From: Terana coerulea
Taxonomy: Eukaryota > Basidiomycota > Agaricomycetes > Polyporales > Phanerochaetaceae
Assembly (NCBI GenBank): GCA_024811115.1
Contig: JAKOGH010000709.1
Span: forward strand, 1-64,000
Length of the DNA: 64,000 bases
Reading direction: 5' to 3'
In this document: piece by piece, positions 1 to 64,000 of the stretch
How positions within the stretch are numbered: position 1 is the stretch's first letter
Layout of the letters: each line of letters opens with the position of its first letter
Notes under the pieces: model-generated
What the model saw: only the letters and a program-made list of their open reading frames with translations
What the model was told of the DNA's origin: nothing
Databases searched by the model: none
Program-made: the position numbers and the translations under genes

Positions 1-2945
1 TCGACTACATGGGTTCGCTGCTGAGCGGAGTAGCATCTGATGGTCAACCCGTACAGCCGCTTCACACCTCATTCCGCGACTTTCTCACCGACAACGAACG
101 GAGCGGCGTCTTCTTCGTCGACCAGAAGGACTTCCACGTGATGATGGCCAGGGAATCGCTTCGTATCATGCAGGCCGAGCTGAAGTTCAACATATGCGAC
201 ATAAAATCCTCGCATATGATGAACGCCGATATACCTGGCTTGGCGCGCCGCATCAGGTCCAAGATCTCCGCACAGCTGTCCTACTCTTGTCGTTTCTGGG
301 CACGCCATCTTGATGCCGCCGCAGAGGCAGACATAGGCTTGCATGTCAAGGACTTGCTCATATCTCTACTGGAAGTGAAGCTTCTGTTCTGGCTAGAGAC
401 ACTTAGCCTTCTGGGAGGAGTCTACAAATATGCACGCGAGGCTATGTCGCGTGTGGCATTGGTGCGTATTCCACGATTGCTATCAATAACGTGAAGCAAA
501 TGGATTAAATGTTATCTGGATAATACGACAGAATACAAACGCACGGCGATCACTCCAACATGATACCCTGCTACTGGCTGCTGAAGCCGCGTGTCTACTA
601 CGCGACAACGGCATCTCCGATCTTGTTGCGAATGCGGCCTGCCACATCTATCTGTCCGTCATTCCGATGCATTCCCATTCCAATTTCTTTTGCCGCTACT
701 ACCATCGCTCTATTTCCTACACATTGCGCTGCAACTTGCATGAGCTGCCCTTTGCTTCATACCAACTGGTAGGCCAAACCAATAGCTGGGAGCTGCCGCG
801 CTTGCTCCCCGTGGCGCTCAGATCGCATCTGTGACCGCAGACCAACAGCTCCTTGTACAAGATTTGGACGTCGGACATGTCGTTCTTGAGCCCGAGAAGA
901 AGGATGCCGGCATCATCCTGTTCATCGCATACTCTGCTAATGGTGCCGCTTTCGCATCCGCCACCGGAGATTGTACTATCCATGTGGGACACCCAATCCG
1001 GCGCTCTAATATCTCATACACCTATTCTTAGAGCTATAAGTGCAGCACGCTGTCTGTCATTCTCACCAGATGGACGCTACATTGCATCAGGCAGTGACGA
1101 TGGGACCATCCGACTATGGGAGGTGTCGACAGGCCAACAAGTCTGGAAGTCTGGGTCACGTCATGACAATTGCATACGCTCGGTCTTGTTCTCACAAAAT
1201 GGGGAAGTGGTCCTATCGTGTTCCAAATGACGCCATGCAAATCCATAGCATCACTTCCGGCGCTGCAGAGCGTGCCCTTTGGAGCAAGGAAGACAGCGGC
1301 TGGGCATGCTGTGCAATCATCTCTCTGTGGTTCCCACCTCGCTGCTGGATTCAGTGACGGCGCCGTTCGTTGTTGGAACGCTCAAACCTACGAGTTCAGC
1401 TCCACACCGTTTGTTGGCCACACGGGCCAGGTCACGGCTGCCGCATTCTCGCCAGATTCTCAAACACTCGTTACCGGTTCGGGCGATCGCACCATACGCT
1501 TGTGGAATCTGACGACTCGCGAGTGCAAGATACTTGTCGGCCAGTCAGGCATGGTCCGATCGGTCGCTTTTACACCTGGTGGAGACTTCGTTATATCCAG
1601 TGCTAGCGACTGCACAGTCCGACGGTGGAATGCCAATCACGCAATATCCGACTCCGAACGTCATTCAGCCGCTATCTGGGCGGCACTAGAGTGTGTTGCG
1701 TTCTCTCCGAACAACCAACACCTCGCTACAGGCTCGCGCAACGGTCATCTTCTCATCGGAGATAGCAAAAGTGGAGAATGGATCGCGGAAATACCCACAC
1801 ATTCTAGCGACCCTATATTCTGCCTGGCGTTCTCGCCTGGTGGCAGCGCTGTCTCATCTGGCTCCGCCGCCGGTGTGGTGTCTTTGTGGAATACCTCACT
1901 CCGGGTGCTCGTGGCGCAGAGTCCTACAAGGCATCCGTCGCCAATCCTCGCTGTCGCATTCGCGTCCGGTGTCCTAGGCATCTGGTCACTTTCGTTAGAG
2001 CTTATCCAGTTCTGGCATCCAGAACGCAGAATTGTCAACAGCATTTACCTTCCCGCCGAGGACGACGACGCAGTTGATTGTGCCGCCTTCTTCCAGGATT
2101 GCACAATCGCCGTAGCGGGTACGCAAAACGGGGCAGTGAAGGCCATTCGTACCTCAACTGGGGAGGTTCTTTGGAAAACAAAGGCGCACAGGACTTGCGT
2201 GCGTTCGGTGGCACTCTCTCCAGATCAAGATATGGTCTGCACTGGCTCTTACAACGGAGAGATGCGTGCTTTGGACGCGACAACAGGCACAGCCGTCGGG
2301 ATTCCCTTTACTGGACATTGGTCTGCCGACCGGGTGACGACAATCTCCTTCTCTCCTGATGGAAAATATGTTGTCTCTGGCTCTTCGGACCACACCGTTC
2401 GTATTTGGGAGCCTAGCTCTTCCAAGGAAATTCGAAAGCTCCACGTAGGGGATAGAGTGCAATCTGTCGCCTTTTCTCCTGATGCCAAGTGTCTGGCAGT
2501 TTGTACCGCTAATGGCACTGTCCAGTTGTGGGACGTGCCATCTCTTCTCCAATCACCTGGTGAGTGAACATGCATATCATTTGAAATGTTCACGTTATCT
2601 CTAAGCAAACCTTGTCATTAAGGCCACAGCTCTTTGGCCGATTCCGCTTATCTCTTTTCCCACAACGTGGACCATGCTCTGCCACCTTCAGATTCTATCC
2701 AATTATTGCCGCTAGATACCAAGGATGCAATGGATCTTACCCATGAGTGCGAATGGACCGGTTGGATCGTTGGGTCAAATCGCAAACGTCTATTCTGGGT
2801 TCCAATGGAGTATCGCACCCGGCTCATCCGAACAGGTCTAAAGCACGTGTTCGGCCGTGGTGGACCCATCGAGCTCGACCTCCGCCGCTTTGCTTATGGG
2901 GAAGCCTGGGTGCAATGTTGCTCCGATGAAACAGCACAGGATTAG
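1..2945 (+). pseudogene. NACHT-WD40 (STAND/NLR-like) gene, 3' part, decayed
   Basis: This is the C-terminal half of a fungal NACHT-WD40 receptor-like protein; the NTPase part lies before the window. At 9-494 I see the stretch that follows NACHT in these proteins (LHTSFRDFL, then SLRIMQAELKFNI). At about 570-830 a second conserved stretch (CHIYLSVIP) is readable only after a frame change. WD40 repeats follow from about 1020 to 2550, about eleven by eye, such as FSPDGRYIASGSDDGTIRLW. A 63-nt intron (2560-2622) leads to the last exon with the family's usual ending (GWIVGSNRKRLFWVP), stopping at 2943-2945. Frame changes near 620, 985, 1230 and 1300 make an intact product unlikely. These proteins are thought to act in non-self recognition or heterokaryon incompatibility. 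Unsplit alternatives such as unusual introns explain only some of the breaks. Confidence 0.85.
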
Positions 2946-5339
2946 TTGTGGAAGAGACTGGAGAGAAGGCGATAGGGAGAATCACGTAGCATACACTTAT
3001 CCGTTATAGTTTAATGCTTCGCTTTAATTCCCCAACTGTGCTCGCAGCCACAGTCTTGAGTCCATGTTACAGAACAATATCAACGGGCGGGCGGCCCGGG
3101 TATAATCATCTAGTGCAAGAAGATACACCTCCGAAGTTCGAACGAAGCAGCCGCGCTTCCGCACACTCCGCTCTAACATGCCCTTTGCTGAAAGTTAAGC
3201 CGGCCCTCGCAGCCTTTTGTATGCGTGCAACCTCGTTCAGAGCTACGTACCGACGACGCTACCGAGACGCAATTCCATAAAGTAGTGAACCCTCGAGGGC
3301 TGCAACTATGGCGAGGGAAACATTGTTTTGTCGGATGCCAGACCATTGATATTTGCCTTGGCATTGTCTTCGCGGACAGCAGCATTAGAATCCTCAATGA
3401 CGAACCTATACACGGCTTACAGGCGGTCTTGGTGCACTCCTTCCAGAGGACGCAGCATGACGTTTGTAGTGATGTACGCGACAGAATATGAGTTGGAATA
3501 ACTTCAGGGTGGTACGCCTCAAAGAGTGGAACAAGTCATCACTTGAGAGGTTGTGCGACGACGTGGTTGGATATCGGTAGCGAAGTGGCAGACGAAGCAT
3601 CGCCAAAAAAAAAGCAAGCATCTGGGCGTAAGAGTGCAATCAGCTCAACACCAGGTAGAATGATACCACTGCACCCAATTTGAACACTTGAACTGGTGAG
3701 TTGGAAGCTGAAGAGCATGAACTTGAACGGGCTACATGAGCACCGGAGCGACAGTACTGGAAAGGTTGCGCTTAGCATCTCGGCAGGGCATCAAAAGTGC
3801 TGATCACTCATCGCCATAAACATAGAACTCCCGGCAGTATAATGGCCGCAGTCTCCCGCAAACCGCGGGATATATACATCGGTGAAGCTAAGACCAAGCG
3901 CCGCTCAGAAGGACGCCCACAAACACTGGACATAGTCACTCACCAGCATCGATATTCTTAGCTATAATTATTGTGCAGAGCAGTGATATTCAATATTTGT
4001 GCTTTGGAGCTAGCACAGAAGCTTGGGGAAGTACAGCAGGTTCGCCTCGACGAGAGGCTTGCAGGGTTACCCGAGTCGTCAGACCGGCAGTAGACAGTAA
4101 GACCATCGATGGACGTGTTATTTATATAATCAAGCCGCTTGCAATAGGAGACACGGAGCTCCTTTCACGACGTCGTGTGTCGTACAATTGGCGGGAAGAG
4201 GCTTCACAAGGACTCGGAAGTTGAGGGACAAGTGGTCGACGCGGAGGCGCTCAGAGGGTGCTGGGAAGCGACTGGGGTCCTGAACTGGGTGTCTGGAGTC
4301 CGGGCCCCGCTTTCGACCGTGCGTCGCGTGCACTGCAAAGAGCCAAATGACCACCATGGCCACCATCCGACGTTCTCTCTATCCGAGCAGTGCATACTGC
4401 AGTTCTGTCGTCCAACCGTACACGTCGCATGAAGTGACTGCTGCTCCCGAGTATTCAACATCACTTCTCTTCGCCCACCGCCGGTTTGCTCGCTTCGCCC
4501 CTCGATTGTGGACCTTTAGCTCACTATCTTTCTAGCCTGCGGCGCGCTGACCTCACGTCGCACTGGTATAAATACCCGTAACTATCACCCAGACGTTTTA
4601 CACGGCCTGTGAGGTACATCAAGGAGTTCCGGAGGCTGGGTGGAGTGCGATAGGAAACTGGTTTATGTATGTTTCACTTTTCTGTATAATACCGCCGCTC
4701 AAATCTGCGCGCAGGTGCTTCTCATTTCCTTTGCACGACCTGTCGGCCCCTTATTAAGCATCGTATCAAAGAAAGTTGTCCCCTGGCGTACCGTCAGCAT
4801 CCGCCCATCCATCCGTCTGCCTTCATGGTGATGACCAAGCCCGCCGACGGTGTACCACCGCGCGCCCATGGGCTCCCTCGTTCATGCGCCAATATCCCTC
4901 TTCCAAAAACCTCGCTTCTGGAAACCGCCTTAGGAAACGATCCGTGTTGAGCGGTGGCCGCGCGAGGGCAAGAACAGTGTCTTCACTCGGAGCGAAGGGT
5001 CCTAGAAAACCGAGACTCACCACGCAACCGTACCCCCGTCAGCTCTGTTCTTCTCGCGGTCCTCCTAACCGCCAAGCTCGCTTGCCGCGATGGGCGGATC
5101 TCACTGCAGTTACATATGGGTGGAAAGCATACCCAGGCCGGTTAGGCCTCGCTCGTATCGGAACTTGCTATCTGTCAAGACGGTTCGGTGGAGATCTTTT
5201 CCGGACGGGTGAAGGTGGCATTCATGCATAGTCCTGTGAGTCTGTAGAGATCGATACTTCGCGTTACACGGCTCACTGCTTATCTGCAGATAAACCTACT
5301 ACGAGCAACAAAACGCCACTTAAGAGAGGAACGAAGTCA
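2946..5339. other. No recognisable gene
   Basis: Only short ORFs occur here, none with a motif I recognise. A TATA-like word (TATAAATA) lies near 4565 and another (TTTATATAA) near 4120, but no convincing reading frame follows either one. I see no clear terminal repeats. Confidence 0.5.
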
Positions 5340-8264
5340 AGTATGCGTGTCGCCTAGAAATCTTAATACGGCCGGGCTCTACACCTATGACCACCTCTCA
5401 GGTCTTCAAGTCTCGCTCGCCCACCCTCATACCCCTTCTCCACCTCCACTCTCGCCTTGGAAATGGCCTTCATTTTCATGCTCGTCTTTGTTCCCTCGCT
5501 TTCACGTTGCTGCAGCTCTTGCCGACTATGGTACCACCTACTTCGACGACACTTACTTCAGTATCAGGTCCTGCCGTGTCCTGTGCCTCCGCCGCACTTG
5601 TAGATGATGGCTCCCAGATGGACGGCAGCCAGACGCATACGCAGCTATCCGCTGGATTCCCGTGAGTCTCATTGCTTCGTCGCTGCTTGACCCCGCATCT
5701 AACACTTCATCCTGAAGCCGCCGCAGTCTTGATCTCCATCCCGGTTTCAGGGGTCAGCGCCGATGGAAGACCTGACGGCTCAATACCTTTGTCTCTCCGC
5801 TGTAAAGGTCCCCTTCCACAGGAACGATGATATGGACGACAAGGACGACAAGCTGAGTTCCCTCAATAGCACGACACGATCTTAGCCGCCGCCCTCGTCT
5901 GACACGCTGGCGGCGCCTCTCCTTCCTACCGCCCTGCTTGCGCCAAACGCGACGATTGGCGCATCCAATGACCAGCATCGGCTCGCTAGGAGACTCCTCG
6001 ACCCAAGTTCTTGGCTGGCCCCTTGAGTTAGATCATGTCTGTTGTCGTTTTGATGATACCTGAGTTTCAGAAGATCTCGACCAACATCCTCGATTATTGC
6101 GAAGCCATCTCGCTCTTGAGTCTGCATTCCGTCGTCTGTGAGGGCAAGGCGTAGTATGCCATCGGTGCTGCCTCCTCGGAGTCGGTTCGTGTTTGTCTAC
6201 GTTGTTGCCTGATGACTGCTGACACGGACCACTTTACAGACGGTGTTTGTAGTTCATATCCACGTCTCCAACACGATCGTGCTGAACGACATCGGCTTCC
6301 CTAGGACTGGCAACAACGGAGGCGGCGGCGCCGCTTCGTTCCCGCCTACCGGCGGCTCCAACCTCAGCGAAATACGTCTGCGGTCCGACTGTGCGCTGTG
6401 GTCCGCTCGCTGTGGGTCGGGCTTCGTCACTCGACATGAGTCTGTGGTATCGCCGTTGAAGACTGTAGCGTTGATATTTGCGATCCTCATCCACAGCTGG
6501 CCGCCTGCTCCGATGTCGTGCCCGTACCGGCACACGCTGTCGACGGGCGCCATCTTATCTTCGCTCTATCCAGCCTCGCCCACGCATTCCACATTTGCAT
6601 CCACTTGAGACTCGTGGTCACCGTCAGTACCGCTTGCTATCTCGAACAAAAGCAAGGACGGGATAAAGTCAGTTCTACCGCTACCCTCCGCTAGACGTCC
6701 CAATTGAAGATCACGATGAATGGCTCTCCGTCGCGCTCGACGTCATCCTTTCCTCCTGTTCAGAGATAGGCACCGCTCGAGGCCTGCTCAGCTCGCTTCT
6801 CTTGAGCTTGGCTCCTCCCCAAGATCCTTTATTCCCATCCAACCCATCACTTTCTCTGCTTCGTCCCCTGCCCTCCTGCCACCAGCGCCTCCCGCTCCAC
6901 GACATTGCGCAAAAACAGGCCGCCGCCGTCTCCCGCAAGATAAGCGATACTATTCGACCTTCACTCGACCGAACCAGAACGTATGATGAACTCGGCCGGC
7001 ACTACACTCGCGGCATCCACGCGCATGTGATTGAAGAAGTTCTCAGCATGTTCAGAGGCTGTGCGTACTGGATAGACATTCGCTCAAGCATGCAAGAATC
7101 GCGCTCTCAGAAGCTGGAGAAAACGCCTTTCTACTTTTGGCAACACTGTTGCCATTGGCTCCACTCGGATTCGAATCGCACATCTAGTCATCCTCCAAGA
7201 TGTCAATATCCAACGGCTCTACCCCGCCAGACGCATCGCGGCACGTCGGATCTCTCATGGTTACCATCGTTTCCCGTCTCACCCCGCAGTCAAGCATCTT
7301 TCTCTCGGCGCAGCGGTGCTACGTGGGCAGTCGGTGCCCTGGCTCCGCCAGGCAGCCATAACGTCTACACCGAGCGCAAGAGGAACAACATCTCGCCACC
7401 TGTTCCCATCGAATCTCAACAGCTCCTAGACGTCCCTGCGTCGAAGCGCGCCCCATCCAACATGCAACGGCAACACGAGCGAATATTACTTCAGAGCTAC
7501 CACTGTCTCCTCGCCGGCGGACTATCCGTCGCCTCTGGTGCCTGGATGTTGAGTGTGCCCCGCAAGGGCCAGCAGGCGAAGATTGCGGCGGCTACGGCGG
7601 CGAGCGAGAGGACATTCGGACGATATCCCGTTGCGTCATATGTTCAGCACTACTTCTGGAGAGCCTCGCCCAAGCTCCAGACCGTTGAACACAACAACAG
7701 CGCGCCAGAGAGCGCCCCTTCGGACGGATGAAGACCACTGGTATACTTGTAAACTGAGGCTCTCCTCACCGCTTGATCTGGGCGAACGCCTCAGCCTACA
7801 AATCCAATGTGGCTGGTAGCTCCGTTCACCAAGAGTCTCCATGACACAAGGTCTCCGTCTTGGCCATCCATCTTAACCGGATGCTTCACGGCAATGCGGC
7901 GCGTTCACTTGGAACGTACGGGCAGACCGACTGTACCACGGATGACGAATGGCTTACCAGTCAATAGCGGAGCAAACTTAGACATCCGTTTCGCTAGCCA
8001 ACGTCCGATCAGCTTTCAGATCTTTAGGAATGCCCGTCTGGCGCTCTCAACGTGTCGGCAACAGTAACTCGTGGGTTGCGAGCCTATCCGGTGCTCTTCT
8101 GGCCGCGAACGTTGAACGTAGCTCATCCGCTCAGCAAAGCCACGTCTCACTTGGCCCAACCATGGAGTTTGTCCCGGTTGCTCATGTGGTGATCGCACGC
8201 GTAATTGCTCGCTCGATGGGTGGCTAGCGTTACTATACGCGAAGAGGATTATTTTCACCGCCGC
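5340..8264 (+). other. Unassigned ORF patches with one intron-like signal
   Basis: Patches of open frame on the plus strand could be remnants of one or more genes. A Ser/Thr-rich stretch begins near 5387 and ends at a good intron signal: donor GTGAGT at 5662, branch-like CTAAC near 5700 and acceptor CCGCAG ending at 5726. After that junction the frame soon stops. The longest open frame is 6802-7731 (309 codons), rich in Pro, Ser and Arg. I recognise no domain, signal peptide or catalytic motif in any frame. The Pro/Ser/Arg-rich composition could equally come from non-coding GC-rich DNA. Confidence 0.25.
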
Positions 8265-8267
8265 TTG

Positions 8268-9304
8268 CACTGCGGAACCCAAGAGATAAATCCTGGGGAT
8301 TTATTGTGTCAACACGTGGGAGTCTGAAACAAAATGGCCAGCATAAGTCACGCGGATTGATTAAATATTCTATTTCAGAAGATATACAACTTAAATGAAT
8401 GCATAAATCTGTGCACCTAACTCTGTATCCTTCTCCAATAACTCACAGAGCTTTAATCTGAGAATAAATCCCTTATATCTTTTGTAGCTTTTCTGTGGAT
8501 TTATAATGGGCACATTACTTGTAGGCAACAAGAGAAATTGACTAGATAAATAAAAACAAGTCACACATGTATTTGGCATGAACTAAGTAGAGGTCTTCAG
8601 AATACATCCACAGGATTTATTATGGCAATATATTCCATCCAATGCAGTGAGAGATATCAAGGACACGCCGTTGACATAAGTAAAATAAAGAACACAGATA
8701 TATTTATCATAAATCACGTACTACATATCTCCAGGATAAATCCAGCAGGACCTCGGATGCTTAGAAACATAGATGTCTGCTGAATGTATATTTTCCACAG
8801 ACATCTTTGTTTCTAAGTGTCTGAGGTCCTGCTGGATTTATCCTGGAGATATGTGGTATGTGATTTATGATAAATATATCTGTGTTCTTTATCTTACTTA
8901 TTTCAACTATATGTTCTCAATATCTCTCACTGCGTTAGGTGGAATATATTGCCACAATAAATGCCACGGACGTATTCTGAAGACCTCCACCTAGTTCATG
9001 CTGGATACATGTGTGACTTGTTTTTTATTTATCTAGTCAATTTATCTTGTTGCCTACAAGTAATGTGCCCATTATAAATCCACAGAAAAGCTACAAGAGA
9101 TACAAGGGATTTATTGTCAGAATAAAGCTCTGTGAGTTATCAGAGAAGGATATAGAGTTAGTCAGGTAGATTTACGTGTTCATTTAAGGGATATATCTAA
9201 AAAGGAATATCTAATTAATGCGCGTGACTTATGCTGGCCATTTGTTTCAGACTCCCACGTGTTTACACATACATCTCCGGGATTTATTTCTTAGGTTCGC
9301 AGTG
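8268..9304. mobile_element. Palindromic foldback element with CACTG ends and 3-bp duplication
   Basis: The whole 1,037-bp unit is one long inverted repeat. The left arm (8268 to about 8785) and the right arm (about 8800 to 9304) match in reverse complement over almost their full length, with scattered substitutions and small gaps. The ends read CACTGCGGAACCCAAGAGAT and, from the other side, CACTGCGAACCTAAGAAATA. The trinucleotide TTG flanks both ends (8265-8267 and 9305-9307). CACTG/CACTA termini with 3-bp duplications are the mark of the CACTA (EnSpm) transposon superfamily, so I infer a non-autonomous foldback member. It is AT-rich, with repeated ATAAATCC words, and has no credible coding frame. 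Confidence 0.8.
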
Positions 9305-9590
9305 TTGACTGCTATCCGAATTATCCGATTCGACATTAGAGTTAACTTGATTATAATCTCATCTCGTTCTATGCAATGAAGCAGTCATATTTGCTGACTT
9401 TTGACGGAGTTGAAACAACAGAAAGTTGTGATATCTAATATCTGGCTACCGAGGCTCAAAAGTTGTGCACTTCATGCTCCTAGGCTTTCTCTAGTCTCGT
9501 TCCCATTCCGTGTCTAAGGCATCGAAGGCGGAGCCTGCCGTGCGGAGATTGAATAATCGATGCACAGCGATGCGTTAGAACGTTTGGTGA
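9305..9590. other. Spacer between two transposons
   Basis: This is AT-rich DNA between the palindromic element and the hAT-type MITE. No ORF or repeat was recognised. Confidence 0.4.
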
Positions 9591-10189
9591 TAGTGTTGCC
9601 GCAGGGCAGGGCAACCCTGGAGTATGCCCTGCCCTGCCCTGACAGCATCTCGGCATTGGCGCCCTGAGGCACCCTGGGGAGCCTCGTGGCGCGCTTCGAG
9701 AGTCGCCCTGGGCCGCTCTGGGAGACCTTATCCGCGGTCAGTGCCACTGTGAGCATGTAGAGTAGACTAAAACCTCAATTCAAATGTTATGAATTGACTC
9801 ATACTATCGTTTAAAGGCTATTTCTATGCTCTGACAATTTTTCTCGCTGATGCATGCCACCTTGGAATGCAAAGTGCACTCACTATTGCTCTGGACAGAA
9901 CTTCGCAGCGTACAAATTCGATTTTGAATAAATGCCAAGCCTTCTAACATATTGCTTGGTAGTGTAGCTAACATTTATAAATATGAGTTACCCTTTTAGA
10001 GAGCTGAGCAGGAGCTCAACGGACGTTACAGTCTATTTCTTGCGTTGACCACTGCCGGGCGCTCACGCCCCAAGGTGCCCTGGACTTGCCCTGGGGAGGC
10101 GCCCACATGGAACCCAGGGTACCTCAGGCATGATGCCGAATAATGCCGGACACTCTGGAGTCGCCTTGCCCTGCCCTGCGGCAGCACTA
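9591..10189. mobile_element. Non-autonomous hAT-type element (MITE), about 0.6 kb
   Basis: The terminal inverted repeats are TAGTGTTGCCGCAGGGCAGG at the left and its near-perfect complement at the right (TAGTGCTGCCGCAGGGCAGG read inward). The 8 bp outside each end are TTTGGTGA (9583-9590) and TCTGGTGA (10190-10197), which match at 7 of 8 positions. An 8-bp target duplication and TAGTG-type ends fit the hAT superfamily. Inside the TIRs are GC-rich blocks with repeated CCCTG words around an AT-rich middle. There is no transposase frame, so it would need a transposase supplied from elsewhere. The first ten TIR bases are shared with the element at 42539-43201. Confidence 0.8.
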
Positions 10190-11332
10190 TCTGGTGACTT
10201 CCAATCATCCAGGTGTAGATCACTCACACGTGACGCCTCTCAGGCTTGGCGCTGCACGTCGACAACCTCCTTCGCTTTGTCCTTGCTCACTCCGCCGGGT
10301 CCGCCCTTCGCCCCATCCTTCACTCTATATCCCCTGTCCTTCCCTCAGCTCTTCGACTTCCTCTTTATCACTCCTGCATTTGCCTTGCGCGCACCCCAGC
10401 CGATAACTTTGTTCAAGCCGGCCAACAAAGCTAGAAACAGCCTGCGTGAATAGAGGTTGTTGTGGGGCTGTTTTTGAAGAGGTGGCGAGTGCCTGAGGTC
10501 TGTGGGTGTTGTAGAAGGTGGAAGACTATCTGACAGCATTACTGTATACCTGTATGTGGTATGTGGTTTAGTTCTGACTTTATTGACGCTACTGCTCTTA
10601 GACACTTGTGTACACTTGGCCTCGTTGTGGGTGAGCTCGTGCGGTTTCTATCTTTTCAAACAGCAAGTCACTTGTATAAGTGCTTCCTCAGTCTAGGAGA
10701 ATATTATACTACTTTCAATTGTTATTCTGAGAGGCTTCTTGTATGCTGGTGTGCTCTATCCCTTAGTCTGGTCCCTTCAGCTTTTGGCACACCTCCAGTT
10801 GTTTTAATTTGTAGAGTCCTTGATGATACATGTATCCTTGTGATATTACACTATAAGAAAAAAATGTTGCAGTGGAAACTATGGGCATATATGCACTGCA
10901 GTGAGACTAGAGGCTCGAGACACGAGCAGCAGCTTAGAGTGCTAGCAGCGCGATTACGTCGCGAGCAATCTACACTTAGATAATCAGAAGTGACCAGAAG
11001 TTCTATGACATTACCGTGCATCGACTTTTCGATCTCCACACGGCAGGCCCCGTGAGGGCCAATGTCATAGATACAGATGGGAACGAGACTAGGCTTTCCC
11101 ATCTGGACGCCCACGAAGGGCTGACCTTCCGAATTAGCAGTGAACCCCTTTACACCGGACTTTACCGGGCGCCCTGCCTCGTTTTGATATGAAAGCTATT
11201 GCTAAAGACGCTCAAAGGTGGTGTGCGCATGCATGTTCCCTTTGTCATCTCTCTTATCTCTATCGACTAGCTTGGCTGCACGGCACACGCAATACTAGCT
11301 AATTTCAAGCTTTTGCCGCTGACCAAGACCAC
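10190..11332. other. No recognisable gene; possible LTR scrap near 10.86-11.01 kb
   Basis: No supported coding sequence. The stretch ending CAGAAGTTCTATGACATTACC near 11013 resembles the LTR end of the chromovirus at 14992-22072 (CAGAAGTTCATGACATAACC), so a short relic of a related LTR in the same orientation is possible. I could not find its other end. Confidence 0.35.
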
Positions 11333-14300
11333 AATGGCAAGGTAAGATTAGTACTCTGCTTCACACTCGTGTACTCTCGCGAGCTCACTGAATCTTACAG
11401 TGCCGACAGCGAGAGAAAGTTGCAGATACATACCATCAAACTCACTAGTGAGTTCAACTATTGCATCGATGGAACAACTGGAAATTGAGGTCAGCAGCAG
11501 TCAAGAACGCAACCTACATTTTGAACCCTGTGCCCAAACATTTACACGGTGTCGCTGTAGTCAATGCAAAAGAGCTGAAGACCCGCGAGCTGCAAAAGAA
11601 CGACAGCTTTGTATGGAATGGGACGCTCGAGTTGCGAGTATCACTCCAGTTATAACTCTGTAATATTGATGGCAGCGGATCCCACCCATATATAGTCACA
11701 CCTCGCTGCCATGTGAACTCAAGATTCTACTTGTCAGTTATCACTGCTTACGTAAGAACAAGACAAAGGACTCGCTGAACATAACAATCCAGGAAAATAA
11801 TGTTGGGGAATCAGTTGCTAGAGGTGCGTAGACTCTGCCAATGTGGAAGCATGTCCGATGCTGATGGTCTTGGCTGCCACCAACAGACTACGACAACATT
11901 ACAATGAGCTCTGGGAACTGTATCTCGTATCGCATCACAGTCAACAGACGGTACCCACTCCCTTTACCGCTGCCGAAGAAGAGCTTACCGAACCAGGAAT
12001 GTGCTCGTCCAAAGTGGAGCTACAGCAGAAGGCACCACTGTCGAGCATGCTGTGGAGGGGATTGGATCTGTGTCAGGGGCTTAGGGCTAATGACGAGCAT
12101 CATTGACTCTGTTAGAGAATCTGGAGGTATTTGAGAGCCTTGTAGCCAAGCTGTCCGAGGTGAATGCCAAATGCCAATACTGCAAAGGCGAGTACTAATT
12201 GAAGGGACACATTAGGTGCACCCATATGGCAAGCTTGCCTGGGCTATTCGCGTCTGCTATTTATGAGGTGAGGTGCTCAGCAGTGAGCGAACTGTAGGAG
12301 TTGCTCAATCATGTGTTGGGCCTTAAGGATACAAAAACAAGATTGACGCGGATAACAAAGTCTTTGCACTGTTCGAACGGATGAATGCCTTCTACGAAGT
12401 TGTGCAGCGATGTGAAAGAGGACGATCCAAGAATTCTTTCAGCCCGTAATCTACTCTTCCGAGTTTCTCGGCAGACTGTCGAGTGTTGTATCTTCATCCG
12501 TAAATATGCTAAGTCAAGTCGTAGTAAGTGTTATTGCTTTCCAGTGCGCTTACCGTGCATACTGACGCTTATTCATGTGCAGTCCGTACCTACATTAAGG
12601 CTAACATGGTCATGACTTCACAGATTGACAAGTATAACGAGGAATTTGGCAACTTACGAAGCGCAAGTTCGAGGATCAAGTCCTGCGCAGATTGGTCAGA
12701 AATGTGGTCAAGCTCAAAGACATTGTGATCACGCAGGTTCTTAACAATCTAAACAACATTGGTGCGTAATCTGTTCACATGAGTGCTGCTCTGACTATTC
12801 TTTATTTCTACTATATTATAACTATTGTGTGTCTGACCTCTGTGTAATAGGATCAAGCATCGACTTTGCAGGCCTTCCGTATGCGGCTGGTGCTTCTCTA
12901 GGGCCCAGCAAGTCCTGCAAGGAAGGCACACGTGTCGCTATCCTGAACGAAATTCTTGAGTGGGTGACAGATACTAGTGACTCCAGGCCTCGTGGCTTCT
13001 TTCTGCACGGTTTGGCCGGGACGGGAAAGACTACAATTGCCTATTCTGTCGCTCAGCACCTTGAGGGTATTGGGGCGACTCGCGGCGTCGTTTGCCTTTC
13101 ACTGCAATGTCAAGGATTGTTCCATTCATTTCCTCTTCCCCACCCTCGCTCGCTGACACGGCGGACTTTGATGAAGGCGTAAAGTGTGCCCTAAGCAAGA
13201 CGATCACATAAACTGCTCTACAGACGACCACGGATCTATATGTTCAATTTGAGCACTTTATCCTTCGGCTGTTCCACTCCCTTATGATCTTAGGCCCCAT
13301 TGTCATTATTATCAACAGGCTGGATGAGAGTGGAGATGTGCCTTCTCGCCAGATCCTGCTCAACCTAATCTTCACCCAATTTCAAGAACTGCCGCCCAAC
13401 CTCCGAATTTTCCTGACCTCTCGTCCCGAACAGGACATTTTTCCCTCGTATTAATGGCGATTTCTTTGTCTTGAAGAGCATGCAAGACATTAATCCCATT
13501 TCCACTATCGACGAAATACTCGCATACGTTAAGGGAGAAATGCGCACCATTCCGTCTATCGCGGATCACAATTGTGAGAAACTCACTACTGCCTCGCAGG
13601 GAATCTGGCAATGGGCTACCGTGGGCGTGCAAGAGTATTTTTGGAGACAAGACTGCTGGTGTAGGAGCTCTCAAGCGGTTTGCACGGTTCATCAAGCTGG
13701 CACGAGAGGGTGGTAACATCCTCAATAGCTTGTATCTCAGCATCCTAGCTGAGAAGTTCTAAACGGACGACTCAGATGCCATGGCCGCATTTCGTGCTGT
13801 TATAAGTGCAGTACTGTTTGTCTATGAGCTCTGCTTGAAGCGTACGCTTGAAGATCTCTTGCGTGGTCCCTCGGATGATCCAGACCATTTCTGCGCAGAA
13901 GATGTCTTGCCTTACCTGGGTTCTCTGCTGAAGCGGTATACATGATGGCAAGGCTGTGTAGCCGTCCCACGTCCCTCCGTGACTTATTTATAGATGAGAA
14001 GCGCAGCAGTGCCTTCTATGTCGCCCAAACTGCCTTCTACGCTACAATCGCCATGGAATCACTTCGCATCATGCAAGCCCAGCTGAAATTCAATATATAT
14101 CGCGTAGAGTCCTCGCGCATGAAGAACACCGACATACCTGACCTCTCAGACCGCATTATGGCCAACATTTTCCCAAAGCTGTCGTATTCATGTCGCTTTT
14201 GGGCAAAACATCTTAACACGGCTGACGGTTTTGATATGGGCACGCAGTTTCCAAAGATGCTGACAGACCTGCTGGAAACAAAGCTGCTGTTTTGGCTGGA

Positions 14301-14991
14301 GGTGCTGAGTTTTCTGCAGGAGATCTCCAATTATGCATGCGAGGCTATGTTTTACGTGGCATCAGTGCATTTCTCTTAATATAAACGGTCATCAGCAGTG
14401 CATAAAATAACATTGCTTGGGTTCCATGACAGGACCCATATTCACGCCGAACTCTTGAACAGAATACCCTGCTATTGGCCACTGAGGCCGTGGATCTTCT
14501 CTACTACAGCTCTGAGCTCATTGGGGAAGCTTCTTGTCACATTTATCTATCCATCATCCCTTGTATTCCTCGTCCAACCTCTTTTGCCGCCATTATCATC
14601 ACTTCTTTCAACAAGATTGCCTGTTACACTGATGCAAAGCTGCTCTCAACACCATATCAACTCCTGAGCTCCACTACTGTTTATGGAGCTGCTGCGCTTG
14701 CTCCGGTGGTGGTCAAGTTATTTCTGCAACTAATGATCATCAGCTCATCATACAAGACATCAGCACCACGCGGGTTCTCTGTCGGTCACAGCAGCAACAT
14801 AGCGAGGACGTTGTGGCTATCACATACTCCCTGATGGCGCACTTCTGGCATCCGCATACGATAGCGTCCGCATTTAGAATGCTCATTCTGGCTCTCTTGT
14901 GTCACATATATCCCTCGAAAGACCGGGCCTGGTCTGTGTCCTTTTCACCAGATAATCAGTACATTGCTTCAGGAAGTTGTGATAGAATCAT
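11333..14991 (+). pseudogene. NACHT-WD40 (STAND/NLR-like) gene with C2-like N-terminus, decayed and truncated
   Basis: This is a second copy of the receptor family at the window start. A start ATG at 11333 is followed by a short exon and a donor GTAAGA. At about 11460-11650 lies a C2-like domain (YILNPVPKHLHGVAVVNAKE, then NDSFVWNGTLEL). A helical region follows at about 12300-12760 (QTVECCIFIRKYAK). The NACHT domain begins near 12870 with a clean Walker A (GLAGTGKTT, about 13008-13035). A Walker-B-like segment (IVIIINRLDESGD) and SRPEQDI follow at about 13300-13440. The post-NACHT stretch (SLRIMQAQLKFNI) is at about 13960-14375, and a single WD40 blade (FSPDNQYIASGSCDRII) ends at the LTR boundary at 14992. 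Many frame changes and stops show decay. The remaining WD40 blades do not reappear after the retrotransposon. Confidence 0.85.
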
Positions 14992-15308
14992 TGTCAATAA
15001 CAACTAGTACAACTGTACCAGGTGCGATGCTCTCAACTGGGGACGAAGTAGTGGTGCAGTCTTGAGTAACTAGCTGGGGAATAGACCAGCTCGAGACTGG
15101 CTTTCTTTGTTGCAGATGGTAGCTACTTATACATGTGTAGTCCTAAACTGTACAGTACCACCCGGTATCCTCGTGTATGTATTGGAAGCGGTCCAGAACA
15201 ATAGAGAAACATATGGAAACCACGGTATCGATGAAAGAACAATAGATAGGGGCAGAAGACAATGGAAAATGAAAAGAATACCCTAGAGACGCCCAGAAGT
15301 TCATGACA
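14992..15308 (-). repeat. 3' LTR of the minus-strand chromovirus
   Basis: It matches 21756-22072 at roughly 90% or more by eye. It starts TGTCAATAACAACTAG and ends GTTCATGACA on the plus strand. The adjoining 15309-15325 is pyrimidine-rich (TAACCTCCTCTCTAAGG), which on the coding strand is a purine tract (AGAGAGGAGG) suited to prime plus-strand DNA synthesis. Confidence 0.92.
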
Positions 15309-15380
15309 TAACCTCCTCTCTAAGGATCATGTCTGCGTGATCTGTGGAACTCGGCATCTCGATCTGTACAACCTATTTCC

Positions 15381-15880
15381 TCAATTGTATAGCCTTGAAC
15401 CGAGATGTTCGATGAACTGATTGGTGTTGGGTCGGAATGCAACAGGGGGAATTCGAATAGTTAAAGAACGAGGGGCGCCTGGTACGCCCTTATAGAAGGC
15501 ATTGATGAGATCCTGGCAGTGGGTAAGGTTGGATTGGGGTTCCCATGTGTACTTGCGTGGACTGATTTCATGCTTCCATAAAACCTTGTATTTGAGAATT
15601 CCTTTATCCAACTTGGCGTCTAGGATCTCTTGACCTCATGCTCTTCTTGTCCATCGATTAGATCGGGTACTTCGGGTTCACGTGCCTGGGATTCAAAGAA
15701 GGGTTCTTGGAATGGTGAGAGCCACATCTCATTGACTGTGGGATAGATCTTTCTCCACACTTTAGGGAGTTCGAGCTGGTAAGTGGAGGCGCTGTGTTTT
15801 TGTTTAACTTTGAACGGGCTGTAGCGCTTGTTGTCAAGCTTCTTCATTGGTCGATCTGTGGTGATATTGGTCCCTTCCAA
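15381..15880 (-). pseudogene. Integrase C-terminal region and chromodomain (element 1)
   Basis: Two minus-strand frames make up this part. The one at 15620-15880 has the chromovirus integrase C-terminal signature (LDNKRYSPFKV, then STYQLELPKVW). The one at 15381-15611 continues with a chromodomain (YKVLWKHE...YTWEPQSNLTHCQDLI). Chromodomains bind methylated histone tails and steer integration to heterochromatin. The frame changes between the two segments, so they could not be translated together as they stand. Confidence 0.85.
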
Positions 15881-16193
15881 GCCATACGAGGTCTCCTGGC
15901 TTGTATTTACATGTTTTCCCTTTGCCGGTTATGGAAGCGCTTCATCGTCTCCTGTGCTAATCCGATAGCCGCCTGCGTTTCTTCTTGCACTGATTTCATT
16001 CGATCTACAAAGTCTCTCACGGTTTCCTTCTTACTCCTGGTAGGGTTCATTTCGGAGTTAGGGTGGTATCTTTGTTGACGAAGAATGGAGTTTGTTCAGT
16101 GGAGCTGTTGACCTTGTCGTTATACGAAAATGATGCAAGGGGTAGTTACTCGGCCTAATCAGATTGTCGGTAGTTGATGAAGAGTCGGAGGTA

Positions 16194-16914
16194 CTATTTG
16201 ACTTCAGCGTTAATCTGTTCCATCTGACCGTCGGTCTGCGGATGATAGGCTGTGGATGCATTGGCTTCGATTCCCAGAGACTTATAAAGTTCAGATATGT
16301 ACTCGTTCTTGAACTCTGCTCCTTGATCGCTAACAATCTTCCGTGGGATGCCGTGATAGGCGACAACATGGTCGCGCAGGATTTTGCTCCATCCTTGCAT
16401 GTTGAGTTCGATAGTGGAGGGATGCAGATTATCTGTTTGGAGAACACACAGACAATCATGATGATGGTGTCGAATCCTAGCGACGGGGGGAGTGGACCGA
16501 TTTTGTCGACAAAGATGATCTCCTGCGAGGGTCAAGAGGCGATTTCGTTCGGGTGAAGCGGGCCGAGTTTGGATCTGGTGTGAACTTTGGTCTTCTAGCA
16601 GTGGACACATCCTTCGATGTACTTCCTAATGTCTCGCGAATGCGTGGCCACCAGTAGTTGCGCGTGATCAACTCGTGGGTCTTGTGTTGACCTGGATGTC
16701 CGACGAGGTATGAGTTGTGGTGGTGCTGGATGATCTGTTTGCGAAGTTTCCGATGTATGGGGATGTAGATGCGATCTTTCCATGTGACTAATCCTTCTTT
16801 GTCTTCCTTCCAGTCTGTCTCCTTCTTTGTTAGCGCTACCATAACTACTTTGTCTTTATTGGCTTTGTGCTTTTTAATATCTACTAGCCATTCCATGGCT
16901 GGTCCATCGAGCAT
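16194..16914 (-). pseudogene. Integrase zinc-binding and catalytic core remnants (element 1)
   Basis: The minus-strand frame at 16477-16914 holds the HHCC zinc-binding region (HHHNSYLVGHPGQHKT, then YWWPRIRE). A second frame at 16194-16610 carries the end of the catalytic core, with IPRKIVSDQGAEF and the typical STAYHPQTDGQMEQIN. The Asp of VSDQG and the Glu of QMEQ are the last two residues of the DDE triad. The first Asp falls in the frame-broken stretch between them. Confidence 0.85.
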
Positions 16915-17098
16915 GTGCTGATCTATACTATATAGGGATAGTGCACGAAAGTGTTCTGGTTTTAATACTATAATGTCTGTGTTATCATCTTTCCCATTCT
17001 CATATCCAGATTGTCATGAAAGTCCATCTGCCTTTCCGTTGGTCCGACCAGGGTTTGTGCTGGAGAAGGAAGTGGTATTCGGCAGGTTTGGCACACCA

Positions 17099-17371
17099 TC
17101 AGGCTTGCCATTGGTTCAGCTTCTGTGGCTTCCGGAAGTACTCTAGGTTCTTGTGATCTGTCCAGATTTCGAAGTCCTGCCGAGCGCCCATTAGGTACTG
17201 GCGCCATTCGTCAAGTGCCGATATGATAGACATGAGTTCTTTATTGTAGATCTCGTAGTTGCGCTTCGGTGGCTGTGAATGCTTTAAAGAGAAATGCAAC
17301 AGGCTTCCATTTGCCGTCCTGGTGTTGTTTGAGGGTTGCACCATAGGTGAAGTCAGAAGCGTCACATTCAA
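17099..17371 (-). pseudogene. RNase H domain remnant (element 1)
   Basis: The minus-strand frame has the typical retroelement RNase H words: LLHFSLKHS, KRNYEIYNKELMSII and FEIWTDHKNLEYF. It sits directly downstream of the RT in the coding direction. A frame change separates it from both the RT and the integrase. Confidence 0.85.
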
Positions 17372-17598
17372 TCCGAAACTTGTCTTCGTCCATGGGCATT
17401 GCTAGGACTGGAGCAGAACAGATGTGGTTCTTGAGTTCTTTGAAGGCTTTGGCTTGTTCAGGATTCCATATGAACGTGGGCGTTGCCGGTGAGGGAAGTG
17501 AGCAGTTTCATGATTTTGCCGAAGTCTTTGATGAATTGTCGGTAGAAGTTAGTAAAGCCGAGGAATGCCTGAATGTCCCGTTTGCACCTGGGCTTCGG

Positions 17599-18540
17599 CT
17601 ATTTCCTGACGCCTTCTACTTTGACAGGATCCATCTGGACTTGTCCTTCAGAGATGATCATGCTGAGGTACTTGATCTCGAGCCGTTCGAATTTGCACTT
17701 CTTTGCTTTGAGATACAACCGGTGTTCCCGCATCACGTTCAGGACTCGCTGCACAATGCGACGATGTTCTTCCAGATCCTTGATACAGATCATGATGTTG
17801 TCAATGTAGACCATCACGTGTCCTTCCTGGATCAGATCTCGGAAGATGTTGTTCATCATTATTTGGAACATGGCTGGCAAATTGGTGAGACCGAAGAACA
17901 TGACTAGAGGTTTGAAGAGTCCACAGTTTGTTATAAACGCCGCCTTCTCTTCGTCGCCTTCCTTAATTCGAATGTTGTTGTAGCTCCATCTAATATCTAA
18001 CTTCGTGAAGTACTTGGACCCTTTTAGCTTGTCTACTAGTTCCTGGATCAGAGGAAGTGGGTAACGATTTTTGATCGTTAAATTGTTAAGCTTGTGGTAG
18101 TCCTGTACTAGTTGAAGCGAGCCATCTTTCTTCTTGACAAAGAAGAACAGAGCTGCCCAGGGTGACTTAGAAGGGCGGATACATTCGGATCGAAGGTTCT
18201 CTTCTAAGAAGTCATTCAGCACTTTCTGTTCATCTAGCGTGTGAGGGTATAATTTTCCTCCCACCAGCGTAGCGCCTGGCGTTAGCTCAATTACGTGATC
18301 CCACGGGCGTCGTTCTGGCAGTGAATCGAAGTTTTCTTTAGCAAAGACGTCCTTGTACTCATGGTAGTGCTCAGGGACGAGTTCCTCGAAGGGTTTCTTT
18401 GCTTTCTTAGCGTTTTCTTCGATTGCCAGATCCATAGCCACGTTGGTTTTAGCACGGATGTGAGCGCCGCCTGTTGTGACGTAGCGTTGCCAGTCAAAAC
18501 GAAGATTTGTTCCCCTCCTCAAGATGAGCCTCCGGATCAT
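17599..18540 (-). pseudogene. Reverse transcriptase with altered catalytic motif YIDN (element 1)
   Basis: This 313-codon minus-strand frame covers the linker (PEHYHEYKDVFAKEN) and the RT palm and fingers (RPSKSPWAALFFFVKKKDGS, KNRYPLPLIQELVDKL, FGLTNLPAMFQIMMN). The usual YxDD box reads VYIDNIM, so the second catalytic Asp is Asn. GAC to AAC after a C is what a CpG transition on the opposite strand would give. The enzyme from this copy should be inactive even if translated. Confidence 0.93.
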
Positions 18541-18721
18541 TCAGGATTTCGTGTTCATCATCCTCAATGCCAATTAGGCGTTGTACATAATCACAAGTGG
18601 CTGGGCATTTATAGAACTGGAGTGTGCAATCTTTTCAGTTGATTGATGGGTTGTATAATTCCAACCACTCATAACTGAGGAGAATGAAAGTATTCCCCAG
18701 GTTTATAACAGCGAATGACAT

Positions 18722-18916
18722 TCATTCCATGTGATCCTGAATCTTAACTCTGAGATCAACACATTCTGTGATCGGACCTCCGACATTATGACTGCCGTCG
18801 GCATTGTACACTGGGATTGGAACAGGAAATTTGATCGTCGCAATGCCATGTTCCTGTACAAATGTCTGATTAATCGACGATCCAGTGCATCCGGAGTCTA
18901 GCAGAGCTTTTACCAA
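18722..18916 (-). pseudogene. Retropepsin-like aspartic protease remnant (element 1)
   Basis: The minus-strand frame begins VKALLDSGCTGSSINQTFV, the active-site loop of retroelement proteases (DSG in place of the common DTG). It lies between gag and RT as expected. The frame ends after 64 codons and does not join the RT frame. Confidence 0.85.
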
Positions 18917-19484
18917 AAGGATTCAGAGGAGTCCAATGTAGTGACGATCATCGGAACATCAATCTGATTGCCTTTACAGCCTCGAATATATCTCGAGCAG
19001 CGTTTTAGTTCTGAAAGGTATATAGTTGCTTCGTCAGCGTGACATAGAAGCAATATTTTGGGCGCTTGCTAGCATGGCATCTACTTGACGCTTTGCATGC
19101 ACCTATCCTTCCAGAATCTTAACAGCCGCTTCGGCATTGTACGTGGTCCACTGATGGATCCACACTGGAGTCTACGGGACTTCTCTCACCCATTTGGGTT
19201 TTGGCACAGGTTCTTTCTCTACTATCAGTGCAGACGTGTTTCTGGTAATAAACAGGGAATTAAGCACGGTGTTGAACCGCCACGCTGCTCAGCAGACGCC
19301 CCTTCAGAATAACATTGTGATGACTTGTCTAACACTATGGTACAACAGTAGCTGAGAAATGTTTCTAGGCTCTTCACGTCTGTGCTTTCGCTTGAGCCAC
19401 CTGAAAACCCTTGAGAAGTTTCATGAACGAGGACTCGACTACGCGAATGAATGCGTTCTCCATTCTATCAGGGAACGAGTTAGC

Positions 19485-21147
19485 TTAAGCCAACGACGGC
19501 TTGGGCTTATCGTCCTTCTCATCAGGAAGGTCTGTGGAGATGCCACGCACTTGACGAGGTTGCTTCGGCATAGGGCAGTCGCGCGACAAGTGTCCTTTCT
19601 GATGGCAATTGAAACAAAGCCCTTCCTTTCGGGCCCTGTCTAGGTTCATCGGTTGGCCGGCCCTCCGTAGGTTATGCCAGTTCCATCTCGATGATCTTGT
19701 TGAGGCGCTTGGGTTTGTGAAGACGCTGCCGGCGCTTGACTTTGAGTTTGTGGCTTGGAAGCCGGCTTGTGGGACTGACTGCCCCTGAGGTTCTTCTGGC
19801 GCTGGTAGTGCCTTCTCTGGTTCTCGTCCAAGTTCTCGGCGATGCGCATATACGCCAAGTATCATTTCGGAACATCTTCTCGACTCCAGACCGCGTCGAG
19901 GACTCGCTTCTAGAGTGCTTTGTCGAGGTAGTCAATGAGAATCACTGACTGCTCATCGAGCTGCTCCTGCAGTGCGCCATACCCTGCGCGGGAGGCATAC
20001 ATCTTGAAGCGTGTTCTGAACTCTCGGACGCTAATATTTCCCTGCTTCAGCTCCTTCAGCTTCTGCAGTGCGTCCGAGTGTCGGTTGTGCGAGAATTGCT
20101 TGACCAGACGCTCTTGGAAAGTACTCCAATCTGCGCGTGCAAAATCAGTGCTCTCGAGATAGGCTTCGGCCCACTCTCCAGCTGATCCGCCCTGCATGTA
20201 GGATAGGACAAATGTGATTTTTGCTCGATCTGATCAGAGCTTTTTGTAGTGGTTCGCGAAGATGTTCAGCCTGATTTGCTTCCACCAGGCTTCCCAATCT
20301 TTCTGGCTTCCGTTGAAGGTGTCCGGCTTGTTCGCCAGACCATCGCAATCGTGTTCGTTATCATCGTCATCATTGTCGCGATCTCAATTTCCTCGACCTC
20401 CACCTTCGGAACCGCCGCCTCCGCCTCCGCCATCACCTCCAAAGAAGGGTCCTCCAGCCAGCTGGTCTTCCGGTTGCTTGCCACCCCTCATCTCTCTTTT
20501 TGGGCTCCTGGAGCGCAAATTCCACAACATTGGCATGTCAAGTTTCCGCCAGCATGTGAACAGGATTGTTCAGAACATTCCCTTGTTAGGGTCATGCCTT
20601 CTAGAAAATGGAAATAGATGAGTTTGTTTCCAAGCCTCAGGCTATTGTAGTTCAAGTCGACGCATGCACAGAGTTCGGAGTAATTTGTCTCTAATCCTGC
20701 CTGTGTGAAAGTAGCGGTAGCCATGATGTCGGCTATTTGTGAAAACTCTACATGTTTGGTGTGATCAGGTAGTAGGGCGTCTCCATCCCCGTGGTCCTTG
20801 TTTTCTTTACTGGGCGACGACTTCTCACCTTCAGATTCGGGGATGATAGGAAATGGAGCACGCAGAGTTTGGAAATCAACTGGTAACAGCTGAGGGACAA
20901 CTGCGGGAGTGGGTGGATCGATAGCGGTATCGTTGGCTTTCACGTAGTATGATGCGTACTTGCGTTTAGTTTCTAAGTCTACTGCGCAAGTTTCACACTT
21001 GACCTTTGAATTGGTGTCTTTGTGAATGCACCTTGGATTGCGGCACAAATACCACTTACCGTTGTGTTTCTGATAGATCAGTCTCTCACAAGTTGTGGAG
21101 AAATGATAGGGTCGTCTTATACAAGGGCAAGTTTTGCCTCCAGCCAT
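19485..21147 (-). pseudogene. Gag region with retrotrans_gag domain and CCHC zinc knuckle (element 1)
   Basis: Read on the minus strand, the first frame (20488-21147) starts with a Cys-rich stretch (CETCAVDLETKRKY and other CxxC pairs). Then comes a Gly/Pro/Glu-rich part near 20270-20480. The capsid-like retrotrans_gag region is at 19910-20197 (WAEAYLESTDFARADW, FKMYASRAGYG). At 19485-19865 a basic, Gln/Pro-rich tail carries one zinc knuckle, CFNCHQKGHLSRDC, fitting CX2CX4HX4C. The Cys-rich N-terminal part is less usual for chromoviral Gag and could be a separate upstream reading frame. Confidence 0.82.
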
Positions 21148-21755
21148 ACACGAATGAAGCCTATTTTAGGCAACCTGCAATACTCTTCAACCGAGATGAA
21201 GAGTACGAGGGTAGACGTTGTCTTAGAGGGATACAAGTTCACAGCGCGTGCTACTACTAATACAGCTATGAGTTACCAGTGTTTTGCTGTTTGATCCTGC
21301 TGCAGTCTACCGACTTCTCGGTTGCAGCTTGACTCTGAGGGACACAAGCCCAAAGAGCGCCTGTCTTGCCTTCCGATTACTGCCTTTACTAGCTTCCCAC
21401 ACCCAAGGGTGTGCCAAAGGTTCCCAGCCGATCAAAGAGCACCGGGTTAGGGTGTCTAAGGTACAGCTATCCAAGATGAAGCTCGGAACCGTTGAGTTGG
21501 ATCAACAGGGTACTAATTGAGTAACTAGTCACGTGTGCACGGGGTAATGACACAGGGGGATAGTCAATACCGAGGTTCACAGGCCGTCCCCTTGCAGGTG
21601 ATCACAGTCCGATGTACTAGGGTCTAGGGTTCAAACTCAATCTACGCAATCCTCCTGTACAGAACGGACCAGGCAAAGGGTAGATGGATGTTCTGGGTAG
21701 AACGGGTGGAGCAACGAGAGATTGTTGCAGGGTGGTGCAAATAGTCTCGAGCTTA

Positions 21756-22072
21756 TGTCAATAACAACTAGTACAACTGTACCAGGTGCGACACTCTCAA
21801 CTGGGACGGAACTAGTGGTGCAGTCTCCGAGTAACTAGCTGGGGAACAGACCAGCTCGAGACTGGCTTTCTCTGTTGCAAATGGTAGCTACTTATATATG
21901 TGTAGTCCTAACCTGTACAGTACCACCCGGTATCCTTGTGTATGTACTAGAGTGGTTCAGAACAATAGAGAAACATATGAAACCATGAGTATTGATGAAA
22001 GGATAATAGATAGGGGTAGAAGACAATGGAAAATGAAAAGAATACCCTAGAGACGCCCAGAAGTTCATGACA
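21756..22072 (-). repeat. 5' LTR of the minus-strand chromovirus
   Basis: This is the partner of 14992-15308, with the same TGTCA...TGACA ends. Differences are mainly transitions and one- or two-base gaps. On the coding strand the sequence just inside it begins TAAGCTCGAGACTATTTGCA. I could not assign a tRNA to this possible primer-binding site. Confidence 0.9.
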
Positions 22073-22249
22073 CGTAGCGCTGGAGTTGCCGCAAAGAGGG
22101 ATGATTTTTAGGACTTGGCTGGGGACACTCCATCTCCCTTACTTCCTCTTTATTAGGGCAAGGTATATGCCCTCGTAGTCACTCCCGACTGGCGTGGACC
22201 TGAATGCCACCAAAGGGTGTGTACCTTGATTGTGCAGCAATAATACCAG

Positions 22250-23220
22250 TTTCCCTGATGCATATTGCGTATAGCTGAAGCCCTCAAACTTATGTCAAAA
22301 TAGTACAAGCTAGCGCAGGGCACTCGGTCATTCCTCGCAAGCCGCCTCTCTTGCCGATTAAGCCCGAATCACCGCCACAGCGCACTTTCAAGGTACTACT
22401 GCCGCTCAGCCCGCTGTATACGACCCCTACATGGCGCTCTCAAAGTTACAGCCGCCTTCAAGACTGGTACTGCCAGCCAGGGCTAACGTGACCTCCATTG
22501 CTGTAGGTTAGTGGCCAAGATTTACGCTCGTATGAGATGTGTCAATTGACCTCCGTAAACGGCTGAGGCCTGTAAACTCATGTCCGAGGAACACAAAACC
22601 CTATGTTACAAAAGAATGGGCTCCTCTATTTTTCTCCTTCAAATTGTGCCTGATTATCAGCAGATGCCAGGTCACCAAAGACGCAGCTGCCGTCACTCAG
22701 TCTGCCACGCAACGCAAACCGGAGGATGGCTGGTGTGGACTTGAGTGCTATTGGAGAAGGTGCGTGCACCGACTAAGCCATAGCAGCCTCTGTTTACTGA
22801 CGCATGTCGTATCCAGCTGAGGCTCGCAAGCTCATGTCGGAAGAACACAAGGCGCTCGGCCACTACCCAGCTCTCTTGCCGCTTGGCAAGCCCGAGCTGC
22901 CGCTGCCACTCAGCCCACTGTACATGATCTGCAACGCGCTGCTCTCGAAAACGTGGCAAGTCTCGAAACCGGTGCCGCCAGCAGATTGACATGAACTTCA
23001 TTGGTGAAGGTTAGTGTAGACGCTTTGCACTCACATGGATTACACATTAAACTCATACAAACCTTGTTTCCAGCCCAAGGCCTGCAAGGTCATGTCTGAG
23101 AAGCACAAAGTCCTGGGCTGTTGTTTTCCAGTCGGCTCACTCACAGCTGCAGTTCAGGCTGCTGCGAAGCACCCCAGCGCAGTCGCTCTAGAGATGAAGT
23201 TTAGTCGGAGTATCTGACCT
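22250..23220 (+). pseudogene. Tandem exons resembling SMP (seed maturation protein-like) domains, decayed
   Basis: Three or four units repeat about every 260 bp. Each has an exon-like stretch with the core (E/K)A(R/C)K(L/V)MSE(E/K)HK(A/V/T)L (at about 22563, 22820 and 23081) and then Ala-rich words such as SLTAAVQAAAKHPS. Intron-like DNA ending in CCAG or CAG lies between units. The pattern of LMSEEHKALG followed by GSLAAxAQxAAxxHP recalls fungal SMP-domain proteins, whose function is poorly known. Frame changes within units and loss of the motif in the first unit (about 22320) show decay. The family name is from memory and is less sure than the repeat structure. Confidence 0.45.
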
Positions 23221-23228
23221 GGGTAATA

Positions 23229-23773
23229 CAGTGCTTTGCATAACAAATGACAGTCGCCGAAATTTCGTTGCTTGTTTGTCCTGTACAAACATTCCCTTAT
23301 TAGGTGAAAATGATCGTCACATCCAGAGCTCATTTGTCACTCGTCTTCAGCTCTGGGAGTGCTGCCAAGGTGCGTTCAGCAATACACAAGAGGCAGTATA
23401 AGAGCATATTAGCTGTGATAAATATCACGATAAGTGCCTCAAAATGGGGCCGGCACTCTCTGATTTTGGCAGGGACTCAGAATTGGAGCTTTTGGCCAAT
23501 TCCTGCTCAATACAGGCATGGTATATACTGTAGCTAATATGCTCTATAATGCACAAGTTGTAGTTGCACCGTAGAGGATGCTGTAGGTGAACAACAGCAA
23601 GTGTAAACCCTAAAGGACATGGTAGAGACATTGGTCGTGACTATCACGCTGCATTGCTCAAGCCAGGCATGGTGACTGGATGTGACGATCATTTTCACCT
23701 AATAAGGGAATATTTGTACAGGACAAACAAGCGACAAAATTTCAGCGACTGTCGTTTGTTATGCAAAGCACTA
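23229..23773. mobile_element. TA-flanked MITE with about 95-bp inverted arms
   Basis: The left arm (23229-23326) and right arm (about 23680-23773) are reverse complements over about 95 bp. Both contain AGTGCTTTGCATAACAAA and CCCTTATTAGGTGAAAATGA. The dinucleotide TA flanks both ends (23227-23228 and 23774-23775), with one mismatch at the first TIR base (C against T). The 545-bp size and TA target fit a Tc1/mariner-type MITE. A second, inner palindrome (GAGCATATTAGCT against AGCTAATATGCTC) lies near 23402 and 23532. No transposase is present. Confidence 0.75.
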
Positions 23774-24302
23774 TAAGCAGTGGTTGGTACTTCCGACCAC
23801 TACGTGCTTAAATATAAGTTAATGATAGTACCTAACATTTGTGTGTCGCGAAAGACGAGCTCAATGTATAACCAGAACAAGCGGATCAGAGTGGATGGGG
23901 AATAGATGATAGAATACATACGAGGGAGGGCGATGAAGGCCAACTCAAGTAGACCTCACAGAATAGGCAGGCAGATGCCAATACTTGTCCTCAATGACCA
24001 AGTTAGTATTGCTACTATGTACAATGTATCAATACATACCTTGTCCCCAATAACCAAGAGGTCGAGATGAGGGACAAGGCTAAAGAGTCCAAAGTGCTAA
24101 GTGTCCGAGAACGTGGTAAGAATTGAGCCACATTTGGGCGCTAAGCGCTGGGATCATCGGAATGAAGTCTAGAAGCTCTAGGGCTGCTACCAGGCCATGT
24201 ATCTGTGCTAAATAAATGCAGGGAGAATGAGAAATAATACTACATATGTGTGTCTGTCTGCAACATTGCGCATGCATAAACCACATGTATTAAAACAATG
24301 TG

Positions 24303-24374
24303 CCACGTTTAGAATTCGAACCAATATCATTCTGTCAAATTACATGTACCTTACTGACTAAGCCACCAGACTAC
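24303..24374 (-). other. tRNA-like segment with A and B boxes
   Basis: On the minus strand the A-box-like TGGCTTAGTCAGTAAGG is followed at suitable spacing by the B box GGTTCGAATTC. The 5' and 3' ends do not pair as an acceptor stem, so I read it as a tRNA-derived SINE head or a tRNA pseudogene and not a working tRNA. Confidence 0.5.
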
Positions 24375-24489
24375 ATGAAATTCCTTAATGTTACTGTACT
24401 GTATACAGTATTTTGAAGTCATACAAACTGAAGACACCTAAGGACTGTGCTTACTGAGTATACTTGCCCTGTCAATAATTGCATGTGCG

Positions 24490-24765
24490 AGTGGATAGTA
24501 TCTGTCATCTGATACTATCCCTTTGCACACCAGTATCCATTGGCACATTGGTATCTAACCGCACATACTATCTATTCTCCGGTAGCATACAACAGCAGAT
24601 ACTATTTGACACTAGATACTATTCACTAGCATGGTAGTATCCAATGCCGGATACTATCCAGATACTATCCCCTACCTCGATAATATCCACCGGCCGGATA
24701 GTATCCAAACATTTGGTAGTATCTATTACTCGATAGTATCCACTAATGGATACCATCTGTTCAGC
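24490..24765. repeat. Dense array of GGATACTATC / GATAGTATCC words in both orientations
   Basis: About 15 copies or near-copies of the 10-mer GGATACTATC and its complement GATAGTATCC lie in about 275 bp, with uneven spacing of roughly 10-30 bp. Variants include GATACTATTT, GGTAGTATCC and GATAATATCC. Adjacent opposite copies form small hairpins. There is no ORF. Confidence 0.75.
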
Positions 24766-26649
24766 CAGTGCATAGAGGTCAGTCAGTATCTTAAGTAGCA
24801 CACTAGCCGCATATAATGTGGAGATGTAACACTGATGTACACTTGTAGCTGGTGCTAGGCCAGGCTTTTGTGGGAGGCCACTCTGCCATGTAGCTGCCAC
24901 GGCTGCCTTCTGTGCCGGCGTTAGCAGCTGGTAGCTTCGGCACACTTTCACTCGCTGCTGGAGGTTTGGCTGCAGACGTCACCAGTGCTGCATAGGCGAG
25001 TGCAAGTACTAGCACCGGCGTACTGCCCACCACCTTTATTCTGCACGCTAACACACTACACTGCCACCACATCGACATCAAACCTCTATCAAACTATTTT
25101 ATAGCGGCTCCATCCTTCGGTAGTGCTAATACATTTTATAGCGACTGTTTGGCAAGTGACATCAACGATTTGATCAACATCATTGCCGATCAGCAGCGCG
25201 CCCTCATGATCAACTATGTAAACAGTTTTGTCGCGCGACTACCACAGGACACCAAAACTTGTCAGCGAGTGTATCATCAATGTGAAAGAAAGCGTGAGCC
25301 TCATAAGGGCTCAGCTGCACAACATTTAGAATCCAGTTAGCTTAACAGCTGCCCTATGTACCCGGCAGAATGCCTTGCCAAAGCTTACGGCTGCTTCCTG
25401 GTGCTCCATCACTGCCCTATGCGGAAGTTAATGTTAAAACTGAGCTCGCTACAAGCTATGCTAACTTGTTCTGCAGATATTACAGCTGCAGTTGCAGGCT
25501 TTGTCATTGCCAACTATTCTATCAGCGGTGGTGGCGGCGTTGTGTTCTTCAGCAGTCTTCTTACCATTATCGCTCTCTGCCTACAGTGCCCAAATCTTGC
25601 TGTTCCCCGATGCTAGAGCTAATACCGGACACCCTGACAATGGCACAGCACTCAGTGAGTTAACAACAATCGTCAGCAGGTTCATACCTCTATCTGCGCC
25701 CGTTTACCATGATGGAGGCTTATTAGAACATCTGCCTGTATTTTTGACCTCTCTGCGTTGGCACTACATGCCAGCTATGGGCCCTATGTAGACGTACCTG
25801 TGTGCTAATCGGCATAACACTTTGCATCTCACCAATTAGAGGCAGACATTTTAAAGTACACATGTTTGTGGTTGCGTGGCCTAGGTAGATAGTGATATGC
25901 AATACCACATGTGTGGCCTGCCATCAGCCCTCTTTGCAGGAACAATGAGGAAACATCAACATACTAGAAGACCAGGTGCGATAACCCTTGCAGCACCAGT
26001 GCGCAAGCTCCCGGTTCCCAAATATGGATGGTCTCATGCATGCGTTGCTTCACCTCCGGGCACACCTGCACATAGCAAAATTCACAATAACCCACATATA
26101 TGTCATTCTACCATGGATACCAAGAAATTTTATTACAATTTTACACATGCAGGTACAGTATCACTACATTTAAGTGCTAGTTGAAGCCACATGGCCCACT
26201 GCTGTCTGCACTCAACCCTGCTCATACCAATTCAAACTGATGGCAATCGAAGCCGATTTTGCAACTTACTAGGCCACATTCGCATGGCAAGAACACGGAT
26301 TTGGTTACTGACGCCCCCACGCATGATGATGTTCACCAGCGCATTTGTGACATAGTTGGCAGGCAGCAGCTCCCAGAAAGAATAATAGTCTGCCGGACCG
26401 TCTGCTGGGGTCAATCACGACTGGCAGTAGCAGCTTACCCGTATCCGCACTGTCCATGACAGTCATCTCAAATATATCCATCTTCATTTCCTTCCACTGA
26501 GTTTGCCTCCACTCTTCATCCTAGTCCACTAGGCTTCGCAAGCAATGTCCATTCCAAAAGCCTTCCTCTACACATCTGTCCTAGTACTTCAACAGAAATG
26601 GCAAATCAAAGACCCTCTTGACCTCAACCCTCTTGACCATGTCCTGCTG
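24766..26649. other. No recognisable gene; short decayed coding-like stretches
   Basis: Short open stretches occur, for example near 25155-25250 on the plus strand (SDINDLINIIADQQRALMIN) and 26305-26487 on the minus strand. They are interrupted within 60-100 codons and match no family I know. No transposon ends were found, and the stretch is bounded on the right by large TIR repeat copy A. Confidence 0.4.
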
Positions 26650-27532
26650 CATCTGAAAAAACCCTTCCTTCTAATCTGTGCTTTATACTTCTTTTTTAGT
26701 GCTAAGTTGTCCATCATGCTCTTTTTCACTTTTTGTGAAAATGCTTTTAAAATACAGCTCATTTAGCTAATTTACCTCTATTAGCTTGCTAGACAGTTTT
26801 TGCCTTTTTAACATTCTAACCTGCTACTTGTTAATGGCTTTTTACTACCTAACTGACTTTTCATCACTTACCAATGCCTTATTATATTCTTTCATTAGCT
26901 CATTTACTAAATTTCTTTTTGCCTAATTTCTCACTATTTCATATTTTATCAATAGCTTATCATTATCTTCTTACTTACTTGCTTGTTATTTGTGCTATAT
27001 TTATGACATTACTTAGAGCTTATAATACTTATTTTGCTATTGCTTTTATTTATTATTTAAACCCTTATTATGATATTGTTTTCAGCTAATTTAGTTCTTT
27101 CCCTCCCTTTTTGTTTGCTAATCAGCTAATGCATATACTTATACTATTACACTTTTAGAGTTAATACAGGTACAGTTCCTTATTTTAGCCTAGTTAGCAT
27201 ATAAATGCATATTGAATTTCTTATTAGTCTAGTTTTTAAAGTGCACAAAGCCTTAAAGATGTTATCAATAATAAGTCTGGAGTTTTTCAATATTACCTTT
27301 ATAACCCAGTATAAAAGCTCTATATAACTGCCAAAAAGGAGCTGCTTATGTTTGGATTGTCTATTTTTATATATATAATAGCCACAATTGAACAACATGT
27401 TGTAATCACTTTTAAATATTATAACAGCCCTAAAAGAGTGACTGCTTTATAAATGATTAAGACCATCCATTATGTATGTTTTTGTTGACGGGTTAGGCTA
27501 AAAAGGACAATGATAAAATATCAATACAATGC

Positions 27533-27604
27533 ACATACAAGGACTCGAACCCAGGACCACCTTGATTAACACACCCAAAAGTTAACAACTGCACCATAGC
27601 AGCT
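27533..27604 (-). other. tRNA-like segment inside repeat copy A
   Basis: On the minus strand an A-box-like TATGGTGCAGTTGTT and a B box GGTTCGAGTCC are spaced as in a tRNA gene. The acceptor ends do not pair. The same segment exists in copy B (40828-40900), so it belongs to the repeat family and could serve as an internal Pol III promoter. Confidence 0.6.
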
Positions 27605-27984
27605 TAGCTGTATACTTGCATGCATTATTGATGACTGACAAGGCCTGTTGAAATGCCTCAACATCTCTGAGGCCTTCGCATTTAGCACCACCTTCATCCC
27701 CTCAGTTTCCTATTCTTAACCGACGCGTCAGCTGCATCGCAATCATTTACTACGCCCACTAGGACCCAAGCGACACTACAACGACAACAGAGGGTCAGGT
27801 GATGGATAGAGCAAGGCCATGAAGGGGAGGGGCTTCTCTGCAAACAAGGTACGTGGCCGTCTTGCCGTATTCACCACTACTACCTAGAACCGTCCACGGC
27901 CGTGCATGCACGGCTTATGGACAGTGGTTTTGTAAGTAGGCACCACAGCCCCTTGGAGTAACGAACAACGCGTGCGAAGCGCCC

Positions 27985-28960
27985 CATGTAGTCAAGCACA
28001 ACTCAACATGCCCAACGCCAGCAGGTGAGTGTGACGCCAACACACAAGAAGCCAGTATGCATGACACAACGCGTATAATAGAAATGGCTGCACAACAACG
28101 CACGCATGGTGGCGACGGACGCGTACAACGCCAACGCCAGTGCATGGGGCATGGCAAAGCATGGCACGTGTAGGCTGATGTAGGTAAGCACACCACTGTT
28201 ACAAAGAGCCGACACATGACCCAAGGACCAGGGCAGCAGGATATACAGATGCGACACTGAAGAATGCAGCGCGCGCACCATGCCGATGCTGGCGCGCGGG
28301 ACGTAGCAAAAGCATGACACGCGCAAACCAATGCAGGCAAGCGCGACACCAATGCACAAGAGGCCAGAGCGCGTACAGTACAATGCGCATGATATGCAAG
28401 GCAGGACAACAGCGCACACACATACAGTGCCGATAGATGCGCACCACGCCAACGCCGGCACGCAAGACATGGCAAAGCACGGCATGCGCAGACCGATGCA
28501 CGAGAAGCCGGGCGCACATGGCACGAAGGGTGTGGTAACGATGTATGCACAGCGGCAGCAGATGCACACAATGCCAACGCCCGGTGGGCAGGACGTGGTG
28601 AAGTCTGACGCGCGGGTTAGCGCGACACCAATGCCCAGGAAGCTGGCACACACAACACGAAGGGTGTGGCAACGACATACGTCGCATGCACAGTGTCAAT
28701 AGATATGCATCACACCAACGCCGGTGTGCGAGATGTGGCGAAGCACAGCACGTGCAGGCCAATGCAGGCAAGCATGCCACCAATACAAAGGGCCAGCGCA
28801 TGACGCTGAAAACCAGGGCAGCAATGTGCATGAGTGCAATGCCAACAAATGCAGCATGCACACTACGCCAGCACCAGTGCGTGGAACATAGTGAAGCACA
28901 ACGCGCACAGACTGACGCTGATAAGTGCACCCCCATCAGAAAGGGCTGTTGCATGACACG
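27985..28960. repeat. Minisatellite-like block in copy A
   Basis: Six or seven diverged units begin with versions of CCAACGCCGGCGCGCAGGAC followed by GTGGCGAAGCACG (starts near 28116, 28279, 28444, 28570, 28712 and 28866). Spacing is about 125-165 bp. Long frames of up to 251 codons, rich in Cys, Ala, His and Arg, are by-products of the repeats and not genes. Confidence 0.75.
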
Positions 28961-29409
28961 AGGGGCAGGGTAGCAGTTTATGTAATTATATTACTGACAA
29001 ATACAACACATAGGCAAGTACAGTACCTGGTGTGCAGGTTTGTCTGCACAGTATGAGTAGTTTGGTATGTTAGGTAGTTTAGTTTTGTGTGTAGATAACT
29101 AGACATAGAATATAATGTATTAGTCCAGATTAGCAGGGGGATTTCTCAGATGACTAGTCAAGCAGTAGTGATATTATAGCTGCATGTAAGGAACAAAATA
29201 GAACAGTAAGACACAGAATAGCAGAGAAGTAGTGCTAATTGCCCTAATATATAGAATAATTAAGACAATTAGCAAAGGACCTCACTAAACTGCCTTATTG
29301 GCCTTATGCATCTATTTATCTAGTTGTGTTACTTTGATGCTTATATGCAAAGAATTAGTGCTTATCAGTAGGCATTAGGTAGAAATAGTAGGGGTTTTTT
29401 TTCCAGATG

Positions 29410-29584
29410 TGTGAGCCTTCGCATGCTGACCAACTGGCAATTGCCACTGGTGGAGCAGCAAGCTGAGCAACCACTTTGCAGGGGATACTTAGCACCTTCT
29501 GCACAGCGTTGTGAGAGGCTGACCCAGTGACTGTTGTATTCAATGGAGGCGACCGCTGTAACCCTACCTCGCATGAGACTGAAG
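29410..29584. other. Spacer between repeat copy A and the plus-strand chromovirus
   Basis: About 175 bp without ORF or repeat. It separates the right TIR of copy A from the 5' LTR of the next retrotransposon. Confidence 0.5.
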
Positions 29585-30101
29585 TGTCATAAATTTCCCT
29601 CAGCGCTATTCCACAGCGCTTAGAGTGTAACATCAAGTCACAGGACACGTCACCAAGCTGTCACATAGCGTTACAAGATGCTAGATCAGTTTGCCATGTG
29701 CTTGTCGCATGGACATCAGGGATATGCCTTATACGGACATAGGATCCTGGACTTTGGTCTGGAACTGTTCTGGACTATGACATCATGGACTGATAGTGTA
29801 CAGTAGCTCAATTAGGACATCTAGATAGTGTTGATGTTAGCATGATAGCTAGGTCAGATCTGATAAGGGAGTTAGAGCGGTGGTATGCTTTGGAGCCTTA
29901 GTCAGACATCACCTAACTATATCAGTCAGCATATGGTATTGAAGGTCTTAGATAGTGTCTGGGGTCCCTCTATACATATATATAAGGAGGCTGGTCTGTG
30001 GTCTAAAACCCTAGACTCAATAACATTGTTGATTCATATCTACTCTACTAGCTCTACTCAAGTCCCTCTGCTTTCTCCACCTCTTTCAAGTCATCCCAGC
30101 A
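29585..30101 (+). repeat. 5' LTR of the plus-strand chromovirus
   Basis: It pairs with 37263-37800 at about 90% or more by eye. A TATA-rich word (TATACATATATATAAGG) near 29970 is a likely promoter TATA for the element. The right LTR has an additional insertion of about 20 bp (a TCAGTATGA repeat near 37463) and other small gaps. Confidence 0.9.
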
Positions 30102-30778
30102 GGTGAGTATTGTAGTTTTGTGATAGTTTGTTGAGTCTGCTTTGCTGCTTGTTGTTGCTGTTAAGGGCAATAAGCAAGACCTTTGTTGCAGTGTTATGCG
30201 GCATACATATTGTTATGCATAGTGTGTCAAAATGAACACTGTTGCTACATGGGTTCTGGGGGATCTTGCCAATGTTCTGCAAAGAACTAAGGCTATGAGC
30301 TAGTCGCCGTCAGGGACTATGCTCTGTATCGTTGAAAAGCACCATGGCTTAGGCTGTGGGCTGCCATTATAGCAGCATGCTAATCTTCATGCCGATCCTC
30401 AGGCGTAAAGAGGTGCTCGCTGCGCTGTATAGCGTAGAGCAACATTCTGATGTGACTTACCTTTGGGTAGTTACGGCTATGAGCCTTCGGGTGTTGACAG
30501 CAAACCAGTTTGGGGCGAGCATAGAGTCAATGTAATATTGGCTCGAAAACCTTTGCTGCACGGCTGGAACCCTGTCAGAGACCCTCATACCGCTCTTGAT
30601 TGAGTTGGTACCTCCAGACCTGGTGAGAGAAACCAGGCCGTTGTCGACACTACCGATTGTATGCATTAAGACCGCACGACCTCAACAGGTCATTCTGTTC
30701 GTTCACCATTTTCTGTACCGTGTTTGCTGAAATAGAGACCAGTACTGATGCCGTTGTTATGCAGCCATGCTGAAAGTA

Positions 30779-31500
30779 CTCCCTGCGTTCACTACCTATG
30801 CAAAGAACGAGCCTTTGGGCCTTCACAAGTGCATCTCTCCTTCAAAGGAGATCTGAGCCAAATACACCAACATTTGCAAGCCTCAAAAGGTCTACAACTC
30901 CAACATCTCTAAGCCGCACTCTTATCCTCTCACTTCTGAGGAGAGTAAGCAGCTTACGGAGGAGGCTCAGGCCAATGCGTTACTCAAGCGCATTGGGTCT
31001 TACACCCTGTTCAAGCAGCGTTGAAAAGAGCTGCTCAACCGCCTCTCCAACCCTTTGCCACCACTCATCGAACGACTCGCACCTCGCGAGAGTATCAGGT
31101 CCCTAAGCCGCCCCCAGCTAAGCTTCACTTTTGTCGAATGAAGCTACTCAAGCATTCTAACGAACTCCAGCTGATGCTCGAGGGCAACGAAAGTTCGCCT
31201 CGACCTGGTCTTTGAGAAACTCTACGAGAGGACTCACTGCAGGACACTAGTCACACTGAAAGGGTGCAGGTGCCTGAGGAAATTCGGAACAAGCTCTGGG
31301 GCTGGTACGACAAGTTTCAGAACGTCTATGAGAATCTGGACTCGGTGGGGCAGAAGTTGGATAATAAACAGTGGAGAGAGTTGACAGGCACATTGAAGCG
31401 TATTGGAAAGGTTTCATTTACGAACTTGAATGGTAGATTCACAGAGATTTGTAGTCAACTAGCAGCACTTGATGTAATAATCCCCAAGACTGCTAATTAA
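30779..31500 (+). pseudogene. Extra reading frame upstream of gag in chromovirus 2, unassigned
   Basis: Between the 5' LTR and gag the plus strand shows a decayed frame from about 30779 to 31130 (words such as KVYNSNISKPHSYPLTSEES and ANALLKRIGSYTLFKQR). It is interrupted by two TGA codons that look like former CGA. A second open stretch follows at 31264-31500 (VPEEIRNKLWGWYDKF, SVGQKLDNKQWRELTG). I recognise no domain. It might be a leader protein, an N-terminal part of Gag, or a captured host gene. Confidence 0.4.
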
Positions 31501-31606
31501 ACTCTGCATTTACTACTCGGAATAACTGGCTGGCATGCAACAACCGACTCGACCTTTTGTGTTCGAAGTTTAATTAAAAATTGGCACTAATATGAAGAGC
31601 AGAAAT

Positions 31607-32933
31607 GTCTTCTTTCACTAACTTTGTCCCTAACCACACTACAGAGGTCATTGCCGACCCTGTAGCAGCCCTCCTGCACAATGTCGACACTAACTTTGCT
31701 CGCTTCAGTGATGCACAGTTGGCAGTGATTCTCCACATAGCGCAGAATGCTTTTTCTCAGTCTGTTTGAATCAGCGCGGACTTTGCGCAAGGACATGTCA
31801 CTGACATGTCAGGCCACTTCAACTATGCGCATGACGCAACATACGAAGCAACTGATGACCAGCAGCACTGAATTGAGGAGCTGGAGAATATAGCTCTCGA
31901 GCAAGCCTCAAAGATTCGGTCTCTGGAAAAGCTTGTGAAAGCTTACAAGTCTATTGTTGAGGCCTACAAGGCCCAAGTTGACAAAATTCCTGCAGATGGA
32001 GGCAGTGGTGGGTGCGTCCCAAAGATGCCCAATCCTCCCACCTTCGATGGCGCGAAGAATAGCCTCGAAGAGTGGTTGAACCACATCACCTTGTACTGCG
32101 AGCATATGCAGATTGCAACAGACAAGCAACACATTGTCTTGTCCTCAGTCATCTGCGCGGCACTGCCGCAACTTACATGAAGTCCTATGCAAACAAGTTG
32201 CGAACAACCAGCCTATTGGCACATGGCTCGAATTTGTCAAGGAGATGCAGGGTATATACGAGCAGCGCAATGAGAAACAAGGTGCCAAGGAGGAACTCGA
32301 TAACCTCTGGAATAACAAGGATCTGGCCTGAAAGACTTTGTCCAATACGCAGAGAACTACAAAACTCTGGCCCAGACCGTGGAGTACCAGGACAAGCTGC
32401 GCATCAACAAGATTAAAGGAGTGCTTCCTCAGGATACACGCCAGACAATGGTCGTCCTGTCTCTTAGTGGCGCTGAGCCCAAGAAATGGGAAGCCTACCT
32501 TGATACTCTGTTGCAGCTATACAAGGAGCTCCAGTAAGAACGGTCGAAAAGTGCGGTGTTTGGCAACAACGGCACTAGCAAGAATATGGCGGAGGCAAAC
32601 GAGCAGTCAAAGGGTAAAGGCAAGGGCAAGGCGAAGGAAACCAACCAGGCAGAAACGTCCGGCAAACGCAAGTTCTGCCAAATCTGCTCTGGTAAGGGTA
32701 AAAGCTTGCGCGCCAAAACCCACAACACAAATGACTGCTACGACAATTTGAAGAATGCTAACTCTGGCAAAGGTACTTTGTTGTCATCCCCGTTATCCTC
32801 TAGCAACAACAACGGCAACAGGAACCAAAGCAGCAATGCTTCTGGTTTTGGTGGAAACTCTGGTTCCAAAGTCGAAGGGCAAGCCATCCTTCAGGAACCC
32901 TCTCATGGAGCTTTTGAGCTCTATGTCCGATGA
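31607..32933 (+). pseudogene. Gag remnant (element 2)
   Basis: The frame starts ATG at 31607 (MSSFTNFVPNHTTEV). It contains a coiled-coil-like part (IEELENIALEQASKI), the capsid region (PPTFDGAKNSLEEWLNHITL, then LRGTAATYMKSYANK) and a basic Ser/Asn/Gly-rich tail. The tail has one Cys/His cluster (CQICSGKGKSLRAKTHNTND) that is longer than a standard CCHC knuckle. TGA stops interrupt near 31768 and 31869, and there is a frame change near 32150 and another near 32330. It is therefore not translatable as one protein. Confidence 0.82.
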
Positions 32934-33169
32934 TGACGATAATGCTTCTCTCAGCAACATTGAAGTCAACTCAGCGAGCATCCATGAGCCGAGCAAATCT
33001 GAGCTTGCCAAAATGGAAGCAACCGAGCGCAGTAATGAACCTTGGTTAGGCCCAGGCAGATGTCCATAGGTTAATCACAGGACTCAGATGGATTTTCCCA
33101 GGGAATGTAGAGGCTAATGTCTGCAATCTACATTCGGAATGATACACCCCTTGTCGGCTCCAAGTAGAT

Positions 33170-34810
33170 TTGGACAGAGTAGTACTGGAATCTTGTATAA
33201 CTAGCATAGCTCGCAACAAGAAACATTCTTTTAGACTTCCAGTAATGCTTTGGGTGTATGGTTTTAAAGTGCAGGCCGAGGCTTTAGTGGACTCAGGTGC
33301 TACAATGAACTTCATTAATAAATCATTCGTTGAAAGAAATCATCTGGTAACTAATTGTATGGCAAAGTCTACGTGGGTCAACGTAACTAACGCAAATGGA
33401 ACTCCAAACCAAGCAGGACAAATTTGTGATTATGTCCGAGCTTATATTCAAATCGGTGGTCATAAGTCTACTTGCATACTGTATGTTACACAGTTAGACG
33501 ACAAAAACATGATGATTGGTTACAATTTCTTGTACCGACACAACTCCGAGATTGACTGGGAAAAAGGGGAATTGGAGTTTACCAGATGTCCTGAGAGCTG
33601 CATTACCAATCAAGCCCGTAAAATACGAGTCAGTGAAGCTGAAACTGACAAGCTTCAACTCGAGTCGGATCTTCCGTGGGAATCCTCCCTGGACGAATTT
33701 GGAGATGAGGATACAGATAATCCATTTATCAACTGGGTGAACATTGATGTCCTCAACGATTGCACACAAGCAGAAGTTATCGCGGCCATGTTTGACGAAA
33801 AGGGCGTGGACGAGGTCCTGGAGGACTCCGATAATGAAGACACTGTCAAGTGGAAGTCACACGTACCTGAATGGCTACATGAGTATGGCGACGTGTTCTC
33901 CAAGCACAAGTCAGAGCGCATGCCGGTACGCAAGATATACGATCATCCGATTGACTTTGTGGAAGGAGCCTCCCTTCCCAAGCCGGCTAAACTATACCTG
34001 CTGTCTTCCAAAGAGAAGAACTCTTTAGATGAATGGATCGATGAAGAAAAACGGAAAGGTTACATTCGACCTTCCAAGTCTCCAGTTGCAGCACCATTTT
34101 TCTTTGTCAAAAGCACGACAGTGGATTACGTCCGTGTATGGACTACCGCGCACTCAACGAGATTACTGTGAAGAACCGCTACCCAATCCCAAAGATTGCT
34201 GACCTGATTGACTCACTGTCTTAAGCATCTATCTTTACAAAGATTGACCTCTGGTGGGGCTATAATAACGTTCGAATTCATGAGGGGGATGAATGGAAAA
34301 TGGCATTTATCACAAAACGCGGTCTATTTGAGGCAACCGTCATGTATTTCGGATTTTCCAATGCACCAGCCACATTCCAAGCCATGATGAACAACATCCT
34401 GGGTGACTTGATTCGACAAGGACAAGTCATGGTGTATTTGGATGATATCTTGATTTTTGGCAATGATTTGAAAGAACATCGCATGCTTGTCAAAAAGTGC
34501 TGAAAGGCTTTGTGGCAACGATCTCTACGCAAAAGCGGAGAAGTGCTTCTTTGGGAAGGACCGGATTGAATATCTTGGCATGATTATCTCAAAGGGCAGC
34601 ATTGCGATAGACCCTGCAAAGGTGTCAGGAGTTCTTGAGTGGCCAGTATCAACTAAAGTCAAATATGTACAGGCTTTCTTAGGCTTTGCGAACTTCTATC
34701 GCAGGTTCATACAGGACTTTGCCAAGCTAGCCAGACCACTCACAGATCTAACAAAAAGGATCAACCTTGGGTTTGGGAAGCTGACCAACAAGTGGCATTT
34801 GAGGCGCTGA
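33170..34810 (+). pseudogene. Protease and reverse transcriptase (element 2), frame-broken
   Basis: The protease loop is ALVDSGATMNFINKSF at about 33280. The linker (HEYGDVFSKHKSERMP) and first RT blocks ([16 protein letters not shown]) follow in the same frame up to about 34110. After a frame change the RT continues as [20 protein letters not shown], a stop, FTKIDLWWGYNNVRI and FGFSNAPATFQAMMNN. It keeps the catalytic box VYLDDILIF near 34435. A further frame change near 34500 leads to the thumb and connection (AKAEKCFFGKDRIEYLG, LGFANFYRRFI). The catalytic motif is intact here, unlike in element 1. Confidence 0.9.
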
Positions 34811-35257
34811 AAAAGGCCTTCACTGCAGCACCCATACTACGTATTCCAGATGATGTAAACCCATTCAGACTATCGACCGATGCAAGTGACTTTGCAATTG
34901 GTGCAGTGCTGTCGCAACGGGATCCTGCTGATGAAATGTGGCACTCTGTTGCCTTCCACTCTAAGTCTCTCAACGTACACGAACGTAACTACGAGATTTA
35001 TGACAAAGAGTTGCCTGCTATTTCACGAGCTCTGGAAGAGTACAGACACTATTTGGAGGGACACCCGGGAAAAGTTCGAGATCTGGTCAGATCATCAAAA
35101 TCTGACTTATTTCCAAACAGCCCAAAAGTTGACATGGAGACAAGCGCGATGGGCTTTGTACCTAACGCAATTTAACTATTCTCTACATCACAAGCCTGAA
35201 AAACAATGCAAGCTAAAGACCCTTTGTCCAGGAGGCCAGATCATGAGGAAGGGGTAA
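34792..35257 (+). pseudogene. RNase H domain (element 2)
   Basis: The typical words are [38 protein letters not shown] and, after a frame change near 35070, [13 protein letters not shown]. The Asp of TDAS and the Glu of KEL are active-site positions and are present. It lies directly between the RT connection and the integrase. Confidence 0.87.
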
Positions 35258-35260
35258 AGC

Positions 35261-36243
35261 TTGACAACCGAGACCAAATTTTGCTCAAACCGGAATATTT
35301 CGCCATTCAGGGCTGTTGAGGCTTCCCATAGGGCGCCTGTTCATGACGACCAAATCCTAAGTGAGGTCAAAGAAGCATTGCTATCAGATGATGTTACAAA
35401 GGGCTATAAGTCATTATTGAAGTCAGGACCTAGAGAGTTTGGTAAAAGCCTCAAGGAATGGAACTATAAGAATGGATTACTACTATTTCGTGGCAAGATA
35501 TACATCCCACAGTCAACAGATGATCATCTACAATGACGAATTGTACAAATCCATCATGATTTACCATCAGCTGGACACCCTGGCAGGTGGAAAACATACG
35601 AATTAGTCTTTAGAAACTATTGGTGGCCGGGCATTTCAATATTTGTGAAAAACTATGTGACAGGCTGCAACATGTGCCAGCCGGATGAAAAATCGCCCAC
35701 AGCAGCCCTATGGACCTTTGATGCCAAACTCCTGTGCCTCATGGGCCATGGGAAATTATATCAATCGACCTTATTACTCAGTTACCAGAGTCAGAAGGAT
35801 ACAACACTATTTGTGTTGTCGTATGTCGACTTATCAAGCGAGCGCACTTCTACGCAATCAACAATGAGTTCTCGGCAAGAGACTTGTTGCAACTACTATA
35901 TGACAAAGTCTATCCCTTGCATAGGCTGCCACTTCAGATCATATCAGATTGAGGAACTCAGTTTGCAGCAGAACTATTCCAGCAATGGTGCAAACTACTT
36001 GGTATTGAGTCGGCTATGTCTACGGCATATCATCCACAGACAGACGGACAAACAGAGCGTGTAAACCAGATTCTGGAACAGTATCTTCGGTGCTATGTGG
36101 ACTATAATCTTGATAATTGGTCTGCATTGTTGAGTACAGCAGAATTTGCGTACAACAACAGAGCATATGAGGGAACCAAGGAGACTCCATTCTTCTTGGA
36201 ATATGGTCAACATCTACAAGCGGGTCCCACATTAGTCAAATAG
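35261..36243 (+). pseudogene. Integrase zinc-binding and catalytic core (element 2)
   Basis: The HHCC module spans about 35540-35680 (HHDLPSAGHPG, YWWPGISIF, CNMCQPD). The core follows with the three acidic residues still visible: Asp in IISIDLITQLP, Asp in LPLQIISD, and Glu in TAYHPQTDGQTERVNQ. A TGA directly after IISD sits where family members have Arg, consistent with a CGA to TGA change. The core ends at a stop near 36241. Confidence 0.87.
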
Positions 36244-36367
36244 GTCAAGAGCATAGACTTTAACGACATCATGAAACAGCGATACGAAGCCCAAGAGCAG
36301 GCGAAAGCTGCTCTAACCTTAGCTGCTGAGCGTATGAAGTAGTACTACAACCAGGGGCGTCCAGAAC

Positions 36368-37219
36368 GTGCTGTTTAAAGTCGGAGACAAAGTACTTATC
36401 AACTTACGGGATTACCAGACTACAGAGCATGCATTAAACCCACAGTATGAGGGACCATTCAAGATAATTGAACAGTTGTCTGCTGTCACCTTCAAGGTTA
36501 AAATGCCACCACGCTACCGTGCTATGCACCTAGTATTCCACGCCAGCAAGCTAGCCACTTACAACGAACCTTCCATACCAGGCCAGAAGCCCTTAGTACC
36601 TAAGCCAGTCATAGTTAAAGGACAGAAAGAATGGGAAGTTGAGAAGATCTTATAACACCGCCAACGCGGTAAGAAAACTCAATATCTGGTTCAATGGAAG
36701 GGTTATGAACGCGATGAAGTCACCTGGGAAAATGAGGACAATGTCAAGAATGCTAAGCAAGCTGTTCAAGACTACCTCAGACAAAACCGACAAGCTGCAC
36801 GAGCAGTTGAGTTCGAAGAGGATGTTACTCTGACGCTATTGCAGCGGGACTCTATACTTCAAGTCGAACTTATTGGTGGTCAAACCCCTACTCGCATCTC
36901 CAAAGGAGCAGCCAGACTTACGCTGCATGCCTATCACAACTACACAGTTAAATCCAACTCGCAGACAATAGTGCCTATCGGCATTAAAATCCAGCTGCCG
37001 AGTGGAACTTGTGGCTGTATTATGTTGTGCAACTGACTTTCTAACGAAAGAGTTGAAGCAGTTACCAAAGTGATCGACTGTGACTACAAAGACGAGATAC
37101 AAGTAACCCTTGTAAACAATAGTGACTTCGACTTTGTAGTTAAAAATGGCGATCAGGTGGCTCAGCTCATTATCGAATGGATTGCAGATGTTGACATTGA
37201 AGTAGTTAGTCTACGGTAA
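36368..37219 (+). pseudogene. Integrase tail, chromodomain and dUTPase-like domain (element 2)
   Basis: One frame runs through this region, broken only by TAA near 36653 and TGA at 37034-37036. The integrase tail (FKVGDKVLINLRDYQT, YEGPFKIIEQLS) is followed at 36683 by a chromodomain (YLVQWKGYERDEVTWENEDN). From about 36840 comes a dUTPase-like domain. I see PTRISKGAARLTLHA at motif 1, IVPIGIKIQLPSGTCG before motif 2, VIDCDYKDEIQVTL at motif 3 and GDQVAQLIIE at motif 4. The frame stops at 37217-37219, just before the purine tract. Motif 2 (normally PRSG) has been lost around the TGA, so this copy is unlikely to be active. dUTPase removes dUTP and limits uracil in DNA. Confidence 0.82.
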
Positions 37220-37262
37220 ATTGGCAAATTCTCGACGGAGCTCGAACCTGAGGAGGGGGTAA

Positions 37263-37800
37263 TGTCATAAATTTCCCTCAGCGCTAGTCTACAGCGCTTA
37301 GAGTATAGCATCAAGTCACAGAACATGTCACCAAGTCGTCACACAGTGTTACAAGATGTTAGATCAGTTTGCCATGTGCTTGTCAGCATGGACATCAGGG
37401 ATATGCCTTATACAGACGTAGGATCCAGGACTCTGGTTTGGAACTGTTCTGGACTATGACCTCAGTATGATGTCAGTATGACATCATGGACTGGTAGCGT
37501 ACTGTAGCTCAATTAGGACATCTAGATAGTGTTGATGTTAGCATGATAGCTAGGTCAGATCTGATAAGGGAGTTAGAGCAGTGGTATGCTTTGGAGCCTT
37601 AGTCAGACATCACCTGACTGTATCAGTCAGCATATGGTATTGGAGGTCTTAGATAGTGTCTGGGGTCCCTCTATACATGTATGTAAGAAGCTGGTCTGTG
37701 GGCTAAACCCCCAGACTCAACAACATTGTTGATTTATATCTACTCTACTAGCTCTACTCAAGTCCCTCTACTTTCCCACTTCTCTCAAGTCATCCCAGCA
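37263..37800 (+). repeat. 3' LTR of the plus-strand chromovirus
   Basis: It begins TGTCATAAATTTCCCTCAGC just after the purine tract and ends at or shortly after TCATCCCAGCA. It mirrors 29585-30101 with substitutions that are mostly transitions. Confidence 0.9.
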
Positions 37801-38349
37801 GGTGAGTATTATAGTTTTGTGATATCAGTACATGCTCTCCACGTCGGACACGTGACTAACTGGCTGTATCATTCTTCTTGCAGCTTGGAGGTCCACCCCA
37901 TTAGTATAATCTGCTAGAAGCTGGCATTCCGGACCTGGGCCCTTGTCTCCACGTCTTACATACCTTTTTTGGCTACACAATTTTTCTTTCAATATCTTCT
38001 CATTATGTGACTCAACCTTCAGTGTTTTGGAACCAGCTCTGACCATGACATAACAGAAATGGCGACTTTGGTGCCTATATTCTTATGGCATCTTTTACAA
38101 CTATACTTAGTGCTAATCATACCTACTAGTACTTACATCTCGGACTGCACTGTACATCAGCCTGTGGGATCTCCGCTCTTATGGATATGGTTCAACACTG
38201 CTGGCAATGTGAACACTATTGTAAGTGAAACTTGTCTCGTGCAAGGTCAAAGAGATTAGTGTGCAATAGAGTTTAGTTATTGGCATGGAAAGGATCTGTG
38301 ATGATATACTTGCACCAAGACATGGTCCAAGAGTGAGGATCTCACAAGT
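37801..38349. other. No recognisable gene after chromovirus 2
   Basis: This is low-coding DNA between the 3' LTR and the DUF6533-like fragment. About 24 bp at its start still match the sequence after the 5' LTR. Confidence 0.4.
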
Positions 38350-38545
38350 TAGAACAGAAGAACGCTCATGAGTGCAACTCGTACAAAACTTACTCACAAT
38401 CTGTGCAGTTGTGATCCTAATAATCATAGTCTCTGCAATCATGTGGAGTGCAATCATCTGGAGGGCAAGCAGGGTGAAAAGAATGGTAAAAAGTGTCCTG
38501 TTGTATGGTGGCCAACACAGTGGAATGGCACATAGTACTAGATGC
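38350..38545 (-). pseudogene. Duplicated fragment of a DUF6533 gene (exon plus intron part)
   Basis: On the minus strand this matches 62690-62850, part of the DUF6533 gene at 62448-63765, at roughly 85% by eye. Both have TLFTILFTLLALQ-like coding followed by IAETxxIxITTAxI, and the match continues into the intron (GTAAGTTTTGTACGAGTTGC here). Because intron sequence is included, the copy was made from DNA and not from mRNA. A 15-bp tandem duplication (ATGATTGCACTCCAC) lies within the exon part. Several CG sites of the other copy are TG or CA here. Confidence 0.75.
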
Positions 38546-38659
38546 ATCAGGTTATAGCCTCCAGAAATCCTCCTGGCTTGCTGCAAAACCAGGTAGCATG
38601 CAACTGACCTTTTCCCTAATAAGAACATTGATGAGATTGATCTAGAAAAGGTTAAGAGC

Positions 38660-39237
38660 ATGATGGAGAACATAAGGACCCCCAGTAAGATGAAACGTAA
38701 GCCTTACTTCTTAGATGCTGAGCTTGCTCGAATACTTACTGAATTAATCAATTATCTAGAAGATATTATAGTCAAGATTCACAACCTGCACAACCAAGGC
38801 GTGCATGCCGAGGGAAGTGTGATTGAAGGAAAGCAGGGAATCACCATTGAGCGCCGCTCAATCAATGGCAGCGAGGTTGACTGTGCCCAGCTTTCAAAAT
38901 TGCTACCTGCAGTCATTGATGCTAACACACCATTGAAACGTGAGTACCAACTGTGTTTCTAGTCTCCTTTAAATTAATTTATTCACAACCACTGCCCACC
39001 AGGATGGCCCAGCACGGGTCCTTCTGGCGTGCTGAAATTACTGGCTCGGGCTCCCTCACTAAGCTTGGCTCTATTGAGTCTCTAGCGGCTGGCACCATTC
39101 CAAGGTTTCTTAAGGTCAACAAAGTCAACACCTTTCCACTGAAGGAGCTAGACAATAGTGATGTACTGATATGCGATGTCTTTGTTGACTCGGACAGCGT
39201 CCTGTCTAGCCGCATGAATGAGCCTCTAGTGTGTTAA
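38660..39237 (+). pseudogene. Unassigned gene remnant with possible intron
   Basis: Two coding-like stretches are 38660-38942 (KPYFLDAELARILTELINY, GITIERRSINGSEVDCAQLS) and 39003-39237 (FWRAEITGSGSLTKLGSIES, LKELDNSDVLICDVFVDSDS). They are separated by an intron-like segment with donor GTGAGT near 38941 and acceptor CCACCAG near 39002. Joining at those sites does not keep the second frame, so the gene is probably broken. I recognise no family. A further basic stretch lies near 39275-39420. Confidence 0.35.
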
Positions 39238-39831
39238 AATGTCACTATTCTGCTACGTTCACTAGAGCTAATCATGCGTGTAAAGGTTCATCCAGCGCAG
39301 AAGACAACGGTGAAGAACACTATCAACTTGACTTCACCAGTGCGCGAGCAAAGTCCTCGCAAGAAGCCCTCTGACCTCTACAAAAGCTACCGGCAGGTCC
39401 GTCAGCCTCTCGAGGTCTTGACCTAATCTGCGCTCTGCTGAATAAACTTCTGAGTGGTCCGCATGAAGGAGTGGCCCAAGGCTGAGACGGCCTTGGATAT
39501 GCTTTATAGGCGCCATGCTGTTGTCAGCACATTTGAGAAGCTCAAGTCTTTAAACTGAACTTGGCGCACTGGAGGATATTCAATTCCTTTAGGTATGTAT
39601 TCCATCATTCATCATGCAAGGCACAACTCACCCTAGCGACTAGACATTGAAGACAAGCATTTCGCAGGCCAGGACTTTATCAAAGCGCAAGTGTACCAAG
39701 CTCTTCGCATGGGGCCGACGCAAGTTCAGCTTGATGCCTCGCTTTTGACTTCAACATAATGGACAACCTTTCCAAGGTGCAGGCTTGGTATGATGACCCT
39801 GATCAGGAGCCGGTTTCCTAGCAGTCCAAAA

Positions 39832-39940
39832 ATTTATGGCAGCCCTTTTGCACATTTAATAGACGCTGTAACAAATTGACACCCAGCTGTAAACAATCAT
39901 AACAAACCGTAAGTAATCGACCGTAACTATCTTCCAACTC
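39832..39940 (+). repeat. Left part of inverted repeat arm 1, split by repeat copy B
   Basis: It matches in reverse complement the outer part of 44195-44385, with shared words such as TTTGCACATTTAATAGACGC-like and CATAACAAACCGTAAGTAA. Copy B of the large TIR repeat interrupts it at 39940/39941, and the match resumes at 42411. Confidence 0.7.
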
Positions 39941-40827
39941 CATCTGGAAAAACCCCTCTTTCTAATCTGTGCTTTATGCTTCTTATTTAACACTAAATTG
40001 TTTATTATGCTCTTTTTCGCTTTTTGTGAAAATGTATTCTTAAAATATAGTTTATTTAGCTAATCTACATCTATTAGCTTGCTAAACAGCCCATTGCCTT
40101 TTCAACATTCTAATCTGCTGATTATTAATGGCTTTTTACTACCTAATTGACTTTTTATCCCTTACCAATGCCTTATTGCATTCTTTCATTAGCTCATTTA
40201 CTATATTTCTTTTTATCTAATTTCTCACTATTGCATATTTTATCAGTAGCTTATTATTAGCTTTTTACTTATTTGCTTGTTATTTGTATCATATTTATGA
40301 CATTATCTAGAGCTTATGACACTTATTTTGCTATTGCTTTTATTTATTACTTAGACTCTTATTATTGTATTGCTTAAAGCTAATTTAGTTCTATGTCCTC
40401 CTTTTCTGCCAATCAGCTAATCTATATACTTATACTATTACACTTTTAGAGTTAATGTAGCTACTATTCTCTATTTCAGCCTAGTTGGCACATAAATGCA
40501 TAATGGATTCCTTATTAGACTGGTTTTCAAAGTGCACAAAGCTTTAAGGATATTGTTAATGACAAGTCTGAAGCTCTTTAATATTACCTTTATAACCTAA
40601 TATATAAGCTCTGTACAATTGCTAAAAAGAGCTGCTTTTGCCTAGAATGTCTATATTCTTATATAATTGCCATTTGCCACAGTTGAACAACAAGTTGCAA
40701 TCAATTTTAAATATCACAATAGCTCTAAAAGAGTGACTGCTTCACAGACGACCAAAGCAATTCACACTGTATGCTTTTGTTAATGGGCCGAGGCTCAAAA
40801 AAGATGATCAGAAATAACCACAATGCA

Positions 40828-40900
40828 CCCGGAAGGACTTGAACCCAGGACCACCTGGGTAAACGCGCCCAGTAGATTAACAACTGCGCCATAGCGGCTT
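40828..40900 (-). other. tRNA-like segment inside repeat copy B
   Basis: On the minus strand it has GCCGCTATGGCGCAGTTGTT (A box) and GGTTCAAGTCC (B box). CTGGG and CCCAG could form an anticodon-like stem, but the loop is 8 nt and the acceptor ends do not pair, so it is not a standard tRNA. Confidence 0.6.
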
Positions 40901-41289
40901 GAGTGTATTATCGTACCGAATGGTCATAACTTACTGGGTATATTGAAGCGCCTTAACCCTTCGCGTTTGGTTGGCGTCATCTTTCATTCCCTCGGTCCCT
41001 CATTCCTAACCGACGCGTTAGCTGCGTCGCGACCACCTACCGCGACACCAGGACCCAAGCGACACCACACAAGAGTGGGGGACGCGTGAATTATCGAGCA
41101 AGACTGTTGAAGGGGAGGGGCTCCCCTGCAAACGAGGTACGTGGCCCTCTCGCCGCATCCACCGCTGCCCAGAGCCGTCCATGGCCGTGCATGCACGGCT
41201 TATGGACGGTGCTTTCATGAATAGGCACCACGCATCCCCCACCAGCAACGAACACCGCGCGCGAACGCCCGCGTAGTCAAGCACGACGC

Positions 41290-41940
41290 AACAAGCTCAA
41301 CGCCGGCGGCCGCGACACAGACGCACAAGAAGCCGGCGCGCACGACACGACGCGTACGACACGAAGGGCGGCGCACAACGCCGACGCCGGCGCGCGGGAC
41401 GTGGTGAAGCACAGCACACGCAGGCCGACGTAGGCGAGCGCGCCGCCGTTACAAAGGGCCGACGTACGACGCGAGGGACCAGCGCAACAAGCTACACAGG
41501 CGCGACGCCGAGAACGCAGCACGCGCATAACACCAACACCGGCGCGCGGGACGTGGCGAAGCACGACGCGCGCAGACCGACGCAGGTGAGCGCGACGCCG
41601 ACGCACAAGAAACCGGCGCGTACAGCACGACGCGCAAGATACGCAGGGCGGGACAGCGGCGCACGCACGTACGGTGCCGACGGATGCGCACCACGCCAAC
41701 GCCGGCGCGCAGGACGTGGCGAAGCACGACGCGCGCAGGCCGACGCAGGCGAGCGTGCCGCCGTTACAAAGGGCCGACGCACGACGCGAGGGACCAGGGT
41801 AGCAAGCTACCCCAGCACGACGCCAACGAGCGCAGCACGCGCACCGCGCCGGCGCTGGCACGCAGGACGTGGCGAAGCACGACGCGTGCAGACCGACGCT
41901 GACAAGTGCGCCCCCGTCAGAAGGGGCTGGTGCACGACAT
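41290..41940. repeat. GC-rich minisatellite-like block in copy B
   Basis: Four to five units start near 41376, 41536, 41697 and 41850, each about 155-160 bp. Each carries GGACGTGGCGAAGCACGACG, followed by alternating subunit types (CCGTTACAAAGGGCCGACG, or CGACGCACAAGAAACCGGCG). CpG is very frequent. The 257-codon minus-strand frame here is a by-product of the repeats. Confidence 0.78.
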
Positions 41941-42410
41941 GAGGGCCAGGGTAGTGGTGTACGTAAGTATGTTACTGACAGATACAACACACAGGTGGGC
42001 ATGGCGCAGTGCAGGTGAGTATGGTGCATGGTGCATGGGCTTACCTGCACAGTACAAGTAGTTTGTTGTGTTAGGTAGCTTAGTCTTGTATGTAGATAAC
42101 TAAATATGCAATACAGAGCATCAGGTTAAATTAAGAAGGGGATTTCTCAGATGATTAGTCAAGCAGTAGTGGTATTATAGCTGCATGTAAGGAACAAAAT
42201 AGGACAGTAAGGAAACAAATAGCTGAGAAATAGGACTAATTGCCCTAATATATAGAATAATTAAGACAATTAGCAAAGGACCTCACTAAACTGCCTTATT
42301 GGCCTAATGCATCTATTTATCTAGTTGTGTTACTTTGAAGCTTATGTGCAATGAATTAGTGCTTATCAGCATGCATTAGGCAGGAATAGTAAGGGGGTTT
42401 TTCAGATGTC

Positions 42411-42485
42411 CGCCCGTAACCTTGATCAGTCGCCGGAACTTTGCTAACTCGCCAGAACTCTGCCTCGCCAAAACTACTTGACTGT
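42411..42485 (+). repeat. Right part of inverted repeat arm 1
   Basis: It continues the match to the 44195-44385 repeat after copy B, with words like TTGATCAGTCGCCGGAACTTT against CTGATCAGTCACCGTAACTTT. Similarity fades near 42485. Confidence 0.6.
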
Positions 42486-42538
42486 AACTCTCTGCTATAA
42501 GTTCTCGCCGTCAACAATGTTCTACCTATCGTGTCACA

Positions 42539-43201
42539 TAGTGTTGCCAAAGTTCAGTTCGGTTCAGTGGTTCAAAACCAGAACCGAACTAAACCATGTG
42601 GTTCAGTTCAGTTCAGTTCTAGTTTGGCCTCTAGGTGACTTGGTTCAGTTCTTGGTTTGGAGCATGGCTGCCACACCCCGAACTAAGTTCAAACTAGTTC
42701 GAACCATGAACCATGTGCATGTTATGTAGTGTATTTGTACTGGGATTCATAAAGAAAAGTACATGAACTTACTTACTGCAGCATGTCTAAATCATTTTTC
42801 ATTATTGTGCTTGTAAACTGAGCACCAAATGTTGCTCTGCTTATGTTTTGGTGTATACATGATGCCATCAATAGCTGCCAAAAATGGCAACTGGTAGCCT
42901 CTATCAGACACTGAGCTTCAAAATGTCATAATATAAGGCTTTTGCACTATACAAACCCTTCTAGATGTCAATATATAACTCTATTATGATCTACCATTGC
43001 AATTATACTGATTTGACAGAGTAAAGCAGATATATACATGGTTCAATGGTTTGAACCAGTTCGGACCCTGAACTGAACTGACCGAACCAGTTCATGCTGG
43101 TTCGGTTCAGTTCAGTTCTGGTTCGGCTACTAAACACTTGGTTCTGGTTCTGGTTCTGACAAAATGGGCCTGAACCGAACTGAACTGAACCGGCAACACT
43201 A
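42539..43201. mobile_element. hAT-like MITE built of GGTTCAGTTC-type repeats
   Basis: The inverted ends are TAGTGTTGCC followed by GTTCAGTTC/GGTTCAG words in both directions. The terminal 100-180 bp on each side are packed with GAACC, GAACTGAAC and GGTTC repeats around a plain AT-rich centre. The first ten bases equal those of the hAT-type element at 9591. The flanking 8 bp (GTGTCACA and GTTTGTGC) do not match, so I cannot show a target duplication. There is no ORF. Confidence 0.65.
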
Positions 43202-43815
43202 GTTTGTGCGTGCAGCCAGCCGCGTTTTCTGGCCCTCAGGGCGTGGGCCCTGTTCGCAAAAGCATGCGAGTGAACAACAACTTGACGCTAGGAGGCAGCT
43301 GAACCAAGCTCTTGAAGCGCGGTTCCATGCATATACCTGTGTGGTGCTGTGAGCCCATGAGCTCAGCTGCAACACCCGCAGTGTTGAGTCAGATAGATGC
43401 TGTAAGTGCTCTGCTCACATCTTCTCTATTGTTCTACCAGGTTCCACCATGACGATCCCTATTGTCTATTATCCTGGTATCTATTTGTGTCTGTTTGTAG
43501 TACAGCCACTCTGTATCGTATATAAGGCAGCTCTCTGCGCCATACATAATAAGACTCTTACAACTCTCAACCCACTTACGTGTATTCAAACCAGCCTACA
43601 GGTGAGTAACTATCCTAGCTTCCTCTAGGCCTCGGTAGGAGTATACGCCGCTATATGCGCTGCACTTCTACATGCAGCCTACATTGCCTACTGGTGAGTG
43701 TTTTTGGCAGGGCAATGACCATATCACCTTAGCAAGCCTTGGGTAGTGTTGAAGTTACACAAAATTAATTAAACCAGCTTGTTTTGCTCATTGACACCTA
43801 CAGCTGAACTATAAG
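43202..43815. other. Low-coding DNA with a promoter-like segment
   Basis: A TATA word (TATATAAGG) near 43518 precedes a stretch with CAGGTGAGTAAC near 43600. The arrangement resembles a worn solo LTR, but no terminal TG...CA pair or duplication could be settled. Confidence 0.3.
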
Positions 43816-43817
43816 TA

Positions 43818-44169
43818 CATCAGCAAAGTTGCATTGGCGCTGAACGGTGCTGACAGGTACTGATGAAGCCATCTCAGCGCGCTTCAGTCCCTTCAGTGCC
43901 GTCAGCGCTCGTCAGTCTCAGTAGTCGTTTTGAGCGCTCTCAGACATTTTTGACCCCTTTGCATCCGACTCTTGCAGCAAAGCTTCGGTGAGTAAACCAT
44001 CATCATTCGCGTCCAGCATAGTTTATGAAACATGAGGAACTAAGAAAATACAAAATCTAGTAAAAGTCCGGCTTCAGCAGGGCTCGAACTTCGGTTCCAA
44101 ACCGTTCGTCAGTGCTCTCAGTGCTCGTCAGCGCTCATCAGTCGTCAGCGCTTGTACGTTTTGCTGATG
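43818..44169. mobile_element. TA-flanked MITE with CATCAGCAAA ends
   Basis: The inverted ends CATCAGCAAAGTTGCATTGG and, from the other side, CATCAGCAAAACGTACAAGC are each flanked by TA (43816-43817 and 44170-44171). The subterminal DNA is rich in CAGTGCTCGTCAGCGCTC-like words in both orientations. The size of 352 bp and TA target fit a Tc1/mariner-derived MITE. Confidence 0.7.
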
Positions 44170-44194
44170 TATGGATAATGCGAGACGCAGCGAG

Positions 44195-44385
44195 AGGGTG
44201 CAGGAATTCCGGCCGAGAGGCATGTAATTACGGCGAGTGAGTAAAGTTACGGTGACTGATCAGAGTTACGGCGGGGTTCGAAGATAGTTACGGTCGGTTA
44301 CTTACGGTTTGTTATGGTTGTTTATGGCTGGGTTTCAAATTAGTTAAGGCGTCTATTAAATGTGCAGAAGGGCCGCCATAGAAAT
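44195..44385 (-). repeat. Inverted repeat arm 2, uninterrupted
   Basis: This is the reverse complement of 39832-39940 plus 42411-42485. It shows the sequence before copy B inserted: CTATCTTCGAACCCCGCCGT on the minus strand. Repeated TTACGG words (AGTTACGGTCGG, TTACTTACGGTT) give it a distinctive look. With arm 1 it may delimit a 4.5-kb composite element, or both may be separate MITE-like copies. Confidence 0.65.
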
Positions 44386-44533
44386 CGCTGTAGTCGCAAG
44401 GATACATAAGTTAAATTTTCGTGGCTAGTAGCGCGTACAAGAGAATGTAGGTGAGTAATAGAGAGAATACAGTGGAGGGGGTGACAGAGTACAACATACT
44501 GAGAGCCCACCACAAAGCTGTGCTACAGTATGG

Positions 44534-46044
44534 TCATGTAAGAGACTTCACTCCGTTGCCTGAAAATCGGCCGAGTTCGAAAGCCTCGGAAGCCGGATTC
44601 CAAACGCGAATGCGGCGCGAAGGACCACTCCGTATGCCCTCTACTCGCAAGATGAGCCTTGCCAGCACAATGGCAATGAACGCCCATATGTTGCTGCAAA
44701 GTGTTCATCAGAAAGAGTGATTACCGTGAACCAAGATAAACAATACTGACAAGACAACCACCAGGTCAGCTTCAGACTGTAATGGAAGTGATCAGGCGTT
44801 GTGAACATCGCGTTAATACGCGACGTACCGGTAGGCGCATGAAAATTGCGAAATTTGCAAGTCTCAGAACTGACAACGATAAGTTAGCGGTAAATGCGAT
44901 ACCAGACGATGAAATCTTCCTCACGGAAAAGAGCCTAGATATATACGCTCAATACAAACTTGAACAGAATTTGGCGGAGCATGTGACTCACCACAAACCA
45001 AACTGCGCCATCCCTGCGCAAATGGGTGATCACTTCCATGGATTGCCGGTAGGGACGTTCTAAAGCATTAACCACTGCCAGGCCAATGGCGAAGACGTCA
45101 AACGCAACCTGGATACTGTGAGTACGTATCCATATCAGCCACGTCAGCGATCGCTTACCAGACAAGCCCAAAACGCCTTCGTCTCCACCGTGCTGCTGAC
45201 AACGAGACATTGGTCCAGTGCAGGCACATACTGTGCATTTCCTAGTTTTCCGCGGAGCTCAGCGGACGTAGTGTAGCCAAACAGACTGCTTACTGTGATC
45301 GGCTATAACTCCCATGATCCCGAGAACGAACGCCGGCACGTATGTGCAAAACAGAGCAACGCAAAGCGCCACTACCGCACCTTTTCGATGGTCCCACAGC
45401 CCATAGTGATAGAGCGCCATATATACTAAGCGGAGGTGAGGTCTTGACAGTAACAGAGACCGTCGGACGTACCATTTGCGGACACAGAAGTGACCATTAG
45501 CAGGGTAAATAGAGTCACAATGAAGGATTTGCAGCTGAGACAGCTGATTTGCATAGCTATTATGCGTCGCAGGAAGATTTACGCACCCCTTCAAGACCGT
45601 GCGTAAGCAAAATAGTAAACGACGAACGGGTGTGAACATACCTCATCATCCAGTTTTGGTCTGAATCCCCCAAGCACTGGTATTCCATGTCAGTATCAGA
45701 ATACACAATGTTTAAGCCAGTCGTCCACTCACTATACGCCACATATAGCAGCCCCGCCTCCGTACCATAGCGGTAGAATAGATACATGATTTGAGTGATG
45801 TCAAATCTTCTACGCCAAATGACATGTACTTCATCGTCAAAGGTCACGAGGTGGTCGTATAGAGTACAAACTAGGCCTGATGCTAAAGATTGCACGAGCA
45901 TGCAAGGATGTTAGTGTCTTCTTTGCCCTGTATAGACTCGAACAGACCTGAGAGGTACCTGGTCGCCACCAATGCATTCATAGAGGATAGAATCATGCTT
46001 GCCTCAGTCGCAGCCTGGCTGGCTGAGGTGCTTGTACCATCCAT
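44534..46044 (-). CDS. DUF6533 multi-pass membrane protein, gene 1
   Basis: This appears to be a complete gene with about nine exons split by short introns. It starts at ATG 46044 (MDGTSTSASQAATEAS) and stops at TGA 44534-44536. The DUF6533 signature is YDHLVTFDDEVHVIWRRRF, then FYRYGTEAGLLYVAY. Further helices are SFIVTLFTLLM, ALYHYGLWDHRKGAVVAL with FVLGIMGVIAD, CLVVSSTVETKAFW, and the late VAFDVFAIGLAVVNALERPY with LRRDGAVWFV. The end is NFAIFMRLP, NIWAFIAIVLARLILRVEG and a short basic tail. These proteins are predicted 7-helix membrane proteins common in Agaricomycetes, with no known ligand or role. It faces away from the neighbouring MFS pseudogene. Exon borders in the middle are less certain than the two ends. 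Confidence 0.82.
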
Positions 46045-48112
46045 AGCTTCGGCAGGCGGGTTGAGGCGTTTGAACTTGAAGTCAGCTGTAGGATTATAGG
46101 CGGACGGCCCATATACGATGATGAGGCATCTGTGTAACCATCGTCAAGTTTGTTCGAGGCAATCAATGGGCGGCCGGGCTGACCTTGAATCATACGTGGG
46201 CGTTCTATGGTTGGGACTCGGGTACCCAAGTGGACAAGCTATACGGAGCTCCGGCGTTCATTATGTGATGAGATACGCCTTGAGCGTGGGCGTTGCACAG
46301 CCAAGTGGCTAGAAGGCATAACCTTCCGTACATTCCGTAGCGGTTTCATGACACGAACTTATGGTGCCTGCGCTCGAACGCCTGCTTATATAGGTGCCGA
46401 CGCCACTGTATTTCGCCTGTCTTGAGCGATTGTGCAAGGCGCAGTGCAAGTCGACATACCCGTAATGATGCTGCACCACACAAAATACATCCGCCAACAA
46501 GTGGCACGGACAGAGGCTGATGTCCCGCATGCAGGCTTCCGGCACTTGTAAGCCATAAGCAAGGCGGCTCGACCTGCGTAACCCGATAACTTAGGTTTCA
46601 TCTGGTCAATGATCATCTTTTTCAGCATGAATCACGGCTCATCTGACGAGAGGTTCATATACGGTTCAGTGAGGAGCTGTGGCACTCACACTGATACTGA
46701 GAAGCTCGTACGGTGCCAGTGCATCTGACGCGTCGCCACGAACACGAGACGTGCAAAAGCTTCCGCAGCTCAGCAATCTCATCTAACAGCTGTGTTAGGC
46801 ACATTTTCGCAAGGCAGTCTCTGTGAAGGCGCACCTCAATGACTATAGCGGGTTGAGTCAACATAGAATCTCAGCCGCGAGGCGTCCGGGTCGGCTTTCT
46901 CGGCCAAAGTCACACGCTTTGTCGGGGCCAATTCTGCTCGGACAGATATGAGATTTGAAAAGCGCAATACCGCGGCATAGTAACCACAAACTCACCCGCA
47001 TGGCTTATCACTGCCGTCGAGCAACCGCTCACTTCCGCGGGAGGTCCGAGCCGGCTCAAGTTCAAGGCCCCAGATCCCTTATCGTTTTCGATTTGGTGAC
47101 AGTGTGCGCGTTGAGACCGAGAACACCTCTGTAAGAGCTGTTGATTTGTTCCCGTTGACCCCTTCCATCTTGCTCTTCTGGCATAGCGGAATGGCCTACT
47201 TAGCCTGAATGCAAGCAGGCTGCGACGTGGAGTCAAGACTGTGAAGCGCTAGCGCCGTGGTCCCGGTCGGATCAAGTCTGATGCCGGCGGTGATGGGAAA
47301 TTTGCTCAATTTGCTCAATTTCCCGGGTCCTTGGCGTGGCGCCGCTTCGTGTTCAACACCGTCATGTCGTTGCAAAAAGACCTCAGCGTATGTGAGTCCT
47401 GAAGCTACGTTAAGTAACGTGGAGTATTCAGTGCTGAATGAGATGCCCAGAGCCCAAGCATTTGGATGAACTCCAAGGGAGCCCGCCTGCATACCTTCAA
47501 GCACGATCCGAAGTCCACGGCTGCACACGCTGAACACGCTCACGGCGCACGACGCATGTTGTCTTCTTACGTAAAGACTCCGTTGGTTTGCAAAATACAC
47601 GGACCGTACTGGCGGAGACATCCTCTTCCATCCGATGGCGAAGCCTCGTTCTGCTCGCGGAGTGAGTACTTGACATGATTCCCACCGTCACAACGTGCTG
47701 ACGACGACAGCTTGCCCAAAGTAGTCGCATCGTCGATTTTCAATAACACCCTCGGGTGTCGGATATGGGGAAGACCGAACCTTCTATCATATACCACTCA
47801 TGAGCGCATCCCCTCTGGTTCCTCGGCGCCGATGATGAGTGGACTGGGACCAAATCACCCACGCCTTGTGTTACTTGCAGGAGCCAGCGTCAGCGCTCGA
47901 AGCCACATCCCTGGTACATGACGCCGAGTGTTCGGGATGATACATGCCTCTCCGACGGTCTCATATTATGTTATCACGATTCGGGTTGGTGCGTTCACAT
48001 TACGCACGTCGGACATGCTGACACATCTCGTATTATAGTGATTTTCGCCCTCTCTCCTAGTCGCCCAGTACCGCCGCCTTTCCGCTCCTTACCTTCGGAA
48101 TTTTCCTATACA
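46045..48112. other. 2.1-kb intergenic stretch without recognised gene
   Basis: Frames of up to 141 codons occur on the minus strand (46910-47236 and 47196-47621), but no motif or convincing splice pattern was found. It separates two divergent genes, so it should hold both promoters. Confidence 0.4.
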
Positions 48113-49698
48113 ATGCCTCCCTCGTCCAGCTCCAGCGCGAAGTCTCAAGAAGTACTCAGAACCGAGGTTCCCAGAACGAACGAGACACCCCGAAGCTCGC
48201 CAGGCGGTACATCCAGTGCATCGAAAGGGTTGCGTTTCTGGCCGGTGTTTCTCGCGATATGTGTGTCACTTTTCCTCTCAGCATTGGAATACGTGAGTTA
48301 CCCCCGCCACAACCCATTGACGCCTCATGACGTTACCACCTCAATAGGCCTGAACCTTCCGATTGCCGGCGTAGCGGCCTTTCTTGTTTTCACCTTCTTG
48401 CGGCTGAAAACCCCAGCAGGAGCCCTCAGGGAGAAGATGGGTCGTATGGATTGGATGTAAGCTGGTCCAGTGCTCAGGCGCACGCTGTACATACTGACAA
48501 AACGCAGCGGCAACTTTCTTATTACCGCAAGTTCCATGGCGACCGTGCTCGGCTTGACCTGGGGCGGCGTTCAGTTTGCGTGGACGTCCGCCAAGGTCCT
48601 GGCGCCGCTCATCCTCGGGCTTCTGGGGCATTTTGGCATTTTTCTTGTACGAGGCCTTCGTTGCGCCAAATCCACTCGTGAGTTTTCATATTCTTTACGT
48701 GGCTTGAGGTTGAATGCAACTGGTTTTTAGGTTTCATTTGCGCTGTTGTCGAACCGCACAAGTTTCAGCGGGTATGACCAATCTTAAATCGACTTACGGT
48801 TTCGCTGATATCACGTACACAGGTACGTGCAGACGTTACTGGCCCCGTCGTGAACAGTGCCGTGGTTTGTGAGTTGTTTCAACCATATCAATGTGGACAT
48901 TTACTGATTTACACCGTCTTGTAGGGTTCATGACAACATACTTTCAGGCATGCCGGGACGCATCCCCTATTCTTTCCGCCGTCGACTCGCTCGGTCTGTC
49001 TTTATCCATCGGCCCTTTCTTGATTACAAGCGGCATCGTCATCGCGGCTACGAAGACCTACCGGGTACAATTTTTCATCGGCTGGATCTTCTACATCGTC
49101 GCTACAGGCGCGCTGTCCTCCCTTCACGCAGACTCGGCTGCGGCGCAAAGCGTAGGATTCATGATACTCATGGGAGTCGGCGGCGGGGTCCTGTTCTCAG
49201 CGACATACCTCCCTGTCTTGGCGCCTCTTCCAGTCTCGGAAAATGCCCACGCACTCGCGCTATTTTCCTTCTTCCGGACCTTTGCAGGGGTGAGTGTCGC
49301 CTCGTAATGGCAGTGCTACTCATCCTCATCGTCGGCTAGGTGTGGGGCGTGGCCATTGGTACTGCGGTTCTGCAGACGCAGCTTACGAAGCGTCTGCCGC
49401 AAGAGTTCATCACCCAGTTCCCTGGTGGGGTGTCGCTCACTTACTCAACGATACCTGTCATCCGAACTCTATGCCTGAGCCGTTGAAGACCCAGGCCCGA
49501 AGCGCATTCGCGGAGAGCTTGCAGGTGGTCTGGCAAGTGTCCATCGGCATTTCCGGGCTCGGTCTTCTGTCCACGCTGTTGATGAAGGGCCTTCCATTGC
49601 ACACTCAGATGGATGACAAATGGGCCCTCGAGGACACCGCCGAGGGCGGAACTAAGGAAGATATGGAGCTTCAGCAGGCTTCCGAGCTTCCAATCTAA
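48113..49698 (+). pseudogene. DHA2-type MFS transporter, internally deleted copy
   Basis: It is clearly paralogous to the MFS gene at 53825-56040. It starts MPPSSSSSAKSQEV and has the first helix (FWPVFLAICVSLFLSALEY). It then jumps directly to GLNLPIAGVAAFLVFTFLRL, missing the exons for helices 2 to about 5, which include the QGAGGGG and GPLVGGAL motifs. The junction is a fused intron (GTGAG near 48295 to TAG near 48350) whose splicing would join phase 0 to phase 1 and create a stop. Further breaks are a one-base shift near 48627 and another near 49470. Later exons still read well (YVQTLLAPVVNSAVV, FSATYLPVLAPLPVSENAHA). Confidence 0.87.
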
Positions 49699-50998
49699 AT
49701 CTCCGGCTATCTGTTACGCCTTTTTCCTGCGCGGGGCTTTCAACATGATAGCTAGTATATTCATACCGCTCATCTCGTGGCCTCGGGACCTATTGCGGCT
49801 GCATTGTTTTGCAGCACAACATGATCCAGGTCATTGGCCTGTAATTCCAATAACGGGGATGCGCAATACCGTTCCATCTTCTGATCTGTACGGTATCCGA
49901 GTCATGCATGGATTTACCGCTATTCTGATGAATGACATAGAGAGCTACAGCATGCTTCTCTCGCTCTCATATCCGAGACAGCCTGACTAAGCTCGAGGTT
50001 CAGCACTGTCGCAAGAAACGGAAGACTGGTACTATCTCCATGGCCGCTGTGTATGGCTATTGCTTCGGTCTATGTCCGTTCAATGTTCGGGCACAGAAGG
50101 TCCGTTGACAAGTCATGCCCATGTTCAGAGAGATCAACGCCTTGTTAGTACCGTCTTCTTGCTTCGCATTAGAGACAGAGTGTCGAGACTCGGACACCCC
50201 GAGCCTCGAGGCCGAGACAGCCAGTGGAGCACTGCATGCCCGGCCTTCGCGGGATCCGGCGATAATTATCAAAGTTCAAGTGCAGCAGTCCTACCTGGGC
50301 TATGGCACACACACACACGTCAGCTAGTGCATAAGGCACGCACTCCTTACTTCATGCAATGATGGGCGGTGGATGCAAGCATCCACTGACACGCCGTAGC
50401 TGCTAGCATTCATGACGCTCCAGTCCTCAAATGAGCATGAGCCAAGACGGGGGTGTTCCAGAGAGTCCTCGGCTCACACGGCTACTGGTAATAGCCTCGG
50501 CAGCTGAGATGCGTGTTGCGGATCTTCTAACTTGAGGCTGCTTTCCGCGCGAGGAGTGCGTTCCGGTGTGCCCCACGAAGCCTAGCGCGCCACTGAAGCT
50601 GTTCGGTGCCTGTGGGAGTGGGGCGTCTCTCTTGTCCAGCAGTCGAATCCGTCATTCCGATATACAGTACTATGCTGATACAGGGAGGTTGTGCGCACAT
50701 TTGCCCACCGTGGCCGCTTAGAATGAGTATCTGCCGCTGCAGTTGCACATGCACAGGCAGAGGCGGCAGTCTCGGCGCCGATGATCCCGATCATCGTGGC
50801 GCGCGCTAGTTGTGGCGCCGTTGGTACCGGGGCTCCGATCTGTTCGTTGAGCGTTTTCCACGTGCGACCGTCAATTGTGCAAGGCACCTGTGGCATGCTT
50901 TTGGCAATGCAGGTGACATGGTTGCCTTCAAGAGGGATTGCTGCTAGGCACCCACCGAACCTTGCGAGAGTTGCCAACCCTTGCCTCCCTCCTCCATC
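49699..50998. other. Intergenic stretch without recognised gene
   Basis: The longest frame is 131 codons on the minus strand (50582-50977), with no recognisable motif. The end of the region carries the P450 promoter. Confidence 0.4.
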
Positions 50999-53558
50999 AT
51001 GGGTCTCGCGCGCAGCATCCCCCCAGGCATCCGTTTTGTCGTCCCACTCCTACCCAGGCTGGCCGTACCGCCGCTGCTAGTGCTGGTCATCCTGGATGGT
51101 GCACGCAGAACCCTGAACATCGAAGTCCCCGGATGGTTGGTTTTCGTAGCGTTGCTACTCTCGCTCCCTCTTTCGCTCGCTGCTTCGGCTTTCTACGTGG
51201 ACCTGAAGACTCGGATGGATGCGCATGCCCTGGGGGCGGAGCTACCGCCCAGTATACCAGGGAATACGCCCTGGAATCTGGCATTAGTGCGCAAAATCTG
51301 GAAGGATGTCCGTGGCGCAATGAACGGTCAGAATATGTCGTACTACACTGAAGGAGCCAACACTCATGCCCTTCCATCTTGCGTGTATAGAGAACCTAGA
51401 CATTGACTGGCTAGGCAGCTACGGTCGTGTGTCGCGTTGTAAGATATACTTCATAGACGCGGTAGGCAGACAACCACTCTCCCACGCCCTGCCTTTGTCT
51501 TACGCTCGCGACGGGTTAGATACTGGTCACAGAGCCGGCATACATCAAGGTATGTGGGCTACACAATGCTCGATGACAGACGAGTTCTGACGGAGCCGTT
51601 ACAGAGAGTTATGTCCACCGAGTTCTCATCGTTTGATAAAGGTACGGTAAGGTAACTCTTGCTGAATCTTCGCTAACATTGGCAGCTAGGCCCTGGCCTT
51701 CGGTCACAATTGAAGACACTCATCGGGGAAGGCATCATAAACGCAGATGGGGATATGTGGAAGTAGGGACATTTTTCCATGGAACCTCGACGTTGCCGCT
51801 AAACCCAAATCGAAGATTCCACAGGGGGATAACACGACCCTTCTTCAGCAAGGGGCGCATCTCGAGGCTCTCAATGTTCGAAGAGTCAGTCCCTCGCTTA
51901 TATGTGCTGCGTCACGGCCGTACTGACTGCTACACGTATGCAGGCGGACAGAGAAGGTACTCAACCTTGTGAAGAGTCGCATGCGGCAAGGTATCCCCAT
52001 CGACTGGCAGGTCAGTCTCTTATGCACAAACCTTTACTGTTACTGACTGTGCGAGCGGGAAATTTGTCCATCACAGGATGTGGCGTATCGGTTCACCATA
52101 GACAGTGCCACCGCATTCTTGTTTGGCAGCGACGTGCGGTCGCTAGATGCGGAGCTCATGCACCCCGGCGCAGAGCACCAGGCGCATGCATTTTCGCAGG
52201 CCTTCTTCGAGGCGCAGCGTCTTAGTACCAAGAATCGTGCGCGCTACGGTGGGCTGTGGCCGCTGTTTGAGTTCTGGAAGGACAAGGTCCAGGAACATGT
52301 GGATGTCGTGGATGCAGTCATCGAGCCGCTGATCGACAAGGCAATGGCCAAGAAGGCTCAGAGGAGTAGCGACATCGAGCAGTCGGGCCACGTCGACGAC
52401 AGCGAGGCCTTGTTGGAGTTTCTGGTCAGCCAGACGGACGGTGCGTGTTCGCGTTGACGGTGCCTGCTGTTTGTCTGATAGACGCATCTCTGACAGACAG
52501 GAAGCTCATACGGGATGAGACCATGGCCCTCCTCATAGGCGGACGGGATACTGTACGTTTCCTGGCCGTCGTAGCATACACTCCGATCTGACCTCGCGCC
52601 GCAGACTGGCTCAACGCTCACGTCCTCAATATACATGCTTAGCCAGCATCCGCACATTTGTGAACGGCTGCGCGAAGAGATACAGACCCATGTTGGGATG
52701 CAAAGACCAACCGGCGACGACATCCGGCAGATGAAGTACCTGCGGGCGTTCATCAACGGTAAATATATTCATCTATGTCGCCTTCACCAACGCTTGGACC
52801 ATTACTGAGATGTTTCTATTTCGCAGAGATCCTCCGGCTGTTTCCACCCATGTTGGTATCCACTACTGTAGCTCAATCAGACTGCACTTGTTAACACTTG
52901 ATGGTCCACAGACCTATCAACATTCGCGAGTCTAACAAGGGTGTCGTTTGGCCGTCGATGGAACCTGGCGGGAAGCCTATATATATCCCCCCAAACACAC
53001 GTATATACATGCCGCTGTTCATTCTCCATAGACGTACGGATCTGTGGGGGCCTGATGGTCAGTCGCAGTTCTCCCCGCGTGCATCTCATACGCACTGTCG
53101 CTCACTGATCATCACTCTCCGCCAGCGGCAAAGTTCGACCCAGACAGGTTCCTGGACGACCGGAGCCGCTACTTCGCTGAGACCCCCATGACGTTCCATG
53201 CGTTCGGAGCAGGGCCGAGAGTCTGCCTCGGCCAACAGGTGGGTCGGTTCACCCTCATTGGCGACTTGGGTGCTCATCTGTTCGCGCAATATCAGTATGC
53301 CTACAACGCAATCTCATTTATGCTCATTCGTCTCCTCCAAACGTTCTCAAAGTTTGAGCTTAAACCGCATGATTGGGATGGTCCGAATGAGAAGTTGAAC
53401 GAGAAGCCTACTGTGCAATTCGACACGCATATCAACATCTTTGTCAAGGTACGAGGGTCCTCTCCATGCCCTAAACCGATCTAACCGCATCATGATCTCT
53501 CGTGTTACAGAACGGGCTTTGGGTCACCATGACTGAGGCTACTGACTTGACCGCATAG
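50999..53558 (+). CDS. Cytochrome P450, CYP63-like, apparently intact
   Basis: This is a heme monooxygenase of about 590 residues in about 15 exons; all junctions I traced keep the frame. ATG 50999 (MGLARSIPPGIRFVVPLLP) opens a long hydrophobic N-terminus with two likely helices, placing it in the ER membrane. Landmarks are DGDMWK/FHRGITRPFFSKGR (C-helix region), LLIGGRDT/TGSTL (I-helix oxygen-binding motif), EILRLFPP (ExxR), FDPDRF (PERF-type) and the heme-binding FGAGPRVCLGQQ with the Cys ligand. The last exon (NGLWVTMTEATDLTA) ends at TAG 53556-53558. The FHRxxTRPFFSK stretch and long N-terminus point to the CYP63-like group, which in wood-decay fungi is linked to alkane, fatty-acid and xenobiotic oxidation. 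The exon 1/2 border is the least certain. It converges on the MFS gene 270 bp away. Confidence 0.9.
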
Positions 53559-53824
53559 CCGTTCTTCGTTCCATTTCCGAATGCCCCGACCCTCCGGTTT
53601 GTTACCTGACTGTGCATTAAGCCTCGGTTTTAGAGCTTCTTTCGGACTTACTCTGTTTGTGTTAGTAGCACCTTCGCACCACCTACGTTTAATTTTGTTT
53701 GTAACCTTTGCACTGGGAATACGTGATGTTGTAATGTACACGGACCATGAATCTCGAACGAACTCAGCCTTGCAATGTCCCGCGCTAGCACGAATAGAGG
53801 GGTAAACATACATCGGGACCGCAC
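53559..53824. other. Short spacer between convergent P450 and MFS genes
   Basis: This 266-bp spacer should hold both 3' ends. I see no clear polyadenylation signal that can be assigned to one strand. Confidence 0.4.
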
Positions 53825-56040
53825 TCACATCGGGAGCTGCGACGTCTGCTGGAGCTCCACCTCGACCGGCAGCTTGTCGCCGCCCGCGCCGCCGCCCTCC
53901 TCCAGCGCCCACTTCTCGTCCATCTCCGTGTGCAGCGGCAGGCCCTTCATCAGCACCGTCGACAGCAGCCCGACCCCCGAGATGCCGATGCACACCTCCC
54001 AGACGACCTGCAGGCTCGCCGCGAACGCGGCGCGGACCTCGTCCTTGAGCGGCTGCGGCAGCGTGCGGATGACGGGGATCGTCGAGTACGCGAGCGACAC
54101 GCCGCCGGGGAACTCGCTGACGAACTGCGCGGGCAGGCGCTTGGAGAGCTGCGTCTGCAGCACGGCGGTGCCGATGGCGACGCCCCACACCTGCCGGCCG
54201 CGTGTCAGCGAATGCAGTCGTGAGATGGGTGGATGGAAGCTTACCCCAGCAAAGGACCGGAAGAACGCGAACAGGGCGAGCGCATGCGCGTTTTCCGACG
54301 CAGGAAGCGGGGCCAACACCGGGAAGTACGTTGCAGAGAAGAGAATGCCGCCGCCGACACCCAGCAAGAACATGAACCCGACGCTCTCGCCTGTGGAAGT
54401 GTCGGCATGCAGAGACGACAGCGTTCCTGTAGCGATCATGAAGAGTACCCAACCGATGATGAGCTGCACTCGGTACGTCTTCGTTGCGGCAATGGCGATC
54501 CCACTAATAATCAAGAAGGGGCCAATAGACAGCGACAGGCCGAGGGAGTCGACCGCGGAACGGATAGGGGAGGCATCGCGACAGGCCTGGTAGTAGGTTG
54601 CCATAAACCCTGCGAGACCTGAGTAAGCCCCAAACCAAAGTGACAGCGTGTTCTCACGTACAGACTACGGCGCTGTTGACGACGGGTGCGAGGAACGTTT
54701 GAATGTATCTAGAGAATGTAAGTATCACACATGTGCATTCAGTAAGTACAGTCCACTCACCCACTCAAGCTGGTACGATTGGAGAGCAAAGCAAACGGAA
54801 CCTGGAATAAAGATTAGTACAACGCATCCCAAGTGACTATATGCGTCACTCACCAATGGATGTGCGGCAACGAATGCCTCATACAAGAAGAAGACCACGA
54901 TGCCGACCAGCCCCAGAATAAGCGGTACAAGCACATGCGCAGAGGTCCAGGGGAACTTGACGCCGCCCCATGTGAGGCCGATTACTGTCGAGACGGAGCT
55001 GGAGATAATAAGGAAGTTGCCACTTAAAAGCACTAAGGTCAGAACAATAGGACAAGGTCGTGTTGCCACCCACTCACATCCAATCCATGCGCGAGAGCTT
55101 ATCCCGCAAAGACCCTTCCGGAGTCTTCAGACGCAAGAATGCAAACACCATGCCGGCGGCCACTCCGGTGATGGGCAGGTTGAGGTCTGTAAAATGCGGC
55201 GTTAGACGTAGACGGTGGTTTGGAGCTCCAATACGCTTACAGAACAACCATCGCCATTGGCCCTCGGTGGCGAGAGCACCACCAACGAGAGGTCCTATGG
55301 CGGACGCGAAACCCCAAGTTCTAAGTGGTGTGAGACGGTGGTAGCACGAGCGTAACAGCTCACTCACAAGCCGATGAGCGCGTTGTACATGGCTCGCTCT
55401 CTCAGAGGTACCATGTCGGACACAATGATGCTGGAAATAGATAAGATACCGCCTCCGCCTGCGCCTTGGACAGCTGCAGAGAAGGCCGTTAGATCTCTTG
55501 TGCTCTGGATTGGAAACTCAAGTGTTACGTACTCCTCGCCGCTATCAGCCAACTCATGCTCTGCGCTGCTCCAGACAAAGCGCTGCCTAACGCAAACAGG
55601 GCTAGTGATCCCAGCATAGTCACACGGCGACCAAAAATCTAATAGAATTCCAGTTGAATTACTGGCATACAACACGTTGTACGAGAATGCTTACCTGCGC
55701 CATACCACCAGAGAGCGGTAGGAGGGACGTGGCTGCAAGGGGAGTACGCGGTGGCGATCCATACAAAGTCATCTCCATTCAAATCATGAACGATTGTGGG
55801 TAACGTGGTTGCTACAGCTGTCTGTTGGTGGATGAGTGCGCGCAAGGTCAGCGAGATGGAAAAACGCACATATTCCAGAGCAGAAAGAAAGAGCGAAACA
55901 CATATGGCGACGAAGACGAGCCAAAACCTTGCCCCCTTCGGTGTTTTGGGCGGGACACCTTTCTGCGACATGACAGGACGACCTTTTGCGGATGCTTGGT
56001 CCTCGTTGAGGTTGGTGCTGGAGGCTGTCATGGTCGCCAT
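53825..56040 (-). CDS. DHA2-type MFS transporter (multidrug-type exporter), one apparent 1-base insertion
   Basis: This is a proton-driven exporter of the 14-helix DHA2 type. It starts at ATG 56040 (MATMTASSTNLNEDQ) and ends QTSQLPM at 53825. Successive exons give the first helix (FWLVFVAICVSLFLSALEY), TAVATTLPTIVHDLNGDDFV, IFGRRVTMLGSLALFALGSA, QGAGGGGILSISSIIVSD with RERAMYNAL, and WGFASAIGPLVGGAL (antiporter motif C). Then come QWRWLF/LNLPITGVAAGMVF, PFALLSNRTSLSG, YIQTFLAPVVNSAVV and the C-terminal half. In exon 2 a run of four C (minus strand, near 55740) where the paralogue family needs three shifts TAYSLAATSLLPLS out of frame. That is either a sequencing error in a homopolymer or a recent inactivation. 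All other junctions keep the frame. Confidence 0.85.
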
Positions 56041-58427
56041 TGCGCGGTTGCGGCCTAGGGCCCAGTCAGGGTGTGCGTTGCGAGGGGCGCGTGGCTGGAG
56101 GGGACGGAGACGGAAGTTGGGGGTGCCCGGCGTGGCGCAGTAAGCTATAAGTCAGGACGAACGAACGCTGCCAACAAACCTTGAGCCGTCCTGCATGCCC
56201 GAACGCATACATCAGTACCGCTCTTCTGCGATGATGCAGAAACAGTCTTCCATCCTCAGAGCTGTCCGTCGCTTCGATCTTTGCTGCATTCCCGTGCAGC
56301 TTGGGCGTCGTCCGAGGACCCCGGCCCCTAACAGTCTGTTCCACCGCATCGCCGCCGCTTCTGATAGCTCACGATCGATTCACGCCCAAGCTCCCGGACT
56401 CAAATGGAGAAAGGGCAAAGCCGGCGTGTTGGTTCGCGTGACTGCGAACAGATGACATCCACGAGCGATACATGGGCTGATGACTCCCATGATGAAGCAC
56501 CAAAGCCGGATCGTCTGTGGATATCTATGGCAGCCATCTGCTCTTGTACTGAGTGAACCTTACTTACCCATCCAATGAACGCCCTACAAAATTAAACCCT
56601 CTCCAGCCTTGAAATTGTACACCTAAGCGGGCTAGTGTGGGCGTGAGCATCACTCGAATATCACAAAGGGCCGCATGGGTGCTACCATTACCGCCGGGAT
56701 AAGAGCCTGGTAACATGTCAACAGTTACCGGCGTGCGAGGAGTCTTGAAGCTGGAAGTTTCAGGCCTGCAAACCACAGCGGTCGCCTACGTGCATCACCA
56801 GCGCTGCGCTTGTCGGTGTGCTTACCGCTTCCCGAAGTGCGCAAAGAAAGATTACGGCCCAGCGCAGATGTGTGAAGCAGGAAGCGGTCGTGGTTGCAAG
56901 AGAAGCCAGGAGCTCCGCTGGCGGAGTGTCGGCGGGCGCCGGCGCTCAGAGGTCTGGGCCGTGCCGGTGTTGCCGGCCGCGCTTTGTCGCGGGACTTCCG
57001 GATTCTGTCATCACCTGGCGGGCGCAGGCGTGCTGGTCAGATTCTCTTCTCCACCACCAGGAATACGTGCGTCTGCTGCGTTTGGCTCATCCTGGCGTGG
57101 CTGCATCGAACTACGTGGACTGAGCCAAGATGAACTCGTACGTCCGTTCACAACAGTGAGATCGCTCAGCTAAATTGAACCAGACTCCACCTAACTTGCT
57201 GATACTGATTCAGGCAGAACGGAGTGTAGACTACCTTAGTAAAAGGTCTACTACCATGTAGCGCTGCGCAGTATGGCAAAGAAGCTCTTTGCCCACTCAC
57301 GCTCTCGCCGTAAGGTTTACGCCGAGAGTCATCGGAGGAACATCCATCGAAGGATTGGACGTCGAATTCCCGGCTTTTCAGGCATGTACCGGACACAACC
57401 TCCTGCTCCGGACACAACCTCCTGAACATGACACAACCTCTTGTACACGACACTCTGGTGCTTGTGTCGGACCGCTGCAATTTCACACATATGCACTCGC
57501 CTACCAATTCGCAAATGGCCCCTCTCTGTGATCACTGATATCTGTCAATCCATCCGCCACGAAATGCACGGGACCGCAGAGTGGAGAGAGCGGCAAGATT
57601 TGCCTCCGTTACAGCTGCGTCAGGGCACGTCCCACTCTGCGACAGCACACCATCATGTATCATGTTTCGCGCCCATTTGCTGTCCGCCACCAACGTGTGC
57701 TCCATGTGCTCCCTTGGTTTACAGTTTACAACAGCACCGCACTTGGTCCATTTGGTCACAGCCGTAGGATGGATGGTCCGGATGCATTCCAGTGCAGGTG
57801 GTGAAGTTCTCAGGTTTGGGCACATCCCTCGTTTGTCTCATGGTATCGCAGAAGCAACGATGAGAGATATAGTGAGTGAACTGCGTTTCCCAGTGTTCTC
57901 ATCTGACAGATGCTGTTAGCTGGCCGGAGAAGACTAGTGGTACGCTTCTTACCTGTCGGGACACTATCACTGCATTATCCCTGCCGTAAAGTGTTCCATG
58001 CCCCGCGTCACGGATCTATCATGTTGGTAGTGATGCTGTGTATCGTTCAAGCTTCATTTGCGCGCAGGTTGTTAACCCCTTGGCTGAGTTTTCTGAGCAT
58101 CTAACTCTAAATACCAGTACGGAGAGGCACTATGCGCTTGCAGAGATCCTGAGCACCGGGTGCGTGATGGGGAAAACCTATTTACCGCACATCTCTCTGC
58201 TTGAAAGCATGAGTTCGCTCATCAAAAGCCGCAACAACAACAGAGGTACATCTTCACTACAGCCATCTGTGGAGGCAACGCTTGATCATGCACTGGTACA
58301 GCGCAACACGAGACACGTCGAGCAAACTCAAGTATACGTCCTAAAAGACCTTCGGATCACCGCAAAACGCGACCCTATAATAGCATCCTAACCGAGAAAC
58401 GCGTCGTCGTCTCTCTCTCCAGACAAC
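56041..58427. other. 2.4-kb divergent intergenic stretch without recognised gene
   Basis: The longest frame is 152 codons (56715-57173, plus), basic and Arg-rich, with no family match that I know. Near 57390-57440 the word GACACAACCTC(C/T)TG occurs three times in tandem. The region mirrors the 2.1-kb gap at 46045-48112. Confidence 0.4.
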
Positions 58428-59877
58428 ATGAGCGGCGTTGACGCAAGTACCGCAGAATTTCTGGCTCTGGCCTCGTCGATAGATGCACTAATCGCGACGA
58501 GGTATCTGTCAGGTGCGTTCTACTTACATTATCGGACGCCTCAATGGGCTTATTGTACCTTGTCTCCTGTCATGGATAGCGGTGGCACTGGTGTGCAACC
58601 TGTGGGACCACTTTATTACCATCGACAACGAAATAGAGGTAATATGGAGGAGAAAGATCGACGTTACTACGGTCGCCTTCTTCCTGTATCGCTACGGTAC
58701 GGAGGGGGGGCTGCTGTACGTTGCCTACAGTATGCACACTTCTTATGGTGTCGTCTCGCTACCACTAACACAATTGTGCAGTGATCAGTGGCTTCAGACC
58801 ACCTCTCAACCAGACCGTGAGTGTGCTTCTCCGCTGAGCTCAATCCGCAAGCTGACCAACAGGCAGCTGTACGTCGCCCTCCGAAACAAGACGTAGCGAC
58901 TATTTTCTAAATACCTCTGTGCTATAGCTGCAAGTCTTTCATCGTGGCCCTGTTCACTCTCCCTCATGCTCGTGTCCGTATCATCTAATCGTAAGGGATA
59001 GTTTCTCCTCGTTCGACACATGGATCTCACCGCCGAGCAGTGTACATGGCGGTGTACCACTACGGTCTGTGGGATCACCGAAAGGGAGCCGTGCTCGCTC
59101 TCTGCGTAGGTCTATTCTGCTGTTACCTGCCAGCGTTCATTCTCGGAGTAATCTCCGTGGTTCTCGAGCACAGTTGAGTCGTCAAAGCCGTTTCTATGCC
59201 GAGATGACTGACTGTGAGGAAACAAACAAAGGGACTGCACAATATGTCGGATTACTAGATCAGTGTCTGATAGTCCAGAGCTCAGCGGAGGGCAAGGCGT
59301 TTTGGGGTTGCTTGGTACGTATGTCTACGACTCATTCACGCCGATGTGTATGCCCACCTCTCGTTTCAGATCATCTTTGACCTATTCGCCATGGGACTTG
59401 CGGTGGCCAACGCTCTGGACCGCCCGTATCGCCACTCAATCGACGTGCTGTCAAACTTGCGTAGAGACGGCGCAATCTGGTTTGTGGTAAGTACACAATT
59501 TGCCGTCTCTCGTCACTGCGGCACTAACTCTTCTGCAGATGTTGTTTGGTAAGCTTCTGTCCAGCGTTCTTCGACATGCCCACTCATTCAAGCAGCATTC
59601 CGGGTCATCAATTTTGCCATTTTCATGCGTCTACCGGTGAGTTCTCGTGCGTGCATAGCTGGGTCGACACTAATCCTGCTCACAGGCGCCCTCGGATCTG
59701 ATCGTTGTCTTGTAAGTATCGCCTCCAGAGCTGCTGCTGATAGCGCTGATATTTCGTCCCAGCAACATCTGGGGGCTGGTCTCCATAACACTCTCACGAC
59801 TCATCCTCAGAGTGGAAGGGCTGAAGCGCACCCACTCCGCTATAAGAGTATGGAACCCTGTCGCCGGACGCGTTTGA
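58428..59877 (+). CDS. DUF6533 multi-pass membrane protein, gene 2
   Basis: This appears complete. It starts at ATG 58428 (MSGVDASTAEFLALASSID) and stops at TGA 59875-59877. It follows gene 1 exon by exon: WDHFITIDNEIEVIWRRKI, FLYRYGTEGGLLYVAY, SFIVALFTL, AVYHYGLWDHRKGAVLAL, FILGVISVVLEHS, CLIVQSSAEGKAFWG, IIFDLFAMGLAVANALDRPY with LRRDGAIWFV, FRVINFAIFMRLP, APSDLIVV, then NIWGLVSITLSRLILRVEG. Shared blocks are about 60-70% identical to gene 1 by eye. Introns are short with GTAAG/GTGAG donors. It faces away from the MFS gene, mirroring the gene 1/MFS pseudogene arrangement. The function of the family is unknown; a receptor-like or signalling role is only a guess from its helix count. Confidence 0.82.
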
Positions 59878-60955
59878 GCTGGGAAGATGGTCCAACAACG
59901 GCCATAAGACGACAACATAGCAGTCATGCTCAGCGGTACGACTTGCAACGATCGATGGCGACTTACTATGAAATTATATGTATTGCCTCGGTGTTACTGT
60001 ATATATTCTCTATGCACCTCTAGCCCCCTGGTAATTCAGCGTCCTCTGTTTGTTTGGCGGGCCCGTTTTCATGTCCTCAGTACTGTACCTTCGACACCCA
60101 GGCCTAAAGCTCACAAAAACAAAAATGCATAAGTGTATACGCCGTGAAGCATCTCCGAGTTGCGGAAGGCCATTCCTTCCGTACAGTCACACATAGCTCT
60201 CAGCTCTCACAGCTTCTTCCATCGTATAAGATTTCACGAAGTTCCATAAGCTATACGATGCTACAATGATCTGCTTCTCCGGAGACACCTGCGGCTATCG
60301 GCGTGAGTCACCGCCCAGAGATGCACCACGCTTCGCAGTCGTGCCGCCAACTCAGCTTTCCGTCAAGTTCTCATGCCCATGCTACCATCTTCTCATTGAG
60401 ACGACAGAAGACGGCGGAATGGTGCCGTAACACATACACGACCGGGTATGTTGCCCGCCGAGTAGGCATTCGACTGAGTAGTGAAGCTTCCTTTATGCTG
60501 GGGTTCGAATAGGGTGCTCCAAGGGTGCTTAAGACAGAGCACGAGACTCAGTCATCATCCGTCACCAACAAGTAAGCAGTGTCAGACCACCCTTACAACA
60601 TGAAGCATATCTAGACCGTCAATGACACTTCATACAGTCCCACAGCTACCGGGGCGTGTCATTACATGGATAGCAGCTATCTCGGATAGCGCGTATCTGC
60701 AGTTGTCTTCATGAATCAAGTTGATACGCATTTCCATACCACAGCAACTGACATAACCACAACACATAACCTGCAGACAAAGCGCCCTATCATGAATTGT
60801 GCCGTTCCTGCATAACTGAAAAACGGCGAGCGTTCCAATCTCATCGACATCCTTGACAGTCTACAGTTCATCGTCGGCGAGATACAAGTATATCGGCCGA
60901 CGAGCCCCACTGACTCGTCGATCAATATACTAATTAATCATCGGCGGTGCGCACT
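59878..60955. other. No recognisable gene
   Basis: Only short frames. A short inverted repeat (ATCGTATAAG near 60220 against CTATACGAT near 60260) is the only structure noticed. Confidence 0.4.
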
Positions 60956-62310
60956 TTAGAGCTCGACGCAATCCTCACGGAAGCAGACGTCGCGATGCAA
61001 CAATACAAAATGGCCCCGAAAGTGCGCATGGAGCGCCACGAACGATCCTTGGAGCCTCCACTCTTGTGTGTGCAGGATAGAGTCGTCTGAGGCGGTGCCG
61101 CCGCAGAAGGCCCGCTGAGGCCTGCGTGAGATGCGCGCGCCGTTTGAGGTATCGTGCGAGGACAAGGGAAGCGGCAACACGTCGTGAGGAGCTTGGCGAG
61201 TTGCCATCGCCGGGGCGTTTCTTATAGCACATCGCCACACAATTACCGGGCAGATGCGAATCCACCGCGTAGTTTCTGAATGCGTGCCCGTGGTCCCACC
61301 GCGCACAACGGTTTGAACCGGTGTGGCTGAGATCATGATGTTGATCCCAGCGCTGGGCGCGCGCTGCGAAGACGTCGCTCGCCTGTGCGAGGCGAAATCG
61401 AGAAGACGATGTTGTTCTTCGTCCACGACGGAGGCTTTGCGTAGGACGAAAGGGATCTTGTTGGAAGTTTGGAACATGTGGAACAGCTTGTAACGCAATA
61501 CCTGTGGGAATATCAGACAGGCGGACAGTGAATACAAGTCAGGCGACGCACCTTCTTCTGCGCCGCTCCTAAAGAAGCGTCTGCGATCCTGCCTTGACAC
61601 TGCCGTGCCCAGAAGTATGGAGTGATGGTTTCTATATATCCACCTAGATGCTAGGGAGTAACAATAACCTTGCATACCAAGTCAATTATTCTGAGACAGA
61701 AGAACGGAGCGAATGAGTATTCCTGGACGCGGGAAAGTTCTGTGGTAGCGTAGAGAAACAGACCGGAAGCCGTAGACTTCCCAGATATGTTCTCCACATT
61801 CCAAAGTAGTGTCGAATGACTCAAATATCCCATGTCAAACAGGTCGTCCTGCAGCTGACAACGCGTCAAGGAGAAGTAGGTGCAGCCAGCGATGGTCCGG
61901 GAGGCGACACCCACCCTCGATTCTGGATATGTCTTGTAGGTTGGCACATACATAGCAACGAGGGCACCTGATTCGCCTGCATATATAGCGAGCGCACAGC
62001 CGCATGCAAGAGCCGTCGGACGTACGACCATAGGGGGAGAGGTAGCAAGGTATAGCAAGCCTCCGAGTTCGCCAATTGGCTCGTGATCTATAGCCAGCCG
62101 CTGCTGAGGCTTGTGTGGTGCAATGTCGCATTTCAGAATCATACTCGCGCGACGAAAGAGGAGCTCGTGCGGACATGGGTAGATGTATGGTGTAGTAAGA
62201 CGGTGACAGCAAACTGAAGAGCTCGATGTAAGCGCTTTGGATGGGAGCAGCGAATTCTCAATGAGGCAGGGCGCATCAGGCGCATCAGTGACGGCGGACC
62301 GGTGACTCAA
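60956..62310 (-). CDS. Unassigned ORFs, possible spliced hypothetical gene
   Basis: Two large minus-strand frames overlap slightly. The upstream one, 61651-62310 (219 codons), includes RVGVASRTIAGCTYFSLTRC and NISGKSTASGLFLYATTEL. The downstream one, 60956-61675 (239 codons), includes VLRYKLFHMFQTSNKIPFVL. A possible intron lies inside the downstream frame (donor GTGCGT near 61555, acceptor CCCACAG near 61505). I recognise no domain in either. They could be one spliced gene, two genes, or chance frames in GC-rich DNA. Confidence 0.3.
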
Positions 62311-62447
62311 TGCATAAGCGCTTGCACAGCCTGAGTACGGGTGATCTCCCTGTCGGATCTGAATTAAATGAATTTAAATCTGAGATTTCTCAAGCACAAC
62401 CGTCAGATTGGCGGCGACATCCCTCGTGTTCCAGGGAACCGTCTTGG

Positions 62448-63765
62448 TCAAGCGCCGGCAAAGTAGAGCACAGAGTCGCGGAGAAGAACGCGAAGAATGT
62501 TCGGAGTTTCGCCTGCAAATCGACGACGAGCAACTTCCTGAAGCGACTTGAAGACAGTGAGGGAGACAAGTGTTGCCTCGACAGCAAGCATAGGGACCCA
62601 GTACGCCCATGGGAAATTGACGGTATTCATCGGAATACGCCCAGTGAATACCCGCAAAGGCGGGAGCGGTTCGACTAACGGGGAAGACAAGTTAGGACGG
62701 ATGAACGCTCACGAGTGCAACTCGTGCAGAACTTACTCGCAATCCGTGCAGTTGTGATCCCAATAACCACAGTCTCTGCGATTATCTGCAAGGCAAGCAG
62801 GGTGAAAAGAACGGTGAGGAGTGACCTGTTGCAGCTGTGCATGACGTAGACCCGGAGGATTAGAATTGCTGTTACATCTTACTCAATAATTAGGCTGGTT
62901 TTGGGGAAAGCTGTGACTTACTACCAATGGAGACGTGGACTGGAAGAGCCGAGTATGCGAAGGTGTTGGCCCAGATGTAGCAGCTGAAAAGAAGTTAGAG
63001 TCTGCAGGCGGATAATTTCTTAAAAAGCCGTACAGCTGTGAGTCACGGTGCTAATGAAGCACTATAACGTTAGCTTCGCTATTTCTCGTATTAGGCGACA
63101 ACCTTCACGCACATGTTGAGACGGGTCGGGCAGCGCAAGCACTGCGCATAGAGAGGTTGGCACGTGTGGCCATAGTGCTGGAGGTTCCTCACCGATGTTG
63201 TCAAACCTGCTGAGAGCGTGAGCGAAGGAGATTATATAACGGGGCCCTCAGATCACTCACAATAGTCTAGCAAGCCTGGAAAGGGACACTCGCAAGTTAC
63301 TATTGTAGATGCTAAACACGAGCGAGAGTGACTCACGGCCAACACCACTTCTAACGCAAGGTTTTAGTCGCGCTCGAGAGTAAGGACTTGCATACGCACC
63401 ACAAGGAATACGGACTTCATCCCGGACCATCGACCACGCGAAAGATAAAGCATCTATTCCCAGTATTCAGTCTCACGCGCAGTACGCTTATCATAGTACG
63501 AACCTCCTCATCAAGAGTAAGAACTGTCGAAACCAATGAAGGCATTTGTACATCAATGTGAATGACCACGCAGAAGGCACGTACCGTGGTCGTAAAGGAG
63601 ACCAGCTAACGACAGGACTATTAACTAGTGAGCATCCTCAGCATATGTGAAATGCAGTAAGAGCAACTCACGTCAGAACGCTCTCGTCAGATGGTAGCTG
63701 TTAACTGCGATTGTCAGTTTTGCAATTTCAGCCTGTAATGCATCCACTCCCGTGGAAGGATCCAT
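62448..63765 (-). CDS. DUF6533 multi-pass membrane protein, gene 3 (more diverged, C-terminus uncertain)
   Basis: It starts at ATG 63765 (MDPSTGVDALQAEIAK). Small exons give SLAGLLYDH, VLTLDEE and a WSGMKSVFLV stretch matching the DUF6533 signature. Clear exons follow: CYIWANTFAYSALPVHVS, then ILILRVYVMHSCNRSLLTVL and FTLLALQIIAETVVIGITTA. After a 60-70-nt intron come NFPWAYWVPMLAVEATLVSL and VLLRDSVLYFAG. The frame then stops at TGA 62448-62450, earlier than genes 1 and 2 would predict, so the last exons are missing or unrecognised. Exons between about 63200 and 63420 are tentative. Part of this gene is copied at 38350-38545. Confidence 0.65.
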
Positions 63766-64000
63766 AGCACTCCGCGCAGCGAATGGCTTAAAAGTTTAAC
63801 TAAGCCTATGCTCTGTCAAACATTGGTTATCCCCAGTGAACGTGCCTGCAGGATACAATGCGCTTACATAGTGTGTTGGAAGAATGTATACCTCTGGTCC
63901 TCTTTTGGCCTAGGGTGTGTCGAGCCAACTAACGGTGAAAGCTCTTAAAGCCATATACCATGTCGCTGTTACCGCCATAAGTCTTGCTGGGGCTGAAAAG
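63766..64000. other. Upstream region of DUF6533 gene 3
   Basis: This short stretch to the window end should contain the gene 3 promoter. No motif could be assigned. Confidence 0.35.

What the first reader, a model, noticed from the sequence alone, without database searches (positions are those of the whole stretch)
36368..37219. Chromovirus polyprotein ending in chromodomain followed by a dUTPase-like domain
A single frame runs from the integrase tail through a chromodomain into a domain with dUTPase motifs 1, 3 and 4, ending just before the purine tract. dUTPase is known in several retrovirus groups at other positions (pro or RT region). A C-terminal placement after a chromodomain is unusual to me, and I cannot check whether it has been described in fungal elements. 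It might limit uracil incorporation or help counter host DNA repair.
Basis: partly seen in the sequence, partly recalled or inferred. Interest (0 to 1): 0.75.

Follow-up and report, generated by a model that had tools for sequence, protein, structure and literature searches.

The report
Fungal retrotransposon with disarmed dUTPase tail
A decayed fungal retrotransposon carries, behind the chromatin-binding end of its integrase, a domain related to the DNA-protecting enzyme dUTPase but without key parts of the active site; a dUTPase at this position was already known, and keeping the domain after losing the active site is the less expected part.

Summary
The observation largely holds. Frame 36338-37219 (+) of a decayed Ty3/gypsy chromovirus reads integrase SH3 tail, chromodomain, dUTPase domain, but two in-frame stops interrupt it. 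PF00692 matches at 64.2 bits; 28 of 34 element-like dUTPase places in this genome have a chromodomain hit just upstream. The position is not new: a C-terminal Pol dUTPase was reported in 2010 for a Postia placenta element (PMC2864245, section 5 read), and 42 of 203 listed database relatives are such fusions. What stands out is the active site. In this family 0 of 33 readable copies have the motif 1 Asp, motif 2 is replaced and no motif 5 is seen, so uracil control by it is unlikely. In the groups without motif 1 Asp, identity to 25 intact rows is 0.32-0.49 in motifs 1-3 (intact rows 0.84) but 0.38-0.44 elsewhere (0.46). Net dN/dS between two subfamilies is 0.21, below simulated neutrality but overlapping the within-subfamily ratios. 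Best reading: a captured dUTPase kept as a non-catalytic module of the integrase tail. Neutral persistence is the main rival.

The parts
29585..30125 (+). 5' LTR
   Evidence: BLASTN match to 37263-37824, 89.4% over 564 columns; starts TGTCATAAATTT like the 3' LTR
33272..33535 (+). aspartic protease piece
   Evidence: PF13975, residues 44-131 of the piece 33143-34168
34228..34497 (+). reverse transcriptase piece
   Evidence: PF00078, 65.8 bits, residues 2-91 of the piece 34225-34500
35540..35680 (+). integrase zinc-binding (H2C2) domain
   Evidence: PF17921, 59.7 bits, residues 2-48 of the piece 35537-36061
36383..36562 (+). integrase C-terminal SH3 domain
   Evidence: PF24626, 47.1 bits, residues 16-75 of the piece 36338-36652
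36632..36781 (+). chromodomain, with one in-frame stop (36653-36655)
   Evidence: PF00385, 57.8 bits, 1 TAA inside; stop position
36884..37204 (+). dUTPase-like domain, with one in-frame stop (37034-37036) in motif 2; frame runs to the stop at 37217-37219
   Evidence: PF00692, 64.2 bits, profile 5-111 of 129, 1 TGA inside; pieces apart 21.7 and 36.8 bits; motif residues; stops
37250..37259 (+). purine run, likely polypurine tract
   Evidence: sequence, just before the 3' LTR
37263..37824 (+). 3' LTR
   Evidence: match to the 5' LTR; related copies elsewhere match about bases 1-561 of the query that starts at 37264

Best explanation
The feature is the C-terminal end of Pol of a decayed fungal chromovirus. 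A dUTPase lies behind the integrase chromodomain (shown: order and homology), as in other fungal elements, many of which keep all five catalytic motifs. In this family the active site was lost before its two subfamilies split (shown: neither subfamily has the motif 1 Asp, motif 2 Pro-Arg-Ser or a visible motif 5), while the rest of the domain stayed nearly as similar to intact dUTPases as these are to each other (shown). Most likely the domain was kept as a non-catalytic folded module of the integrase tail, for example a trimer-former or docking surface (inferred), and does not remove dUTP (inferred).
For: PF00692 and PF00385 in one frame; 28 of 34 element-like places with a chromodomain hit 98-304 bases upstream. 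Motif residues over 34 copies: motif 1 Asp 0 of 33 readable; motif 2 Pro 0, Arg 1, Ser 1 of 34; both motif 3 Gly replaced in 34 of 34; no motif 5 in the tails printed. Motif columns fell to 0.32-0.49 identity while other columns stayed at 0.38-0.44 in the groups without motif 1 Asp. Net dN/dS between subfamilies 0.21, bootstrap 0.13-0.35, against simulated neutral 0.50-0.95. P0010, from another source, is also degraded and joins the window family at 98/96; its model is well folded (mean pLDDT 91.3) and 49 of the 50 PDB rows printed name a dUTPase. Precedent: BIV's dUTPase relative has no detectable activity, yet its mutants gave no progeny (PMC4531489 passages).
Against: dN/dS inside the two subfamilies is 0.29 and 0.35 for this domain, overlapping the net value, so extra constraint is modest; the linker before it is more constrained (0.07). 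The neutral level rests on assumed mutation biases. Motif 3 Asp (30 of 34) and motif 4 Gln (34 of 34) are kept, so some ligand binding or weak activity is not excluded. The model of P0010 used an alignment with many intact dUTPases, which pulls it to that fold; the window's own domain was not folded. No structural role was tested.
Confidence: 0.55

Rival explanations
1. Neutral persistence: the captured dUTPase became dispensable, its active site decayed under relaxed selection, and the rest of the domain is only slow to disappear because a C-terminal tail does little harm.
For: Net dN/dS 0.21 overlaps the within-subfamily values 0.29 and 0.35 and exceeds the linker's 0.07. Loss of the motif 1 Asp goes with no visible motif 5 in 7 of 7 database rows, as if truncation or general relaxation were under way.
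Against: Motif columns changed far more than the rest, whereas general relaxation would also lower the rest. Net dN/dS lies under every simulated neutral value, 0.50-0.95. Degraded domains without internal stops occur in database proteins of three groups (P0010; P0007, P0012, P0024; P0014, P0017, P0123).
Confidence: 0.3
2. A working dUTPase, that keeps uracil out of the element's cDNA or counters host repair.
For: Motif 3 Asp is kept in 30 of 34 copies and motif 4 Gln in 34 of 34. 22 of the 38 related fusions that reach motif 4 have the key residues of all five motifs, so the wider group probably does contain active enzymes.
Against: In this family motif 1 Asp is absent in 33 of 33 readable copies, motif 2 is replaced, motif 5 is not seen. 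Deletion of the C-terminal glycine-rich motif abolished EIAV dUTPase activity, and the motif 3 Asp alone only places the water (PMC4531489 passages). Metal is held by residues of motifs I, II and IV (PMC12524310 passages).
Confidence: 0.1
3. Artefact of decay: the missing motifs reflect random mutation or assembly error in old copies, and the element that was active had a normal dUTPase.
For: The copies are damaged: 26 of the 33 copies other than the reference L011 have a frame-shifting gap in the 489-base stretch compared, and the window copy has two in-frame stops.
Against: The replacements are shared: motif 1 Thr in 28 of 33 readable copies, Cys and Asn in motif 2 in 32 of 34 each, Lys and Asp in motif 3 in 34 of 34, across both subfamilies. 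P0010, from another source, is degraded too.
Confidence: 0.04

Closest known systems
dUTPase-bearing chromodomain Gypsy elements of basidiomycetes, PosPlaTy3-4 of Postia placenta (PMC2864245, section 5 read)
   Same: dUTPase at the carboxyl end of Pol in a fungal Gypsy element
   Different: The text gives no state of the catalytic motifs; its sequence was not compared here. In the window family motifs 1 and 2 are lost and motif 5 is not seen.
Fusions in the protein database, e.g. P0124, P0125, P0132 (Phanerochaete sordida)
   Same: Integrase SH3, chromodomain, linker and dUTPase in the same order
   Different: These three have the key residues of all five motifs
P0010, P0007/P0012/P0024 and P0014/P0017/P0123 (metagenome sources)
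   Same: Same place, motif 1 Asp lost, no motif 5 seen (P0024 is a piece without a chromodomain on it)
   Different: P0010 alone joins the window family firmly (98/96); the other two groups have also lost the motif 3 Asp
BIV dUTPase relative (PMC4531489, passages)
   Same: Retroelement dUTPase relative without detectable activity, yet needed by the virus
   Different: About 74 residues, between RT and IN; here most of the domain length is kept and it lies behind the chromodomain
ERV3 dUTPase (PMC4299795, passages)
   Same: dUTPase downstream of integrase
   Different: Vertebrate retrovirus relatives; no chromodomain is mentioned in the passages seen

Membership tests
chromovirus (Ty3/gypsy, Metaviridae) | Chromodomain behind the integrase C-terminal domain | tested here: met
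   PF24626 then PF00385 in one frame
chromovirus (Ty3/gypsy, Metaviridae) | LTRs at both ends and order PR, RT, integrase | tested here: met
   LTR pair; PF13975, PF00078, PF17921 in this order; no RNase H or integrase core hit was obtained, pieces only
chromovirus (Ty3/gypsy, Metaviridae) | Place in a named fungal clade | not tested
   No reference RT set was compared
trimeric dUTPase (PF00692) | Sequence match to the family profile | tested here: met
   64.2 bits against a cut-off of 22
trimeric dUTPase (PF00692) | Motif 1 Asp | tested here: not met
   0 of 33 readable copies, 1 more with a gap
trimeric dUTPase (PF00692) | Motif 2 Pro-Arg-Ser | tested here: not met
   Pro 0, Arg 1, Ser 1 of 34
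trimeric dUTPase (PF00692) | Motif 3 Asp and motif 4 | tested here: met
   Asp 30 of 34; motif 4 Gln 34 of 34, Asp 22 of 34; but both motif 3 Gly replaced in 34 of 34
trimeric dUTPase (PF00692) | Motif 5, glycine-rich C-terminus | tested here: not met
   Not seen in the tails printed for 33 places and the window; L041 is cut by the contig end
trimeric dUTPase (PF00692) | dUTPase fold | tested here: inconclusive
   Met for the closest relative P0010, with an alignment rich in dUTPases; the window's own domain was not folded
trimeric dUTPase (PF00692) | Trimer and dUTP hydrolysis | not testable with these tools
   Needs protein
fungal chromoviruses with C-terminal dUTPase (PosPlaTy3-4 kind) | dUTPase at the carboxyl end of Pol in a chromodomain element | tested here: met
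   description in PMC2864245 section 5
fungal chromoviruses with C-terminal dUTPase (PosPlaTy3-4 kind) | Close kinship to PosPlaTy3-4 itself | not tested
   Its sequence was not at hand

The most novel reading that the evidence does not exclude
In several fungal chromovirus lineages the dUTPase behind the chromodomain has repeatedly lost catalysis while keeping its fold, because the element uses the trimeric fold itself as an oligomerisation or docking module of its integrase: a pseudo-enzyme tail that shapes the intasome or its chromatin targeting.
Probability: 0.3. Interest if true: 0.65.

Novelty: new variant of a known kind. Interest (0 to 1): 0.42.

Why it matters
It moves the question from why a retrotransposon carries a dUTPase to why it keeps the domain after losing the enzyme. 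BIV shows that an inactive dUTPase relative can be needed by a retrovirus (PMC4531489 passages). Fungal chromoviruses offer natural five-motif and degraded versions of the same fusion, so catalytic and structural roles could be told apart by experiment.

Tried and rejected
Viral contigs searched with the L011 piece gave 4 pattern matches and no relative by tblastn. Rfam and tRNA scans of the window gave nothing. The repeat finder over 30500-38600 found no repeat of 40 or more, because the 5' LTR lies further upstream. A protein search with one 163-aa piece found one relative; alignment queries found 1036 and 5649, of which at most 120 each are listed.

A single origin of the motif 1 loss was tested: not rejected on the dUTPase tree without motif 1-3 columns (2 changes over 77 rows, p-AU 0.40); rejected on the SH3-chromodomain tree (4 changes over 28 rows, p-AU 0.030). 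The group was named after motifs and trees had been seen, so this p is soft, and the second tree assumes that dUTPase and chromodomain travelled together. In it P0029 and P0031 were put with the dUTPase-bearing rows because they run into the linker or first dUTPase residues, though no dUTPase is listed for them. Rows labelled as without dUTPase may be cut pieces, so the 14 label changes there were not interpreted. 3 of 82 aligned rows were dropped from the dUTPase tree as too short. The number of captures is left open: the non-element dUTPases change label 6 times, 2 forced by starred branches. The 25 intact rows (16 fusions, 5 pieces, 4 other dUTPases) and the 17 pieces were chosen by me. Dating was left at LTR K2P 0.069, as no rate for this host is known. 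The host was not identified; all three protein searches went to the domain. A whole-text search for dUTPase, Polyporales and retrotransposon found nothing.

Full report
WHAT IS THERE. From 36338 to 37219 on the + strand one frame carries an integrase SH3 tail (PF24626, 47.1 bits), a chromodomain (PF00385, 57.8 bits over 36632-36781) and a dUTPase domain (PF00692, 64.2 bits, E 3.5e-16 over 36884-37204). Two stops interrupt it, at 36653-36655 and 37034-37036. Searched as separate pieces the two halves of the dUTPase domain score 21.7 and 36.8 bits. Upstream lie pieces of a protease, a reverse transcriptase and an integrase H2C2 domain. LTRs lie at 29585-30125 and 37263-37824, 89.4% identical over 564 columns by BLASTN, K2P 0.069 over 539 ungapped sites. 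The frame ends 43 bases before the 3' LTR, with a ten-base purine run between. It is a decayed Ty3/gypsy chromovirus copy.

THE FAMILY IN THIS GENOME. PF00692 gave 38 rows in the whole genome. Three rows on contig C629 look like exons of the host's own gene (motifs 2 to 5 readable) and two rows on C419 are one element, so 34 element-like places remain, the window included. 29 of 38 rows, that is 28 of 34 places, have a chromodomain hit upstream on the same strand with a gap of 98 to 304 bases. The other six were not checked for a broken chromodomain. The 3' LTR and following bases matched in 43 rows, the window's own included; only 40 of 310 candidates were scored.

THE ACTIVE SITE. 34 copies were laid on the frame of L011, a copy with an unbroken dUTPase frame, and residues counted. 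Place of the motif 1 Asp: Thr 28, Met 4, Ala 1, gap 1, Asp 0. Motif 2 Pro-Arg-Ser: Pro 0, Arg 1, Ser 1 of 34; Cys 32 and Asn 32 stand for Arg and Ser. Motif 3: Asp 30, Tyr 32, but both Gly are Lys and Asp in 34 of 34. Motif 4: Gln 34, Asp 22. None of the tails printed shows motif 5; one, L041, is cut by the contig end. The database piece P0054 shares the stretch FSTELEPEEGVMS with the bases after the stop in copies of this family and still has motif 5, which suggests that motif 5 was lost in the window lineage. Shared replacements point to a common ancestor without these residues rather than decay copy by copy.

RELATIVES. Three protein searches gave 1, 1036 and 5649 hits, at most 120 listed each: 203 different proteins in all. 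By their listed Pfam domains 41 have dUTPase with chromodomain, and P0002 dUTPase with SH3: 42 fusions. Named ones are from Hermanssonia centrifuga (P0001, P0002), Volvariella volvacea (P0008, P0028) and Phanerochaete sordida (P0132); most others have no host name. 38 of 42 reach motif 4: 22 have the key residues of all five motifs; 6 have those of motifs 1-4 but not the tested Gly of motif 5 (P0005 among them keeps most of motif 5); 6 have lost the motif 1 Asp; 4 have a change in motif 2 or 3, two of these also without motif 5. The 6 without motif 1 Asp all show no motif 5, though P0010 and others may be cut at a contig end. Of 17 further dUTPase pieces that I chose for their linker or likeness, 12 have all five, 1 has lost motif 1 Asp (P0024), 1 is cut before motif 4, 3 are others.

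IS THE LOSS SPECIFIC. Against 25 intact rows of my choice, identity in the 23 columns of motifs 1-3 is 0.49 for three window-family copies, 0.32 for P0010, 0.35 for P0007/P0012/P0024 and 0.39 for P0014/P0017/P0123; intact rows among themselves have 0.84. In the other 84 columns it is 0.39, 0.42, 0.44 and 0.38 against 0.46. In the 7 motif 4 columns it is 0.56, 0.79, 0.75 and 0.61 against 0.86. Hermanssonia rows (0.71; other columns 0.41) and P0129 (0.76; 0.36) lie between. The motifs went from most conserved to average while the rest stayed. This is the main evidence that the domain outlived its active site.

HOW OFTEN. On the dUTPase tree without motif 1-3 columns (79 rows, 97 columns, few for so many rows), the window family joins P0010 (98/96*), P0014/P0017/P0123 join P0037, which has the key residues of all five motifs (97/84*), and P0007/P0012/P0024 lie near the window family without firm support (89/75). 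That tree needs 2 changes for the motif 1 Asp and does not reject one clade (p-AU 0.40). The SH3-chromodomain tree (62 rows) needs 4 and rejects one clade (p-AU 0.030). I read this as probably more than one loss, not as shown.

SELECTION. The 34 copies fall into groups of 20 and 14. Net dN/dS between groups is 0.21 for the dUTPase-like domain (5-95% of codon bootstraps 0.13-0.35) and 0.07 for the chromodomain tail and linker. Neutral simulations with rising transition and CpG bias gave 0.95 down to 0.50. Against this, dN/dS inside the groups is 0.29 and 0.35 for the domain, overlapping the net value, so extra constraint is modest.

STRUCTURE. P0010, modelled with 49 other rows, has mean pLDDT 91.3. 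Of the 50 PDB rows printed 49 name a dUTPase; the other is a phage-island repressor entry (6h4c). The first row has TM 0.85 by target length and rmsd 1.4. The alignment holds many intact dUTPases, which pulls the model to that fold.

WHAT IS KNOWN. PMC2864245 (outline, passages, section 5) reports dUTPase at the amino end of Pol, at its carboxyl end (PosPlaTy3-4) or between PR and RT in Postia placenta elements, cites earlier finds in Phanerochaete and Tuber (not read), and thinks the domain was acquired independently. PMC5408684 (passages) says that retroviral dUTPase can lie after IN, and PMC4299795 (passages) that ERV3 has it downstream of integrase. PMC4531489 (passages) says that deleting the P-loop-like C-terminal motif abolished EIAV dUTPase activity, and that the BIV protein shows no activity while its mutants made no progeny. 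PMC12524310 (passages) assigns metal contacts to motifs I, II and IV. Passages of PMC2774666, PMC11105155 and PMC3248453 were also seen. In the listings of eight searches I saw no title or abstract start on a catalytically degraded C-terminal dUTPase of fungal chromoviruses; the library lacks most subscription papers and listings were capped.

MECHANISM. Shown: order, homology, family-wide loss of active-site residues, retention of the other columns. Inferred: no dUTP hydrolysis in this family; a structural role on the integrase tail, such as trimer formation or docking. The intact relatives may work as dUTPases tied to integrase. Neutral persistence remains a serious rival. The names and roles of motifs 1 to 5 are general knowledge except where a paper is cited.

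Noticed in passing
window 15489-15629 (-): A second chromodomain hit (PF00385, 37.4 bits) in the same window, probably another retroelement.
   Followed up: no
window 37825-38070: After the 3' LTR, ATGACA (an inverse of the LTR's TGTCAT) and a stretch that resembles a primer-binding site; copies elsewhere do not match this part. It may belong to another element.
   Followed up: no
window 8268-9304: The stretch matches its own reverse complement at 86.4% over 1044 columns, a long inverted repeat.
   Followed up: no
window 26647-28500 with 39938-41747; 28683-29410 with 41664-42409: Direct repeats of 76.3% and 78.8% identity on either side of the element.
   Followed up: no
L037 (G000:C629:151226-153074): The host's own dUTPase gene, apparently in exons, with motifs 2 to 5 readable.
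   Followed up: partly
L009-L042, element copies: Many single-base gaps in copies that are otherwise 93-97% identical to L011; decay or assembly error cannot be told apart.
   Followed up: no
proteins P0038, P0045, P0092, P0087: Other dUTPase placements by their listed Pfam domains: with an aspartic protease (first three) and with integrase H2C2 (P0087).
   Followed up: no
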